In this document: one piece after another, positions 1-64,000 of the stretch
How the letters are laid out: each line of letters begins with the position of its first letter
Numbering within the stretch: position 1 is the first letter of the stretch
Assembly (NCBI RefSeq): GCF_002310495.1
Contig: NZ_CP023344.1
Location: forward strand, 3,551,501-3,615,500
Source of the DNA: Nibricoccus aquaticus
GTDB taxonomy: Bacteria > Verrucomicrobiota > Verrucomicrobiia > Opitutales > Opitutaceae
Direction of reading: 5' to 3'
Length of the DNA stretch: 64,000 nt
Made by a program: the position numbers and the translations under genes
Notes under the pieces: generated by a model
Seen by the model: the letters and a program-made list of their open reading frames with translations, nothing else
Databases searched by the model: none
What the model was told of the DNA's origin: nothing

Positions 1-354
1 GATGTCGATGCTGAAGCGGAGTTCGCGTTCTTTGATGGGTTTGGAGAGAAAGTTGAAGGGGGCGACGGCCTGGGCGCGGGCGAGGGTGGTGGCGTCGGCG
101 TTGCCAGTGAGAAACACGATAGGGAGATCGAGTTCGGCCAGGAGGCGGCTGGCGGTGTCGATACCGTCCATGTCGCCTTGGAGGTGGATGTCCATGAGGA
201 CGAGGCCGGGCTTGAGCCGGCGGGCCTGGGTGAGGGCGTCTTCGCCGGACATGGCGACGCCGAGAACGGTGTAGCCGGCGGATTCGAGACGGCGGCGGAG
301 GTCCATGGCGACGAGGAGTTCGTCTTCGACGAGGAGTAGGGAGGGCGTGCTCAT
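1..354 (-). CDS. Response regulator, receiver domain (partial, runs off the left edge)
   Basis: The visible 118 residues form a complete CheY-like receiver domain. The acidic pair is at residues 10-12 (EDE), the phospho-acceptor Asp at 55 (in LMDIHL), the switch Thr at 83 and the conserved Lys at 105 (in LSKPI). The ATG is at 352-354. The frame is still open at base 1, so an output domain or a PAS/histidine-kinase module may follow outside the window. It is divergent from the OmpR-type regulator at 471, which suggests a signalling locus. The partner kinase is not in view. Confidence 0.85.
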   Translation of the reverse strand, partial: MSTPSLLLVEDELLVAMDLRRRLESAGYTVLGVAMSGEDALTQARRLKPGLVLMDIHLQGDMDGIDTASRLLAELDLPIVFLTGNADATTLARAQAVAPFNFLSKPIKERELRFSIDI

Positions 355-470
355 GGGGACATGATCGCAGAACGGGCGGGGGCGATGCGTCACGGAGGTG
401 TCACAAACTTGCCGGCGGAAGATTTCGTGTGTGAGGTGGGGAGCGCCGGGCAGTCCGGCGAAATTATCTC

Positions 471-1169
471 ATGAGTGTTTTACCCCGTGTGCTGGTGATC
501 GATGACGATGCGGCGATCCGCGCGAGCGTGGTGCGTTGTTTGCAGGGAGAAGGTTATCGCGTGCTCGAAGCGGCGGACGGCGCGCAAGGCGTCGAAGTGA
601 CGCTGAAGGAGAAACCGGCGCTGATCGTGATCGATGTGATGATGCCGAGGCTCGGCGGCGTGGAAGCGGTGGAGGAGATGCGGCGGCTGGGCGTGGCGGC
701 GCCGGTGCTGATGTTGACGACGCGGAACGAGACGCCGGAGCGGGTGAAGGGATTGAAGGCGGGGGCGGACGATTACCTCGGGAAACCTTTCGACAAGGAG
801 GAGCTGCTGGCGCGGGTGCATGCGCTGCTGAGGAAGCACGAGCGGCAGGCACCGGCGGGACGGGTGTTAAGATTTGATGAACTCGTCGTGGATCTTGACC
901 AGAAGGCGGCGCGGAAAAATGGGGAGGACGTGGCGCTGACGCGGACGGAGTATGCGTTGCTGGAGTTGTTCGCGGCGCATCTGGGGGCGGCGGTGACGCG
1001 GGATCAGATGCTGGATGCGGTGTGGGGTTATACGTATTTCCCGTCGACGCGGACGGTGGACACGCACATCTGGCGTTTGCGGAAAAAACTCGGGGACAAT
1101 GCGGAGAATCCGCGTTGGTTGAAGCGGGTGCAGGGGCAAGGGTATGTTTTGACCTGCGCAACCGGTTGA
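471..1169 (+). CDS. OmpR/PhoB-family response regulator
   Basis: This is a 232-residue two-domain transcription factor. The receiver domain (about 1-120) has acidic residues D11-D13, phospho-acceptor D55 (VIDVMMP), T83/T84 and K105 (YLGKPF). A winged-helix DNA-binding domain (about 132-228) carries the usual elements LTRTEYALLEL, the VDTHIWRLRKK recognition helix and the final GQGYVL hairpin. Phosphorylation of D55 by an unseen histidine kinase would control DNA binding. The next gene begins 13 bases downstream, so the two may share a transcript. Confidence 0.93.
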   Translation: MSVLPRVLVIDDDAAIRASVVRCLQGEGYRVLEAADGAQGVEVTLKEKPALIVIDVMMPRLGGVEAVEEMRRLGVAAPVLMLTTRNETPERVKGLKAGADDYLGKPFDKEELLARVHALLRKHERQAPAGRVLRFDELVVDLDQKAARKNGEDVALTRTEYALLELFAAHLGAAVTRDQMLDAVWGYTYFPSTRTVDTHIWRLRKKLGDNAENPRWLKRVQGQGYVLTCATG

Positions 1170-1182
1170 GAATCCATGGGGT

Positions 1183-3153
1183 GTGCCGATGGAGCGTGGT
1201 ACTTCACCCGCCTTGGCCACCACACTGACAGATCCTCCGATTTTACCGACGACCGACATGGCATCGCGCGACATTGCAACGGATGGGCCGACGACCGGCG
1301 AGTGGATGATCGCGGGGTTGCTGGCGGGGAATCTGGCGTGGACGACGCTTTGTCTCGGAGGCGTGCGGGCGGAGACGATGGTGCTGAGCTGGGCGCTGAC
1401 GGGGATCGCACTGGCGTTGCAACTGGCGCTGACGGCGTGGACGGGCGGGCGGTCGCACGCGGCGGGTTTCTGGCTGTTGCCGTTTCTCGGATACGCGGCG
1501 GTGAGCGTGCTTTTTATCACGCCGGTGCCGTGGATCGGAAAACGCGAGTGGCTGGGCTGGGCGCAGATGATCGCGACGTTTTGGGTTTCGCTGAACGGGC
1601 TCAGGCGTCCGGGACCGCGGCTGGTGGTGATCGGGACGGCGCTGGGGCTGGCGGTGTTTGCGGTGGTGCTGGCGGCGTACCAGCGGTTCATCGCGCCGGA
1701 CTGGTTGATGATGGAGCGCACGCAGGTGGCGCAGTACATCGGGAGGGCGAGCGGGAGTTTTGGGAATCCGAACAACTTTGCGGCGCTGCTGGCGCTGGCG
1801 ATCCCGCCGGTGCTCTCGCTGGCGTGGCAGCGGGGGGCGACGGCGTTTCAGCGGGTGCTCTTTGGGTATCTCGGGCTGGTGCTGCTGCTGGGGATCGGGC
1901 TGACGATCAGCCGAGGCGGATGGCTGGCGCTCGCGCTGGCGTTGGCGTGCTGGCCGCTGTTTGCGCGGAGCCAGGCGTGGGCGTCGCGTATCTTGCTTTC
2001 GGCGACGGCGCTGGGGGCGGTGATCATGGCGGGGGCGGCGCTTTATTCGACGGTGCCGCTGGTGAAGACGCGGCTGGACAGTCTGGCGAAGGACCGCGGG
2101 GAGTGGTCGCGGCCGATCTTGTGGGAGGCGTCGACGCAGTTGTTCACGAGCGCGCCGGTGCTGGGGACGGGCGCTGGGAGTTTCAACACGTTGTTCGAGC
2201 GGCAGCGGCCGGAGCGATTCAACGACGAGCCGCAGTGGGTGCATAACGAGTACCTGAATACGCTGAGCGATTACGGGCTGACGGGGTTTGCGCTGTTCTT
2301 CGGCGCGGTGGCGGTGGTCGCGTGGAAAGTGGCGGCGCGAGCGGCGAGGGCGGGAGTTTTTGCGGAGGTGAACGTGGGGTGGCGCGCGCCGGGGTTCACG
2401 CACGCGATGAGCGTGGGGCTGCTGGCGTTTGCGGCGGCGAGTTTCGTGGATTTTCACCTGAAGATCCCGGCGCTGTGCATGATGGTGGCGCTGGTGGCGG
2501 CGGAGGTGGTGCGGCGGCACTGGCCGGCGGAGGAGGCGGGCGAACCGGAACCGTTGAGGCAGTTGGGCGGCATCGTGGCGGCGGTGGCGGTGGTGATCGT
2601 GATGCTGGCGGTGGCGTTGCCGACTTATCAGGCGGAGGCGTCGCGTTATGCGGGCAGGCAGAAGATCGATGCGCTGGCGTTGAACCCGAATCCGACGCTG
2701 AACCAGCAGAAGGAGACGTTGACTGAGGCCCGTTCCCTATTCGGAGAGGCGCTGGCGTTCGATGATGCGAACGGGCAGGCGTGGGCGGATTCGGCGTATG
2801 CTTCGGCGCTGTGGTCTCACCTGGCGGCGCACAGCCGGAACGAGTTGGGCAAAGAGGCTGAGGCCTCTGCGCGGCAGGCACTTGCCCGGTCGGAGTTGGT
2901 GCCGGAATTCTGGATCAGGCTGGGCGTGTCGCTGGACATGCAGGGACGCTGGAATGAAGGGAGCGAAGCGTTTTTGAAGGCGCTGATTCTGGCTCCGGGG
3001 AGTTCGCTGGTTTGGTACCACCAGGCATATCACCTCAGTCTAAACCCTAGGGCAAAAAAGCTGGCGGAAGCGGCTGCGGCGACATGCTTGCGCCTTGACC
3101 CTGCCTACCTTGCTGCCAGATCTTTGCAGCAACGCTTAAGTTCGGTTCCGTAG
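1183..3153 (+). CDS. O-antigen ligase (Wzy_C/WaaL-like) membrane protein with C-terminal TPRs
   Basis: This 656-residue protein has about ten to twelve hydrophobic segments, then a soluble tail after about residue 480 containing TPR-like helices (such as PEFWIRLGVSLDMQGRWNEG). The ligase/polymerase family loop is recognisable around residue 354 (HNEYLNTLSDYG), with NPNNFAALLAL and LTISRGGW motifs upstream. Members transfer or polymerise undecaprenyl-linked glycans at the periplasmic face of the inner membrane. The substrate cannot be read from sequence. The start is uncertain: GTG at 1183, ATG at 1189 or ATG at 1258. A FecR-domain gene and a cyclase follow on the same strand, so polysaccharide export and sensing may be linked. 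Confidence 0.8.
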   Translation: MPMERGTSPALATTLTDPPILPTTDMASRDIATDGPTTGEWMIAGLLAGNLAWTTLCLGGVRAETMVLSWALTGIALALQLALTAWTGGRSHAAGFWLLPFLGYAAVSVLFITPVPWIGKREWLGWAQMIATFWVSLNGLRRPGPRLVVIGTALGLAVFAVVLAAYQRFIAPDWLMMERTQVAQYIGRASGSFGNPNNFAALLALAIPPVLSLAWQRGATAFQRVLFGYLGLVLLLGIGLTISRGGWLALALALACWPLFARSQAWASRILLSATALGAVIMAGAALYSTVPLVKTRLDSLAKDRGEWSRPILWEASTQLFTSAPVLGTGAGSFNTLFERQRPERFNDEPQWVHNEYLNTLSDYGLTGFALFFGAVAVVAWKVAARAARAGVFAEVNVGWRAPGFTHAMSVGLLAFAAASFVDFHLKIPALCMMVALVAAEVVRRHWPAEEAGEPEPLRQLGGIVAAVAVVIVMLAVALPTYQAEASRYAGRQKIDALALNPNPTLNQQKETLTEARSLFGEALAFDDANGQAWADSAYASALWSHLAAHSRNELGKEAEASARQALARSELVPEFWIRLGVSLDMQGRWNEGSEAFLKALILAPGSSLVWYHQAYHLSLNPRAKKLAEAAAATCLRLDPAYLAARSLQQRLSSVP

Positions 3154-3183
3154 TGTCGCTTTGGTCTCACGCTCAATTTTGTC

Positions 3184-4128
3184 ATGCCCCGTCTTTTCAT
3201 CCGCTGGTTTTTCGCCGCCACGCTTCTGTTCACCGCAGCAGGCGTCGCGGAGGCGCAGACGGCGGCACCGGCCGCGCCAGCGGAGCAACCGGGCGGGCGG
3301 ATCTTGGTGGCGCGTGTGACGGGCGAGGCGTTCGCGATGAACCCAAGCGATGGGCTCAAATTTCCCGTACGCACGGGTTCGTTGCTAAGCGAGGGCCAGG
3401 TGATCACGACGGGCTCGGGTGCGAGTGTGCTTTTTGTTTTGTCGAATGGCGCGACGGTCTCGCTCGGAGCGGACTCGGTGCTGGCGCTGGAGCAATTTAC
3501 GCAGCAGCCGTTTGGAGAGTCGTACAAGATGAGCACGCTTACCGCGGAGCCATCGACCTCGACGACGCGGTTGAATTTGATGCGCGGCGAGTTGATCTCG
3601 GACGTGAAGAAGCTGAATAAAACGGGCGGTTCGAGTTTTCAGATCAAGACGCCGGTGGGGGCGGCCGGTATTCGCGGGACGGCTTTCCGGATCGCGTTCA
3701 AGCCGGAGGGGGATCGCGCGGCGTTTGCGCTGGTGATGCTCGAAGGCGTGATCGAACAGACTTTTGGCAATCGGGGACGTCCGGTGGTGGTGCCGCAGGG
3801 CAAGCAGGTCGTCGTCACGGGAATCGAATACAACGGCCGCACGGGCGAAGTGGGGGCGATTCCGCCGGTCGGCGAACCGACGGATGTGCCCGCTTCGGTG
3901 CAGGCATCACTGTTTCAGCTCGTGCAGCAGATGCTGGCGACGGTGGGATCGATGACGATTTCGGCGACGTCGATTCAGGGGAATGGCGGCTCGGGTGGTG
4001 CGGGTGGCGGCTCGACGGCAGAAGCGTCGGCGCAGAGCGGCGAAGGTCTTTCGCCGGTTTCACCTTCACCCGGTCCGCAACTGCCGCCTGCACGCACGTC
4101 GCCGACGGATGGACAGCCTAAGGGTTGA
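3184..4128 (+). CDS. Exported FecR-domain protein
   Basis: The protein has 314 residues. Residues 1-24 form a signal peptide (Arg-containing start, hydrophobic core, AEA-Q cleavage site). The FecR domain spans roughly 45-190, with the typical ATVSLGADSVL and GAAGIRGTAFRI motifs. A low-complexity Gly/Ser/Ala/Pro tail follows. It lacks an anti-sigma N-terminus and sits 64 bases upstream of a CHASE2 adenylate cyclase. That pairing is common in several phyla, and the FecR protein is thought to work at the envelope with the CHASE2 sensor. It is probably co-transcribed with its neighbours; the ligand is unknown. Confidence 0.85.
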   Translation: MPRLFIRWFFAATLLFTAAGVAEAQTAAPAAPAEQPGGRILVARVTGEAFAMNPSDGLKFPVRTGSLLSEGQVITTGSGASVLFVLSNGATVSLGADSVLALEQFTQQPFGESYKMSTLTAEPSTSTTRLNLMRGELISDVKKLNKTGGSSFQIKTPVGAAGIRGTAFRIAFKPEGDRAAFALVMLEGVIEQTFGNRGRPVVVPQGKQVVVTGIEYNGRTGEVGAIPPVGEPTDVPASVQASLFQLVQQMLATVGSMTISATSIQGNGGSGGAGGGSTAEASAQSGEGLSPVSPSPGPQLPPARTSPTDGQPKG

Positions 4129-4192
4129 GCGGCGGTTTATTAGAAATGCGGCGTTGGATCCGTGTTGATCGTCGAAAGCCGGCCAGACGTTA

Positions 4193-6541
4193 ATGCGCGG
4201 TGAGGGCACCGCGCCTCCATCCGAGCGAGACATCGGTCCCGTAGACGATCTGAAACTACGGACTGGCGCAGGGGCGGAGCGGCACCTACGGTCGCCGCCT
4301 GTGCCCCGGCTTAAGAAGCTCACATCTCTTCGTTGGCTAGCGTTACTGCCGATTCCGGCGTTGTGGTGCGCGGCACATTTTTTGGGACTGCTGAGTTTTC
4401 TGGAGCAGCGCTCGCTGGACTGGCGTTTTCGTTTTCGCGGGGAGATCGATGCGCCGGTGAAGGTGGCGTACGTGGATGTGGATTCGAAATCGATCACGGA
4501 TATCGGGAATCTGCCGTGGGACCGGGCGCTTTATGCGAAGGTTAGTGAGACTCTTTTAGCGGAGGGAAAAGCGAAGGCGGTGGGGATCGATTTTGTTTTT
4601 TCGGAGCGGGGGATTCCTGAGCTGGTGAATGATGAGCGGTTTCGGGCAGGCACGCTGGAATTGTTTCGTCTGCTGCATTCGCGGCCGCCGGCGCCGGTGG
4701 TTGTCGCGGCGGCGTACGCGGCGGCGGAGGATCGCGACATCAATGGCCAGCCGATCATGCGGTCGCTGCCGGATGCGGATACACCGGCTGAACAGGTGCA
4801 GGCGCCGGAGCGGCCGCAGATGCGCGGAGCAGGTAATACGATCATGCATCCGCCGTTGATGGGGTTGATCGATACGATTGATGGCGGGACGCGGCGAGTT
4901 CCGCTGTTCGCGCGGACGCAGGACGGAGTTTTCCAGCACATGGGCGTGGAGCTGGCGCGGCTTTACTGGGATCTGCCGCGTGAAGCGGTGGTGATTGAGG
5001 CGGAACGCATGACGCTGGTGCGTGGCGATGGCGGCGTGCTGGCGGCGGTGCCGCTGATAAATGGGCGCGATCTGGAGGTGAACTGGTTTTCGAGGTGGGA
5101 TTCGCCGGAGCGCAATCCGCGCGCGAGTTTTTCGCATGTACTGATGGCGGGTCAGATGCTCGGTGCGGAGAACGCGGAAGAGCGCGAAGTGGCGCGGGAG
5201 TTTTTCAAGCGGTTCGAGGGAGCGGTGGTGCTGATCGGGCCGGTGGATCCGTTGTTGCAGGACATCGCGGCGACGCCTCTCGATCCACAGCCGGTGCCAC
5301 GCGTGGGCATTCACGGTAACCTGGTTAAAACGATCGTATCGGGAAAATACCTTCACCGGATAGGAGGCGCGGGGGTGGTGGCTATCGTACTCGCGTTGAC
5401 GGCGGCGGTTTGCGCGCTGGTGCTGGCGACAGGACGGCGGGGCGGGTGGCGCAAGGCGGGCGCGGTGGTGTTGCTCGCGGGTTATGTGGCGGTGGCGTTT
5501 GTGGTGTTTGCGCGGACGCACTGGGTGCTGCCACTGGTGGCGCCGGTGGGCGCGGCGTTCACGACGAGTTTTGCGGCGCTGATCTGGCAGTTGATCGTGG
5601 AAGAAAAGCAGCGCGGACGGATCAAGGGCATGTTCGGTACATATGTGTCGCCTGAGCTGGTGAACCGGATGGTGGAGTCGGGCGAGGAGCCGAAACTGGG
5701 CGGTGTCGAGGCGCGGATCACGGCGTACTTTTCAGACATCGAGGGGTTCTCGTCGTTTGCCGAAAAACTGCCGCCTGATCAGCTCGTGGAGTTAATGAAT
5801 GAATATCTGACGGCGTGCACGGACATCGTGACGGCGCAAGGCGGGACGCTGGACAAGTATATCGGAGACGCGGTGGTCGCGATGTTCGGGGCGCCGGTGG
5901 AGTTTGCCGATCACGCTTATCGCGCGTGCGTGGCGTCGCAGCTGGTGCAGCAGCGGCTGGATGAGCTGCGGAAAAAGTGGATGTCGGCGGGGTCGAAATG
6001 GCCGGTAACGGTGGGGCACATGCACACGCGTATCGGTTTGAACAGCGGGGCGGCTGTGGTGGGCAACATGGGGTCGCTGACGCGGTTCAATTACACGATG
6101 ATGGGAGATACGGTGAATCTGGCCTCACGCCTGGAGAGCGGCGCGCGTAGTTATGGCGCGGGCACGCTGGTCACGGAGGCGACGAAGACGGCGGCGGAGC
6201 TGGCGGGGGACCGGTGTGTGTTTCGGTTTCTCGATCGCATCGTGGTGAAGGGGCGGTCTGAGCCGGTGGGGATTTTCGAGATCCTCGGATTAAAGGATCT
6301 GATTTCGGCGACGACGAGGGAGTGCGCGCAGCATTTTGCCGAGGGAATGGAGAAGTATTTGAAGCAGGATTGGGACGCGGCGATCGCGGCGTTCGAGCGG
6401 GCTGCGAAGTTGGAGCCGCGGCAGCTGGATGAGTTTACAGAGATCAATCCGTCGCTGTTGTACGTGCAGCGGTGTGGAGTGATGAAGTTGAATCCGCCGG
6501 GCAAAGATTGGGATGGGGTGTTTGTGATGAAGACGAAGTGA
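4193..6541 (+). CDS. CHASE2-domain class III adenylate cyclase
   Basis: This 782-residue protein has an N-terminal membrane helix (about 45-65), an extracytoplasmic CHASE2 sensor (about 75-385), membrane helices between about 390 and 470, and a cytoplasmic class III cyclase domain (about 510-690). The metal-binding aspartates are D515 (FSDIEGF) and D559 (KYIGDAVVAMFGAP). K555 and D639 (MMGDTVN) are the Lys/Asp pair that selects ATP, so the product should be cAMP rather than cGMP. A short TPR-like tail follows. It lies next to the FecR-domain gene, suggesting envelope-signal-controlled cAMP production. The first 40 residues are poorly structured, so a later start is possible. Confidence 0.92.
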   Translation: MRGEGTAPPSERDIGPVDDLKLRTGAGAERHLRSPPVPRLKKLTSLRWLALLPIPALWCAAHFLGLLSFLEQRSLDWRFRFRGEIDAPVKVAYVDVDSKSITDIGNLPWDRALYAKVSETLLAEGKAKAVGIDFVFSERGIPELVNDERFRAGTLELFRLLHSRPPAPVVVAAAYAAAEDRDINGQPIMRSLPDADTPAEQVQAPERPQMRGAGNTIMHPPLMGLIDTIDGGTRRVPLFARTQDGVFQHMGVELARLYWDLPREAVVIEAERMTLVRGDGGVLAAVPLINGRDLEVNWFSRWDSPERNPRASFSHVLMAGQMLGAENAEEREVAREFFKRFEGAVVLIGPVDPLLQDIAATPLDPQPVPRVGIHGNLVKTIVSGKYLHRIGGAGVVAIVLALTAAVCALVLATGRRGGWRKAGAVVLLAGYVAVAFVVFARTHWVLPLVAPVGAAFTTSFAALIWQLIVEEKQRGRIKGMFGTYVSPELVNRMVESGEEPKLGGVEARITAYFSDIEGFSSFAEKLPPDQLVELMNEYLTACTDIVTAQGGTLDKYIGDAVVAMFGAPVEFADHAYRACVASQLVQQRLDELRKKWMSAGSKWPVTVGHMHTRIGLNSGAAVVGNMGSLTRFNYTMMGDTVNLASRLESGARSYGAGTLVTEATKTAAELAGDRCVFRFLDRIVVKGRSEPVGIFEILGLKDLISATTRECAQHFAEGMEKYLKQDWDAAIAAFERAAKLEPRQLDEFTEINPSLLYVQRCGVMKLNPPGKDWDGVFVMKTK

Positions 6542-6622
6542 GCGCGGACGTGATGGGGAGATCGCGGAAATGCGAAAGGGCGGAAGCGCGGAAATATGAG
6601 TGAGTGATTGGGCGGGGCCGCT

Positions 6623-6645
6623 CGCTGGCGCTCGCGGCTACGGGG
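6623..6645. repeat. Dispersed Ser/Ala-codon-like repeat (CTCGCTGGCGCTCGCGGCTAC type)
   Basis: A short element is present here and, slightly diverged, at about 29463-29488 in front of the ROK gene stop. Both copies are intergenic or at a gene end and have the same orientation. No function can be assigned. Confidence 0.4.
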
Positions 6646-6649
6646 TATG

Positions 6650-6678
6650 AAAAAGCCCGGGCGGTTTAGGCCCGGGCT
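6650..6678 (-). terminator. Rho-independent terminator of ilvB
   Basis: A 9-bp perfect stem (6654-6662 with 6670-6678, arm AGCCCGGGC) has a 7-base loop. On the minus strand it is followed by a T run (A run 6650-6654 on plus). It lies 32 bases past the ilvB stop codon. Confidence 0.85.
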
Positions 6679-6709
6679 GAAGAGTGAAACAGAACTCGAA
6701 GAGAGCGGC

Positions 6710-8497
6710 TTACTTGAGGATCATTTCTTTCACCGTTTTACCGGCGGGGATCATTGGGAGCACGTGCTCGGTGTAAGGGACGATAACGTCGAGGAGGTAC
6801 GGGCCGTCGTGGTCGAGCATCTCTTGGATGGCTTCCTTGAGTTCGCTCTTCTTGTGGACGCGGCGTGCTTTGACGCCGAAGCCCTTCGCGATGGTGACGT
6901 AGTCGGGATAGATGCCGCCGAGGTTGTCGGGGCCGCCGATGTTCTTTTGGTCGCCGAGGATCGTGTTGCCGCGGACGCTGCCATAGAAGCGGTCTTCCCA
7001 CTGCACGACCATGCCGAGGTGCTGGTTATTCAAGATCATCGCCTTGGCGGCGATCTTCTCGATGTGGCAGGTGGCGAGTTCCTGGACGTTCATCAGGAAG
7101 GAGCCGTCGCCATCGATATCGATGACTTGCTTGTCGGGGCAGGCGACTTTGGCGCCCATCGCGGCGGGATACCCGTAGCCCATCGCGCCGAGACCGAGCG
7201 AGCTGATGTAGCGGCGGGGTTCGTCGAAGCGGTAGAATTGTGCGGCCCACATCTGGTGCTGGCCGACGCCGGTGGTGATGATGGCGTCGCCCTTGGTGAG
7301 TTCGTAGAGGGCGGCGACGGCTTCCTGCGGGAGGATGTGCGGGCTGTTGCCGAAACCGGCTTTGGAGTCGAACGGGTGTTCGGCTTTCCACGTGGCGATC
7401 TGGGCGTGCCAGGCGGCGGTGTCGGGCGCGGTGAACTTGTGGGCGGCGATGAGCTCGTTGAGGCGGTTGAGCGCGAACTTGATGTCGGAGCAAACCGGGA
7501 TGACGCCGCGTTTGTTCTTGTTGTGCTCAGCGGCGTCGATGTCGAGGTGGACGATCTTCGCGCCAGACGCGAATTTCTCGACGGCTCCGGTGATGCGGTC
7601 GTCGAAGCGGGCGCCAAAGCAGAGGAGCAAATCGGATTGATCGACGGCCCAGTTGCCGTAGGCGGCGCCGTGCATGCCGAACCACTGCATGGAGAGCTTA
7701 TGTGTCTCGGGGAATGCGCCGACGCCCATCAGTGTCGTGGCGACATTGATGTTGGTCTTCTCGGCGAACGTGCGGAGTTCCTTGTGTGCTTCAGCGGAGA
7801 TGAGACCGCCGCCGACGTACAGAACGGGGCGTTTCGCTTCGAAGATGAGCGAGAGGATTTGTTTCAGCTGATCGTCGTTCGCCTGCGGAATCTGGCTGAT
7901 GAGTGGGTTGCGGAACTCGACGGTGGCTGGATAGACGGGCGTGAATTTCGCCTGCTGGATATCCTTCGGAATATCGATGATGACGGGGCCGGGGCGGCCG
8001 GTGCGCGCGAGGTGGAACGCCTCTTTGAAAATGCGCGGGATGTCCGCGACATTCATGACGAGGTAGGAGTGCTTCACTATCGGCAGGGTCATGCCGAAGA
8101 AGTCGGTTTCCTGAAACGCGCTCTTGCCGATGAACTTGGTGAAAACCTGGCCGGTGATCGCGACCATCGGGGTCGAATCCATGAAGGCGTCGGCGATGGC
8201 CGAGATGAGGTTGGTGGCGCCGGGGCCGGAAGTGGCCATACACACGCCGACTTTGCCGGTGGCGCGGGCGTAACCTTCGGCGGCGAAGGAGCCGCCTTGT
8301 TCGTGGCGGGGGAGGATGGTGCGGATCTTGTCGGTTCGGGCGAGTGACTGGTGGAGTTCCTGCGAGGCACCGCCGGGGTACGCGAAGATGGCATCAACAC
8401 CTTCGCGGATGAGGCACTCGACGACGCAGTCGGAACCTTTCATTTCTTTGCCGATTTCGGCTTGGGGAAACGAGGAGGGCGAGGTGGATGATTTCAT
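6710..8497 (-). CDS. ilvB: Acetolactate synthase large subunit
   Basis: This 595-residue thiamin-diphosphate enzyme catalyses the first common step of branched-chain amino-acid synthesis. The catalytic Glu lies in the N-terminal PYR domain ([15 protein letters not shown]), followed by the SGPGATNL segment. The C-terminal TPP-binding motif is GDGSFLMN...LNNQHLG, and QWEDRFY is typical of the family. The start at 8497 (ATG) gives normal length; an in-frame ATG at 8443 is an alternative. The regulatory subunit gene ilvN is not adjacent. Minus-strand transcription ends at the terminator at 6650-6678. C-ending codons are prominent. Confidence 0.95.
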
Positions 8498-8723
8498 AGG
8501 CGCGGAGGTTGGAAAAAGGAGTTCAGACGATGCAATCGCGACGGGGACTGGCAAGCGTGGAAAAGGCGTGCCGCGGCAGGTGGCGCGAATGACCAATTAA
8601 GTAATGACCAGTGACCAATGGGGAGGAGCAATCCGAGGCCGAAGGTCGAATGCCGAGCGAGCGGAGCATGGAGAGGGAATTGGGCGTTGCTTCGTTTGCG
8701 GTGGGTTTGGACGCTCTGCGGCT

Positions 8724-9554
8724 ATGTTGAAGTTTCTCTTTATTGGCGACGTGGTTGGGCGGCCTGGGCGTGACATCATCGCGTCGCGTTTGCCTCAACT
8801 GCGCGCGCAGCATGGCATCGATCTGGTGATCGCCAATGCGGAGAACGCGGCCGCCGGGTCCGGCATCACGGGTGTAATTGCGAAGACGCTGCTTAGCTGC
8901 GGCGTGGATGCGATCACGTTGGGTGACCATGTGTGGGATCAAAAAGGGTGGGAGGACGAGATCGGGAGTTTTGAGCGGGTGTGCCGCCCGGCGAATTTGC
9001 CCGCGTCGAATCCAGGAAGAGATCACGTGATTTTGCAGGCAAAGGGATTTCGGCTGGCGGTGTTTACGGTGCTGGGGCGGCAGTATCTTAACATCAAGGC
9101 GGACTGCCCGTTTCTCGCGGCGGACCGGATGCTCAAGGAAATCGGCGACAAGGCGAACGGCGCGTTTGTGGAGATCCATGCCGAGGCGACTTCGGAAAAG
9201 CAGGCGATGGGCTGGCATCTCGACGGGCGCGCGATCGCGGTGCTCGGGACGCATACGCATGTGCCGACGGCGGATGCGAGCGTGCTGCCGAAGGGCACGG
9301 CTTTCATGTGCGATGTCGGCATGACGGGGCCGTATGCATCGGTGCTCGGGCGCGAAGTGAAACCCGTTTTGGAGAAATTTATCACCGGGATGCCACGCCG
9401 GTTTGAAGTCGCGGAGCAGGATGTGCGTTTATCGGCGGCGTTGGTGACGTTCGATCCGAAAGAGAAACGCGCGACGAAGTGCGAGTTGATCACGATTCGG
9501 TCGAACGCGAGCGGGCCGCGCGTGAGTCTGGATGGCGGGCACTCGAACGATTGA
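8724..9554 (+). CDS. YmdB-family metallophosphoesterase (TIGR00282 type)
   Basis: The 276-residue protein begins MLKFLFIGDVVGRPG and contains NAENAAAGSGIT, the metal-binding GDHVWDQ segment and GTHTHVPTAD. Together these identify the calcineurin-like YmdB family, whose Bacillus member hydrolyses 2',3'-cyclic nucleotides and affects biofilm and motility gene expression. The ATG at 8724 fits the family N-terminus; an upstream extension in the same frame to 8604 is not conserved-looking. It is convergent with accA and the two share the bidirectional terminator at 9564-9596. Confidence 0.9.
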   Translation: MLKFLFIGDVVGRPGRDIIASRLPQLRAQHGIDLVIANAENAAAGSGITGVIAKTLLSCGVDAITLGDHVWDQKGWEDEIGSFERVCRPANLPASNPGRDHVILQAKGFRLAVFTVLGRQYLNIKADCPFLAADRMLKEIGDKANGAFVEIHAEATSEKQAMGWHLDGRAIAVLGTHTHVPTADASVLPKGTAFMCDVGMTGPYASVLGREVKPVLEKFITGMPRRFEVAEQDVRLSAALVTFDPKEKRATKCELITIRSNASGPRVSLDGGHSND

Positions 9555-9563
9555 TTGGGGCGC

Positions 9564-9596
9564 AAAAAAAGCGCTCCGATTAAGGAGCGCGTTTTT
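9564..9596. terminator. Bidirectional terminator between the YmdB-like gene and accA
   Basis: A 7-bp stem (GCGCTCC 9571-9577 with GGAGCGC 9584-9590) has loop GATTAA. It is flanked by seven A on the left (9564-9570) and five T on the right (9592-9596), so it can terminate transcription from either side of this convergent pair. Confidence 0.9.
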
Positions 9597-9636
9597 GAAA
9601 ACGGGATGGAAAGACGGAGGTGCCGACGATGGGAAA

Positions 9637-10617
9637 TCAGGCGTGGGCGACGCCGGCTTCTTCGTAGACGCCGAGGTGGCGGTAGCGGTTGTAGCGGGAG
9701 TCGAGGAGCTTTTCTTCGTCGAGCTTGGTGAGCTCGTTGAGGTGTTTGAGGAGCGCCTTCTTAAGCGATTCGGCGGCGGCGGCGTGATCGTTGTGCGCAC
9801 CGCCGAAAGGCTCGGGAACGACTTCATCGACGACGCCGAGTTTTTCGAGGTGGTCGGCGTTGAGCTTGAGGGCTTCGGCGGCTTTCGGAGCGGCGGCGCG
9901 GTCTTTCCAGAGAATCGCGGCGCAGCCTTCGGGCGAGATGACGGAGTAGTAGCTGTTTTCGAAAATGAGCACACGATCGGTGACGCCGATGCCGAGCGCG
10001 CCGCCGGAACCGCCTTCGCCCACGACGACGGCGATGGACGGGACTTTGAGCATGGCCATTTCGCGGAGGTTGACGGCGATGGCTTCAGACACGTGGCGGG
10101 CTTCCGACTCGATGCCTGGGAACGCGCCGGGAGTGTCGATGAAGGTGATGACGGGCAGGCCGAATTTTTCGGCGAGTTTCATCAGGCGAAGGGCTTTGCG
10201 GTAACCTTCGGGCTGGGGCATGCCGAAGTTGCGGAGGATGTTTTCCTTGGTGTCGCGGCCTTTTTGCTGGGCGACGATCATGACGGAGCGGCCTTGGAAA
10301 AACGCGGTGCCGCCGATGAGGGCGCGGTCGTCGTTGAACTGGCGGTCACCATGTAGCTCCTGGAAGTTTTCGCAGAGGGCGTTGACGTAATCGAGGGCGT
10401 AGGGGCGCTTGGGGTGGCGGGCGAGCTGGACCTTCTGCCACGGGGAGAGATCGGAGTAGATCTCGCGGCGGGTGGACTCGATCTTGCGCTCAATGGAGGC
10501 GATTTCTTTGGCGACATCGACGTTGTTTTCGAGCGACTGCTGACGCAGCAGGTCGAGCTGGTTGCTGAGCTCGCGGAGCGGTTTTTCGAATTCCAACAAG
10601 TAGGTCGGTTTGTCCAT
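9637..10617 (-). CDS. accA: Acetyl-CoA carboxylase carboxyltransferase subunit alpha
   Basis: This 326-residue alpha subunit of the carboxyltransferase transfers CO2 from carboxybiotin to acetyl-CoA in the first step of fatty-acid synthesis. Diagnostic segments are FEKPLRELSNQLD, LHGDRQFNDDRALIGG, GRDTKENILRNFGMPQPEGY, FIDTPGAFPGI and GEGGSGGALGIG. The start MDKPTYLLEFEKPL at 10617 matches the usual family length of about 320 residues; upstream open sequence to 10779 is probably leader. accD is not in the window. Confidence 0.97.
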   Translation of the reverse strand: MDKPTYLLEFEKPLRELSNQLDLLRQQSLENNVDVAKEIASIERKIESTRREIYSDLSPWQKVQLARHPKRPYALDYVNALCENFQELHGDRQFNDDRALIGGTAFFQGRSVMIVAQQKGRDTKENILRNFGMPQPEGYRKALRLMKLAEKFGLPVITFIDTPGAFPGIESEARHVSEAIAVNLREMAMLKVPSIAVVVGEGGSGGALGIGVTDRVLIFENSYYSVISPEGCAAILWKDRAAAPKAAEALKLNADHLEKLGVVDEVVPEPFGGAHNDHAAAAESLKKALLKHLNELTKLDEEKLLDSRYNRYRHLGVYEEAGVAHA

Positions 10618-10777
10618 TTGCGCGGAGGCTAGGCGGGCGGCGCGAACGCTGTCAACGGGTCGGGCGGGGCTGAGCGGCGTGACGGAATGCAGGTTAAGCG
10701 GAGCGAAATGAGAGATGGACATTGTAATATGCCCTTCGGCGCGTATCTGCGATGGTCGTCCGCGTGGAGAATACCCC

Positions 10778-11374
10778 ATGACTACCCTTGCTTTGATCGA
10801 TCAACTCACGCGCTGGTGGGACGAGTTCTCGCTGGCGAAGCAGATTTTCTACGGCATCGCCCTGACGGCGGGCCTCGTGTCGCTCATCCTGATGGTGATG
10901 GCCGTCTTTGGCATGGAGCACGACGACGCGGTCGATGCACTGACTTCGGGCGGAGATGTCGGGCACGATGGCGGCGGGATTTTTTCGGTGAAGCCGTTGA
11001 CGGGATTTTTCCTCGGCTTCGGCTGGATTGGTGGATTCTCGCTCGGGCGTGGTGCAGAAGTCTGGCTCGCGGTGGTGCTCGGCTGCATGGCGGGCGGGGC
11101 GATGATGGCGCTGATCGTGTTCATGTTTCGCGCGATCCTCGGTATCCGCAGCGATGGCACGGCGCGCATCGAGGATGCGGTCGGTGCGGTGGGAACGGTT
11201 TACGTGACGCTGCCGCCGGCCAAGGCTGGCGGCGGGCAGGTGACGGTGACTTTTCGCGGACGGCAGGAAACATATGGCGCGTTGCAAGCGGGCGAGCAGG
11301 CGGTGCCGAGCGGCGAAAAGGTCAAAGTCGTCAGCCTCATCGACGCGCGCACGGTGCTGGTCGAGCGGCTCTGA
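10778..11374 (+). CDS. NfeD-like membrane protein with OB-fold domain
   Basis: The 198-residue protein has three hydrophobic segments (about 22-44, 73-92, 94-118) and a C-terminal OB-fold-like beta domain (about 130-198, including VGAVGTVYVTL and GEKVKVVSLIDARTVLVE). This matches the short NfeD/YuaF type. The ATG at 10778 is preceded by GGAGA seven bases upstream. The flotillin gene begins 99 bases downstream. NfeD-flotillin pairs are a recurrent bacterial arrangement (YuaF-FloT in Bacillus) linked to ordered membrane domains. Confidence 0.8.
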   Translation: MTTLALIDQLTRWWDEFSLAKQIFYGIALTAGLVSLILMVMAVFGMEHDDAVDALTSGGDVGHDGGGIFSVKPLTGFFLGFGWIGGFSLGRGAEVWLAVVLGCMAGGAMMALIVFMFRAILGIRSDGTARIEDAVGAVGTVYVTLPPAKAGGGQVTVTFRGRQETYGALQAGEQAVPSGEKVKVVSLIDARTVLVERL

Positions 11375-11473
11375 GTAAGTGAGGCAGGACTGGTAGCGCG
11401 GGATTTTTTCTGCGCGGAGCTGAGGCTGCCGAGGTCATTTTTGTTTCTTCTTCAACCCTTCAACTAACTCCCC

Positions 11474-13003
11474 ATGGAAATCGTAGACATCATGCTGGCG
11501 GCGCTGGTCGTCGTCTTTGTTCTCATTATCGCGATGACGCTGATTGCGCGTTATCGCATGTGCCCGCCGGACAAAGTCCTGGTGGTGTACGGCAAACTCG
11601 CGAACGGACTTTCTTCACGGTGCTATCACGGCGGCTCGACGTTCGTGGTCCCGTTTTTCCAGAGCTACCAGTATCTCGATCTCACGCCGATCACGATAGA
11701 CATCGAGCTGAAGGGAGCGCTCTCGAGTCAGAATATCCGCATCGATGCGCCGGCGTCGTTCACTATCGGCATCTCGACGGAGCCTGAGGTGATGCAGAAC
11801 GCGGCGACGCGTTTGCTTGGGCGTTCGCTCGATGAAGTGCAGCAGCTGGCGTCGGAAATTATTATGGGCCAGATGCGCGTGGTCTTCGCCTCGATGACCA
11901 TTGAGGAAATCAACAACGACCGCGAAAAGCTGATCGCTGCGATCACGAAGGGCGTCGAAGTCGAGCTGCACAAAGTCGGTCTGCGGATGATCAACGGTAA
12001 TATCCGCGACATCAAAGATCTCTCGGGCTACATCGATGCGCTCGGCAAAGAATCGGCGGCGCGCGCGATCAACGATGCGCAGATCAAGGTCGCGCAGGAA
12101 AATCAGCGCGGTGCGATCGGTCGCGCGGAAGCGGAGCGCGATCAGTTTATTCGCGTCGCCACGGCTGAGGCCGAGGCGCGCAAGGGACAGAATACGGCGC
12201 AGGTGGTCATCGCGAAATCCAACGCCGATCTCGCGGCTGAGCAGGCTGAGGCGAAACGCCGGACGGAAGCGGCGCAGAAAGTGGCCGAGGCACGCGCGCT
12301 CCAGGAATCGTACAAGGCTCAACAGGAAGCCGAGCTCGCACGTGCGGCTCGCGAAAAGGCACAGCAGCAGGCTGACCAAATCGTGAAGGCAGAGATCGAC
12401 AAGGAGCGCGTGCGCATCGATGCCGAAGCCAAGGCGGCGCAGACGAAGATCATTCAAGAAGGTCAGTCGGCGGCGTACGTCATTCAGAAAGACGCCGAGG
12501 CGGAAGGTGTTCGCCGCGTAGCGGAAGGTGAAGCGGCGGGTATTCGCGCGAAGCTCGGTGCGGAGGCGACGGGTATTCAGGCAAAGCTGACGGCTGAAGC
12601 TGAAGGTACGCGGGCACTGCTCGACGCGAAGGCGCAAGGCTTTGAGAAACTTCTGCGCGTGGCGAGCGATACGTCGGGAGCGACGCAATTGCTCATCGCG
12701 GAAAATATCGTGCGCATCGCCGAGATTCAGGCGGGAGCGATCAAGGGACTCCAATTCGAGAAGGTCATCGTCATGGGTGGCGGCGCGGGTGGGCAGAACG
12801 CCGGTCCGGGGCAGTTCGTGCAGGATCTCTACAAGGGTGTGCTGCCGATTCAGGAACTCGCGAAGAGCGTGGGACTGAATCTGCCGACGTTCCTCGGTAC
12901 GGCGGCTCCGGAATCACCATCATCGGCACCATCCAGCGGAGTTCCTGCAGCGCCAACGGCAAAGTCCTCTGTTTCCGAAGCACCGAAGAAAGATGTTTCC
13001 TAA
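11474..13003 (+). CDS. Flotillin-family (band-7/SPFH) membrane scaffold protein
   Basis: The 509-residue protein has an N-terminal membrane anchor (about 5-27), a band-7/SPFH domain (about 30-190) and a long Glu/Ala-rich coiled coil (about 195-410) full of the EA repeats typical of flotillins (AEAEARKGQ, AKRRTEAAQKVAEA). A Ser/Pro/Ala-rich tail follows. Flotillins oligomerise and organise membrane microdomains. It lies downstream of an NfeD-like gene, the usual partner, and ends with a strong terminator 17 bases after the stop. Confidence 0.92.
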   Translation: MEIVDIMLAALVVVFVLIIAMTLIARYRMCPPDKVLVVYGKLANGLSSRCYHGGSTFVVPFFQSYQYLDLTPITIDIELKGALSSQNIRIDAPASFTIGISTEPEVMQNAATRLLGRSLDEVQQLASEIIMGQMRVVFASMTIEEINNDREKLIAAITKGVEVELHKVGLRMINGNIRDIKDLSGYIDALGKESAARAINDAQIKVAQENQRGAIGRAEAERDQFIRVATAEAEARKGQNTAQVVIAKSNADLAAEQAEAKRRTEAAQKVAEARALQESYKAQQEAELARAAREKAQQQADQIVKAEIDKERVRIDAEAKAAQTKIIQEGQSAAYVIQKDAEAEGVRRVAEGEAAGIRAKLGAEATGIQAKLTAEAEGTRALLDAKAQGFEKLLRVASDTSGATQLLIAENIVRIAEIQAGAIKGLQFEKVIVMGGGAGGQNAGPGQFVQDLYKGVLPIQELAKSVGLNLPTFLGTAAPESPSSAPSSGVPAAPTAKSSVSEAPKKDVS

Positions 13004-13020
13004 TTAACGGCGTGTGTTTT

Positions 13021-13056
13021 GACGCCGCGCTTCGAGCCGAAGCGCGGCGTCTTTTT
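13021..13056 (+). terminator. Rho-independent terminator after flotillin
   Basis: A 14-bp perfect stem (13021-13034 with 13038-13051) has an AGC loop and is followed by five T (13052-13056). It lies directly downstream of the flotillin stop codon. Confidence 0.95.
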
Positions 13057-13071
13057 GATGGGCGGGAAGAA

Positions 13072-13107
13072 TGTGCGGAAGACGCGGAAGACGCGGAAGA
13101 CGCGGAA
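13072..13107. repeat. Short tandem repeat, unit GACGCGGAA
   Basis: Three exact copies of the 9-base unit (13081-13107) follow a diverged first copy. The sequence resembles the dispersed GCGGAA(G/T)CGCGGAA elements at about 6559-6594, 21307-21333 and 41320-41355. It sits in the leader of the downstream gene. Confidence 0.7.
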
Positions 13108-13131
13108 GAGCGTCGGAGGAATTTACTTAAA

Positions 13132-14796
13132 ATGACTTTATCACTTATGAGTCGGCGGGCGTTTTTTTATCAAGCGCTGTTGGCGTTGTTGCTGGTTTTC
13201 ACCGGCGAGAGCTGGGCGCGGGAATGGATTTATACGAACACCGGCCATTTCGAAGTGTTCACCAATTCGCGGCCTCGCGACGCCAGTGTTTTGATAGGCC
13301 GGTTGGAGCAATTCAGGGAAAATTTCCTGAGAATTCTCCCGGGCGCGCCGTTTCGGGAGCCGCGTGTGACCGTTGTTATTTTCGACAGCGAGCGAGATTT
13401 CCGTCCTTACAAACCGTTGTATAAAGGGAAACCCAAAGAGGATCTGGCGGGTGTGTTTCAGGGGTTTCCCGACGAGGTGGTAATTGCACTGACCACGGAG
13501 ATGGATCTTGAGCAGACGATCCCGGTGATTTTTCACGAGTACGTGCATTTGCTCATGCACGCGCGAGGCTACCGGTTGCCGCCGTGGCTGAACGAAGGTG
13601 TTGCCGAGCTGTATTCGACGATCACCGTGGAGAACGATCAATTGAAGCTGGGGCGTGATATCCCTTATCACCTCATGCTGCTGAACCGGAATAAGCTGAT
13701 GCCGCTGAGCCAGCTTTTTTCCATCACGCAGAGTTCGCCCGACTACAATGAGGGTACCCGCCGCAGTCTTTTCTACGCGCAGTCATGGGCGCTGCTTCAT
13801 TACTGGGACTGCGGGCTGGCCAAAGAGCCGCAACAATTCGCGCGCAAAGCGAAATTTCTGGAGCTGCTGCAAATGGGGCTTCCGGCTGACCGCAGCATGC
13901 AGGAGGCATTTGGAAGAAGTCTGGCTGACGTTGAGCGCGATCTGGGGGCCTACGTACGAGGCGGCAAATACTACATGCGCGCCATTAAAGTTGAAAAAGT
14001 GGATTACGCGGCGCGTGTGAAGTTCGAGCCGGCGAGCGATTTCAAACGCGATGTGGCGCTGGAGAACCTGAAGTGGCGGCTGCAGCAAAATGGCGATGCG
14101 ACTTTGAAGATGTTGCAGTTCGCCGAGCGGGAGCCGGAGGCGGCGAGGCCTTACGAACTGCTTGCAGCCATGGCCATGATGGATCGCGAGCCGCAGCGGG
14201 CAATCGGCTACTGGCAGAAAGCGGTTGAGCGAAAATCGGATAATCCTTACATCTACGAGCAGCTCGCGCAGAATTCGCTGCGGCAATCGATGCACGCCGT
14301 GAGTTTGAATTTCCGGCTTCCCGAGTCCGCAGCGGCAGAGCTTCGCGGGTGGCTGGACCGGGCGATCGAGCTCAGCCCAGACTACGCGGATGCGTGGGAC
14401 TGGCTTGCGCTCACGGAAGCGTTCTCGGTCAAGCTGCGAAACAGTGTGGTCAATAAAGCGATCGGGAAACGGGAGTTGCTCGACGAAAGGCCGCGATTCA
14501 TGGCTGCCATTTCGCTGATCGCTTTGCGCATCGATAAAAAGGAACTGGCGGCGCAGGTCGCGGATTTGTTACTGGCGCGGCCGGATGTCCAGGCGGTACC
14601 AAGCGCAAACAACCGGATAACGATGGACGGTGTGGGAGCCGCGGCGGGAGGCGGCTCCTCATGGATGTTGAACCGGGAATATTATCCGGATGTCCGATAC
14701 ATCGCTCAAAACATCCAGCGGCATCTGCGGAGCGACAAACCGGCTGAGGATGATATGCCCGAGCCGGCGGGGTTCGAGTTGAGGGATGCGTATTAA
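13132..14796 (+). CDS. Exported gluzincin-like (HExxH) protein with TPR tail
   Basis: This 554-residue protein has a signal peptide (ending around GESWA). An N-terminal domain carries a metallopeptidase motif: H135, E136 and H139 in FHEYVHLLMHARGY, then PPWLNEGVAELY with E155 as likely third zinc ligand. This is the arrangement of peptidase-MA/DUF1570-type proteins. The C-terminal half (about 300-530) is helical and TPR-like. It should act in the periplasm or outer membrane, but no substrate is indicated. ATG 13132 has GGAGGA at 13115-13120; ATG 13147 is an alternative. A paralogue with the metal site destroyed follows at 15027. Confidence 0.8.
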   Translation: MTLSLMSRRAFFYQALLALLLVFTGESWAREWIYTNTGHFEVFTNSRPRDASVLIGRLEQFRENFLRILPGAPFREPRVTVVIFDSERDFRPYKPLYKGKPKEDLAGVFQGFPDEVVIALTTEMDLEQTIPVIFHEYVHLLMHARGYRLPPWLNEGVAELYSTITVENDQLKLGRDIPYHLMLLNRNKLMPLSQLFSITQSSPDYNEGTRRSLFYAQSWALLHYWDCGLAKEPQQFARKAKFLELLQMGLPADRSMQEAFGRSLADVERDLGAYVRGGKYYMRAIKVEKVDYAARVKFEPASDFKRDVALENLKWRLQQNGDATLKMLQFAEREPEAARPYELLAAMAMMDREPQRAIGYWQKAVERKSDNPYIYEQLAQNSLRQSMHAVSLNFRLPESAAAELRGWLDRAIELSPDYADAWDWLALTEAFSVKLRNSVVNKAIGKRELLDERPRFMAAISLIALRIDKKELAAQVADLLLARPDVQAVPSANNRITMDGVGAAAGGGSSWMLNREYYPDVRYIAQNIQRHLRSDKPAEDDMPEPAGFELRDAY

Positions 14797-14807
14797 AGCC
14801 GGCCATG

Positions 14808-14830
14808 GACGGGACGGAGGTCGTCCCTCC
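14808..14830. repeat. Dispersed short palindromic element (ACGGAGGTCGTCC core)
   Basis: The core matches a second copy at 43368-43390, where the arms GGACGAC and GTCGTCC are perfect. Here the arms are GGGAC/GTCCC (14811-14815, 14822-14826). Both copies lie just outside genes. This looks like a REP-type dispersed palindrome. Confidence 0.5.
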
Positions 14831-15026
14831 AGACTACCGGCGCACTTTTCCCCGGATAGACAACGGCGGATTGGCAAATCCGGTGAACCGGGATGCTCCG
14901 ATTGCTGAAGCGAGCGTGACGCGCTCGACCGGGGCGCGATCGGGAGCCTGTGGTAATCGAGTTTTGGAGTGATGATGGTTTTCGCACCGCTGGACATAGG
15001 CGGGTGTTTCGAGCAAATGAGGAGTC

Positions 15027-16682
15027 ATGATGAACCGAGGCGTTGGAGGCGTGGGTGGAGTTGTCCTGGGCGGGATCGTGCGGCGGGTGCTGGCTGGCGT
15101 CGGATTTGGGCTGGGACTTTTATTGGCGAACGGGGCGATGGCGGCGGAGAGCTGGCTATACGCGAAGACGGCGAATTTCGAGGTGTTGAGCAGCACCACG
15201 GAGCGGGAGGCGAAGGCGCTGGTGGAGCGGCTGGAGTTGTTTCGCGAGAATTTCAGCGAGGTGCTGCCGGGGCCGCCGTTTCACCAGAAGCGGATCACGC
15301 TGGTGTTGTTTAACCGGGACAAGGAATTCGCGCCGTACCGGCCGATGCGCGACGGGCGGGAGCAGGCGCATCTGAAGTCGATCGTGTTCGCGCATGAGGA
15401 CGAAGTGGTGATCGGTCTTTGCGCGGATGGATCGGTGCGGGAGCGGTCGGCGAGTTTGTACAGCAGCTATGTCAGCCTGTTGTCGCGGTGGCGTGGGTAC
15501 AATCTGCCGCCGTGGCTGGAGGCGGGGCTCTCGGGATTTTATGAGACGATCGAGATCGAGGAGAGCGTGGTGACGGTGGGGCGGAAGAACCGGGAATATG
15601 TCGATATGCTCAACAGCGTGCGGTGGCTGCATCTGGAGGATGTGCTGGTGGTGAACCGGGATTCCGCGGAGCACGGGAAGGTGCGTTACCATGCGCAGGC
15701 CTGGGCGCTGGTGCATTATCTGTTGATGACATCGCCGGAGGAAACGCGGTGGAAGAATCTGAACCGGTTGATCGCGGTGCTGCAGCAGGGCGTGAAATCG
15801 CGGAATGCGTTGCAGGTGGTGTATGGAAAGAGTGCGGAGGAGATCGGCATGGACGTGCAGCACTATGTGAAGACGGGGAAGTACGCGGTGCAGGCGTTTC
15901 CCAAGAGTGTGCGCGGGGGGCGGACGGCGGTGGCGTTTCGCGCGGCGACGGAATTCGAGCGCGAGCTGGCGCTTGTGAATTTGCGCTGGCGGTCGCGCAA
16001 AGGCGGCGGGGAGTCGTATCGGATGTTTCAACTCGCGGAGAAAGAGCCGGGCTCGCCGCGTCCGCACGAAGTGCTGGGGTCGATCGCGCTGGGGGAAGGC
16101 GAGCGGCATCAAGCGGAGACGCACTGGCGGGAGGCGGTGCGACTGGGGACGGATAATCCGGTGGTGCCGGTGTGGCTGGCGCAGACGTCGCTCGGGCAGT
16201 CGCTGGTCGATGTGAGCGCGGGGTATCGCTTGCCGGAAGGCGATGCGGCGGAGTTGCGCGGGTGGCTGGACCGGGCGGTGGCGCTAGACGAAAACTATGC
16301 GGAGGCGTGGGACTGGCTGGCGTTGACGGAGGCGTTTAGCGCGGAACCGAGGAGCGAGGTCATCCGGAATCTGCAGACGAAACGCGAAGCGTGGGGCAGC
16401 CGGCCGAGGGTGCTGGCGGCGCTGGCGTTGATCGCGCTGCGGGCGGGCAATGGGGAGGTGGCGGAGGCGCTGGCGGACCAGGTATTGAAAGATCCGATGC
16501 TGGGGATGCGGCCGAGCGGGGAGGCGGCGATGCGCATGGCGCTCGCGGAGACGCGCGGGCTGGGCGGGCTGTGGACGCCGTATGTGGACAAGGGCAGCGA
16601 GGTAATCGCGCTGGCGAAGGCGGTGAAGGTCCGGGCTCTGGAAGAAAAAGCCCGGGCTCATAATCGAGCCCGGGCGAAGTGA
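15027..16682 (+). CDS. Paralogue of the upstream gluzincin-like protein, metal site lost
   Basis: This 551-residue exported protein (signal peptide ending near AMAAES) is collinear with the protein at 13132 throughout: TKTANFEV-type start, PGPPFHQKRITLVLF, the PPWL segment and the TPR-like half. The catalytic segment, however, reads SSYVS (residues 146-150) where the paralogue has HEYVH, and LEAGLSGFY where it has LNEGVAELY. All zinc ligands and the catalytic Glu are therefore replaced while the surrounding fold is kept, indicating a non-catalytic pseudo-peptidase. AGGAG at 15020-15024 favours the second ATG (15030) over 15027. Its last codons contain the terminator of the convergent gene. 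Confidence 0.8.
   Translation: MMNRGVGGVGGVVLGGIVRRVLAGVGFGLGLLLANGAMAAESWLYAKTANFEVLSSTTEREAKALVERLELFRENFSEVLPGPPFHQKRITLVLFNRDKEFAPYRPMRDGREQAHLKSIVFAHEDEVVIGLCADGSVRERSASLYSSYVSLLSRWRGYNLPPWLEAGLSGFYETIEIEESVVTVGRKNREYVDMLNSVRWLHLEDVLVVNRDSAEHGKVRYHAQAWALVHYLLMTSPEETRWKNLNRLIAVLQQGVKSRNALQVVYGKSAEEIGMDVQHYVKTGKYAVQAFPKSVRGGRTAVAFRAATEFERELALVNLRWRSRKGGGESYRMFQLAEKEPGSPRPHEVLGSIALGEGERHQAETHWREAVRLGTDNPVVPVWLAQTSLGQSLVDVSAGYRLPEGDAAELRGWLDRAVALDENYAEAWDWLALTEAFSAEPRSEVIRNLQTKREAWGSRPRVLAALALIALRAGNGEVAEALADQVLKDPMLGMRPSGEAAMRMALAETRGLGGLWTPYVDKGSEVIALAKAVKVRALEEKARAHNRARAK
16645..16675 (-). terminator. Minus-strand terminator lying inside the 3' coding end of the convergent gene
   Basis: A 10-bp perfect stem (GCCCGGGCTC 16650-16659 with 16666-16675) has loop ATAATC. 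The A run 16645-16649 is a T run on the minus strand, so the hairpin terminates the cyclophilin transcript. It is embedded in the final codons of the plus-strand gene ending at 16682. Confidence 0.8.
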
Positions 16683-16761
16683 GCGCCGCAGAGGTGCCGA
16701 GTCGTGGGAGTGAGGACGGCGCGCGCGGCGGCGGTGGTGATTGAAAGACGGATAACGCCGA

Positions 16762-17286
16762 TCAGCTCGCGGGGACGAGCGTGACGGTTTCGAGGGCGAC
16801 GCGTTCGACCGGGGTGCTCTTTTCGCCGCCGCCACCGGACTTGGTGGGGACGTTGGCGAGTTGTTCGAGGACCTCGTCGCCTTTCACGATCGTGCCGAAG
16901 GCGGTGTACTGTTTGTCGAGGAAGCGGGCGTCGCCGTGGACGAGGAAGAACTGGCTGCCGGCGGAATCGGGATTGGAGGAGCGGGCCATGGAGATGACGC
17001 CGCGGGTGTGGGGCTTGGCGTTGAACTCAGCCTTGATCTGGTAGCCGGGGCCGCCGGTGCCGGGCATGCCGGACTGGCCTTCCTTGGTGTTGGGGCAGCC
17101 ACCCTGGATCATGAAGCCCTTAATGATGCGGTGAAAGGCGGTGCCGTTGTAGAAGCCTTCGCGGGCGAGCTTCTTGAAGTTCTCGACGGTCTTGGGGGCG
17201 ACATCGGGCCAGAAGGCGATGGTGATCTCGCCATAGGACGTTTTGAGGACGGCGTTTTCGTTGGCGGCAGGAGGTGTTTTGCTCAT
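16762..17286 (-). CDS. Cyclophilin-type peptidyl-prolyl cis-trans isomerase
   Basis: This 174-residue single-domain cyclophilin catalyses proline isomerisation during protein folding. Family motifs are FYNGTAFHRIIKGFMIQGG (active-site Phe-His-Arg), NPDSAGSQFFL and FLDKQYTAFGTI. The start MSKTPPAANENAV at 17286 gives a cytosolic protein without signal peptide; the upstream extension to 17391 is not family-like. It is convergent with the pseudo-peptidase and divergent from the nucleosidase pair. Confidence 0.93.
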   Translation of the reverse strand: MSKTPPAANENAVLKTSYGEITIAFWPDVAPKTVENFKKLAREGFYNGTAFHRIIKGFMIQGGCPNTKEGQSGMPGTGGPGYQIKAEFNAKPHTRGVISMARSSNPDSAGSQFFLVHGDARFLDKQYTAFGTIVKGDEVLEQLANVPTKSGGGGEKSTPVERVALETVTLVPAS

Positions 17287-17389
17287 GGAAAGGGGCGAGC
17301 AAAGCGGGGCGTGCGGAGCGCGGGCAAGACTCAATTTCCCGAGGGAGTGCGGATGGGCGGCGGCATGATGCGTGCTGAACGGGCGGCTC

Positions 17390-18199
17390 ATGCAATTTTC
17401 GAAAATCAGTGTGTGCGTGGCGATGTTGACGCTGGCGTGGTGTTTGCCGACGGGTGCGTTGGCGAAGGTGGATTTGCTGATCGCGGCGGCGACGGAGGCT
17501 GAACTGGCGCCGGTGCGCGCGAAGATGCGCGACGTGAAGGAGACGACGCTGACGTCGTGGACGTTTTGGAGCGGGACCCTTTCAGGGGAATCCGTGGTGC
17601 TGGCGCGGACCGAGGGCGATCCGCTGAACGCGGTGGCGGCGGTGACGCTGGCGATCAGGAAATTCGATCCGGCGCTGGTGCTGAGCTACGGAATCGCAAG
17701 GCCGCATGATGTGACGTTGAAGGCGGGCGATGTGGTCGTGAGCGAAAAATTTGTGGCGTTCGATGGGTTTATCTCGGGGCATCGGGGACTGGGCGAAGGC
17801 GTGAAACTCGGGGATTGGAAGAAGCTGCCGCATGCGCCGATTTCGTCGGGTGAAGTGGAGACTTACACGGAGTCGTTTCCGGCGAGTGAGGGGGCGAAGA
17901 CGGCGGCGTTGAGTTTGAAATTGGGTGAAGGTAGTGGAGGGAAGGTGAAAGCGGGCGTGCTTGGCTCGGCGCATCAGATCAATCGCGAGGCGGATCGCGT
18001 GGCTTGGCTGCGCGAGAAATGGGGGACTAGTTGCGAGGATTTCGAGTCGGCGCATGTGGCGGTGTGCGCGAAGTTGTTTGGTGTGCCCGCGGCGGGGATA
18101 CGCGTGATTGTGCCGGTGACGTCGGGCGAGACTGAGGTTGCGGCGGCGCAGGCGCAGGCGGCGGAACTGGTTTTGACGTGGGTGGAGGTTTTGAAATGA
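17390..18199 (+). CDS. Exported MTA/SAH-nucleosidase-like protein, catalytic Asp missing
   Basis: The 269-residue protein has a clear signal peptide (to about residue 26, ALA-K) followed by a purine/uridine-phosphorylase-like domain. Compared with E. coli MTAN, the first acidic residue is kept (AATEAEL), as is the Glu of the EMEA motif (here DFESAH), but the catalytic Asp of the RxISD motif is replaced (IRVIVPV). The reaction may therefore be impaired or different. Export is unusual, since characterised MTANs are cytosolic. Its stop overlaps the start of the next, related gene (ATGA), implying coupled translation. Confidence 0.7.
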   Translation: MQFSKISVCVAMLTLAWCLPTGALAKVDLLIAAATEAELAPVRAKMRDVKETTLTSWTFWSGTLSGESVVLARTEGDPLNAVAAVTLAIRKFDPALVLSYGIARPHDVTLKAGDVVVSEKFVAFDGFISGHRGLGEGVKLGDWKKLPHAPISSGEVETYTESFPASEGAKTAALSLKLGEGSGGKVKAGVLGSAHQINREADRVAWLREKWGTSCEDFESAHVAVCAKLFGVPAAGIRVIVPVTSGETEVAAAQAQAAELVLTWVEVLK

Positions 18200-19017
18200 A
18201 GACGTTTTCGTTAAGGAACTGGGCTCAGGTGTTGTTGATGGTCGCTCTCGCGGTGGCGGCGCGTGGCGGCGAGCGCGTGGATATTCTCGTGCAGGGGGCG
18301 GAGAAGCTGGAGATCGGGATGATCCGCGAAGCGCTGAGCGATGCGCGCAAAGTGGAGGTGGGGCCGTTTTCGTTTTGGGTGGGGAAAGTGGGGCCGCATA
18401 AGGTTGCGGTGTCGCTGACGGGGCAGGGGCTGATCAACTGCACGGCGGCGACGGTACTGGGGATCGAGGAGTTTTCGCCGAAGTTGATCGTTAATCAGGG
18501 GACGAGCGGGGCGCAGGCGCCGTATCTCGGGCTTCACGACATCATCGTGGGGCGGCGGGCGCTGGACTATGGGAATTTTGTCACGCGGGTGCGCGGAGTC
18601 GGAGCGGGGAGCGATGCTCTGAGTTGGACGCCGCTCGCACAGAAGGTGAGGAAGGGGAAGGACGGGGAGTTGGTGGCGTTTCCGAAGGGGTTTGAGGGAG
18701 ATGCGGCATGCATTGAGGTCGCGATGCGGACGCGGAATCCGATGGGGAATTTGTACGAAGGCGTCATCGGGTCGGCGCATGAGATCAATCTGGAGCTGGA
18801 CCGGGTGAAGTGGTCGCGCGACACGTTTGGGATGGATGTGGAGGAGATGGAGTCTGGGCACGTGGCGGCGCTGGCGCACGCTTATGGCGTGAGGTACGTG
18901 GCGTTTCGGGTGGTGAGCGATGCGCCGTATGATGGAGTGCCATTTTATGCGCTAGCGGGCCGGGCGGGGGCGCTGTTCACGGTGAATTTCCTGAAGAATC
19001 TGCCGGCGCTGGAGTGA
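18196..19017 (+). CDS. Exported MTA/SAH-nucleosidase-like protein, catalytic residues intact
   Basis: The 273-residue protein has an N-terminal hydrophobic signal sequence. All three residues expected for an MTAN-type N-ribosyl hydrolase are recognisable: the N-terminal Glu (GAEKLEIGM), the Glu of the purine/ribose site (EEMESGHVA) and the catalytic Asp in FRVVSDAPYD. The ATGA overlap with the preceding paralogue suggests an operon and perhaps a heteromer. The likely activity is hydrolysis of a periplasmic adenine nucleoside (salvage), but the nucleoside is unknown. Confidence 0.75.
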   Translation: MKTFSLRNWAQVLLMVALAVAARGGERVDILVQGAEKLEIGMIREALSDARKVEVGPFSFWVGKVGPHKVAVSLTGQGLINCTAATVLGIEEFSPKLIVNQGTSGAQAPYLGLHDIIVGRRALDYGNFVTRVRGVGAGSDALSWTPLAQKVRKGKDGELVAFPKGFEGDAACIEVAMRTRNPMGNLYEGVIGSAHEINLELDRVKWSRDTFGMDVEEMESGHVAALAHAYGVRYVAFRVVSDAPYDGVPFYALAGRAGALFTVNFLKNLPALE

Positions 19018-19115
19018 GGGATGAAAAGTGAAGGGTGAAAGAGAGCGCGGAGCTGTGCGGCCGATGGTGAAAACCGATTTGCACGGCGGGGGTGGGGTGT
19101 TCACGTTGGCGGGCT

Positions 19116-20335
<1,220 letters not shown>

Positions 20336-20339
<4 letters not shown>

Positions 20340-21208
20340 AGAGCATGACCGGATTTGGGCGCGCGACGGCGGCGCTGGGGAATTATACGCTTACGGTGCA
20401 GGTGAATTCTGTGAACCGGAAGACATTGGATTTGCAGGTGTCGCTGCCGAATGAGTGGGAGGCGCTTGAAGCGCCGGTGGGCGAGCTGGTGCGGAAATAT
20501 GCGCTGCGCGGGAAGATCCATGTGAAGTTCGAGGTGACGGGATCTGAAGCGGCGCAGGCGGCGACGTGGGATGAGGCGGTGGTCGCGGCAAATCTGGACA
20601 AGCTCGCGGCGTTTGCGGCGAAGCGGGGTGTGACGTTTGCGCCGTCGGCCGACTTGCTGTGGAATGTAGCGAATGCGCAGCGGAAGAGTTCGCAGCTGCC
20701 GCCGGTCGAGGAGGCGCAGGTGGTGGCGCTGGCGACGACGGAGGAGGCATTGAAGGCGTTTTCGGCGATGCGCGCGAAAGAGGGAGCGGCGCTGATGACG
20801 GATTTTCAGGCGCGGCTAGCGATCTTGCGCGTGCAGGTGGCGATCGTGGCGGAGCGCGCGCCGCAAGTGGCGCCGACTTATCGCGAGTTATTGCTCAAGC
20901 GTCTGCGTGAGGCGGGGCTGGAGTTGAAAGTGGATGATGAGCGCGTGCTCAAGGAAGTGGCGTTGTTTGCGGATCGCTCGGATGTGACCGAGGAGCTGAC
21001 GCGGTTGAAGAGTCATCTGGAGCAGTTCACGACGTTGCTGAAGAGCGACGGTGAGATCGGGCGGAAGTCGGAGTTTATTTTGCAGGAGATCGGGCGTGAA
21101 GTGAACACGACGGGCGCGAAGGCGAATGATCTCACGATTTCGAAAGCGGTGATTGAGCTGAAGAATGAGCTGGAGCGAATTCGCGAGCAGATCGCGAATG
21201 TGGAGTGA
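20336..21208 (+). CDS. YicC/YloC-family endoribonuclease
   Basis: The 290-residue protein begins [10 protein letters not shown] and ends with the conserved region [26 protein letters not shown], both typical of YicC/YloC. E. coli YicC is an endoribonuclease acting on small RNA and mRNA. Translation is coupled to trpB by a 4-base overlap. The following intergenic region carries dispersed repeats and a 13-bp inverted repeat. Confidence 0.92.
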
Positions 21209-21250
21209 AGTGCCGTTGGCGAATAGTCGTGGCTGTTCTTTGTGCGGTTA

Positions 21251-21372
21251 GTTGAAGCGCGAAGACGCAAAGGCGCTAAGGTCGGAGAAAAGGAATCGGA
21301 ATGGGAGATCGCGGAATCGCGGAAGCGCTGAACAATCCATTCGTAGTTTTCCTATCCGCGATTCCGCTATAA
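21251..21372. repeat. Intergenic cluster of dispersed repeats with a 13-bp inverted repeat
   Basis: A copy of the GCGAAGACGC(A/G)AAGGCGCTAAG family lies at about 21256-21287, followed by a GCGGAATCGCGGA element (21311-21323). Its exact reverse complement, TCCGCGATTCCGC, is at 21355-21367. The inverted repeat sits between the convergent yicC and permease genes and may act as a weak two-way transcription stop. Confidence 0.65.
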
Positions 21373-21382
21373 GGTATTTTGA

Positions 21383-22969
21383 TCAGGCGTGAGCGTCGTG
21401 GTGGACGGGCTCGGGCGGGAGCGGAGTGACTCCAGAGAATTTGGCGCATGCGGCGAGCCAGGCGGCGACGATGAGGTAACTGGCGGCGATGGCGGGCGAG
21501 TGGCCGATGCCGATGCGTTCGCCGTGCATGAAGCCGAAGAAGGTCAGGGCTGCGCCGACGGCGGCGAAGGCGGAGGCGCGCCAGAGTTGTCGCTCGATGA
21601 TGAATACAGTCACGGCACTCAGGATGATGCCGCCGAGCACGGCGCCTCCGCCGAGGATTTCGAGTCCGTGGAAGAGTACGCCTTCGTTTTTCATTTTTTC
21701 TATGAGTTCGGGAGAGACACTGATGATGCCTGCGGCGGCGAGGGCTCCTTTGGCTTGGGCGAGCGCCCAGGCGGCGACGTGGGGAACGAGCGCGACGATG
21801 ATGGCTGGAGCGTGGCGGCGAGGCGTTTCTTGAAAGGCCTGCGAGCCGATCAACATGCCGATGTAGAGAAGGATGGGCAGGATCGCGACGACCGGAATCG
21901 CAGCGAGCATGACGGGGACGATGCCGAGCCAGCAGAGGGTGATGATCATCACGCCGGTGAAGAGTGAGTAGCCGACGCGGCCACCCATCGCTTTCCAGCC
22001 GGGGTGCCCGATGTACACGGCGAGGATGAACGGGTTGCCCATCAGGCAGCCGATCATGCTGATGACGCCGTCGGCCACGAGTACCTTGGTCGTGGGGAAA
22101 CTGTCGCCGGCGGCGGAGGCGCTTTCGACGTTGTCGATGGCTTCGACGAGGTCGTAGAGGCCGAAGGGAATCGCGGTGACGAGGAGTACGCCGAGGAATT
22201 CGAAGCCGGAGAAGACGTGGCCGAAGGCGGGCAGCGGAATGCTGAATCCGAAGTGCGTGAAGGACGCGGTGAGGCCGCTGAGAGAGAGTCCGCCGAAGTT
22301 GAAATCGAAGAGCGTGGAGCCCCATGCGATAAGCGTGCCGACGGCGATGGCGACGAGTCCGGCGGGGAGGCCGCGAAAATAGCGGACGCCGCCGAACCAG
22401 TTCACGAGCAGGACGACGAAGCAGAGGAGGCCGATGGCGGGCGTGAGGTACATCTGGAGCGCGGGGCGCATCGAGATGAAGGTGATCGAGACGCCGGCGA
22501 GTGTGCCGAGGAGCGCAGCGCGCGGGGTGACTTTGCGAACCCATTTGCCGACGAAACCGCCGAGGACGAGGACGATGCTTTGGATGAAACACCAGGTGAG
22601 GCCGGCTTCCCAGGCTTTGATGGGATCACCGGTCTGGAGTTTGATGGGGAGCATGACGACGAAGACGCCGATGAACATGTGGCCGACGCCGGGGCCAGAG
22701 GGGAGGGCGCAGACATCGGTGCGGCCAGTGCGTCGGGCGAGGTCGTAGGCGAGCCACGCGTAGTATCCGGTGGACAAGCACAGCATGAGGCCGACGGCGG
22801 GGAGGATGCGGCCGAAGACGAGGTCGTCGGGCATCTGCAGCACGAAGCGGAGGAGGCCGGTAAGCGTGAGGACGTTGACGAGGATGTTGGTGCCGAAGCC
22901 GAAGAAGGCGTTCCAGTCGCCTGGGACCCAGAGCCTGGGTTTGGCGAGGGTGGGAGTGATTGCGGTCAT
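21383..22969 (-). CDS. NCS2/AzgA-like nucleobase permease
   Basis: This 528-residue integral membrane protein has about 12-14 hydrophobic helices. It begins with LWVPGDWNAFFGFGTN and contains short helical-hairpin signatures of the NCS2 superfamily (ALPSGPGVGHMF, TAIPFGLYDLVEAIDNVESA). Members import purines, pyrimidines or related ureides with protons. It lies immediately downstream of a BiuH-like hydrolase and an AtzE-like amidase on the same strand, separated only by a dispersed repeat, so a ureide or nucleobase-like substrate is a reasonable inference. Confidence 0.82.
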   Translation of the reverse strand: MTAITPTLAKPRLWVPGDWNAFFGFGTNILVNVLTLTGLLRFVLQMPDDLVFGRILPAVGLMLCLSTGYYAWLAYDLARRTGRTDVCALPSGPGVGHMFIGVFVVMLPIKLQTGDPIKAWEAGLTWCFIQSIVLVLGGFVGKWVRKVTPRAALLGTLAGVSITFISMRPALQMYLTPAIGLLCFVVLLVNWFGGVRYFRGLPAGLVAIAVGTLIAWGSTLFDFNFGGLSLSGLTASFTHFGFSIPLPAFGHVFSGFEFLGVLLVTAIPFGLYDLVEAIDNVESASAAGDSFPTTKVLVADGVISMIGCLMGNPFILAVYIGHPGWKAMGGRVGYSLFTGVMIITLCWLGIVPVMLAAIPVVAILPILLYIGMLIGSQAFQETPRRHAPAIIVALVPHVAAWALAQAKGALAAAGIISVSPELIEKMKNEGVLFHGLEILGGGAVLGGIILSAVTVFIIERQLWRASAFAAVGAALTFFGFMHGERIGIGHSPAIAASYLIVAAWLAACAKFSGVTPLPPEPVHHDAHA

Positions 22970-22990
22970 GGAGTTGAGCGGCGGTTGGCG

Positions 22991-23040
22991 GTTAAGTTGA
23001 ATCGCGAAGACGCGAAGGCGCTAAGGTCGGAGCGAAGGAG
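22991..23040. repeat. Dispersed repeat, GCGAAGACGCGAAGGCGCTAAG family
   Basis: This is one of the best copies of a family also seen at about 21256, 29401, 40171, 40234, 41257 and 42258, all in the same plus-strand orientation. It fills most of the gap between the permease and the BiuH-like gene. Confidence 0.75.
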
Positions 23041-23083
23041 GGCGGCGCGGGTGCGTGAGTTTCGGGCGCTGGGCAGACGATGA

Positions 23084-23767
23084 TCAGGGGAGCGCGAAGA
23101 GGATTTTTTCGGAGGACGTGACCCAGCCGAAGATGCCGGTTTGGGCTTTGATCATGGCGAGGCCGGCGGCGTGGAAGTCGGGGAAGTAGGAGCCGACGCA
23201 GTCGGAGGGGACGAGACAGTCGTAGCCGCGGTCGTTGGCTTCGCGGACGGTGGTGTGGACGCAGACCTCAGTGGTGACGCCGGTGACGATGAGCTGGCGG
23301 ATGCCGCGGTTCTGGAGGATGGCGTGGAGATCGGTGGCCCAGAAGGCACCTTTACCGGGTTTGTCGATGATCGGTTCGCCGGAGATGGGCGCGAGTTCGG
23401 GGATGATGTCGTGGCCGGCTTCGCCGCGAACGAGGATGCGCCCCATGGGGCCGGCGTCGCCGATGGTGGTCGGGCCGCGGCCGCGGATTTTTTTGCTTTC
23501 GGGGAGATCGGCGAGATCGGGGCGGTGACCTTCGCGGGTGTGTAGGACGGTGAGACCGAGCGAGCGCCAGGCGGCGAGGAGGCGTTGATTGGGCGCGATG
23601 GTGCGGCGGAGTTGGGAGACGTCGTTGCCGAGGGCTTCGCCGAAGCCGCCGGGCTCGAGGAAGTCGCGCTGCATGTCGATGATGAGCAGAGCGCAGGTCG
23701 CGGGCGTGAAGGTGAACGCGTAGGGCTCGGCTTCGATGGACAGTGATGTTAGGCGGAGCGGTGTCAT
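23084..23767 (-). CDS. Isochorismatase-family amidohydrolase, biuret-hydrolase (BiuH/RutB)-like
   Basis: The 227-residue cysteine hydrolase has the triad D31 (IIDMQRDF), K136 (DKPGKGAF) and C169 (TTEVCVHT). The segment HTREGHRPDLADLP, the IIPELAP stretch and TTVREANDRGYDCL closely recall biuret and ureidoacrylate amidohydrolases as I know them. The predicted reaction is hydrolytic release of ammonia from a biuret- or ureide-like amide in the cytoplasm. The ATG at 23767 is 10 bases past the AtzE-like stop; sequence upstream in frame overlaps that gene and is not coding. It is the third gene of the minus-strand AtzHG-AtzE-BiuH set. Confidence 0.82.
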   Translation of the reverse strand: MTPLRLTSLSIEAEPYAFTFTPATCALLIIDMQRDFLEPGGFGEALGNDVSQLRRTIAPNQRLLAAWRSLGLTVLHTREGHRPDLADLPESKKIRGRGPTTIGDAGPMGRILVRGEAGHDIIPELAPISGEPIIDKPGKGAFWATDLHAILQNRGIRQLIVTGVTTEVCVHTTVREANDRGYDCLVPSDCVGSYFPDFHAAGLAMIKAQTGIFGWVTSSEKILFALP

Positions 23768-23777
23768 CGGGACGCGG

Positions 23778-25175
23778 TTACAAGGCGGCGACGCGGGCGG
23801 TGCAGACGCCGGATTTTTCGAGCTGACGGGCGACGCGGAGGAGGGTGGCTTCGGCCCAGGGAGCGCCGATGAGCTGGACGGCGATGGGCATTTCGCCGGG
23901 GCGGTGTATCGGAACGGCGACGACGGGGAGGCCGGCGAGGCTGATGGGTTGGGTGAAGAGGCCGAGGTTGGGGCGCACGGACATTTCAACGCCGTCGAGT
24001 GTCATCATCTGCTGGCCGAGGAAGGTGGCGGAGACGGGGGTCGCGGGAGCGAGGAGGACGTCGACGTTTTGGAAAACGGCGCGGACCTGATCGCGCCACC
24101 AGGCGCGGAAGCGCTGGGCGTGGGTGTACCACGCGGCGGGGAGCATCGCGCCAGCGGCGAGGCGGTCGCGCATGTTGGGATCGAAATCGGCGGCGCGGGT
24201 GCGGAGGCGTTCGAGGTGAAGTTGTCCGCCCTCGCAGGCGCTGATGGTGTAGCCAGCGGCGCGGGCGAGCGCGGGGTCGGGGAGTTCAGTGCGGGCCGTG
24301 GCACCCAAGGCGGAGGCGATGGTGGCGACGGCGGCGAGGGCTTGGGGCGAGGCGCTTTTTTCGAAGTACCCGCCGAGGGTGGCGATACGCACCGGGGGAG
24401 AGGGTGAGTCGAGCGCGGGCGAGGCGAAATCCGGGGCGCGGGTGGTGCAGGCGGCGTCGCGCGGGTCGAAGCCCTGCATGGCGTCGTAGGAGGCGGCGAG
24501 GTCGGCGACGGAGCGGGCGAAGGGGCCGATGTGATCGATGCTGTGTACAAACGGAAAGCTGCCGCCGCGACCGAGACGACCGTAGGTGGGCTTGAGGCCG
24601 AAGAGTCCGCAGAAGGAGGAGGGGACGCGGATGGAGCCGTTGGTATCGGTCCCGAGGGAAATGGGTACGAGGCCGGCGGCGACGGCGGCTCCGCTGCCGC
24701 CCGAAGAACCACCGGCGGAGCGGGCGAGATCGTGGGGATTACGGGTGGGGCCGTCGTGGACGTTTTCGGTGACGAAGTCGTAGGCGTATTCGCCCATGTT
24801 GAGCGCGCCGAGGCAGATGGCGCCGGCGGCTTTGAGGCGGGTGATGGCGGTGGCGTCGGAGGTCGCGGGCGGGTGTGAGCGGTTGATTTTCGAGCCCGCG
24901 ACCGTGACGACGCCTTCGAGGTCGAACAGGTTTTTGACGGCGTAGGGGACGCCGGTCAGGGGGCCCGCGGGTATGCCGCTGGAGAGAGCTTCATCGACGG
25001 CGGCGGCTTCGGCGAGGGCGCGCTCGGCGGTGACGGTCGTGAAGGCGTTGATACGGGCGTGGGTGTCGGTGATGCGGGTGAGCAGGGCCTCAGTTACGGC
25101 GCGCGCGGTGGTCTGGCGCGCGCGGATGGCGGCGGAGATTTCCAGTGCGGTAGCGGTGTGCGGGACGAAGGTCAC
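23778..25175 (-). CDS. AtzE-family amidohydrolase (amidase signature)
   Basis: This 465-residue GatA-like amidase has a complete Ser-cisSer-Lys triad: K81 (PYAVKNLFD), S157 (AGGSSGGSG) and S181 (TDTNGSIRVP). The TDTNGSIRVP variant is the form I associate with AtzE, the 1-carboxybiuret hydrolase subunit. AtzE needs the small partner AtzG, and an AtzG-like domain is supplied by the upstream fusion gene. Its GTG start overlaps that gene's stop (GTGA), a sign of tight translational coupling and complex formation. The physiological substrate may be a ureide rather than an s-triazine product. Confidence 0.88.
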   Translation of the reverse strand: MTFVPHTATALEISAAIRARQTTARAVTEALLTRITDTHARINAFTTVTAERALAEAAAVDEALSSGIPAGPLTGVPYAVKNLFDLEGVVTVAGSKINRSHPPATSDATAITRLKAAGAICLGALNMGEYAYDFVTENVHDGPTRNPHDLARSAGGSSGGSGAAVAAGLVPISLGTDTNGSIRVPSSFCGLFGLKPTYGRLGRGGSFPFVHSIDHIGPFARSVADLAASYDAMQGFDPRDAACTTRAPDFASPALDSPSPPVRIATLGGYFEKSASPQALAAVATIASALGATARTELPDPALARAAGYTISACEGGQLHLERLRTRAADFDPNMRDRLAAGAMLPAAWYTHAQRFRAWWRDQVRAVFQNVDVLLAPATPVSATFLGQQMMTLDGVEMSVRPNLGLFTQPISLAGLPVVAVPIHRPGEMPIAVQLIGAPWAEATLLRVARQLEKSGVCTARVAAL

Positions 25176-25738
25176 GGCGTGAAGACGTGGGCGGGTTCGA
25201 GGTCGTCGGGGAGCGCGAAAGCGAGGAGTGGCGCGGCGATGGCGGCGGTGCGGTCGAGGTTGAGCGCGATGCCCTCGCGTTGTGCTGCGGAGAGCGGGAG
25301 GTGGAGGGCGGCGGCCATCTGATCGATGTAGCCGGGCCAGGAGGATGCGGGCGGGGTGTTGGAGACGTGGGCGGAGGCGATGCGCCAGCCGGTGTCGGGG
25401 ACGCGGATCCAGACTTGGGTTTGACGGCCGTGGCGGAGCTGGCCGGCGAAGACGACGGAATATTCGTATTGGGTGACGGCGGTGTCGGTGCCGAAGGCTT
25501 GCACGGTGGTGCGGAGCGGGGTGCGGTCGCGGAAATTGATCACGCGGTTTTTGCGAAATTCAGCGATGGCCTCGGCGCCGTAGAGGTGCTCGTTGACGCC
25601 GAAGCGGATCGCATGGGGTGAATCCCAGAAGAAGCCGGTGAGGGCATCGACGTCGTTGCTGAGGAGCGCGCGTTCGTAGGCTTCGAATTGCGCGGTGACC
25701 TCGGCGATGACGGTGGGGTCGTTGAAAGGAAGGGGCAT
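25172..25738 (-). CDS. AtzH-like (DUF3225) / AtzG-like (DUF4089) fusion protein
   Basis: The 188-residue protein has two parts. Residues 1-130 form a SnoaL/NTF2-like DUF3225 domain (EVTAQFEAYERALLSNDVD, FWDSPHAIRFGVNE, ASAHVSNTP), the type of AtzH, a decarboxylating amidohydrolase of the cyanuric-acid pathway. Residues 136-188 match the small GatC-like AtzG/DUF4089 subunit (YIDQMAAALHLPLS, LDRTAAIAAPLLAF, EPAHVFTP), which stabilises AtzE. In Pseudomonas sp. ADP these are separate polypeptides; here they share one frame with no internal stop. It is the first gene of the set and its stop overlaps the AtzE-like start. Confidence 0.8.
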   Translation of the reverse strand: MPLPFNDPTVIAEVTAQFEAYERALLSNDVDALTGFFWDSPHAIRFGVNEHLYGAEAIAEFRKNRVINFRDRTPLRTTVQAFGTDTAVTQYEYSVVFAGQLRHGRQTQVWIRVPDTGWRIASAHVSNTPPASSWPGYIDQMAAALHLPLSAAQREGIALNLDRTAAIAAPLLAFALPDDLEPAHVFTP

Positions 25739-25745
25739 GACTCTG

Positions 25746-25779
25746 GAGTAGCGAGTAGCGGGTAGTGAGTAGCGAGTAG
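25746..25779. repeat. Short direct repeats, AGTAGCGAGTAGCG type
   Basis: Four imperfect copies of a 7- to 8-base unit (G-G/A-GTAGCG/TA) lie between the fusion gene and the TonB-dependent receptor. No coding potential or known function. Confidence 0.6.
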
Positions 25780-25885
25780 ACGGAGGAAGACCTCTGAAGT
25801 GTTTTAGCAGGGGGTGGGCCAGCGGCGGCGGAAGGGCGGGCTATGAACCCCAAGGCTCCCGCCGCCATGAACTACACAACACCCG

Positions 25886-28336
25886 TTACCACTTGTAGGT
25901 GACGGTAAGTTCGGCGGTCGGGCCCTGGCTGGGGCTGATGAAGGTGTCCCAGAAGAGGAACTGCGGGGCGTACGACTTTTCGTCGAAGATGTTGTTGGCG
26001 TTGATGCGGAAGGACCACGGGCCGGTGTTGTAGAAGATGGCGGCGCGGTAGGTGGTGTACTCGGGGAGTTTGATCTGCTGGGCGTATCCGGAGTAGAAAG
26101 ACGAGACGTAGGTGCCTCCGAAGGAACCGCCCCAGCCCTTGGGAGAGGTATAGGTGGTGCCGAGGGAGAAGACCTTCTGGGGCGTGGGTGCCTCGATCGG
26201 CGTTTGCACACCGAGAACCTGGCCGGTGCTGACGAAGCGGCCGCCGTAAACGAGCGTGGGGTCGAGGCCGAGAGCGCCGGGCGGGACGCCTAGGAAAAAA
26301 GGCGGATTCTTGAGGAGCGTCTTCTGCCAGGTGGCGGCGGCGGTGAAGCTGAGCGTCTTCGTCGGCGCGAAGCGGGCTTCGAGTTCGGTGCCTTCGGACT
26401 CGTAGGTGTCGAAGGTGCCGGCCTGGGAGTTGAAGGCGGTTTTCTCCTGCTCGTAGTAGGCGAGGGTGGCGTAGAGGCGGTTTTTGAGGAGCGAGCCTTT
26501 GAGGCCGATCTCGGAGATTTCGGAATCTTGCAGCCAGGTGCCTTGGGCGAGGTTGAGGCGGTCGATCATGCCACCCTGGCCGAGTTCGAGGTAGCGAGAT
26601 TCGGCGTGAGTGACGTAGGTACTGAGGCCGGCGGGGAGCTTGTAGTTGACGCTGGCGTTGTAGGTGAAGGCGGAGTCGCTGGCGGAGACTTCCTGGAAGA
26701 CCGAGGCGAGGTCGGTGCCGTTGGTGGTGGCTTCGTAGCGATCCCAGCGACCGCTGAGGATGACGCCGAGTTTTTCGAAGAAGGTGGCGTCGATGAGGCC
26801 GAAGATACCGAAGTCGGAGAAATCGCCGGTCTGTCTCCAGTTGTAGGGTACGTTACCGGTGCCGGTGTGGGCGCCTTCGAAGCGGTCGTTGCCGGTGGCG
26901 CCGACGGAGATGTCGCGGCGGTCGAGGACCTGGTAACCGCGGCCGCGTGATTCGCGTTCGTCGCCGTCGGAGTAGCGGAAGGAGACGCCGAAGATTGTAT
27001 CGAGGACGGTGTGCTCGGAGGGCGTGAGCTTGAGGTTGGCGGTGGTCTTGTTCTCGAAAGCCATCGCGACGTAGTCGGCGGTGAAGCCGTAGCTCGAGTA
27101 CTTCGTGTGATTCATGGAGTCGTAGAACGACTGGTTCTTCACGTTGAAGTCGGACGTGAAGGTTTTGGTGATGTCGAAGTAGAGCGTGAGTGCGTCGGTT
27201 TGGGAGAAGTCACCGGGCTCCACCTGCACGGTGTTGTGGCCGATGCTGGTGTACTTGACGGTGGTGGGATCGAGGCGGAAGGCGGCCTGCTGGTTCGCGG
27301 TGAGCGCGCCGTAGGGGAACGGGTCGGCGAAGGCGAATTGCTCGAGCGAATACGCGCTAATTTCGGACGGGCTGAGGTAGCCGTTGCCGTTGGTGTCGAG
27401 ATTGAGCGCGGGGCGGCCGGAGAGGTAGCGGCCGCCGTTGGTATCGATCAGCTCCTGGGTGACGCGGTTCCAGCCGAGGGACTGGTTGAGGTCGGCCCAC
27501 TGGGCCATGACGCCGTATTCGAGGAGAACGGAGTCGGAGAGCTCGGTATCGACGGCCAGCTGGGCGAGGGTGCCCTTGTTGTAGATGTTGTTGTAGTAGT
27601 TTTCGGAGTCCTCGGTCTGGATGAAGCCGTAGGCGCCGGAGCGTTTGCCGAAGAGGGAGAAGGGCGTGCCGTATTCGACACTGGCGATTTTCTTGTCGTA
27701 GGTGCCGAGCGTGACAGAGGCGATGCCCTGGGGTTTCTCGATGAACTTGGCGGTTTTGCTCTTCGCGGTCTTGGGGATGAAGTTGAGGATGCCGCCGACT
27801 TTGCCGCCGCCGTAGACGGGCGGAGGCGGACCCTTGATGATCTCGACGAAGTCGGTCGAGGCGATGGGCGTGGGGAAGTTGCCGCGATTTTCGATGCGGC
27901 GGAAACCGCGGAAGAAGTTGTCGGCGCGCTCGCCGCGAACATCGAGGGCGCCGGGGACGCCGAAATAGTTTCCGGTGAAAGAGCCGGCGGTGACGGCGAC
28001 GAAATCGTTGACGGTGCGGATGCCGTAGAGATCGGTGAGGGAGCTTTCGATGACGGTGATCGAGCGGGGAGTGTCTTGCACGGCGCGATCGGTGCCGAAG
28101 ACGGTGCTGGTTGGTCGCGACGGGAGAACGCTGTAGAGGTCGAGTTCGCCGGCGTCGGTTTCGATGTCGGCGAGTTTCACGACCTCGTCGGAGGCGGCGG
28201 GCTGGGCCAGGAGCGCGACGGGGAGGAGGCTCATCGCGATGAGCAGGCGGCGGGCGGGAGAGGCGTGGCGAACGGCGGGTGATGTGCGCCGGGAGAGACT
28301 TGGGCAAAAACGAGCAGGCTGGTTGGTGTCGGTCAT
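25886..28336 (-). CDS. TonB-dependent outer-membrane receptor with an EF-hand-like loop
   Basis: This 816-residue receptor has a signal peptide with a long n-region (hydrophobic core MSLLPVALLAQPAA). A plug domain follows (QDTPRSITVIESSLTDLYG; DFVEIIKGPPPPVYGGGKVGG), then a 22-strand-type barrel ending in the aromatic TVTYKW terminus. It imports a bound ligand with TonB energy. An unusual extracellular-loop segment encoded at 27362-27397 reads DTNGNGYLSPSE, a textbook EF-hand calcium loop. It lies upstream of the AtzHG-AtzE-BiuH-permease genes on the same strand and divergent from a GntR regulator, so it probably admits the substrate of that pathway. Confidence 0.92.
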   Translation of the reverse strand: MTDTNQPARFCPSLSRRTSPAVRHASPARRLLIAMSLLPVALLAQPAASDEVVKLADIETDAGELDLYSVLPSRPTSTVFGTDRAVQDTPRSITVIESSLTDLYGIRTVNDFVAVTAGSFTGNYFGVPGALDVRGERADNFFRGFRRIENRGNFPTPIASTDFVEIIKGPPPPVYGGGKVGGILNFIPKTAKSKTAKFIEKPQGIASVTLGTYDKKIASVEYGTPFSLFGKRSGAYGFIQTEDSENYYNNIYNKGTLAQLAVDTELSDSVLLEYGVMAQWADLNQSLGWNRVTQELIDTNGGRYLSGRPALNLDTNGNGYLSPSEISAYSLEQFAFADPFPYGALTANQQAAFRLDPTTVKYTSIGHNTVQVEPGDFSQTDALTLYFDITKTFTSDFNVKNQSFYDSMNHTKYSSYGFTADYVAMAFENKTTANLKLTPSEHTVLDTIFGVSFRYSDGDERESRGRGYQVLDRRDISVGATGNDRFEGAHTGTGNVPYNWRQTGDFSDFGIFGLIDATFFEKLGVILSGRWDRYEATTNGTDLASVFQEVSASDSAFTYNASVNYKLPAGLSTYVTHAESRYLELGQGGMIDRLNLAQGTWLQDSEISEIGLKGSLLKNRLYATLAYYEQEKTAFNSQAGTFDTYESEGTELEARFAPTKTLSFTAAATWQKTLLKNPPFFLGVPPGALGLDPTLVYGGRFVSTGQVLGVQTPIEAPTPQKVFSLGTTYTSPKGWGGSFGGTYVSSFYSGYAQQIKLPEYTTYRAAIFYNTGPWSFRINANNIFDEKSYAPQFLFWDTFISPSQGPTAELTVTYKW

Positions 28337-28378
28337 GGGAAAAGGGAAGGCGGGCGCAAAAAGCACTGCGTATGCCAT

Positions 28379-28390
28379 ATTGTATACAAT
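28379..28390. promoter_or_regulatory. Candidate GntR/FCD operator, perfect palindrome ATTGTATACAAT
   Basis: A 12-base perfect palindrome lies in the only AT-rich patch between the divergent receptor gene and GntR gene. Its TNGTATACNA core fits the general form of FadR/FCD-subfamily operators. It is well placed to control both directions, including autoregulation. TATACAAT could also overlap a -10 element. Confidence 0.6.
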
Positions 28391-28468
28391 TAAGTATTCT
28401 CATGGTTTGGAGCGGGCGGAGGTTCGGCGTTGCGCTGGAGAAATCGGTTCGCAACGTCGCGAGCGCAC

Positions 28469-29233
28469 ATGGCACGCACGCGCAAAAGTCCCGCATCGAA
28501 AGCACCGGTTGGCGCAGCTTCAGCGAGTACGGTGGCGGGCGGCGAGGCGGCGGGATCGAATCAGCTGGGGCCGCAGATCCTGCGTGGATTGAGAGAACGG
28601 ATACTCGGGTGGCATTATCCGCCGGGGCATCACCTCGGAGAGAAGACGTTGTGCGAGGAGTTTTCGGCGAGCCGGATTCCGGTGCGCGAGGCATTGCGGG
28701 CGCTGGCGGAGCAGGGACTCGTGGACCAAGTGCCGAACATGGGCTGCTATGTGAAGCAGCCGGATGCGGAGGCGACGCACCATCTGTACGATCTGCGGCT
28801 GGCGCTGGAGTTATTTGTGGTGGAGCGGCTGGCGCGGTCCGGCGTGGATGCGGAGGTGCTGGCGAAAGAGCGCGCGTTTTGGGAGCCGCTGATGGCGATC
28901 AAGGCCAGCGCGAAGTTCGAGACGGCGGAGCTGGTGCGGGCGGACGAGAATTTTCACCTGAACCTGGCGAAGGCGGTGGGGAATCCGTTTCTCACGGAGT
29001 CGCTCGAGGACATCAACGAGCGGCTGCATTTTGTGCGCATGGCGGTGATCACGAGCGCGCATCGCGTGCAAACGACGGCGGGGGAGCACTTGAAAGTTTT
29101 AGAGGCGATCGAGGCGAAGGATGCGGAGGGAGCGCGGCGTTATCTGCGGCAGAATCTGCTGTCGGCGCGCAACAAGGTGGAAATGGCGATCGCGCAGGCG
29201 CTGACGGCGGCGCATACGAAGCGGAAGCGATGA
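28469..29233 (+). CDS. GntR-family transcriptional regulator, FCD (FadR-like) subfamily
   Basis: The 254-residue protein has a basic disordered N-terminal 40 residues, then a winged-helix GntR domain (about 45-115: ILRGLRERILGWHYPPG, FSASRIPVREALRALAEQGLV). An all-helical FCD effector domain follows (about 125-235) with the usual metal/ligand residues (DLRLALE, DENFHLNL, EHLKVLEAI). It is divergent from the TonB receptor and separated from it by a perfect palindrome, so it probably represses the receptor and amidohydrolase genes until a small acid or ureide binds. ATG 28469 is chosen; sequence upstream lacks family character. Confidence 0.9.
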   Translation: MARTRKSPASKAPVGAASASTVAGGEAAGSNQLGPQILRGLRERILGWHYPPGHHLGEKTLCEEFSASRIPVREALRALAEQGLVDQVPNMGCYVKQPDAEATHHLYDLRLALELFVVERLARSGVDAEVLAKERAFWEPLMAIKASAKFETAELVRADENFHLNLAKAVGNPFLTESLEDINERLHFVRMAVITSAHRVQTTAGEHLKVLEAIEAKDAEGARRYLRQNLLSARNKVEMAIAQALTAAHTKRKR

Positions 29234-29290
29234 CCGCGTCGCGTAGAGGCTTTGCTCACGAGGTTTAGTGTCGTGAGTGGAGAGATTTTT

Positions 29291-29484
29291 TTAACCGCGA
29301 ATGGACGCCAATGGACGCGAATATTTAGAGGACATTTTTTGACCACAGATTTCACAGATCGGCACGGATGGTCGGTAGGCGTGAACGGAGGAGTAGAGGG
29401 CTCACGCTAAGGCGCGAAGGCGCAAAGACGGAGATGATAGGGGAAGAGCTGACGCGATGGAGTCCGCTCGCTGCGCACTCGCGG
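29291..29484. repeat. Composite intergenic repeat island
   Basis: Four different dispersed elements stand side by side: AACCGCGAATGGACGCCAAT-type (29291-29322), ACCACAGATTTCACAGAT-type (29342-29360), a GCGAAGGCGCAAAGACG copy (29401-29432) and a CGCTCGCTGCGCACTCGCGG element (29463-29488) running into the ROK gene stop. The gap otherwise holds nothing recognisable. Confidence 0.65.
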
Positions 29485-30531
29485 CTACTTGGATTGGCGA
29501 GCGGAGTAGAGGGCGACGAGGGCGGCGCCGATAGCTTGGGAGAGTTCGCCGAGGGAGGCGGGGACGATCTTCAGGGTGTCGCGTTGCGCGGGGAAGAGGT
29601 ATGGCCAGGCGGATTCTTTGAGGATGCGGAGGTAGCGGGCGCGGAATTCGGGCGTGGTGGATTCGGGGTCCATGAGGCCGCCGCCGATGACGACGAATTC
29701 GGGGTCGAGGGCCATCGCGAGATTGGCGACGTGGAGGCCCATCGCACGGGCCTGGAAGTCGAAGATCTCACTGGCGAGGGCGTCGCCTTTTTGAGCGAGT
29801 GTGCGGAGGGCGAAGACTTTTTCCTTTGAAGGCTTGGTGGAGCGCGCGAGTTCGTGGTCGGGGTATTTGGGGAGTTTCTCTTCGAGGAGTTGAGGGAGGC
29901 CGGAGAGCGTGGTGTAGGCTTCGACGCAGCCCCAATCGCGGCCGCAGCCGCAGCGGAAGGGGCGGATGCCGCCGAGGAGGTGGAGCGGGGACGGCATGTG
30001 GCCGGCTTCCATTCCGGCGAGGGTGTCGCCGTCGAGAGGGAGGCCGTTTTGGTCGATCAAGGCGGCGCCGAGGCCGGAGCCGGGAGCGAGCATGAGGACG
30101 GAGGCTTTTTTATCGCCGCGAACGCGCTGGGCTTCGCCGACGCCGCCGTAGTTGCCGTCGTTGCCGGAGACGAGCGGGATGAGGCGACCGGCGGCTTGGG
30201 CGAGGGCGGCGGCGTAGTCGTTGTGGAAGTCCCAGCCTTCGAAGCTGGCGGGGAGGTTGGCGGTGCGGTCGAGGACGCCGTAGCGTTTGTACGGGCCGGG
30301 GATGGCGAGGCCCACGCCGCGGACCTGGGACCAGGCGAGTTTGTTTTCCTCGAGGAAGCCGATGACGCCTTGTACCCAGCCGCTGACTACGGCGGCGGTG
30401 CCAGCCTGGGAGTTGGTGGAACTCTGGCGGAGGTGGTTGGAGATGGGGGCGGCGTTGCTGGCCCAGATGCCGCCGGTTTTGGAGGTCGTGGCGCCGCTGT
30501 CGGTGCCGAGGAAGATGTCGGGGCGAGACAT
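29485..30531 (-). CDS. ROK-family sugar kinase
   Basis: This 348-residue kinase has an N-terminal phosphate-binding loop (FLGTDSGATTSKTG), the catalytic-Asp region (SGNDGNYGG), EAGHMPSPL with the sugar-binding Glu/His, and the zinc motif CGCGRDWGCVEAY characteristic of ROK proteins. It phosphorylates a hexose or N-acylhexosamine in the cytoplasm; the exact sugar is not determined by sequence. No DNA-binding domain is present, so it is an enzyme, not a ROK repressor. No sugar-transport gene is adjacent. Confidence 0.9.
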   Translation of the reverse strand: MSRPDIFLGTDSGATTSKTGGIWASNAAPISNHLRQSSTNSQAGTAAVVSGWVQGVIGFLEENKLAWSQVRGVGLAIPGPYKRYGVLDRTANLPASFEGWDFHNDYAAALAQAAGRLIPLVSGNDGNYGGVGEAQRVRGDKKASVLMLAPGSGLGAALIDQNGLPLDGDTLAGMEAGHMPSPLHLLGGIRPFRCGCGRDWGCVEAYTTLSGLPQLLEEKLPKYPDHELARSTKPSKEKVFALRTLAQKGDALASEIFDFQARAMGLHVANLAMALDPEFVVIGGGLMDPESTTPEFRARYLRILKESAWPYLFPAQRDTLKIVPASLGELSQAIGAALVALYSARQSK

Positions 30532-30700
30532 GGGGAAGTAAGAGTGACGGGTGAAGAGGGAAGAGTGAAAGGAGGCGACCGACTAGCGGAGGCGGGTGAT
30601 GAACGCGGTGCGCAAAGGGGCGCTCCAAGAGAAAGCAGTCAGTCAGCGATGGGTGTAAATCGCGGACTATGGAGAGACTGATTCTATGAATTGAGTGCGG

Positions 30701-31270
30701 TTACCGCAGCTCGGGGGCGCGCCAGGAGTGCCAGAGGTACAAGATCACGCCGATGCAGATGCCGCAGTCGGCGATGTTGAAGGTAGGGTAGATGTAATTT
30801 CCGAAGTGGAAATCGAGGAAGTCCACGACGTGACCGTACGCGAGGCGGTCCACGAGGTTGCCGACGATGCCGCCGCAGAGGAGGCCGAAGCTGAGCTGGA
30901 TGCGGCGGATGTGGAGGCCGAGTGTGCGGCGCCAGAAGAAGATCGCGACGAGCGTGCCGAGGGCGAGCATCGCGAGAAGCGTACTTTTACCAGATAGGAT
31001 GGACCAGGCGGCGCCGGTGTTGCCGACGTGGATGAGGTAGAAAAATCCGGGGATGATGGTGATGTCCTGGTGGGCGCCGTGATCGTGGTAAGGATCGAAA
31101 GGGATGTGGCGGACGATCCAGAGCTTGGTGAGGAGATCGAACGCGAAGAGGATGAGGCCGATGATCCAGAGGAGGCGGTAGGCGCGGATGCGTTCCCAGC
31201 GGGTGCGGGGGCGGCCGCCGTTGGTGGGCGGGTAGATTTGAGGCGGAGGAGTCTCGGTGGGCTCGGTCAT
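30701..31270 (-). CDS. lspA: Lipoprotein signal peptidase (signal peptidase II)
   Basis: This 189-residue inner-membrane aspartyl protease cleaves prolipoproteins after lipidation. It has four membrane helices and the family boxes DLLTKLW, NTGAAWS, GGIVGNLVDRL (first catalytic Asp) and PTFNIADCGI (second catalytic Asp). The ATG at 31270 precedes a Pro-rich cytoplasmic stretch; the upstream frame to 31486 overlaps the next gene and is not coding. The order ileS, dksA-like, small gene, lspA on one strand resembles the ileS-lspA linkage seen in many bacteria. Confidence 0.95.
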   Translation of the reverse strand: MTEPTETPPPQIYPPTNGGRPRTRWERIRAYRLLWIIGLILFAFDLLTKLWIVRHIPFDPYHDHGAHQDITIIPGFFYLIHVGNTGAAWSILSGKSTLLAMLALGTLVAIFFWRRTLGLHIRRIQLSFGLLCGGIVGNLVDRLAYGHVVDFLDFHFGNYIYPTFNIADCGICIGVILYLWHSWRAPELR

Positions 31271-31359
31271 GCGGAGAGGCTGGAGGAGGCGCGGAGGAAA
31301 GCGGAGTGGGCGGCGGGTGGGGAGGCTGAAATTTTGGAGCGAAGGCGGCGAGGTGAGGG

Positions 31360-31668
31360 CTAGGCGTCTGCGGAAAAGGCGACTTTGAAATCGCCGACGC
31401 AGCGGAGGATTTCGCCGTGCGGTCCTTCGTGAATGCGTGCGCGGATGTGAGCCATGGCGGAGTCGAGGCCCGCTTGATCGAAGCAATCGACGATGAGCTG
31501 GAAGCGGGGGAGCCCGGTGAAGCTGGCTGAGTTGGTGACGCGCAGAAAACGATGAGAGGTGATTTTACCGGCGGAGGTGAGTTCGGCGGCAAGGGCGTGC
31601 GTGGCGGCGATAAGCGGTGGTTCGTCGGCTTCGGATTTTGCGGAGAAGAAGACGTGGTAGGAGGTCAT
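31360..31668 (-). CDS. Small uncharacterised protein, possible ferredoxin-like alpha/beta fold
   Basis: The 102-residue soluble protein begins MTSYHVFFSAKSEADE and has alternating beta and alpha segments (FQLIVDCFDQAGLDSAMAHI, HGEILRCVGDFKVAFS). This layout resembles DUF6614-type or dimeric alpha/beta-barrel proteins. I cannot assign a function. It sits between lspA and the DksA-like gene on the same strand, so it probably shares their transcript. Confidence 0.65.
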   Translation of the reverse strand: MTSYHVFFSAKSEADEPPLIAATHALAAELTSAGKITSHRFLRVTNSASFTGLPRFQLIVDCFDQAGLDSAMAHIRARIHEGPHGEILRCVGDFKVAFSADA

Positions 31669-31731
31669 CGGACGATGGGACGTAGAGACGCGAACGCGGA
31701 TTGCGAAGAATAGGTGAAGCGATGTCGAACC

Positions 31732-31753
31732 GGCGCGTTAGGGCTAACGCGCC
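31732..31753. repeat. Dispersed palindrome GGCGCGTTAG-GG-CTAACGCGCC
   Basis: Arms of 10 bp (31732-31741 and 31744-31753) are followed by CTACCTCGGAA. The analogous element at about 43313-43342 (GCGGGGT...ACCCCGC followed by CTACATCGGAA) shares the same flanking framework with different arms. Confidence 0.55.
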
Positions 31754-31763
31754 CTACCTCGGA

Positions 31764-31795
31764 AAGAAGAAGGGCCGACGGTGAGGTCGGCCCTT
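31764..31795 (-). terminator. Rho-independent terminator of the DksA-like gene
   Basis: A 10-bp stem (31770-31779 with 31786-31795, arm AAGGGCCGAC) is followed on the minus strand by a T-rich tract (TTCTTCTTTC). It lies 21 bases past the DksA-like stop codon, so that gene may end transcription before the small gene and lspA. Confidence 0.7.
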
Positions 31796-31815
31796 CGGAG
31801 GGAAATCGTGGTGGA

Positions 31816-32997
31816 TTATTCGTCGTCGCCGCCGCCGTCGTCGGCCATCTTGGTGGCGCCTTCTTCGCCCATTTCGCCGAAGAGGCCGGCGGCGGAGCGG
31901 GAGCGGTAGCGGTTACGTTCGATGTCTTTTTGCGCCTCGGCGGAGTAACGCGTGAACGGAACTGCGAGGAGGCGGTCTTTGGCGATGGGCTTTTGGGTGG
32001 CTTCGCAGATGCCGTAGGTGCCGTCGTGGATACGCTTAATGGCGGCGTCGATCTCGGTGAGCGCTTCCTGTTCGCTGGAGACGAGGCTCAGGGCGAAATC
32101 GCGGTCGAAGGTGTCGGTGCCGGCGTCGGCCATGTGCTGGCCGTAGCTGGAGAGGTCGCCGGAGTCGTCTTTGGAGGAGCGTTTGAGGGTTTCCTCGGAG
32201 TGGAGTTCGATGCCTTCGGTGAGGTGGGTGCGGAGATCGAGGAGCAGTTTGTAGTATTTGCGGAATTTCTCCGGGACGTTTTCGGGGTCGATGTGCGTAA
32301 CGGCTTTTTGCGCTTTCTTCGGGTTGAAGCCGAGGATGTCGGCGAGCGAGGCGGCCTTGATGTGGTGGGGCGTCGCGGGCTTTTCGAGTTTGGAGAGGTC
32401 GATCTTGGCCTTGGTGGCCGCGGCCTTGTTGGCTTTGGTTTCAGGGGAGACTTCCGGCGTTTTGACGACGGCGGTCTTCGCGATTTCGCGGACTTCGTCC
32501 AAGCTGAAGGCGATGGGCTTGCTGGCTTTCTTCGAGCCGAGGATGCGGCTGCGGAGGAGTTCGCGGGCGTTGGACTTGGCGTCACCTTTGCCGGCGGCTT
32601 TAACGGGCGCGGCGGCGGTCTTGGGAACGGAGATGGGCGGTGTGGTTTTACCTGTGGGCTTCAAAGCGATGGGCGGCGTGGATTTGCCGGAAGATTCGGG
32701 CTTGGCCGGGGCTTTGGCGGGAATCGGTGGAGTCGATTTCGCGGTGGGCTTGGCGGCGTGTTTATCGCCAGATTTGGCGGGAGAGTTGTCTTTTTTGGCA
32801 GGCACGGGCGGGACTTTCTTTGGTACCGGTTTGGCGGGCTTCGACGGCTTCGGAGCCTTCTTGGCCGACGGGGTCGGCTTGGCCGGTTTCAGCGGCTTGG
32901 AAGGCTTGGAAGATTTTGAGGGTCGAGGAGCTGGCTTGGACGGTTTGGCTGTCGGTTTCTTCTTGGCTGCAGGGGCGGGTTTTTTGTGCTTGGCCAT
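31816..32997 (-). CDS. DksA/TraR-like protein with histone-H1-like tail and degenerate zinc finger
   Basis: The 393-residue protein has two parts. Residues 1-140 are Lys/Pro/Ala/Ser-rich with PAKP-type repeats, like histone-H1 tails, and would bind nucleic acid. Residues about 235-370 form a DksA/TraR coiled coil and globular end (DTFDRDFALSLVSSEQEAL, IDAAIKRIHDGTYG). In place of the four zinc cysteines it has C331, T334, S352 and A355 (YGICEAT...RYSAEAQ), so only one Cys remains. An acidic C-terminus ends the protein. DksA proteins act in the RNA-polymerase secondary channel. Its position between ileS and lspA suggests a conserved, constitutive gene. Confidence 0.82.
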   Translation of the reverse strand: MAKHKKPAPAAKKKPTAKPSKPAPRPSKSSKPSKPLKPAKPTPSAKKAPKPSKPAKPVPKKVPPVPAKKDNSPAKSGDKHAAKPTAKSTPPIPAKAPAKPESSGKSTPPIALKPTGKTTPPISVPKTAAAPVKAAGKGDAKSNARELLRSRILGSKKASKPIAFSLDEVREIAKTAVVKTPEVSPETKANKAAATKAKIDLSKLEKPATPHHIKAASLADILGFNPKKAQKAVTHIDPENVPEKFRKYYKLLLDLRTHLTEGIELHSEETLKRSSKDDSGDLSSYGQHMADAGTDTFDRDFALSLVSSEQEALTEIDAAIKRIHDGTYGICEATQKPIAKDRLLAVPFTRYSAEAQKDIERNRYRSRSAAGLFGEMGEEGATKMADDGGGDDE

Positions 32998-33029
32998 GAG
33001 GTGGATGGTTTGTTTGGGGAGTTAGAAAA

Positions 33030-35912
33030 TTATGTTTTCAGGGCCTCGGCGCAGCGGGGGCAGACTTCGCCTTGGCCGGTCGTCTCCAGGGCGGGAACCC
33101 AACGCCAGCAGCGCGGGCAGCGTTTGTATCCGAGTTCTTCGCAGTGGCGTACATGGATCGTCAGGGTGGTGCCGGCAGGTGCGGGCGTGAGATTGACGTG
33201 CGATACGATGAAAAGTTCGGGTAGAAAATCGCGGTGTTTTTCGAGAACCTTGAATGTGGCGTCATCGGCCGGGCCGGTGAGCGTGAGCGAGGCATCGAGG
33301 GATTTGCCGAGTTTGCCGGCGGCGCGGTGGGGCTCGATGGATTCGTTGGCGAGAGCGCGGGCTTTGAGGAGGACGGCGACATCGGCTTCGATCTCGGTGT
33401 TGGTCCACGAGGCGGGGGCGACGGGCCAGTCCTGGAGGTGGACGGAGTCTTCGATGTATTCGGTATTCGAGGTCGCGAAGGACCAGGCTTCGTCGGACGT
33501 GAAGGTCAGGACGGGCGCGAGGATCTTAACGAGCGTCTGGAAGATGTGGTGGATCGCGGTCTGAGAGGAGCGACGGAGCGTGCTCTGCGTGCCGTGGGTG
33601 TAGAGACGATCCTTGAGGATGTCGTGGTAAACGGCGGAGAGTGTGGCGGAGCAGAACTGGCTGCAGAGCTGGTAAACGCGGTGATACTCGTAGGCTTCGT
33701 AGGCGGCGGTGCAGTCGCGGAGGAGCGCGGCGGTTTGGTGGAGCGCCCAGCGATCAAGCGTGTCCATCTGCTCGAGCGGCACGGAGTCGCGGGTGACGTC
33801 GAAGTCGAACAGGTTGGAAAGCTGGTAGCGGAAGGTGTTGCGGAAAAGCCGATACGCTTCGGAGGCGTTGTTCAGGATTTTCTCGGAGAGGGTGATGTCC
33901 TGCGTGAAGTCCTGGGAGGAGATCCAGAGGCGGATGACGTCGGCGCCGTATTGGGCGATGTAGTTATCGGAGGTCGGCGGTTTCTCGTACTGGCCGGACT
34001 TGGAGATTTTTTTGCCGTCTTCGCCGACGATGAAGCCGTGGGTGAGGACGGCTTTGTAGGGCGCTTCGCCCGCGGCGATGATGCTCGTCCAGAGGGAAGA
34101 CTGGAACCAGCCGCGGTGCTGGTCGGAGCCTTCGAGGTAGAGATCGGCGGGGGCGCGGGTGCCGCCTTGGGCGTTGCGGAGGACGGCGGCGTGCGAGGAG
34201 CCGGAGTCGATCCAGACATCGAGGGTGTCGCGGCCGCAGGTGAGCGCGGAGGGTGCGGGCCAGTCGGCGGGAAGTGTGATGCCTTCGAGGATCTGCGCGG
34301 GGGTGGCGTCGTACCAGAAATTGGTGCCCTTGGTGGCGATCTTGGCGGCGACGGCGCGGATCACAGAGGCGTCGATGAAGGGCTTTTTGTTTTCGCCGTA
34401 GAAAGCGATGATCGGGACGCCCCAGGAACGCTGGCGGCTGATGCACCAATCGGGGCGGGACTCGACGGCGCCGCGGATGCGGTTTTCGCCCCAAGCGGGT
34501 ACCCACTGGACTTTGCCGATGGAGGCGAGGGCGTCGGTGCGGACGTTGTTCTTATCGAGCGAGACGAACCACTGGTCGACGGCGCGGAAGATGATCGGGG
34601 TCTTAGAGCGCCAACAGTGCGGGTAGCTGTGCGTGAGCTTGGACTTCGCGAGCAGCGCACCGGCGGCGGCGAGTTTTTTCAGGACGGCGAGATTGGCGGG
34701 CGAAGGTTTTTTCGCGGCGAGGTCTTCGACGGTTTCGAGGGCGGTGAGGCCGACGAGATCGGCGGGGACTTTGCCGTCGTCGAGGTAGCGGCCGTCGTCG
34801 CCGACGGGGCAGTAGATCTCGAGGCCGTACTTGAGGCCGGTGAGATAATCTTCGCCACCGTGGCCGGGTGCGGTGTGGACGGCGCCGGTGCCGGAGTCGG
34901 TCGTGACGTAGTCGGCCAAAACGACGGGCGAGGGGCGGTCGATGAAGGGGTGGCGAGCGGAGAGTTTTTCGAGAGCAGCGCCTTTGACCGTGAGAACGAC
35001 GTTGGCACTGGAGAAGTCGGCCGGGAGCGTCTTTGAAGTTTTGGCTGCTTCGATTACGGAGTTCAGCAGTGGCTGAGCGACGATGATGCGCTCGCCGCCG
35101 ATGTCAGCGACGACGTAGTCGACTTCTGCATTCAGGGCGATCGCGAGGTTGGCGGGGATCGTCCAAGGGGTGGTCGTCCAGATGACGATGAAGAGTGGCT
35201 TGTCGGACGGGATGTTGAACTGCTGCGCCTCGGTGGCTGGGACGGCGAACTTCACCCAGATGGCGATGGAGATGTGGTCTTTGTACTCGATCTCGGCTTC
35301 GGCGAGGGCGGTCTCGAAGGGGATCGACCAATACACGGGCTTCTTGCTGCGGTAAACGAGGCCTTTCTCCACAAACGCGGCGAAGGTGCGGATGATGTCG
35401 GCTTCGTAGGCGGGGGCTTTGGTTTTGTACTCGTTTTTCCAGTCGGCGAGGACGCCGAGGCGTTGAAATTGTTTGGTCTGGGTCTTGATCCAGCTCTCGG
35501 AAAACGCGTCGCAGAGAGAGCGCATTTCGGCAGTGGAGACTTGTTTGTTCTCCGACTGGAGCTGGCGCATCACCTTTTGCTCGATGGGGAGGCCGTGGCA
35601 GTCCCAGCCGGGCACGTAGGGCGTGCGGTGGCCGGTCATCGTGCGGTAGCGAAGGGTGATGTCTTTGAGCGATTTGTTGAGCGCGGTGCCGATGTGAACG
35701 TCGCCGTTGGTGAAGGGCGGGCCGTCGTGGAGGACGTAGGTTTTTTCGTTGGGCTTACCGTCGGCCGTGGTGGCGCGTTTTTTCTGAATCGCGCTGTAGA
35801 GATCCATCTTTTGCCAATGGGCGAGGCGCACGGGCTCCCGGCCAACGAGGTTGGCGCGCATGGAGAAATCCGTTTTAGGAAGCTGCAGGGTGTCTTTGAG
35901 GTCTTGCGCCAT
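33030..35912 (-). CDS. ileS: Isoleucyl-tRNA synthetase
   Basis: This 960-residue class Ia synthetase charges tRNA-Ile. The catalytic-domain start HDGPPFTNGDVHIGTALNK shows HIGT instead of canonical HIGH, a variant found naturally in this family. WDCHGLPIE, the editing domain, KKISKS (KMSKS loop) and a C-terminal zinc finger (CPRCWRW...CPRCAEAL) are all present. ATG 35912 is preferred to the TTG six bases upstream. Full length; no frameshift seen. It is followed on the same strand by the DksA-like gene 32 bases away. Confidence 0.97.
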   Translation of the reverse strand: MAQDLKDTLQLPKTDFSMRANLVGREPVRLAHWQKMDLYSAIQKKRATTADGKPNEKTYVLHDGPPFTNGDVHIGTALNKSLKDITLRYRTMTGHRTPYVPGWDCHGLPIEQKVMRQLQSENKQVSTAEMRSLCDAFSESWIKTQTKQFQRLGVLADWKNEYKTKAPAYEADIIRTFAAFVEKGLVYRSKKPVYWSIPFETALAEAEIEYKDHISIAIWVKFAVPATEAQQFNIPSDKPLFIVIWTTTPWTIPANLAIALNAEVDYVVADIGGERIIVAQPLLNSVIEAAKTSKTLPADFSSANVVLTVKGAALEKLSARHPFIDRPSPVVLADYVTTDSGTGAVHTAPGHGGEDYLTGLKYGLEIYCPVGDDGRYLDDGKVPADLVGLTALETVEDLAAKKPSPANLAVLKKLAAAGALLAKSKLTHSYPHCWRSKTPIIFRAVDQWFVSLDKNNVRTDALASIGKVQWVPAWGENRIRGAVESRPDWCISRQRSWGVPIIAFYGENKKPFIDASVIRAVAAKIATKGTNFWYDATPAQILEGITLPADWPAPSALTCGRDTLDVWIDSGSSHAAVLRNAQGGTRAPADLYLEGSDQHRGWFQSSLWTSIIAAGEAPYKAVLTHGFIVGEDGKKISKSGQYEKPPTSDNYIAQYGADVIRLWISSQDFTQDITLSEKILNNASEAYRLFRNTFRYQLSNLFDFDVTRDSVPLEQMDTLDRWALHQTAALLRDCTAAYEAYEYHRVYQLCSQFCSATLSAVYHDILKDRLYTHGTQSTLRRSSQTAIHHIFQTLVKILAPVLTFTSDEAWSFATSNTEYIEDSVHLQDWPVAPASWTNTEIEADVAVLLKARALANESIEPHRAAGKLGKSLDASLTLTGPADDATFKVLEKHRDFLPELFIVSHVNLTPAPAGTTLTIHVRHCEELGYKRCPRCWRWVPALETTGQGEVCPRCAEALKT

Positions 35913-36185
35913 TGCCAAAATGAAAAGCGCGCAAGGCTATGTCGGGAGGGGGGGGCGTCAAGGGAAGACGCGGGATTAAACCGGAGGGGAATTCGGCACC
36001 GAACTCGGCGGAAGTTACACGGAGTGCGCGAGAGGTTTCACAGAGGATGGAGAGACGTTTTAGCGATCAGAAGTCTCGCGGCTGGTGATGCCTATTGGGA
36101 ACTGGCGACGAGCCCGCGGGCAGGATTATTGCGGTCAGACTCTCGGTGGGCTCCGGGTTTGCTCCGTGTAACTGCCGGGTCTGGT

Positions 36186-37655
36186 TTATCGGATGGCGCG
36201 GTCGGCGAGGGCGAGGCCGGCTTCGAGACAGGCGGGGACGGAGATGCCATTGCGAGTTTGTCCGCCGATGTAGAGGCGGGCGTAGGTGTGTTCGCAGGTT
36301 TCCATGGCGGCGAGGAAGCGTTCGTGGCCGAGATCGTATTGGGGGATCGCTTGCGGCCAGAAGTTGTGGCGGAGGAAAATGGGATCGCCGGTGATGCCGA
36401 GGAGCTGGCGGAGGTCGGGGAGAATTTCGGCGAGCAGGCGGTCGGTGGAAAGGCGGGCGATCTCGGGCTGACGCGTGCCGCCGGCGAGAGCGGTAAGCGC
36501 GACGTGACCTTCAGGGGCGCGATTGGGGAAGAGCGAGGACGAGAAGAGAGCGCCGAGGAGTTTTCTTTTTTCGAGCGCGGGGACGAGGGCGCCGAAGCCG
36601 TCGAGTGGATGGGCGATTTGTTCGCGGCGGAAGCCGAGGAAGAGGGAGGAGACGGGCGGGTGGACGACTTCGGCGAGCGAGGCGAGGGGACGGTCGGTGA
36701 GGGCGCGGTGGTCGTTGGTCGTGAAGACGAGTTTTGCGAGGGAGTGAGCGGGGAGTGCGAGGATGACGGCGGAGAAATTTTCGGTGACGAGATCGCTGGA
36801 GGAGGCGACGGACGTGGAGGGAAACTCGGATACGGAGGCCGGCAGGATGTGACGGAAGGTGACGCGCCAAGGAGCGCCGAGGGCGAACGGAGGGGTGAGC
36901 GTTTCGACGCGGGTCGAGAGCGAGGTGCTGCCGGGCGGGAGAGAGCGGGCGAGGGTGTCGGGGAGGGTTTGGAGTCCGTCGCGGAAGGAGAGGAGGCGGG
37001 TTTTGGGGTGGCCACGGCGGCGGCGATCGCGGGATTGGGCGATCAGGCCGCGGATGAGGGAGCCGTGGGTTTGCTCGGCGACCCAGAGTGATGGGAAAGA
37101 ATAGCGGGCGGAAAGTTTTTCGGGGTCACCTGCGTAGACGCCGGAGACGAAGGGGTTGAAGGCGTAGTCGAGGAACTCGCGGCCGAAGTGTTCGCGGATG
37201 ACGGTGGCGAGGGAGAGGTCGGTTTCGCGGTCGAAGGAGCGCGTGAAGAGATCGCGGAGGAGGCGGAGTTTGCCGAGCGGGGTGAAGATCGGGGTGGTCA
37301 GCAGGCCGGGGGGCGACATCGGCGCGGCGTGGAGGCGGCTGCGGCGGACGAGGAAACGTTTTTTCGCGGCGGGGCTGGTCGGAAGGATTTCGGAGGCGAG
37401 GCCGAGTTGGGTGAGGAGGTCGGCGGTTTCGCGGGAGTTTTCCTGGAAGGAGTTGGGGCCGGACTCGATAAGCCAGCCTTCGGGGGTGCGTTCGCTGCGG
37501 ATGACGCCGCCGAGGCGGGGGGAGGCTTCGAAGAGGCGGACGCGGTGGCCGAGCTGCGTGAGTTTCCAAGCGGCGGCGAGGCCGGTGATGCCGCCGCCGA
37601 TGACGGCGATGGGAAGCACACTGGAGCTGGGTGGCGTGGGCGAGGAGTGGGCCAC
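36186..37655 (-). CDS. hemY: Protoporphyrinogen oxidase (HemY type, FAD-dependent)
   Basis: The 489-residue flavoprotein oxidises protoporphyrinogen IX to protoporphyrin IX. The N-terminal dinucleotide motif is VIGGGITGLAAAWKL, then LFEASPRLGGVIRSE and ESGPNSFQ; the C-terminal FAD contact is RLYIGGQTRNGISVPACLE. The start is GTG at 37655 with no strong Shine-Dalgarno. It is the promoter-distal gene of a minus-strand run hemF - small gene - hemE - hemY, and the preceding gap carries a dispersed repeat. With hemF present the organism uses the protoporphyrin route rather than the coproporphyrin route. Confidence 0.92.
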   Translation of the reverse strand: MAHSSPTPPSSSVLPIAVIGGGITGLAAAWKLTQLGHRVRLFEASPRLGGVIRSERTPEGWLIESGPNSFQENSRETADLLTQLGLASEILPTSPAAKKRFLVRRSRLHAAPMSPPGLLTTPIFTPLGKLRLLRDLFTRSFDRETDLSLATVIREHFGREFLDYAFNPFVSGVYAGDPEKLSARYSFPSLWVAEQTHGSLIRGLIAQSRDRRRRGHPKTRLLSFRDGLQTLPDTLARSLPPGSTSLSTRVETLTPPFALGAPWRVTFRHILPASVSEFPSTSVASSSDLVTENFSAVILALPAHSLAKLVFTTNDHRALTDRPLASLAEVVHPPVSSLFLGFRREQIAHPLDGFGALVPALEKRKLLGALFSSSLFPNRAPEGHVALTALAGGTRQPEIARLSTDRLLAEILPDLRQLLGITGDPIFLRHNFWPQAIPQYDLGHERFLAAMETCEHTYARLYIGGQTRNGISVPACLEAGLALADRAIR

Positions 37656-37686
37656 GGTGGGACGGCGGAGGGAGCGGAGGACGGAA

Positions 37687-37726
37687 TAGGGCCTATAGGT
37701 CTTATGGGACTGATAGGACTTATAGC
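37687..37726. repeat. Dispersed repeat, CTATAGG..CTTATGGGACT..TAGGACTTATA family
   Basis: A close second copy in the same orientation is at 41354-41392. The repeated 10- to 11-base unit (GGACTTATA, GGTCTTATG) gives an MGLIGLI-like open frame but no gene. It fills the hemE-hemY gap. Confidence 0.7.
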
Positions 37727-37751
37727 GGAGGGCGTGAAGCGGGTGGTGGAG

Positions 37752-38807
37752 TTAGTTTTTCCAGGTGGTGACGGTGTCGACGAGGGCGTGCATGCACTCG
37801 ATTTTGGCGGCGGGGGTGATGCCGTGGCCGAGGTTGAAGATGTGGCCGTGGGCGCCGCGCATGGATTCAAGGAGGCGGGTGGTTTCGCGGGCGACGATCT
37901 CGGGGGTGGTCTGCATGAGGACGGGGTCGAGGTTGCCTTGGACGGCGATGTTGTCGGGGAGGTTGCGACGGGTGATGGCGAGCTCGTGGGTCCAGTCGAG
38001 GCTGATGGCGCGGACGCCGGAGAAGGCCTGGTCGGTGAGCTGGGTCGCGGTGCCTTTGGCGTAGAGGATGATCGGGAAACCAGCGGGGAGGGCGGCGACG
38101 ATCTGGCGTATCCAGCGAAGGGATGCTGCTTGATAATCCTGGCCGGAGAGGATGCCGCCCCAGGAGTCGAAGATCTGGATGGCGTCGGCACCGGCGCGGA
38201 TCTGCATCTGGAAATAGACGATGAGCGCGGCGGTGAGTTTTTCGAGGAGGGCGTCGAAGGTGGCGCGGTCGGTGTAGAAGAGGAGTTTGATGCGCTCGAA
38301 GTCGTCGGAGCTGCCGCCCTCGACCATGTAGGTGGCGAGCGTCCAGGGGGAGCCGCCGAAGCCGAGGAGGGCTTTGTGGGAGATCGCGGGATCAGCGGAG
38401 GTGGTGAGCTCCTTTTTGAGGAGGGCGAGGGCTTCGCCGACGTAGGCGAGTTTTTCGGTAACGGCTTCGGATGGATTCAAGGCGTCGACCTGGGCACGCG
38501 TTTCGAGGCGGTAGCTCATGGCGATGCCGCCGGTGTCGCGGAAGGCGTAGGGCTGGCCGAGGGCTTCGGGGATGACGAGGATGTCGGAGAAGAGGATGGC
38601 GGCGTCGAGGCCGGGGAAACGGCGGAGCGGCTGGAGGGTGACCTCGGTGGCGACGGCGGGGGTCTTCACCATTTCGAGGAAGGAAGACTTCGCTTTGAGC
38701 GCACGGTACTCGGGCAGGTAGCGGCCGGCCTGGCGCATGACCCAGAGCGGCGGGCGCTCGAGGGGCTGGCAGGCGAGGGCGGCGAGGAAGCGGGCGCGGG
38801 AAGTCAT
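37752..38807 (-). CDS. hemE: Uroporphyrinogen decarboxylase
   Basis: This 351-residue enzyme decarboxylates uroporphyrinogen III to coproporphyrinogen III. Diagnostic motifs are PPLWVMRQAGRYLPEYR (catalytic Arg), ILFSDILVIPEALG with the catalytic Asp, FDSWGGILS and FNLGHGITP. ATG 38807 gives the family N-terminus; the frame upstream to 38870 is repeat-derived. Confidence 0.97.
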   Translation of the reverse strand: MTSRARFLAALACQPLERPPLWVMRQAGRYLPEYRALKAKSSFLEMVKTPAVATEVTLQPLRRFPGLDAAILFSDILVIPEALGQPYAFRDTGGIAMSYRLETRAQVDALNPSEAVTEKLAYVGEALALLKKELTTSADPAISHKALLGFGGSPWTLATYMVEGGSSDDFERIKLLFYTDRATFDALLEKLTAALIVYFQMQIRAGADAIQIFDSWGGILSGQDYQAASLRWIRQIVAALPAGFPIILYAKGTATQLTDQAFSGVRAISLDWTHELAITRRNLPDNIAVQGNLDPVLMQTTPEIVARETTRLLESMRGAHGHIFNLGHGITPAAKIECMHALVDTVTTWKN

Positions 38808-38861
38808 TTTCGGAGATTGGCGAAGGGCGAGAGGCGAATGGTCCGGAGGGCGGAAAGGGGG

Positions 38862-38905
38862 AACGCTCAACGCTCAACGTTTAACGCTCAACGCTCAAGT
38901 TGAGG
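38862..38905. repeat. Direct repeats of the AACGCTCAACGCTC type
   Basis: Five imperfect copies of a 7- to 8-base unit (AACGCTC) run into the 3' end of the next gene and supply its stop codon (38895-38897). Related GTTGA-rich elements in the opposite orientation occur at 39711-39741, 42200-42231 and 44646-44676. Confidence 0.65.
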
Positions 38906-39128
38906 GCGGAGCACGGCGCACTAGCTGAAGGTCTTCGTTGTCTGAGGTGTTTTCACAGACGAGTCCTAGCTTCTGCCATTTGATCATGACCAGCCCGCGT
39001 GAATCAGCTTCGGTCAGTCCCCATTCAGGAAGCCCGTCTTGAAGTGACATAATCCAGCCTTCATCTTCGCCATTCCGCGTTACGACGTCGCCGAGCATGA
39101 CTTCTTCACCACTAAGATAAGTCTGCAT
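38895..39128 (-). CDS. Small hypothetical protein, 77 residues
   Basis: A short acidic soluble protein (MQTYLSGEEVMLGDVVTRNG, QDGLPEWGLTEADSRGLVMI, DNEDLQLVRR). The opening resembles a family of small beta-rich proteins that begin with SGExVxxGDxV and end with an ED-LxLxxR motif; no function is known to me. Base composition is visibly lower in GC than the surrounding haem genes, hinting at separate origin. The stop codon and last residues lie in the AACGCTC repeat, so the native C-terminus may have been altered. It lies 15 bases downstream of hemF. Confidence 0.55.
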   Translation of the reverse strand: MQTYLSGEEVMLGDVVTRNGEDEGWIMSLQDGLPEWGLTEADSRGLVMIKWQKLGLVCENTSDNEDLQLVRRAPPST

Positions 39129-39143
39129 GGGAAGTCGGCGGAA

Positions 39144-40328
<1,185 letters not shown>

Positions 40329-41213
40329 TTACTCCGAGGAGCGGATCACGCCTTTGCCTTCGTGGGTGCGGAAGCGGGAGGCAAGGCCGTAGCGGGGACT
40401 GGCGATGGCAGAGAAGAGGAAGGCAGCGCCGAGGCAGAGGACGATGCTGGCGCCGCTGGCGAGGCCGGCGTGGTAGCTGAGGAGGATGCCGCTGATGGTG
40501 CCAATCAGTGCGAGGGCGACGGAGGTGAGGAGGAGTTTGCCGAAGTGATCGCACCAGAGGTAGGCGGTGACGGCGGGGAGGAGGAAGAGGCCGAGGGCGA
40601 GGACGATGCCCATGGCTTGAAGGGCGGCGACGAGGTTGAGGACGGTCAGAGCGAGGAGGCCGAGGTGGACGAGTGTGCCGCGTCCGCCGGTGGCGCGGTG
40701 GAAGATGGGGTCGAAGGTTTCGAGGAGGATGCCGCGTCGGAAGATGGCGAATACGGCGAGGGTGACAGAGCTGGCGAGGGCGGAGAGGAGCAGGTCGTCG
40801 GGGCTGACGCCGAGGATGTTGCCGAAGAGGAAGTGCATGAGGTCGAGGCGCGACTTCATGAGGGAGACGAGGGCGATGCCGGCGGCGAAGAAGATGACGA
40901 AGAGGGCGCCGAAGGCGGCGTCTTCTTTGATGCGGGTGAGGCGGCTGAGGAGGGCGCTGCCGGCGGCGGTGAGGAGTCCGGCGATGAGCGCGCCGAGGAA
41001 GAGGGCGAGGGTGTTTGCGCCGAAGAGGAGGAAGGCGAGGGCGACGCCGGGGAGGAGGGAATGCGAGAGGGCGTCGCCGAGGAGGGCGAGGCGGCGGAGC
41101 ACGAGGATCGAGCCGAGGAGTCCGCCGCTGAGGCTGAGGAGCGCGGCGGAGAGCAGGCCGCGTTGCATGAACTCGAAGGTGAAGGGCTCGATGAGCAGCT
41201 CGTGGAAAGACAT
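40329..41213 (-). CDS. znuB: Zinc/manganese ABC transporter permease (ZnuB/MntB family)
   Basis: The 294-residue inner-membrane protein has about eight hydrophobic helices. Signatures of family-9 metal permeases are present: SLSGGLLGSILVLRRLALLGDALSHSLLPG and QAMGIVLALGLFLLPAVTAYL. It forms the channel with the ATPase at 41416 and the binding protein at 42316, all on the minus strand. Metal specificity is not decided by this subunit. Confidence 0.9.
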   Translation of the reverse strand: MSFHELLIEPFTFEFMQRGLLSAALLSLSGGLLGSILVLRRLALLGDALSHSLLPGVALAFLLFGANTLALFLGALIAGLLTAAGSALLSRLTRIKEDAAFGALFVIFFAAGIALVSLMKSRLDLMHFLFGNILGVSPDDLLLSALASSVTLAVFAIFRRGILLETFDPIFHRATGGRGTLVHLGLLALTVLNLVAALQAMGIVLALGLFLLPAVTAYLWCDHFGKLLLTSVALALIGTISGILLSYHAGLASGASIVLCLGAAFLFSAIASPRYGLASRFRTHEGKGVIRSSE

Positions 41214-41250
41214 CGGCAGTGAGGCGAAATCGGCGGGAATCGCGGGTGGT

Positions 41251-41396
41251 GGTTAGGTGAATCGCGAAGACGCGAAGGCGCTAAGGGCGGAGCGAAAGAG
41301 GTGAGGTGGAGTCGGAAGTGATCGCGGAAACGCGGAAGAGCGGAAGCGCTGAAATAGGTCCTATAGGGCTCATGGGACTTATAGGACTTATATTCG
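41251..41396. repeat. Three dispersed repeats in tandem between znuC and znuB genes
   Basis: A GCGAAGACGCGAAGGCGCTAAG copy (about 41262-41283), a GATCGCGGAAACGCGGAAG element (41320-41349) and a CTATAGGGCTCATGGGACTT element (41354-41392) follow one another with little else between them. All three recur elsewhere in the window in the same orientation. Confidence 0.75.
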
Positions 41397-41415
41397 GAAG
41401 ACGGACGGGCGTATG

Positions 41416-42195
41416 TTATTTAGGGAAGGTGGCGGTGCGGATGAGTTTTAAGGGGTCGTCGATGTGGGCGCAGTGGCCGCCTCGATACGCGGTGTCGATG
41501 TTGTGCGGGTTGAGGACGTCGGCGACGGAGCCGGAGGCGATGTGGCGGGTGTTGAGGAGGACGGCGTTGACGAAGTGTTCGCGGGCCAGGGCGAGTTCGT
41601 GGACGACGGCGACAACGGTGCGGCCTTGGGCCTGCCAGCCGCGGAGGATGTGGGCGAGTTCCTCGGTGGCGTGGAGGTCGAGGCCGGCGAAGGGCTCATC
41701 CAGGAGGAAGATGTCGGCGCCTTGGGCGAGGGCGCGGGCGAGGAAGACGCGTTGTTGTTGTCCGCCTGAGAGCTGGCTGATCTGGCGGCCGGCGAGGGCG
41801 GCGATGTCGAGTTCGTCGAGGGCGCGGTCGACGGCGGCGTGGTCGGATTTGGAGAAGCGGGAGAAGAGGCCGAGGGCGGGGTAGCGGCCTTGTTCGACGA
41901 CGGCGCGGACAGTGATCGGGAAGTCCCAGTCGATGAGGTGGCGTTGCGGCAGGTAGGCGAGGCGCGGGAGCTGGTGGTGGGTATGGTGATCGCCGATACG
42001 GATCTCGCCGGTGTCGAGCGGGTGCCAGCCGAGGATGGCGCGGAGGAGGGTGGACTTGCCGGCGCCGTTGGGGCCGAGGAGGGCGGTGAGGCTGCCGCAG
42101 AGGATGTTCACGCTGACACGATCGAGCGCGGTGACGCGGCCGTGGCGGACGGTGACGTCGGAGATGCGCAGGATGTTGTGGGGGGCGTGGGACAA
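41416..42195 (-). CDS. znuC: Zinc/manganese ABC transporter ATP-binding protein
   Basis: The 259-residue ATPase has Walker A GPNGAGKSTLLRAI, signature QLSGGQQQRVFLARAL, Walker B IFLLDEPFAGLD and the switch His in VVHELA. The DWDFPITVRAVVEQGRYP segment is typical of metal-type family-9 ATPases. The only in-frame start ahead of ILRISDVTV is TTG at 42195, with no clear Shine-Dalgarno, suggesting weak initiation or a start altered when the flanking repeat arrived. Confidence 0.9.
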   Translation of the reverse strand: MSHAPHNILRISDVTVRHGRVTALDRVSVNILCGSLTALLGPNGAGKSTLLRAILGWHPLDTGEIRIGDHHTHHQLPRLAYLPQRHLIDWDFPITVRAVVEQGRYPALGLFSRFSKSDHAAVDRALDELDIAALAGRQISQLSGGQQQRVFLARALAQGADIFLLDEPFAGLDLHATEELAHILRGWQAQGRTVVAVVHELALAREHFVNAVLLNTRHIASGSVADVLNPHNIDTAYRGGHCAHIDDPLKLIRTATFPK

Positions 42196-42199
42196 CGGA

Positions 42200-42296
42200 A
42201 AGTTGAGAGCTGAGGGTTGAGAGTTGAGAGACGGAGGGAGCAGGGCGGAGGCGGAGGAATCGCAAAGACGCGAAGGCGCTAAGGGCGGAGCGAAGG
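42200..42296. repeat. GTTGAGAGCTGAGGGTTGAG element plus GCGAAGGCGCTAAG element
   Basis: The first element (42202-42231) is identical over about 29 bases to 44647-44675. The second (about 42258-42284) belongs to the main dispersed family. Together they fill the znuA-znuC gap. Confidence 0.75.
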
Positions 42297-42315
42297 ATGC
42301 AGAGATGCTGGCGAA

Positions 42316-43260
42316 CTATTTCAGGGCGGTGGTGATGGTTTCGAGGTTGGCGCGGGCCATGGCGAGGAAGGTGGCGGCAGGCGAATCGGGAGTGCCGAGG
42401 CTGTCGGTGTAGAGTTCGTTGACGATGGCGACGCCGGCTTCTTTCGCGAGGAGGGTTGGGATTTTGGGGTTGGTCGTGGACTCAATGGAGACGGCGCGGA
42501 TGTTTTCGCGGCGGAGGAGTTTCACGATGGTGGCGAGTTGTTTGGCGCTGGGTTCCTGGTCGGGGCGGAGGCCGGAGATGGGGATGATTTCGAGGCCGTA
42601 GGCGTGCCCGAGGTAGCGGAGGGAGTCGTGGGAGGTGACGAGTTTGCGGCGAGCGGCGGGGAGGGCGGCGATGGTTTCGCGGAAGCGGGTGTCGAGGGCG
42701 GTGAGTTCGGCGAGGTAGGCGGTGGCGCGGGTGTTGATGGCGTCGGCGGAGGAGGGGGCGAGTTTGGTGAGGGCGTCGCGGATGTTGGCGACGTAGCGGG
42801 AGGCGTTACGCAGGTCGTGCCAGGCGTGAGGGTCGAGGTCGCCGTGGTCGTGGTGGGCGTGATCGTGCGCGGAGTGGTCGTGGTGATCGGGGGCGTGGAG
42901 GGGCTCGATGCCAGTGGAGGCGGTGAGGACGGTGGCGCGGGTGCCAGAGTTTTTGATGAGTTTCTCCAGCCAAGTTTCGAAGCCGAGGCCGTTGACGACG
43001 ATGAGGTCGGCGCGGGTGAGGAGGCGGATGTCGGCGGGCGTGGGATCGTAGCTGTGGGGATCGCGGCCGGGGGTGAGGAGGCAGCGGACTTCGAGGGCGT
43101 CGGCGCCGAGGGTGCGGACGAAGTCGTCGAGGATCGTGTTGGTCGTGACGACGAGGGGCTTCGCGGGTGCGTCGGCGGCGGAGGTCGCGGGGATGAGCGA
43201 CGCGAGGGTGCCTAGGAGGATGACCGTGAGGAGGAAGCGAAGGGGCCGCAGGAGAGGCAT
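42316..43260 (-). CDS. znuA: Zinc/manganese ABC transporter substrate-binding protein
   Basis: This 314-residue periplasmic protein has a signal peptide (about 1-29, TSAA-D). Metal ligands expected for cluster A-I binding proteins are present: H69 in PHSYDP, the His in DPHAWHD (145) and those near VTSHDSLRYLGHAYG, plus a late Asp (LYTDSLG). A His/Asp-rich loop (about 126-139) before the second ligand favours zinc over manganese. ATG 43260 leads directly into the signal peptide. It is the first gene of the transporter set. Confidence 0.9.
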   Translation of the reverse strand: MPLLRPLRFLLTVILLGTLASLIPATSAADAPAKPLVVTTNTILDDFVRTLGADALEVRCLLTPGRDPHSYDPTPADIRLLTRADLIVVNGLGFETWLEKLIKNSGTRATVLTASTGIEPLHAPDHHDHSAHDHAHHDHGDLDPHAWHDLRNASRYVANIRDALTKLAPSSADAINTRATAYLAELTALDTRFRETIAALPAARRKLVTSHDSLRYLGHAYGLEIIPISGLRPDQEPSAKQLATIVKLLRRENIRAVSIESTTNPKIPTLLAKEAGVAIVNELYTDSLGTPDSPAATFLAMARANLETITTALK

Positions 43261-43312
43261 GAGGCGGACTATAGCAAAGTTGTCTAGTGGTGGAGTGTGA
43301 GTCGGAGTCGAA

Positions 43313-43390
43313 CGCGGGGTGGGGGTACCCCGCCTACATCGGAAGGGGAAGCGCGGGAGAGCGATCCGGACGACACGGAGGTCGTCCTCC
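43313..43390. repeat. Two dispersed palindromes upstream of znuA
   Basis: GCGGGGTGGGGGTACCCCGC (about 43315-43334) followed by CTACATCGGAA parallels the element at 31732. GGACGAC-ACGGAG-GTCGTCC (43368-43387) parallels 14808. The region lies between the znuA start and the carboxypeptidase stop. Confidence 0.55.
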
Positions 43391-43421
43391 ATTTATGCAG
43401 GCGGCGGGTGGAGCGGGGCGC

Positions 43422-44591
43422 TCAGCGGGATTTTGATTTCGAGGGGACGGGCGGTGCGATGGGGACGAATTTGACGGTGGGTTCGTCGACGGGGGCGGCC
43501 GTTTTTTCGTCGGAGGGGGTGGTGATGGGGGAAGGGTCGGGGCGGCGGGGGGCGGTGAGGTTGCCGCGGGTGGGGCCGCTTTCGGTGACTGGGCTGGGGG
43601 CAGAAACGGGGCTGGTGGTGCGAGGTGTAGCGGGCGGCGGGGGGGCGAGAGGAGACGCGGGAATGGCGGGAGATTGAGCGGCGAGGGTGGAGAAGCCGCG
43701 TTCGATGAGCTCGATGGTTTTCAGGTCGCGGGAGCGGCCGGTGTCGATCTGGCCGCCGACGCCGAAGCTGCCCATGATGACGACGATGAGGCGGCGGCCG
43801 TTGCGCTCGGCGGTGGCGCTGAGGCAGTAGCCGGCGGCTTTGGTGTAGCCGGTTTTGAGGCCGTCCACGCCGGCGACGCGGCCGAGGAGTTTGTTGTGGT
43901 TATCCATCCGGATCTGTTTATCGGCCGGACGGGAGGAGGTGCCGAACATCTGGGTTTTGATGGCGCTGTAGCGGAGGATGTCGGTGGTGGTGATGGCTTC
44001 GCGGCAGAGGATGGCGAAGTCGGCGGGGGTGGTGAGGTCGCTGTCGGCGAGCTGGCGGGAGGAGGGCGGGAGGCCGTGGGGGGACGTGAAGCGGGTGCGG
44101 GTCATGCCGAGGGCCTGGGCGCGGGCGTTCATGCGTTCGACGAAAGCTTCGCGGGAGCCGGCGGCGGCGCGGGAGAGGGCGTGGGCGGCGTCGTTGGCGG
44201 ACTGGATCATGGTGGCGAGCAGGAGTTCCTCGACGGTGAAGGTCTCGCGAGGATCGAGCCAGACGCCGGTGCCGCCCATTTTGGCGTCTTCGTTGGTGAT
44301 GCGGACGGGGGTGTCGAGGGCGATAGTGCCGGCTTTGATGGCGTCGGAGACGATGAGGAAGGTCATGATCTTCGTCATCGAGGCGGGCGGGGTGACGGTG
44401 TTGGCGCCGTCTTCGAGGAGGATTTTGCCGGTGGCGGCGTCGGTGACGACGTAGCCTTTATAGATGCCCGCAGTGCCGGTGGCGGGTTTGCTTTTGGTCT
44501 GGGCGAGCGCGGCAGTCGGAGCGGCGGCGCAGATTGCAATGAGGAGCGAAAGGCGGAGAAAAAACGGGCGAGCTAGGCGGGCGAAAAACAT
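43422..44591 (-). CDS. D-alanyl-D-alanine carboxypeptidase (peptidase S11, DacA type)
   Basis: This 389-residue penicillin-binding protein has a signal peptide (to about residue 30, ALA-Q). The active-site motifs are S71-x-x-K74 (ASMTK), S131-A-N133 (QSANDAA) and K246-T-G (LKTGYT). It trims the terminal D-Ala of peptidoglycan stem peptides in the periplasm. The usual amphipathic anchor is replaced by a Pro/Ser/Thr-rich tail of about 85 residues ending in KSKSR, so localisation may differ. Confidence 0.93.
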   Translation of the reverse strand: MFFARLARPFFLRLSLLIAICAAAPTAALAQTKSKPATGTAGIYKGYVVTDAATGKILLEDGANTVTPPASMTKIMTFLIVSDAIKAGTIALDTPVRITNEDAKMGGTGVWLDPRETFTVEELLLATMIQSANDAAHALSRAAAGSREAFVERMNARAQALGMTRTRFTSPHGLPPSSRQLADSDLTTPADFAILCREAITTTDILRYSAIKTQMFGTSSRPADKQIRMDNHNKLLGRVAGVDGLKTGYTKAAGYCLSATAERNGRRLIVVIMGSFGVGGQIDTGRSRDLKTIELIERGFSTLAAQSPAIPASPLAPPPPATPRTTSPVSAPSPVTESGPTRGNLTAPRRPDPSPITTPSDEKTAAPVDEPTVKFVPIAPPVPSKSKSR

Positions 44592-44645
44592 GCGGCGCAG
44601 GAAGGGGATTTTTGTCCGGCGCGGCGAGAGGAAAGGGGAAGGAAA

Positions 44646-44676
44646 CGTTGAGAGCTGAGGGTTGAGAGTTGAGAGC
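44646..44676. repeat. GTTGAGAGCTGAGGGTTGAG dispersed element
   Basis: Identical over about 29 bases and in the same orientation to 42202-42231. Confidence 0.75.
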
Positions 44677-44726
44677 AGATGAGAGCGGGCGAGAGGACGG
44701 AGGAAGAGAAATGAGAAAGAGTTGGA

Positions 44727-46457
44727 TCAGCGGGTGCGGAGGCGGGTGATGAAGCTCCAGCCGCCGGTGGCGTTCTGGATTTTTATGAGGAGGCGGTTTT
44801 TGCCTTTTTTGAGGCGGAGGGGGACGACGTCGTCATCGAGGCGGCTCATGCGGCGTATCCAGCGGTCGCTGACGAGGTGGCCGTTGAGCCAGATTTTGAC
44901 GCCGTCGTCGGAGCCGAGGCCGAGCCAGGCATCGGTGTCGGCGGGGGAATCGAATTCGGTCCAGGCGTAGCCGACGCTGTAGTCGTGTTCGCCGAAATCG
45001 ACGAGGCCGTCGGGGGCGGCGTCGCGTTTCCAGGTGAGGGTGGCGCCATCGATGGGTTGCGGGTCGCCTTCGGTGGGGCGGACGGTGTCGGCGCCGGCTT
45101 CGGTGAACCAGTCGGTGTTAAAGGCATTCATCTGGGAAGCGCGGGAGACTTTGGCGGTCGAGACGCTGAGGGCTTTGAGCATGACGGTGTCGTCGGCGGC
45201 GACGTGATCGATGTCGGAGAAGTTTTTTTCCTCCACTTTGATGGGTTCGAGGATGAGCCAAGTGGGGAGGGGGATTTCGGTGCGGGCGTCGCCGTTGAGC
45301 CAGGAGGTGTCGGCGGCGATGGATTTGTTTTCGGGTGGGACGACGAAGGAATAGTCGTAGGAGGAAGCGACGGGGGTGCTTTGGTCGAGGGCGGGGAGGA
45401 AGACGGCTTGTTTGCGAAGGGCGTCGGCGAGCGGGGTTTTCATGGGCTCGGGAAGGACGGACGTCGGCAGGAGGGTGACGTCGGTGACGCGGCCTTGTTC
45501 GTCGATGGCGAGGCGGGCGTCGATGCGGGTGATGCCGCGCTGGCGGAGGCCGTCGGCGCGGAGGGGGTCGCCGAGGAGGAGGGGGCCGGTGGATTTGCTG
45601 GCGAAGTCGAGGGGGCGGGTGAGCGAGAGGTAGTGGCTGCGGTCGGGCCAGCTGCGGGGGTTGGCAGGGTCGATGGCGGCGAGGAAGGCGGAGAGCTCGT
45701 CGGCGAATTTTTTGATTTCGCCGAGACTGGAAGCGCGGGCGCCGAGGAGGGGAACGCCGTGGCGGGAGAGGAGGACCATCTGGGTGCCTTCGGCGGGGGT
45801 GAAGCGGTTGAGGACGTTCATGCCGTTCTGGGCGGGCAGGTCGGCGACGAACCACGGCATCGAGGTGGTGGTGGCGATGCGGCGGTGTTCGGATTCGGAG
45901 TGTCGGACGCCCATGAATACGCAGCCGACTTTACCGGGGTAAACACGCTGGATGCGCTCGTAGGTGGCGGTGAAGGTGCGGAGCATTTCCCAGGATTCGC
46001 CGTCGTTGTGGGAGCCGAAGAGAACGAGGAGGAGTTCGGGCTCGGGGAGGCGGGAGAGATCGGCGGGGACAAGTTTTTGATTTTCGACGGTGAAGACGCG
46101 GCCGAGGAGGTCGGAGGTGGCGGGGCTTTTGGCGTTGGCCCAGGTGGCGGCGCGGGCGGGACGGGCGGAGATCTCGTGGTGAAGGCGGAGGATGTCGTCG
46201 GGGGCGAGGCCGCGGAGCATCATGCGGCGGCCGGTGGTGAGGCTGGTTTTGAAGAGGGCGAAGGGGCCGAGGACTTCGACGGGTTCGCCTTTGAACTTCG
46301 TACCTGCGAGGTCCTGCCATTCGGAGGATTTGGCGCGGGCGGGGGCGGTCGGAAAAGTCGCGAAGAAGGTGAGCGCGAGAAGTGCGATGACGGTGGTGAC
46401 GGAGGGGACGCGACGCGTGGAAGTGGACGTGGGGGCGGGGGCGGCGGGGTAGCGCAT
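44727..46457 (-). CDS. Exported SHD1-like / thioredoxin-fold protein with C-terminal jelly-roll domain
   Basis: The 576-residue protein has a signal segment (TVIALLALTFFATF). Residues about 45-100 resemble an SHD1 domain (EWQDLAGTKFKGEPVEV). Residues about 125-260 have a thioredoxin-like beta-alpha pattern (ELLLVLFGSHNDGESWEML, SMPWFVADLPAQ) but no CxxC, so no redox activity is expected. The last 120 residues form a beta-rich, carbohydrate-binding-like domain (DAWLGLGSDDGVKIWLNG, KGKNRLLIKIQN). The combination is typical of Planctomycetes/Verrucomicrobia extracytoplasmic proteins; function unknown. ATG 46457 chosen. Confidence 0.65.
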   Translation of the reverse strand: MRYPAAPAPTSTSTRRVPSVTTVIALLALTFFATFPTAPARAKSSEWQDLAGTKFKGEPVEVLGPFALFKTSLTTGRRMMLRGLAPDDILRLHHEISARPARAATWANAKSPATSDLLGRVFTVENQKLVPADLSRLPEPELLLVLFGSHNDGESWEMLRTFTATYERIQRVYPGKVGCVFMGVRHSESEHRRIATTTSMPWFVADLPAQNGMNVLNRFTPAEGTQMVLLSRHGVPLLGARASSLGEIKKFADELSAFLAAIDPANPRSWPDRSHYLSLTRPLDFASKSTGPLLLGDPLRADGLRQRGITRIDARLAIDEQGRVTDVTLLPTSVLPEPMKTPLADALRKQAVFLPALDQSTPVASSYDYSFVVPPENKSIAADTSWLNGDARTEIPLPTWLILEPIKVEEKNFSDIDHVAADDTVMLKALSVSTAKVSRASQMNAFNTDWFTEAGADTVRPTEGDPQPIDGATLTWKRDAAPDGLVDFGEHDYSVGYAWTEFDSPADTDAWLGLGSDDGVKIWLNGHLVSDRWIRRMSRLDDDVVPLRLKKGKNRLLIKIQNATGGWSFITRLRTR

Positions 46458-46570
46458 GGTGGGGAGTGCGAGCAGGCTTCGACGTGGATGCGGGGTGGTC
46501 AACGGGACGGGGTTGAGAGCGGGCGTGCGGGGGTTGCGATTAGTTGCCGGAGCGGAGACGGGCGATTTTT

Positions 46571-46602
46571 TGGACAGGATTAACAGAATGAACAGGATTG
46601 GG
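46571..46602. repeat. GGACAGGATTAACAGAATGAACAGGATT dispersed element
   Basis: Repeated ACAGGATT/ACAGAAT units form an AT-richer patch. This motif type recurs in many unrelated bacterial genomes; only one copy is present here. Confidence 0.5.
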
Positions 46603-46640
46603 CAGAGGGGCGGCGGCGGTGAGGAGAGTGATGTTTTTGG

Positions 46641-46674
46641 GGAAAGAAAAAGGCCCGAGGGATCTCGGGCCTTT
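46641..46674 (-). terminator. Rho-independent terminator of prfC
   Basis: A 9- to 11-bp stem (46649-46659 with 46664-46674, arm AAAGGCCCGAG) has loop GGAT. On the minus strand it is followed by TTTTCTTTCC. It lies 37 bases past the prfC stop. Confidence 0.85.
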
Positions 46675-46710
46675 CAGCGAAGAAGGGGAAACGAGGCGAG
46701 GGAGCGCCGC

Positions 46711-48348
46711 TCAGGTTTTAGTCTGCTCGATGGGCATGTCGTGGAGTTTTAGCTCCGGGTTTTTCTCGATGAAGTAGCGGAGCGTCCAGTCGTTCGGGAA
46801 GAGGACGATCGGGTTATCGAATTTGTCGGTGCCGAAGCTGACGCCCTGGGCGACGACGATGGAGGAGGGGTTTTTAAGCGCGGGGTGCGGCTCGGCCCAT
46901 TTGAGAAGGGTCCAGGGAGCGGGGACGAGTTTAGACTCGGCGTTGTACTCGGACTGGAGGCGCCATTGGACGACTTCGAACTGGAGCGGGCCGACGGCGG
47001 CGAGGAGGGTGGCGCCGGGCGGGGCGTTGCGGGCGTTGAAGGACTGGACGACGCCTTCCTGGAGAAGCTGCTCGAGGCCGGCGCGGTATTTTTTGGCGTC
47101 TCCGGTATTTGGATTCGAGATGTAGCTGAAGACCTCGGAGGGGAAGCGCGGGATCTCGTCGTAGCAGATGCTGCGGTCGGTGGTGAGGGTGTCGCCGATG
47201 CCGAATTCGCTGTGGCCGACAAGGCCGATGACGTCGCCAGGCCAAGCTTCGTCGACGGTTTCGCGGTCGCGGCCGAAGAGTTTGTGCGAGGAGGAGAGGC
47301 GGACTTGTTTCCCGGTGCGCTGGTGGGTGACGACCATGTCGCGCTCGAATTTGCCGGAGCAGATGCGGAGGAAGGCGATGCGGTCGCGATGCTTGGCGTC
47401 CATGTTGGCCTGGATCTTGAAGATGAAGCCGGAGAACTTCGGATCATCGACGGGGACTTCGCGCGCGGTTGTTGGCTGAGGAAATCCGGGGACGGAGATG
47501 GTGACGGATTTGCGCGGGGCGGGCGGGACGGAGTCTTTGAGAAAACCATCGAGGAGGAGCTGGATGCCGAAGTTGTTTACGGCGGAGCCAAAATAGACGG
47601 GAGTCTGCTGGCCGTGTTGAACGGCGTTGAGATCGAACGGGTGGCCGGCACCGTCGAGCATCTCGAGTTGTTCGCGGACTTGGTCGAACGTGTAGTCGTC
47701 GAGTTTTTCGCGGACGAGGGGATCGTTGAGATCGGCGACGTTGACGGGGGCTTGGAATTTGCCGCCGGGGACGCGTTCGAAGAGATGGACCTCGCGGGTG
47801 CGGCGGTCGAAGACGCCTTTGAAGGACGGGCCGTTGCCGAGGGGCCAGATGACGGGGGAGGACTGGAGGCCGAGGACGCTCTCGAGTTCGTCGAGCAGCG
47901 CGATGGGGTTCATCGTGGGCCGGTCGCACTTATTCATGAACGTGAATATCGGGACGCCGCGGCGGCGGCAGACCTCGAAGAGCTTGCGGGTCTGGGCTTC
48001 AACGCCCTTGGCGGCGTCGATCACCATGAGAGCGGCGTCAACGGCGGTGAGGACGCGGTAGGTGTCCTCGGAGAAGTCTTTGTGGCCGGGAGTGTCGAGG
48101 AGGTTAACCGCGCAGCCGTTGTAATCGAACTGGAGAACGGTGGAGCTGATCGAGATGCCGCGTTGTTTTTCGAGCTCCATCCAGTCGGAGGCGGTGGCGC
48201 GCTGGTTTTTGCGGTCTTTGACAGCGCCGGCGAGGTGGATGGCGTTGCCGTAGAGGAGGAACTTCTCGGTGAGCGTCGTCTTACCCGCATCGGGGTGGGA
48301 GATGATGGCGAAGGTGCGGCGGCGGGCGATTTCAGCGGCGGGCGACAT
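46711..48348 (-). CDS. prfC: Peptide chain release factor 3
   Basis: This 545-residue translational GTPase recycles RF1/RF2 from the ribosome. G-motifs are SHPDAGKTTLTEK (G1), RGISISSTV (G2), DTPGHKDFSEDTYR (G3) and NKCDRPTMNP (G4), followed by the RF3-specific C-terminal domain. DFSEDTYR distinguishes RF3 from EF-G and TypA. Single gene, ended by its own terminator. Confidence 0.96.
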   Translation of the reverse strand: MSPAAEIARRRTFAIISHPDAGKTTLTEKFLLYGNAIHLAGAVKDRKNQRATASDWMELEKQRGISISSTVLQFDYNGCAVNLLDTPGHKDFSEDTYRVLTAVDAALMVIDAAKGVEAQTRKLFEVCRRRGVPIFTFMNKCDRPTMNPIALLDELESVLGLQSSPVIWPLGNGPSFKGVFDRRTREVHLFERVPGGKFQAPVNVADLNDPLVREKLDDYTFDQVREQLEMLDGAGHPFDLNAVQHGQQTPVYFGSAVNNFGIQLLLDGFLKDSVPPAPRKSVTISVPGFPQPTTAREVPVDDPKFSGFIFKIQANMDAKHRDRIAFLRICSGKFERDMVVTHQRTGKQVRLSSSHKLFGRDRETVDEAWPGDVIGLVGHSEFGIGDTLTTDRSICYDEIPRFPSEVFSYISNPNTGDAKKYRAGLEQLLQEGVVQSFNARNAPPGATLLAAVGPLQFEVVQWRLQSEYNAESKLVPAPWTLLKWAEPHPALKNPSSIVVAQGVSFGTDKFDNPIVLFPNDWTLRYFIEKNPELKLHDMPIEQTKT

Positions 48349-48489
48349 GGGAAAAGAGGGGCGAACGTACCGAGGTGGACGGGGCGCACCACTCTAATTT
48401 TCCGGGGAGAACGTGGGAGGCGTGTTTGTGAATGGGAGAGGTGTGAAGAACTCTCCCGACGGCTTTTGGGGTATGGGCCTTAGTGCAAT

Positions 48490-48537
48490 CGGGCGGCAAA
48501 TTTTCTAAAGTTTTAGCGAAATCGCCCGTAGATTTTT
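48490..48537 (+). other. Leader hairpin upstream of the small membrane protein gene
   Basis: Arms CGGGCG (48490-48495) and CGCCCG (48523-48528) enclose an AT-rich loop and are followed by TAGATTTTT, directly before the ATG at 48548. It could be an attenuator or mRNA stabiliser. Evidence is limited to base pairing. Confidence 0.3.
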
Positions 48538-48547
48538 CATAACAACC

Positions 48548-48730
48548 ATGCTACATAATTTCGCAGTTACCCACCCCCTTATGGTTATCGCGATTGCAGT
48601 TTTTGCGGCCTTTTACTTCACCGGCGTCTATTTGCTCGTCTCTTCTTTGTCTCAAAAACCCGAGTGGTTTGAAGACGAGAACGGTGACCTGCACCACATG
48701 CCTGAAGGCGATGTGGCCGCTCATCACTGA
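48548..48730 (+). CDS. Small single-span membrane protein, 60 residues
   Basis: MLHNFAVTHPLMVIAIAVFA opens into one membrane helix (about 11-34), then a short acidic tail with His pairs (EDENGDLHHMPEGD). Local codon use, with many C-ending codons on plus, differs from the G-rich genes around it, which supports genuine and possibly high expression. Not recognised; the methyltransferase gene starts 46 bases later. Confidence 0.6.
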   Translation: MLHNFAVTHPLMVIAIAVFAAFYFTGVYLLVSSLSQKPEWFEDENGDLHHMPEGDVAAHH

Positions 48731-48776
48731 GAGAATTTGCTTCTCCGGTTCACGCGCAGCGTGATGATGCGAGGCG

Positions 48777-49937
48777 ATGCCTGCTTCGCTTAAGCTCAAG
48801 TCCAACGTCAAAGCACGTGTGCTCACGGGACATCCGTGGGTGTTCGCCAATGAAGTCGAGGTGCTGCTGGCACCTGAACATGACGGCGAAGTGGTGGAAT
48901 GCCGGGATCGCACCGGGCGGTTTCTTGGTAGTGGAATCTATAACAGCCGGTCGCAGATTTGCTGGCGGCGGTTGAGCCGGGAAGCGGTGACGCTGGATGA
49001 AGCGTATCTGCATGGCGCGGTGAAGCGGGCGCTGGCCAGACGCGGTGCGGGCGCAGCGACGCGGCGGCTGGTGTGGTCGGAGTCGGATGATTTGCCGGGC
49101 GTGGTGGTGGATCAATTTGGCGATGCGCTGGTGGTGCAGATCCAGACGCTCGCGATGGACAAGCGCCGGGATGAAATCGGGCGCGTGTTGATGGAGCTGG
49201 TGAAGCCGGCGGAGATTATTTTTCGCAACGATGCGACGATCCGGCGACTCGAAGGACTCGGGCAGGAAGTGACGACGCTCAGCGGAAATGCGTGGGAGCC
49301 GCGCTGGGTGAAGATCGATGGCTTCGAGTACTGGCTCGATCTGCAGAATGGGCAGAAGACGGGATTTTATCTGGATCAACGCACGCAGCATGTCGTGGTT
49401 TCGCGGTACGCGGCGGGTCGGCGGGTGCTGGACGCGTTCTGTAATCAAGGGCCGTTTGCGCTGCACTGTGCGAAGGCGGGTGCGGCGAGTGTGCTCGGGC
49501 TCGATAGCGCGGAAGACGCGATCGGGCAGGCGAAGCGGAATGCGGAGCGCGCGGGGGTGAAGGCGGATTTCGCGGTGGCGAACGTCTTTGATTTTTTTAA
49601 CGCGCCGGAGCGCGGCGACGACACGTGGGATATGATCGTGCTCGATCCGCCGCCGTTCGCGAAGTCGAAGAGCGCGCTCGAAGGGGCGCTCCGTGGTTAC
49701 AAGGAAATCAATTTGCGCGCGATGCAGCGGCTCACACCGGGTGGCATCCTGGCGACGTATACATGTTCCCATCACATGCAGGACGCGGAGTTGCGCGAAG
49801 TGCTCGCGGAAGCGGCGGCAGATGCGAAGCGGCGCGTGCAGGTGATGCAATTTTGTCATCAACCGCCGGATCATCCGGTGCTGGTGACGATGCCGGAGAG
49901 CGAGTATCTGCGCGGGTATATTTTGCGCGTGGAGTGA
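48777..49937 (+). CDS. rlmI: RlmI-type class I rRNA methyltransferase
   Basis: The 386-residue protein has an N-terminal PUA domain (about 1-80: LKLKSNVKARVLTGHPWVFANEV) and a C-terminal Rossmann SAM-dependent methyltransferase. Motifs are NGQKTGFYLDQR, VLDAFCNQGPFALHCAKAGA (SAM site) and VLDPPPFAKSKS (catalytic PP motif). E. coli RlmI methylates C1962 of 23S rRNA; the same role is inferred. Confidence 0.88.
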   Translation: MPASLKLKSNVKARVLTGHPWVFANEVEVLLAPEHDGEVVECRDRTGRFLGSGIYNSRSQICWRRLSREAVTLDEAYLHGAVKRALARRGAGAATRRLVWSESDDLPGVVVDQFGDALVVQIQTLAMDKRRDEIGRVLMELVKPAEIIFRNDATIRRLEGLGQEVTTLSGNAWEPRWVKIDGFEYWLDLQNGQKTGFYLDQRTQHVVVSRYAAGRRVLDAFCNQGPFALHCAKAGAASVLGLDSAEDAIGQAKRNAERAGVKADFAVANVFDFFNAPERGDDTWDMIVLDPPPFAKSKSALEGALRGYKEINLRAMQRLTPGGILATYTCSHHMQDAELREVLAEAAADAKRRVQVMQFCHQPPDHPVLVTMPESEYLRGYILRVE

Positions 49938-50045
49938 TCGTGAGACAGCGAAGCGCCGGACTGTGCCGTGTGTAGCGGAAACGTTTCGCACGGCGGGGTT
50001 GCGGAAATGCGGCATTCGGTCAGCTGTATGGGCTTTTCCCGGTCC

Positions 50046-51455
50046 ATGCCTGATCTCGCCTACGAAACGATCCGCGCCTCACTCGCCTCGCAATCCCTCT
50101 TCGAGGATAAAACCTGGCAGCTCTCACCGGCGGCGTGGCCACTGACGAAGGAGCAGATTGGCGAACTCGAGGCGATCGGCGTGGCGTGCATGGAGTATCA
50201 CCAGGCGCTGGAGACGCTTTATCTGCGCTCGGTCGCGGGGAAAAATCTGCTGCGTAACAAGCCGTTGCTCGCGCCGTGGGTGGCGGATTATCTGGATCGA
50301 GGAAAACCTGCGTCGCTCGTCGCTCATGCGCGCGATCCGAAGAATCGCGGTGTGTTTCCCACGGTGTTGCGGCCCGATTTGTTGCTGACGGATGAAGGCT
50401 TCGTGATGACGGAGCTCGACTCGGTGCCGGGCGGGATCGGGCTGACGGCGTTTCTCAATCGGATGTATGGCGGCGCGAAAGAGATTACTGATCCGTCGGT
50501 GCTTGGGGTTGGCGATGCGATGATCCGCGGCTTCTACGATTCGCTCGCAGCGTTGCGGACGGATGTGCGCAATCCGCTTATCGCGCTTGTGGTGAGCGAT
50601 GAGGCAGCGACTTACCGTCCCGAGATGCACTGGCTGGCGGAGCAGCTGCAGCTTCAAGGGAAGCGCGTGTTCTGTCTCGATCCCGAGGATGTTTTTCCGC
50701 TGGGCAGTTCTCTTTGTTTCGATGTCGAAGGGAATCCGGAGAAGATCGATATCATCTATCGCTTCTTCGAGCTGTTCGATCTAGCGAACATCCGCACGGC
50801 GAATTTTTTCTTTGAGGCGTGGCAGGCGGGTGAAGTGGTGATCGCGCCGCCGATGCGGCCGTTTCAAGAGGAGAAGCTGGGGCTGGCGCTTTTTCATCAT
50901 CATTTGCTCGCAGATTTCTGGGCGGAGACGTTGAGCGGGCGTTCGTTGAAGTTGCTCAAGCAACTCATCCCGCCGTCGTGGATTATTGATCCGGCGCCGT
51001 TGCCGCCAGGCGCGGTGCTCGATGGGCCGAAGGTTGGCGGACGCTCGCTGACGAGTTGGTCGCAGCTCGCGGGCGCGTCGCAGAAGGAGCGCGATTTGAT
51101 CATCAAGATCAGCGGCTATCATGAGACGGCGTGGGGCGCGCGCAGCGTGGTGCTCGGCAGCGATTGTTCGCGCGAGGAGTGGCAGCAAGGTGTGGAGATC
51201 GCGATCAAGGATGCGCCGACGAATCTGCATATTTTGCAGGAGTATAAAAAACCGCGTCGCGTGAAGCATCGCGTGTATGATCGCGAGCAGCAGGTGCGTG
51301 AAGTCGATGGGCGGCTGCGGTTGTGCCCTTACTATTTTAATCTCGGTGGGAAATCGGTGTTGAGCGGAGCGCTCGCGACGTTTTGTCCGCCGGATAAAAA
51401 AATCATTCACGGCATGCAGGACGCGGCGTTGCTGCCTTGCGCGGTTGTTGGCTGA
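50046..51455 (+). CDS. Unrecognised protein with ATP-grasp-like features
   Basis: The 469-residue soluble protein has no signal peptide or membrane segment. Segments such as VLRPDLLLTDEGFVMTELD, RDLIIKISGYHETAWGARS and NLHILQEYKKPRRVKH resemble the acid, lysine and C-terminal elements of circularly permuted ATP-grasp ligases (glutathionylspermidine-synthetase-like). I know of no characterised homologue. Start ATG 50046 (MPDLAYETIR) is preferred to the upstream frame from 49968. It stands alone between the RlmI-type gene and the thiamin riboswitch. Confidence 0.6.
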   Translation: MPDLAYETIRASLASQSLFEDKTWQLSPAAWPLTKEQIGELEAIGVACMEYHQALETLYLRSVAGKNLLRNKPLLAPWVADYLDRGKPASLVAHARDPKNRGVFPTVLRPDLLLTDEGFVMTELDSVPGGIGLTAFLNRMYGGAKEITDPSVLGVGDAMIRGFYDSLAALRTDVRNPLIALVVSDEAATYRPEMHWLAEQLQLQGKRVFCLDPEDVFPLGSSLCFDVEGNPEKIDIIYRFFELFDLANIRTANFFFEAWQAGEVVIAPPMRPFQEEKLGLALFHHHLLADFWAETLSGRSLKLLKQLIPPSWIIDPAPLPPGAVLDGPKVGGRSLTSWSQLAGASQKERDLIIKISGYHETAWGARSVVLGSDCSREEWQQGVEIAIKDAPTNLHILQEYKKPRRVKHRVYDREQQVREVDGRLRLCPYYFNLGGKSVLSGALATFCPPDKKIIHGMQDAALLPCAVVG

Positions 51456-51541
51456 GAAAAGAATTTTTCAGAGGGCCAGAGAAGTGCGGAAGAAATTTTC
51501 AGTTGAAAATTTTCTGAGGCGGGGACTCTGTGCGGCTCACT

Positions 51542-53923
<2,382 letters not shown>

Positions 53924-53963
53924 AACGGGAACACGCGCGCGGGCGCCAACGAACATTCTTACC

Positions 53964-54617
53964 ATGAAACTGATCGTGATTTCTCCAGAGGGCGACGATG
54001 CGCGGGAGGTGCCTGCGCTGATGGCGATGCTGGCGGCAGGGCTGGAACGGTATCACGTACGCAAGCCAGGGTGGTCGCGGGAAAAGTTGGAAATCTGGCT
54101 GCGGAGTTTGCCCGAGCGCTGGCGTTCGCGGCTCGTGCTGCATCAGCACCACGAGCTGGTGGATGAGCTGGGGTTTGGCGGGAGGCACTGGCGCGATGAT
54201 GGCACGGCGCTGTTGGAACCGCCGGCGGTGTCTATGGCGCCGTTTCAAATGGTGGATCGCATCGGACCGTATGGTGTTTCGAGCCGGGCGTGTCATGACC
54301 TCGCGGCGTTGCGGGCGGCGATGGGGCGGTACGACTCGGTGTTGCTGGGTCCGGTGTTTCCCTCGATCTCGAAGGAAGGTTATGGGCCGACGGGGATGCT
54401 GAGCTTGAACGAACTTTATCATCTGCTGCGCAACCGGACGCCGGGGCAGAAATTCACGCAGGTGATCGGCATCGGCGGGCTCACGGCGGCGAATGCGCCG
54501 CGTTGCCGGAACTTCGGTTTCGATGGCGTGGCGACGCTCGGTGCGGTGTGGCAGTCGACCGATCCGGTGCGCGCGTTTTTCGAGATCCAATCGGCCATTT
54601 CTTATCATGCCACTTGA
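53964..54617 (+). CDS. ThiE/TenI-family protein (first of two)
   Basis: The 217-residue TIM-barrel protein is related to thiamin-phosphate synthase. It has LERYHVRKPGWS, a C-terminal phosphate site GIGGLTAANA and YDSVLLGPVFPSISKEGY. It lacks the NDxVDIA and HLGxxD segments that bind pyrophosphate/Mg in true ThiE (here LHQHHELVDEL), so a TenI-like thiazole tautomerase role is more likely. It overlaps the genuine thiE by 11 bases. Confidence 0.78.
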   Translation: MKLIVISPEGDDAREVPALMAMLAAGLERYHVRKPGWSREKLEIWLRSLPERWRSRLVLHQHHELVDELGFGGRHWRDDGTALLEPPAVSMAPFQMVDRIGPYGVSSRACHDLAALRAAMGRYDSVLLGPVFPSISKEGYGPTGMLSLNELYHLLRNRTPGQKFTQVIGIGGLTAANAPRCRNFGFDGVATLGAVWQSTDPVRAFFEIQSAISYHAT

Positions 54618-55254
54618 ACACCGGCAGCTGCACCCGCTGATGTGCCTGACGCAGGACGGGCTGGCGGAAACGCATCTCGAACAGGCGACGCGGCTGCTGA
54701 TCGCGGGCGCGAGGTGGATTCAAGTACGCATGAAGCGTGGGACGCCGCAGGAGAGACTGACGATGGCGGGGATGATCGCGCCGCTGTGCCGGCAGTATGG
54801 AGCTATCTGCATCGTGAACGACAGCGTGGACATCGCGATCGCGGTGAACGCGCATGGCGTCCATCTCGGCAAGACCGACGGGCTGTGGAGCGCGGCGCGG
54901 AAGGAGATGGGGCGCGAGATGATTATCGGCGGGACGATCAACAACGAGGCCGACGCACGGCGGGCGATCCGGGCGAATTGTTTGGATTACGTCGGGATCG
55001 GGCCGTGGCGTTTCACGACGACGAAGGAAAATCTTTCGCCGGTGCTCGGGCCGACAGGAGTGGCGACACTGGTGGCGCAGCTCGATGGAATCCCGGTGTG
55101 GGCGATTGGCGGAATCACGGCGGCGGATCTGCCGGAGGTGCGGGCGAGCGGGGCGGTGGGCGCGGCGGTGACGTCGGCGCTCTATCGCGACGGGCGGGTG
55201 CAGGATAATTTTCACGAACTCAATGCGGCCTGGAAGCAGGCGATGAAAACATGA
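54607..55254 (+). CDS. thiE: Thiamin-phosphate synthase
   Basis: This 215-residue TIM-barrel enzyme joins HMP-PP and the thiazole phosphate. Family residues are all present: [43 protein letters not shown] and the phosphate loop [10 protein letters not shown]. The start ATG 54607 lies inside the end of the preceding gene. The stop overlaps thiG. Confidence 0.93.
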
Positions 55255-56069
55255 TGACGACGAACACGACGAAAATACGGACATTCGAAACCGAGCCACT
55301 GGTCATCGCCGGTGTGACGTTTTCTTCGCGGCTGTTTCTCGGCACGGGGAAGTACAGCTCGAGTGCGGCGATGCGCGAGAGCATCGCGGCGTCGGGCTCG
55401 CAGCTGGTGACGGTGGCGTTGAGGCGCGTGCGGACCGATGGCGGCGTGGACGACATTCTCGATCACATCGACCGGGAGCGGTGTCGGTTGCTGCCCAATA
55501 CGTCGGGCGTGCGCGATGCGAAGGAGGCTGTGCTGGCGGCGGAGCTGGCGCGCGAGGCGATGGAGACGAACTGGGTGAAACTGGAGATTCATCCCGACCC
55601 GAAGTACCTGATGCCCGATCCGGTGGAGACGTTGCTGGCGACGCGGGAGTTGGTGAAGCGCGGCTTCGTGGTGTTGCCGTATGTCCACGCCGACCCGGTG
55701 TTGTGCAAGCAGCTCGAAGAGGCGGGTGCGGCGGCGGTGATGCCGCTGGGCGCGCCGATCGGGAGCAATCGCGGGCTGGAGACGCGGGCGTTTTTGGAAA
55801 TCATCCTCGCACAGGCGCGCGTGCCGGTGGTGATCGATGCGGGGCTCGGCGCGCCGTCTCATGCGGCGGCGGCGCTGGAGATGGGCGCGGATGCGGTGCT
55901 CGTGAATACGGCGATCGCGGCGGCGAGCGATCCGGTGGGGATGGGAGCGGCGTTTAGGAAAGCGGTCGAAGCCGGGCGGCTCGGGTATGAGGCGGGACTG
56001 GCGGCGCGTGGGGCGGAGTTGCGGGCGGTGGCGACGTCGCCGCTGACGGCGTTTTTGAGCGAGGTCTGA
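55251..56069 (+). CDS. thiG: Thiazole synthase
   Basis: This 272-residue TIM barrel forms the thiazole ring from DXP, dehydroglycine and ThiS thiocarboxylate. Motifs are [12 protein letters not shown], the catalytic Lys in [30 protein letters not shown] and [20 protein letters not shown]. It starts ATGATGA over the thiE stop and ends with TGATG into thiH. Confidence 0.97.
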
Positions 56070-57235
56070 TGCCCATGAGTTTTCTAGAGATTTGGAGACG
56101 GCATGATTTCGCGGCGTCTGGGGCGGCGATACGTGCGAAGACGACTGCCGATGTGCGGCGGGCGCTGGGGTGTGCGACTGTGGGGCGCGGGCTCGGGCAG
56201 GAGGATTTGCAGTCGTTGTTGTCGCCGGCGGCGCGGCCGTTTTTGGAGGAGATGGCGCAGCTGAGTCACCGGCTGACGGTGGAGCGGTTTGGGAGGACGA
56301 TGCAGTTGTTCGCACCGATGTACTTGTCGAACGTCTGCGCGAATGTGTGCAGCTATTGCGGGTTCAGCGCGCAGAATCGCATCCCGAGAAAAGTGCTGAG
56401 CGATGCGGAGATTTTGGCGGATGCGGCGGTGTTGAAGGCGCATGGGTTCGATCACGTGTTGCTCGTCACGGGGGAATCGGGGCGCGTGGGGGTGAATTAT
56501 CTGGCGAATGCGCTGCGGGTGCTCAGGGAAAAATTCTCGAGTCTGTCGATCGAGGTGCAGCCGCTGGATGAGGCTGAGTATGCGGCGCTGGTCGAAGAAG
56601 GGCTGAGCGCGGTGCTGGTTTATCAAGAGACGTACGACGCGGCGATTTATCCGAAGCATCACGTGAGCGGGCCGAAGTCGGACATGCGCTACCGGCTGGA
56701 GACGCCGGACCGACTGGGGCGCGCGGGGGTGAAGAAGATCGGGCTCGGGGCGCTGTTCGGGCTGAGCGACTGGCGGGCGGATGCGTGGTTCACCGGGATG
56801 CATCTGCGGTATCTGGAGAGGACGTACTGGAAAACGAGGTACAGTCTGTCGTTTCCGCGGCTGAGGCCGCACGAAGGCGGGGATGTGGCGGTGACGCCGT
56901 TTGACGAGCGTGATCTGGTGCAGGCGGTGTGCGCGTTCCGGTTGTTCAGTCAGGAAGTGGAGCTGTCGCTCTCGACGCGGGAGTGTGAGGCGTTTCGCGA
57001 CCGGGCGTTCCGGCTGGGTTTCACGACGATGAGCGCGGGCTCGCGGACGAATCCGGGCGGGTATGCGAGCGCGCCGGAATCGCTGGAGCAGTTTGAAATC
57101 GACGATGCGCGGAATCCGGCGGAGGTGGCGGCGATGTTGCGCGGGCAGGGTTACGAAGCGGTGTGGAAGGACTGGGATGCGACGTATGACGGGCGGACGA
57201 AACCGGCGGCGGTGCCAGAGGTGTGTGTCACATAA
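56069..57235 (+). CDS. thiH: 2-iminoacetate synthase (radical SAM tyrosine lyase)
   Basis: This 388-residue radical-SAM enzyme cleaves tyrosine to dehydroglycine, the oxygen-independent alternative to ThiO. The cluster motif is C90, C94 and C97 (NVCANVCSYCGF). Other family segments are LLVTGESGRVGVNYL, LVYQETYD and SAGSRTNPGGY. A 7-bp inverted repeat straddles its stop codon. Confidence 0.95.
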   Translation: MPMSFLEIWRRHDFAASGAAIRAKTTADVRRALGCATVGRGLGQEDLQSLLSPAARPFLEEMAQLSHRLTVERFGRTMQLFAPMYLSNVCANVCSYCGFSAQNRIPRKVLSDAEILADAAVLKAHGFDHVLLVTGESGRVGVNYLANALRVLREKFSSLSIEVQPLDEAEYAALVEEGLSAVLVYQETYDAAIYPKHHVSGPKSDMRYRLETPDRLGRAGVKKIGLGALFGLSDWRADAWFTGMHLRYLERTYWKTRYSLSFPRLRPHEGGDVAVTPFDERDLVQAVCAFRLFSQEVELSLSTRECEAFRDRAFRLGFTTMSAGSRTNPGGYASAPESLEQFEIDDARNPAEVAAMLRGQGYEAVWKDWDATYDGRTKPAAVPEVCVT

Positions 57236-57245
57236 TACGTGACAC
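57225..57245. repeat. Inverted repeat GTGTCAC-N7-GTGACAC across the thiH/thiD junction
   Basis: Perfect 7-base arms (57225-57231, 57239-57245) flank ATAATAC, which contains the thiH stop codon. The element lies 11 bases before the thiD ATG, where an mRNA hairpin could affect thiD initiation; it could instead be a protein-binding site. Confidence 0.5.
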
Positions 57246-57256
57246 TTTTCGGGACG

Positions 57257-58069
57257 ATGAAGCGCTCACTTTGCGTGCTGACGATCGCGGGTTCCGACAG
57301 CGGAGCGGGAGCGGGCGTGCAGGCGGATGCGCGGACGATCCATGCGTTGGGCGGCTATGCGCTGACAGCGATCACGGCGGTGACGGCGCAGAACACGCGG
57401 GGCGTGAAGGCGTGGCGGGCGGTGGGGAGAGGTTTGTTGCGCGCGCAGATTGAGGCAGTGCTCGGGGATTTTCCGGTGGCGGCGATCAAGACGGGGTTGT
57501 TGCCGGGGGCGGCGGCGGTGCGGGTGGTGGTGGAGATGTTGAAGGACTATTCAGGGAGAAGACGCATGCCGCTGGTGATCGATCCGGTGGTCGGCTCGAC
57601 GAGCGGGACGAGGTTTTTGAGCGTGGTGGGGCTGCGGGCGTTGAAGGCGGAGTTGCTGCCGTGGGCGACGCTGGTGACGCCGAACTGGCCGGAGGCGGAG
57701 ACGTTGAGCGGATTGCGCGTGAGGAGTTTTGAGGATGCGGAGCGGGCGGGACGGGAGATTTTGCGAAGCGGTTGCGGGGCGGTGCTGGTGAAGGGCGGTC
57801 ACGCGCCGGGTGGACGGTGTCGCGATGTGCTGGTGATGCGGGATGCGAGCGATGACGTGGTGGTGCGCTGGTTCGAAGGGGCGCGGGTGAAGACGTGGAA
57901 TACACATGGGACGGGATGTGTGCTGTCGGCGGCGATCGCGGTGGAGTTGGCGAAGGGACGCTCGTTGACGGTGGGCATAAAAAACGCGCGCCGGTTTTTG
58001 CGGCGCGCATTGGAGAACGGAAAGGAGACGGACTGGGGCGGGGGAGCGGGGCCGGCTTTCGCGGGGTGA
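57257..58069 (+). CDS. thiD: Hydroxymethylpyrimidine (phosphate) kinase
   Basis: This 270-residue ribokinase-like enzyme phosphorylates HMP to HMP-PP. It opens with CVLTIAGSDSGAGAGVQAD, and has IKTGLLP, VIDPVVGSTSG, TPNWPEAE, VLVKGGH and the anion hole NTHGTGCVLSAA. ATG 57257 is chosen over GTG 57239. It is the last gene of the thi operon; its 3' end contains the hairpin at 57979-58008. Confidence 0.94.
   Translation: MKRSLCVLTIAGSDSGAGAGVQADARTIHALGGYALTAITAVTAQNTRGVKAWRAVGRGLLRAQIEAVLGDFPVAAIKTGLLPGAAAVRVVVEMLKDYSGRRRMPLVIDPVVGSTSGTRFLSVVGLRALKAELLPWATLVTPNWPEAETLSGLRVRSFEDAERAGREILRSGCGAVLVKGGHAPGGRCRDVLVMRDASDDVVVRWFEGARVKTWNTHGTGCVLSAAIAVELAKGRSLTVGIKNARRFLRRALENGKETDWGGGAGPAFAG
57979..58008 (-). 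terminator. Minus-strand terminator inside the 3' end of thiD
   Basis: An 8-bp stem (GCGCGCCG 57986-57993 with 58001-58008) has a 7-base loop. Six A on the left (57979-57984) become a T run on the minus strand. It would stop transcription of the convergent BamE-like gene, about 90 bases past that stop. Confidence 0.65.
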
Positions 58070-58098
58070 GGCGTGAGGGGCTGCGCGGCAGTGCTCGG

Positions 58099-58548
58099 TC
58101 AGTTGAAACTGCGGGTCTGTTCCTGGCTTTGTTTGGCTACGCGGAGTTTCCCTTCAAACATGAGCAGCGAGGTGACCTGGTAAGTGGTTATGTTTTCGAT
58201 GGAATAGACGGCAGTGGAGGTTGTGCCAATGACGGCACCGCCGGTTCCGCCGACGCCGACGAAAGCGGGAACCGCTTGAGTGGAGGTGGATGTGTGGCGC
58301 GTTTCTCGCGCGAGTTGGCGGTGGTAGATCCAGATTTCGGCCTGACCTTCGGCGACTTTGATCGGGGTGATTCCAAGCGGGCGACCGATCTGTTTGACGA
58401 TGGCTTCGGCGGACATGCCGGGATTCAGCGTGCGGTTGGAGGAGGCTGCTGGCGAACTATCGGCGGAAGCGGCGTGGGCGACGGAGGAGACGACGAGACC
58501 GGCGAGCGCAACCGCGATGAGGCGGGCGGAGGTGGAGAGCGTTTTCAT
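58099..58548 (-). CDS. Exported SmpA/OmlA (BamE-like) domain protein
   Basis: The 149-residue protein has a signal peptide (about 1-26, AHA-A) and no lipobox Cys. It then has a short linker and a BamE-like domain: LNPGMSAEAIVKQIGRPLG, QAEIWIYHR and the final strand LLMFEGKLRVAKQ. Such domains mediate envelope protein contacts; true BamE is a lipoprotein of the outer-membrane assembly complex, so this is probably a relative with another role. Single gene, convergent with thiD. Confidence 0.7.
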   Translation of the reverse strand: MKTLSTSARLIAVALAGLVVSSVAHAASADSSPAASSNRTLNPGMSAEAIVKQIGRPLGITPIKVAEGQAEIWIYHRQLARETRHTSTSTQAVPAFVGVGGTGGAVIGTTSTAVYSIENITTYQVTSLLMFEGKLRVAKQSQEQTRSFN

Positions 58549-58724
58549 GATGAGCGAGTTTTCAGTTGGGACGCGGAGCCGGGGACAATGGAGTGACGTT
58601 ATGCGGTGAGGTCCGGGTGGCGAGGGCGGGGCTGGTTCACACGTTTGAATGATGGGTGGTGGAGTGGTGGGTGCGGCGCTGTCGGGTGCGGGCTGGGTTT
58701 GTGCGAAGTGGAGCGACGGACATG

Positions 58725-58755
58725 AAAAAGCCGCGAGCGGTGGGCTCGCGGCTTT
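58725..58755 (-). terminator. Rho-independent terminator of sucCD
   Basis: An 11-bp stem (58727-58737 with 58745-58755, arm AAAGCCGCGAG) has a 7-base loop. The A run 58725-58729 gives T residues on the minus strand. It begins 29 bases past the sucD stop. Confidence 0.88.
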
Positions 58756-58784
58756 GAATGGGTGAGCGTTTCGAATCGATCAGG

Positions 58785-59708
58785 TCAGCTCAGGGAAACG
58801 CCTTTGGCTTTGGCGGCGCGGAGGAGGGCGTCGGCCATGTCGGTGGGCGTCGCGGCGACTTCGATACCGCATTCTTTGAAGACGGCGATCTTGGCTTCGG
58901 CGGTGTCCTCGGCTCCACCGACGATCGCACCGGCGTGACCCATGCGGCGGCCGGCGGGAGCGGTGGCTCCGGCGATGAAACCGGCGACGGGTTTCTTGCA
59001 GTTGTCTTTGATCCAACGGGCGGCTTCGACCTCGGCGTTGCCGCCGATTTCGCCGATGAGGATGATTCCTTTGGTGTCAGGGTCTTCGTTGAAGAGCTTG
59101 ATGACGTCGAGGTGGCTGGTGCCGTTGACCGGGTCGCCGCCGATGCCGACGGAGGTGGATTGGCCGAGGCCCTTCGAGGTGATCTGATAAACGGCTTCGT
59201 AGGTGAGGGTGCCGGAGCGCGAGACGACGCCGACATGGCCCTTCTTGTGAATGTAGCCGGGGGCAATGCCGATGCGGCAGCCGCCTTTGGAGCCTTCTCC
59301 GGTGCCGGGCGTGACGAGGCCGGGGCAGTTGGGGCCGATGAGGCGGGTCTTCTTGCCGGCAATCGCGCGCTTCACGCGGATCATGTCTTTGATTGGAATG
59401 CCTTCGGTGATGCAGACGGCGAGGTCGAGACCGGCGTCAACGCACTCGAGGATGGCGTCGCCCGCGAAGGGCGGTGGGACGAAGATCACGGAGACGGTCG
59501 CGCCAGTGGCGGCGGCGGCTTCGTGGACGGAGTTGAAGATCGGGACCTTGTGGCCGGCGTGTTCGAAGAACTGACCGCCCTTGCCTGGCGTGACGCCGGC
59601 AACGACTTGCGTGCCGTAGTCGAGCGAGAGCTGGGCGTGTTTGCCGCCGAAGGCACCGGTGATGCCTTGGACGAGGATCTTGGTCTGAGGAGTGATGAGA
59701 ATGGACAT
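58785..59708 (-). CDS. sucD: Succinyl-CoA synthetase alpha subunit
   Basis: This 307-residue TCA-cycle subunit carries the CoA site and the phospho-histidine. Motifs are VQGITGAFGGKHA, GPNCPGLVTPG, the family signature GRRMGHAGAIVGG with the catalytic His, and GGDPVNGT. It follows sucC on the same strand by 44 bases and is ended by the terminator at 58725-58755. Confidence 0.97.
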   Translation of the reverse strand: MSILITPQTKILVQGITGAFGGKHAQLSLDYGTQVVAGVTPGKGGQFFEHAGHKVPIFNSVHEAAAATGATVSVIFVPPPFAGDAILECVDAGLDLAVCITEGIPIKDMIRVKRAIAGKKTRLIGPNCPGLVTPGTGEGSKGGCRIGIAPGYIHKKGHVGVVSRSGTLTYEAVYQITSKGLGQSTSVGIGGDPVNGTSHLDVIKLFNEDPDTKGIILIGEIGGNAEVEAARWIKDNCKKPVAGFIAGATAPAGRRMGHAGAIVGGAEDTAEAKIAVFKECGIEVAATPTDMADALLRAAKAKGVSLS

Positions 59709-59752
59709 GGGAGTTTCCGCTTTTGGATTTTTGGTTGTTGGTCCGTGTCCGA

Positions 59753-60934
59753 TTAGGCGACGAGTTTGACGATCTTCTGGGCGGCGTCGGCCATGGTGTC
59801 GCCCGAGACGAGCGCGAGGCCGGACTTGGCGAGGGTCTCTTTGCCCTTGGCGACGTTGTTGCCTTCGAGGCGGACGACGAGCGGGAGCTTGAGGCCGACT
59901 TCTTTGACGGCTTCGACAATGCCCTCGGCGATGACGTTACAGTCCATGATTCCGCCGAAGATGTTTACGAAGATGCCCTTTACGTTGGCGTCGCCGAGGA
60001 TGATCTTGAAGGCCGCGACGACCTTTTCCTTCGAAGCGCCGCCGCCGACGTCGAGGAAGTTGGCGGGGTTGCCGCCGTAGTGTTTGATGATGTCCATCGT
60101 GGACATCGCGAGGCCGGCGCCGTTGACGAGGCAGGCGATGTTTCCGTCGAGGGCGATGTAGGCGAGTTCGTACTTGGAAGCTTCGATTTCTTTCGGGTCT
60201 TCCTCGTTGAGGTCGCGGAGGGCGACGATCTCGGGGTGGCGATAAAGGGCGTTGGAGTCGAAGGAGACCTTGGCGTCGAGCGCGAGGACTTCGCCGGTGG
60301 GCGTGGTGATCAGCGGGTTAACCTCGACCATGGCGGCGTCGGTTTCCCAGAAGAAGCGGTAAAGATTTTGGATGAGCTTGCCGGCATTCTTGGCTTCGCC
60401 GCCGGTGAGGCCGAGCGCTGAGATGACCTGGCGTACTTGGAAATCGGCGACGCCGTAGGCGGGATCGATGAGGACCTTGGTGATCTTCTCGGGCGTGTCG
60501 TGGGCGACTTTTTCGATTTCTACGCCGCCTTCAGTCGAGGCGACGATGACGGGCTTCGAGGTGGCGCGATCGAGGAGGATGGCGAGGTAGTATTCTTTTT
60601 TGATGTCGCTCGCGACGGTGAAGTAGACCGTCTGGACCTTGCGGCCGGCGGGGCCGGTCTGGATCGTGACGAGGGTGTTGTTGATCATCTTGCCGGCGAC
60701 TTCCTTGGCGTCGGCCTTGGTCTTGTTGAACTTCACGCCGCCCTTGTAGCCGTCGGTGAAGGTGCCCTTGCCGCGGCCACCGGCGTGGATTTGCGACTTC
60801 ACCATGGTCGGGCCTTCCGGGAGCTGGGCGAGGGCGGAGTCGAACTCCGCCGCTGATTTGGCCGACACGCCTTGGGGGACAGCGATGCCGAACTTCTCGA
60901 AGAGTGCTTTGGCCTGATACTCGTGAATGTTCAT
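59753..60934 (-). CDS. sucC: Succinyl-CoA synthetase beta subunit
   Basis: This 393-residue ATP-grasp subunit provides nucleotide and succinate sites. It has [51 protein letters not shown] and [16 protein letters not shown] 60934 gives the exact family N-terminus. It is divergent from the HTH gene at 61015, leaving an 80-base shared promoter region. Confidence 0.97.
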
Positions 60935-61014
60935 GACTGTGGAGGGGTTTGCCACAAGGCGGGAGGAGGTGGCACGCCTAAAAGCGGCTCTAACGACGGA
61001 CGGTAAAGGAGCTG

Positions 61015-61542
61015 ATGCGGGATTGCGTTCAACTTATGCGTCTCGCAGCCTCCGCGCCCATGCAATCGCACGAGCTGCTGAAGGAAGTTCTTAAGAAAAC
61101 GAGCGCGAAACAGATCGCCGCCGACATGGGGCTCTCTCTTTCGCTGATCTATAAATGGGCGGAACCTCCTGCCGACGATAGCGGCAGTGGTGCCAATAAT
61201 CCTCTGGATCGCATCGAGCAACTGCTGCGCACGACGAACGATCATCGTGTGGCGCAGTGGGTATGTGAGCGCGCGGGTGGATTTTTTATCACGAATCCCG
61301 AGGCGAAGCCGCATCCGTATTCCTTGATCCCGGCGACGAACGACATCGTACAGGAGTTCGCCGACATGCTGCAGGTGATCGCGCTGGCGGCTTCCGACCA
61401 GAAGGTGACGAAGGAAGAGGCGAAGAACATTCGTGGACGCTGGGAAGAGTTGAAGAGCGTGACGGAGGGTTTCGTGCGCTCGGCTGAGAAAGGGAATTTT
61501 GCTGAGCTGGAGCGGGAGCTTCAGAGTAAGGCTACGCACTGA
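61015..61542 (+). CDS. Phage-CII-like HTH transcriptional regulator
   Basis: The 175-residue protein has an N-terminal helix-turn-helix (LKKTSAKQIAADMGLSLSLI), a variable linker, then RVAQWVCERAGGFFITNP and a C-terminal helical region (QEFADMLQVIALAASDQKVT) typical of CII/CP76-type regulators carried by many non-phage chromosomes. An AGGAG (61007-61011) lies close to ATG 61015; ATGs at 61036 and 61060 are alternatives. It is divergent from sucC, so it may regulate succinyl-CoA synthetase; no other prophage gene is near. Confidence 0.75.
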   Translation: MRDCVQLMRLAASAPMQSHELLKEVLKKTSAKQIAADMGLSLSLIYKWAEPPADDSGSGANNPLDRIEQLLRTTNDHRVAQWVCERAGGFFITNPEAKPHPYSLIPATNDIVQEFADMLQVIALAASDQKVTKEEAKNIRGRWEELKSVTEGFVRSAEKGNFAELERELQSKATH

Positions 61543-61919
61543 CGGCGCACGGAGTGCGGCTGGAGAGAGAAGTGTGGGAAGTGAGAGAAGCGTGGCGGGA
61601 GGGTGGGGCGGTGAGGAGGAGAGGTGGAGCGCAGTGGCTGCATGCGGTGTTGCGGGAAGGCCTCGGTGTTGAGGATTAGTCAACTGGTGGACCTCGTCGG
61701 TTGATCGGAGGGGCGTGGTTGAAATGACTCATGCCGAGGATAGGCGCACGCGTTTTCCCCGGAGAATCATATTCTGTCGCGAGAGGCAGGGCTGGAGGGA
61801 GGTCACTCGCGCAGGTACGTGGAAGTGGGATGATGGCGGTGGATTGAGAGGTAGCGCAGATGTTTCGGCGGGTGATTGATGGGCCTTCGGGAGCGGCGTC
61901 GCGGGTGCGCTGAGCGATC

Positions 61920-61939
61920 TTGCGCGCATGTGCGCAAAA
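61920..61939. promoter_or_regulatory. Inverted repeat TTTGCGC-N6-GCGCAAA, candidate enhancer site
   Basis: Perfect 7-base arms lie about 90 bases upstream of the -24 element at 62031, a usual position for a sigma-54 activator site. The form TGCGC-N6-GCGCA is close to, but not identical with, the NtrC consensus TGCAC-N7-GTGCA. Confidence 0.5.
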
Positions 61940-61950
61940 CTGACCGGTAT

Positions 61951-61972
61951 TACTTTAGTTATTGAAAGTAAC
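61951..61972. promoter_or_regulatory. Inverted repeat TTACTTT-N8-AAAGTAA
   Basis: Perfect 7-base arms with an AT-rich 8-base spacer lie between the GCGC inverted repeat and the candidate promoter. It is a plausible regulator-binding site; identity unknown. Confidence 0.45.
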
Positions 61973-62030
61973 ACTCGTTAAGGCCGAGGGCTCGCGGGAA
62001 TTTTTGAGAAAATTTCACGAGAACGGGTGC

Positions 62031-62046
62031 TGGCAAGCAACCTGCT
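62031..62046 (+). promoter_or_regulatory. Candidate sigma-54 (-24/-12) promoter for porin and urt genes
   Basis: TGGCAAGCAACCTGCT matches the TGGCAC-N5-TTGC consensus at the invariant GG and GC, with exact spacing. It lies 88 bases upstream of the porin ATG. Nitrogen-linked sigma-54 control would suit a urea-uptake locus. Confidence 0.55.
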
Positions 62047-62133
62047 AAAATGCACCGGCTTCATACCTCGCCCCGGCTCAACCCCAGTGCGCGATGAACC
62101 GCGACCCAACATCCAAACAACAACACACACACC

Positions 62134-63126
62134 ATGACGAAACATGTCATCCCACTCGGCGGCATCGCCGCCGCCGTGATCCTGGCCTCCTCGGCCTCTG
62201 CTGAAATCAAGGTTAACGAAAACCTCTCCTTCGGTGGTTATATTGTCGGCTCCGCGACGCTCACCGACATTGATGGAGCGAGCACAACCAGCACGATGGA
62301 TATCGATGCCACCAAGTTGATCACGACCGCGAAATTTGCTCCCGTCACGGGTACGCTGAGTTTTTTCGCCGGATCCGATAACGATGTGACCGTCCTCGAT
62401 GCCTACGCTAGCTATGACGCGGGCAATGGTATCACCGTCACTGGCGGCAAATTCCTTAGCTGGCTCGGTTACGAAGCTTTCGATCCCGTCAACATGACGC
62501 AGATCACCTACGGCTGGCAGCCGCTGGCTGGCTCCATCTCCGGTCTTATTGGCATCCCGGCCTACCATAGTGGTGTGAAGATTGAAAAATCAGGCGACGG
62601 CTATACCTCGGGTTTTGCTGTCCTCGATTCCAATCGCTACGACACGACTGCCGTCAAGGGCGATGGCCGACTCGATCACGGCGCAGGCTTCGAAGCTTAC
62701 ACCACTTTCAAGAGCGGCAATTTCACGACCTTCATCGGCGCCGCTTACGACAAGGATGATTGGGCCGATCTCGCCACCTACAGCGGTGACGTTTGGTTTC
62801 AGTACGCTGAAGGCGCCAACACCTTCGCGCTCGAACTCTGTTACGCCAACCAAGACCCAAAAATCGGCGACAACACCGCCAGCTACTTCTGGCTGCTCTT
62901 CGCGAAGCATACATTCTCCGAAAAATTTGCTCTTTCGGGTCGTGTCTCGGGCGGTAACGTCGATGGCACACCCGCCGATGCCGAATACATCAAGGGCACG
63001 ATCGCTCCCGCTTGGACGATCACGCCAAATCTCGAGATCGTCGGCGAAGTCAGCTACACGACATTCGACGGCGTCGGTTTCGATAACGGTCTGTTCGCCG
63101 GCCTCCAGGCCCGCTTCAAGTTCTAA
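62134..63126 (+). CDS. Outer-membrane porin
   Basis: The 330-residue protein has a signal peptide (about 1-23, SASA-E) and then continuous amphipathic beta strands with many Gly/Asp/Thr/aromatic residues (LSFGGYIVGSATLTD, FTTFIGAAYDKDDW). It ends in Phe (LQARFKF), the outer-membrane assembly signature. It lies 185 bases upstream of urtA and probably shares its promoter, so it may be the outer-membrane pore for urea or short amides. C-ending codons dominate, unlike most plus-strand genes in the window, suggesting high expression. Confidence 0.82.
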   Translation: MTKHVIPLGGIAAAVILASSASAEIKVNENLSFGGYIVGSATLTDIDGASTTSTMDIDATKLITTAKFAPVTGTLSFFAGSDNDVTVLDAYASYDAGNGITVTGGKFLSWLGYEAFDPVNMTQITYGWQPLAGSISGLIGIPAYHSGVKIEKSGDGYTSGFAVLDSNRYDTTAVKGDGRLDHGAGFEAYTTFKSGNFTTFIGAAYDKDDWADLATYSGDVWFQYAEGANTFALELCYANQDPKIGDNTASYFWLLFAKHTFSEKFALSGRVSGGNVDGTPADAEYIKGTIAPAWTITPNLEIVGEVSYTTFDGVGFDNGLFAGLQARFKF

Positions 63127-63311
63127 TCTGAACCAGGTTTCTTCCACCGGCTGATCGCGCGCACTGCGAGCATCAGCCGGTTCTCCACGCGGCGCTGCGA
63201 GGCGAGTCCCGGCTGCGTGTTTTTCCTCGGAAACGTTCCCTGCTTTTTTCGGCCGAGCCCCTCACTGGCTCGCGGCCACCTTCATCCCCGCCCCTGCAAC
63301 AATTGTCCCCT

Positions 63312-64000
63312 ATGATCACTAACGCTTCAAAATTCCTCGCGGCTGGCGCACTCGCTCTGGGTGCCACACTCGCTTCCTCCCACGCTCAGGAAACCGTCAA
63401 AGTCGGCGTGCTTCACTCGTTATCAGGCACGATGGCCATCTCGGAAACGTCCCTGCGCGACGTGCTCCTCTTCACCTTCGACGAGATCAACGCCAAAGGC
63501 GGCGTGCTCGGCAAAAAGATCGAACCGGTCGTCGTTGACGGCGCCTCGAACTGGCCTCTCTTCGCCGAAAAAGCCAAGCAGCTCCTCGAGCAGGACAAGG
63601 TCGCTGTGACCTTCGGCTGCTGGACCTCCGTGAGCCGCAAATCCGTCCTTCCCGTTTACGAGAAGAACAACGGCCTCCTCTTCTATCCCGTGCAGTACGA
63701 GGGCGAAGAAGAGTCGCAGAACGTTTTCTACACAGCCGAGGCTGTTAACCAGCAGGCTACGCCCGCCGTCGATTACCTCCTCGAGCAAGGCTACAAGAAG
63801 TTCTACCTGCTCGGTTCCGACTACGTGTATCCACAAACCACGAACCTCGTGCTCCTCGAGTATCTCCTGAGCAAGGGCGTTCCTCTCGCCAACATCGGCG
63901 GCGGTTTGAAGGAAGAAGGCGGCAAGGTCATCTCCGCCGGCAAGTACACGCCGTTCGGCCACACCGACTACCAGCAGATCGTCGCTGAAATTAAACAGTT
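63312..64000 (+). CDS. urtA: Urea ABC transporter substrate-binding protein (partial, runs off the right edge)
   Basis: The first 229 residues show a signal peptide (about 1-25, SHAQ-E) and the periplasmic-binding fold of UrtA. Recognisable are [20 protein letters not shown], the [20 protein letters not shown] stretch, [28 protein letters not shown] and [11 protein letters not shown]. It binds urea for the high-affinity urtABCDE importer, whose remaining genes, and often urease, usually follow downstream. Confidence 0.93.

Follow-up and report, generated by a model that had tools for sequence, protein, structure and literature searches.

In the 64,000-nucleotide stretch of Nibricoccus aquaticus DNA analysed here (the window), a single gene on the minus strand encodes an AtzH-like and an AtzG-like domain in one polypeptide, directly ahead of a gene for an AtzE-family amidase. 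The fusion is conserved within the family Opitutaceae and is accompanied by a gene for a TrtA-like hydrolase. We consider it likely that the cluster is a triuret-degradation operon, in which TrtA would act first, followed by AtzE with its partner AtzG and then by AtzH, AtzG and AtzH being parts of one chain, and AtzF would act last. Such a cluster most likely lets the bacteria feed on the urea-like compound triuret. The features of the cluster are the following, with positions counted in the window.

21383..22969, minus strand: polytopic membrane protein with about 11 hydrophobic segments, without a Pfam or NCBIfam family
23084..23767, minus strand: TrtA-like isochorismatase-fold hydrolase with 227 aa when read from its ATG (23767), assigned by PDB match and residues
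23778..25175, minus strand: AtzE-family amidase, 465 aa, 54.4% identity to AtzE of Pseudomonas sp. ADP
25172..25738, minus strand: AtzH::AtzG fusion gene, 188 aa, ATG start at the 25738 end, TGA stop
25172..25175, minus strand: GTGA in the sequence, fusion stop shared with the AtzE start
25181..25330, minus strand: AtzG-like domain PF13318, residues 137-186, Pfam profile search
25331..25357, minus strand: linker, residues 128-136, its length differing among relatives
25358..25726, minus strand: AtzH-like domain PF11533, residues 5-127, Pfam profile search
25886..28378, minus strand: TonB-dependent outer-membrane receptor (PF07715)
28430..29233, plus strand: divergent GntR/FCD regulator (Pfam)

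The first-pass annotation of this DNA had described one 188-codon frame joining a DUF3225 domain (residues 1-130) to a DUF4089/AtzG domain (residues 136-188), and the description holds. Both Pfam matches exceed their curated cut-offs, PF11533 at residues 5-127 with E 9.8e-42 (142.1 bits against 27) and PF13318 at residues 137-186 with E 1e-14 (55.1 bits against 24); the latter lies in the very segment, residues 136-188, on which the annotation had staked its claim. The GTGA overlap that it reported with the AtzE-like frame (25175-23778) is present. A four-base NTGA shared by stop and next start is found in all 21 intact fusion genes, a set made up of the window, 19 relatives from its family and the acidobacterial contig L005, with L004 left out. 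Both Pfam families are matched by each of these 21 fusions (PF13318 at E 0.001). A chance match of the AtzG part was rejected on these grounds, the curated cut-off being exceeded in the window and the outcome being the same in the other 20 intact fusions. A missed stop between the domains had been named as a possible flaw; this or an assembly error is very unlikely, since 20 further intact fusions, from 19 of 20 family relatives and one acidobacterial MAG, carry both domains in one frame. Another possibility considered was that an internal start allows the AtzG half to be translated on its own. In the window fusion codon 141, which lies inside the AtzG domain, is an ATG. In a scan from about 10 codons before to 25 codons after the end of the AtzH domain, six of the 21 intact genes (L002, L031, L034, L036, L038 and L044) contain no in-frame ATG, GTG or TTG, so that these at least are most simply read as encoding one polypeptide; separate translation was rejected for those six only.

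A taxonomic survey, as proposed in the earlier annotation, returned 20 intact fusions in the Opitutaceae, the window's included, one in an acidobacterial MAG and none among 29 AtzG-bearing Proteobacteria genomes. The source genome, assembled as one contig of 4.73 Mb, has one AtzG match. AtzG is present in 21 of 252 genomes of the family, that of the window among them. In 19 of the other 20 an intact frame of 183-193 aa spans both domains; in the twentieth (L004/G242) the frame runs from AtzH into AtzG, its end being spoiled by unread bases. The fusion on the acidobacterial contig has 179 aa. In samples taken by phylum the scoring covered no more than 17 to 19 first-look candidates in each genome, and misses are therefore possible in the counts that follow. 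AtzG above the cut-off was found in three of 387 genomes from the window's phylum, all three of the same family, and a fourth, weak match in another family of that phylum is adjoined by neither AtzE nor AtzH. The phylum of the acidobacterial MAG yielded AtzG in one of 347 genomes, namely that MAG itself, and the Proteobacteria in 29 of 349 (28 above the cut-off). An AtzH match is located within about 8 kb of AtzG in 26 of these 29 proteobacterial genomes, beyond AtzE in 25 and on the other strand in one (L173); over the same distance, none of the 29 has AtzH ahead of AtzG in AtzG's frame. Among plasmids, 56 records match the fusion, and none of the four examined has AtzH ahead and fused to AtzG. 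The pADP-1, Klebsiella and Paraburkholderia plasmids carry AtzG/HpxX, AtzE and AtzH/HpxZ as separate genes, the Paraburkholderia AtzG being annotated as a hypothetical protein and aligned here with the AtzG part of the fusion. Three of the 56 records match over 83% of the fusion, and in one of them, H1, the match extends beyond the stop of a separate hpxZ gene. By these sequence searches the fusion looks restricted in its distribution. No AtzH-AtzG fusion is described in the literature that we searched on AtzEG/AtzH, triuret and Hpx proteins, a search which many subscription papers fall outside; within this scope the annotators' remark that they knew of no such fusion is borne out.

Regarding the origin of the fusion, AtzE trees of the family were built from the window, 14 relatives and L005. 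L043, in which AtzE is broken, was dropped, and L004, L030, L032, L035 and L036 were not part of these trees. All 15 family rows fall into one clade (100/100), and the trees do not settle the placement of L005. A constraint holding all 16 fusion-linked AtzE together was not rejected (p-AU 0.215, L177 and L178 dropped). We considered whether the Opitutaceae fusions and the acidobacterial one arose only once; the AtzE tree shows neither one origin nor two.

The AtzE-family amidase passes both AtzE-family models, TIGR02715 with 677.2 bits (cut-off 425.75) and NF006631 with 694.5 bits (cut-off 461). K81, S158 and S181 are candidates for its Lys/Ser/Ser triad. Its best PDB match is chain A of 6c62 (500 bits), which bears the depositors' label biuret hydrolase; chain C of the same entry is AtzG. 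In the characterised system AtzG is the non-catalytic, obligate heterotetramer partner of AtzE, which is insoluble without it (PMC6219798), and AtzEG hydrolyses carboxybiuret, the product of TrtA (PMC7948467). The link to carboxybiuret chemistry drawn at first pass is supported, and the tethering of an AtzH-like activity to AtzE proposed there follows if the AtzG part acts as described in PMC6219798. Given this dependence of AtzE on AtzG, each AtzE would carry one AtzH, provided that the AtzG part of the fusion keeps its role. AtzEG reportedly forms a heterotetramer and AtzH a dimer, so that one larger assembly of AtzE and the fusion is likely. We tentatively go one step further and suggest, as a serious possibility, that the fusion is a covalent channelling device, in which an AtzH site would sit beside each AtzE, AtzH dimers would bridge AtzE-AtzG units and the unstable dicarboxyurea would be handed over inside the complex, perhaps with a kinetic gain. 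If this is true, a natural protein design would be evidence that AtzH acts on the product of AtzE.

This matters for AtzH itself. AtzH is proposed to convert 1,3-dicarboxyurea to allophanate and thereby to avoid a dead end (PMC6219798), so that the first-pass wording, by which AtzH removes a dead-end product, needs correction. The reaction was inferred from coupled assays, because neither its substrate nor its product is stable in water (PMC6219798). The conserved link between AtzH and the obligate AtzE subunit gives independent support that AtzE and AtzH act in sequence, and it offers a single protein for testing the claim. According to PMC6219798, Tyr22 and Arg46 of AtzH are needed for catalysis; Tyr22 variants behave like no AtzH, and Arg46 and Arg63Lys variants remain below wild type. 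The equivalents of Tyr22, Arg46, Arg63, Gln106 and Gln108 in the window are Y21, R45, R62, Q106 and Q108, and in the alignment all five positions are invariant in the 21 intact fusions. As that paper reports a loss of rate for the Tyr22, Arg46 and Arg63Lys variants only and none for Gln variants, the lack of variation at the two Gln does not test catalysis. The equivalent of Arg73 is nearly invariant among the 21 fusions; those of Arg66 and Arg96 are not kept. These assignments use an inferred three-residue offset between paper and gene numbering, which fits all nine named pocket residues in ADP AtzH.

The AlphaFold model of the fusion has a mean pLDDT of 86.1, and in a fold search its first domain matches AtzH 6d63 with Z 21.3 and 1.1 A over 123 residues; the search tested residues 2-131 well, and the AtzG part is absent from its rows. 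The model also matches CaMKII hub domains, which are multimerising hubs. This match and the two pocket arginines that are not kept would agree with an AtzH half that is a mere dimerising scaffold, stabilising AtzE-AtzG without a catalytic part, but a bare scaffold is not expected to keep the equivalents of Tyr22, Arg46 and Arg63, the residues whose variants lower the rate, invariant in 21 of 21 fusions. We regard a scaffold as quite unlikely; the AtzH half is probably active, judged by its residues. Stand-alone AtzH-like genes are found in L006 and in the genomes G015, G083, G128 and G187, all without an AtzG match. The one in L006 has an ABC-type transport system and a 2-oxoglutarate dehydrogenase-like gene among its neighbours, hence AtzH may have another role there.

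The gene after AtzE points to the substrate of the cluster. Its best PDB match is 6xix (276.8 bits), which is TrtA (PMC7948467); biuret hydrolases score 254.8 and 239.0 bits. Residues distinguishing TrtA from BiuH are discussed by Tassoulas et al. (PMC7948467), and we took fifteen positions from that paper. The residues at these positions are DFFNEKKAVTECYQI in the window as well as in 15 of the 16 relatives scored, TrtA of L030 and L032 being left out as contig-end pieces; in the sixteenth relative, L043, the frame is interrupted by a stop and position 24 is changed. BiuH-type paralogues read DFYYEKKSITDCTQV at the same positions. The catalytic Asp24, Lys129 and Cys162 of TrtA are present in the window hydrolase, which has F, N, A, E, Y and I at positions 35, 41, 134, 160, 187 and 205, where the BiuH-type paralogues have Y, Y, S, D, T and V. 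The best NCBIfam model is that of the BiuH biuret hydrolase, NF050097, with 278.9 bits and under its cut-off of 370; no TrtA model is among the matches of this search. By its PDB match the enzyme is closest to the triuret hydrolase TrtA, and its residues are those of TrtA and not of biuret hydrolase. Of the 21 AtzG-bearing family genomes, 19 have TrtA at an identity of at least 70%. In the two fusion genomes without it, the contig ends inside AtzE (G246) or a permease lies directly after AtzE (G174). The acidobacterial fusion contig L005 has no TrtA match, and a Bmp-type binding protein comes next after AtzE.

In the pathway that we propose, TrtA would convert triuret to carboxybiuret, which AtzE, bound to the fusion through the AtzG half, would deaminate to 1,3-dicarboxyurea. 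The AtzH half, on the same complex, would turn dicarboxyurea into allophanate before it decays to urea, and the allophanate hydrolase AtzF would release ammonia and CO2. AtzF is encoded in the window's genome, 0.36 Mb from the cluster, as a protein of 590 aa with Amidase and AH_C domains. An AtzF "multienzyme complex" is named in the title of a cited paper. Near AtzF lies a biotin-dependent carboxylase with the make-up of a urea carboxylase, a name that is our reading. Eight relatives (L002, L003, L031, L037, L038, L040, L043 and L044) have a second, weaker amidase match beyond the permease; the six that were scored all pass the cut-off for allophanate hydrolase, that of L037 being on the opposite strand.

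The first-pass annotation had placed the genes in the s-triazine pathway. The AtzH, AtzG and AtzE families and carboxybiuret remain from this frame; the TrtA-like entry gene does not belong to it and makes triuret the most likely substrate. The atzDGEHF operon on pADP-1 of Pseudomonas sp. ADP shares AtzG, AtzE, AtzH and AtzF with the proposed pathway, as well as the steps from carboxybiuret via dicarboxyurea to allophanate. In pADP-1, however, atzG and atzH are separate genes flanking atzE, whereas in the window a single protein encoded ahead of atzE contains both. Entry is through AtzD in pADP-1 and through a TrtA-like enzyme in the window. The shared set of AtzG, AtzE, AtzH and AtzF could also mean that the cluster breaks down cyanuric acid, an s-triazine, like the operon of Pseudomonas sp. 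ADP, but the single-contig genome gave no AtzD/TrzD (PF09663) match and a TrtA-like gene is present instead. Control genomes were equally silent for PF09663, so the missing match is no proof of absence; with the TrtA-like gene taken into account, cyanuric acid is a highly improbable substrate.

Triuret degradation is known from the trtA-(trtB)-biuH-atzF pathway of Herbaspirillum, Rhizobium and nitrifiers, which according to PMC7948467 and PMC12625717 shares TrtA entry and AtzF exit with the pathway proposed here. It differs in the middle, where carboxybiuret is decarboxylated to biuret and biuret is cut by BiuH, while the window has AtzE and the fusion instead. The BiuH variant occurs in four genomes of the window's own family (G209, G211, G214 and G219), in which TrtA is matched at 61-80% identity and AtzG is not matched. 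The first enzyme of each has the TrtA residues and is accompanied by a second, BiuH-type hydrolase; the gene order in G214 is TrtA, membrane protein, BiuH-type enzyme, AtzF. The search of the window's genome yielded no further TrtA/BiuH relative. Among the matches listed, no fusion genome has a further hydrolase at 50% identity or more, with the exception of G117, whose two TrtA pieces (71% and 78%) lie on different contigs, overlap partly and are perhaps one gene split by assembly. Because each of the four TrtA genomes without AtzG has a BiuH-type enzyme, the AtzE/fusion and BiuH routes look alternative within the family, which would thus hold two apparently interchangeable solutions for carboxybiuret. 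This suggests a second way to use triuret in the Opitutaceae, beside the TrtB/BiuH route. The routes are not exclusive in Proteobacteria, where L172, L175 and L176 have both TrtA and a BiuH-type enzyme near AtzE. TrtA residues are found near unfused AtzG/AtzE in five of the 29 AtzG-bearing proteobacterial genomes. L176 (G1047) has TrtA, AtzH, AtzE, AtzF, AtzD and a BiuH-type enzyme inside about 8 kb. On the Paraburkholderia plasmid L080 an isochorismatase-fold gene stands ahead of separate AtzG-like, AtzE and AtzH genes; most TrtA residues are missing from it, so AtzE clusters may serve other substrates too.

One such substrate to be weighed for the window is oxalurate. The hpxX-hpxY-hpxZ genes of Klebsiella encode the same three protein families, although as three separate genes and with AtzE in a separate clade. 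By analogy the fusion would be HpxZ-HpxX, the amidase HpxY and the substrate oxalurate from purine breakdown. HpxZ and HpxX are indeed the NCBIfam names for the two halves, but both scores are under the equivalog cut-offs (127.9 against 135 bits for the AtzH half, 44.8 against 70 bits for the AtzG half). The window AtzE and the AtzE-family protein encoded beside hpxX in Klebsiella share 51.0% identity, near the 54.4% shared with ADP AtzE; in the tree that contains Klebsiella (six family rows and L005, without L177 and L178), however, the Klebsiella protein groups with nine sampled proteobacterial rows in a ten-row clade apart from that of the window. No TrtA or AtzD match lies within about 8 kb in any of those nine rows. 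In the window, and likewise in 18 of the 20 relatives (two of them contig-end pieces), AtzE is followed by a TrtA match. ADP AtzE, the carboxybiuret hydrolase of the papers, is itself on the Klebsiella side of the tree, which alone is therefore no arbiter of substrate. We consider oxalurate unlikely and this reading weaker than that of triuret. On the Azospirillum plasmid L081, hpxZ is located after an amidase gene and no AtzG is annotated, the gene table being incomplete; xanthine dehydrogenase-type genes and a DUF1116 gene are nearby.

The proposed triuret cluster further includes an outer-membrane receptor and an unclassified membrane protein. Around the fusion in the 20 relatives, AtzE is found in 20, the divergent GntR regulator and the TonB-dependent receptor in 19 each, TrtA in 18 and the membrane protein in 17; several of these stretches stop at contig ends, and two of the 18 TrtA are contig-end pieces. 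A profile search with an alignment of the membrane protein against PDB gave nothing at E 1. A close form (at least 68% identity) is present in nine of 150 family genomes searched, all of them with the fusion or TrtA, and the protein adjoins TrtA in the BiuH-type cluster of G214 and in the proteobacterium L173. From its sequence and position the membrane protein encoded at 21383-22969 is a candidate, and probable, ureide importer. The TonB-dependent receptor is present in the clusters of 19 of 20 relatives even though triuret is a small molecule, which would mean that triuret is scavenged where it is scarce or else that what is imported is larger than triuret or complexed. In L043 (G003) the frames of receptor, AtzE, TrtA and permease are all broken, by assembly error or by decay, and the fusion gene is intact.
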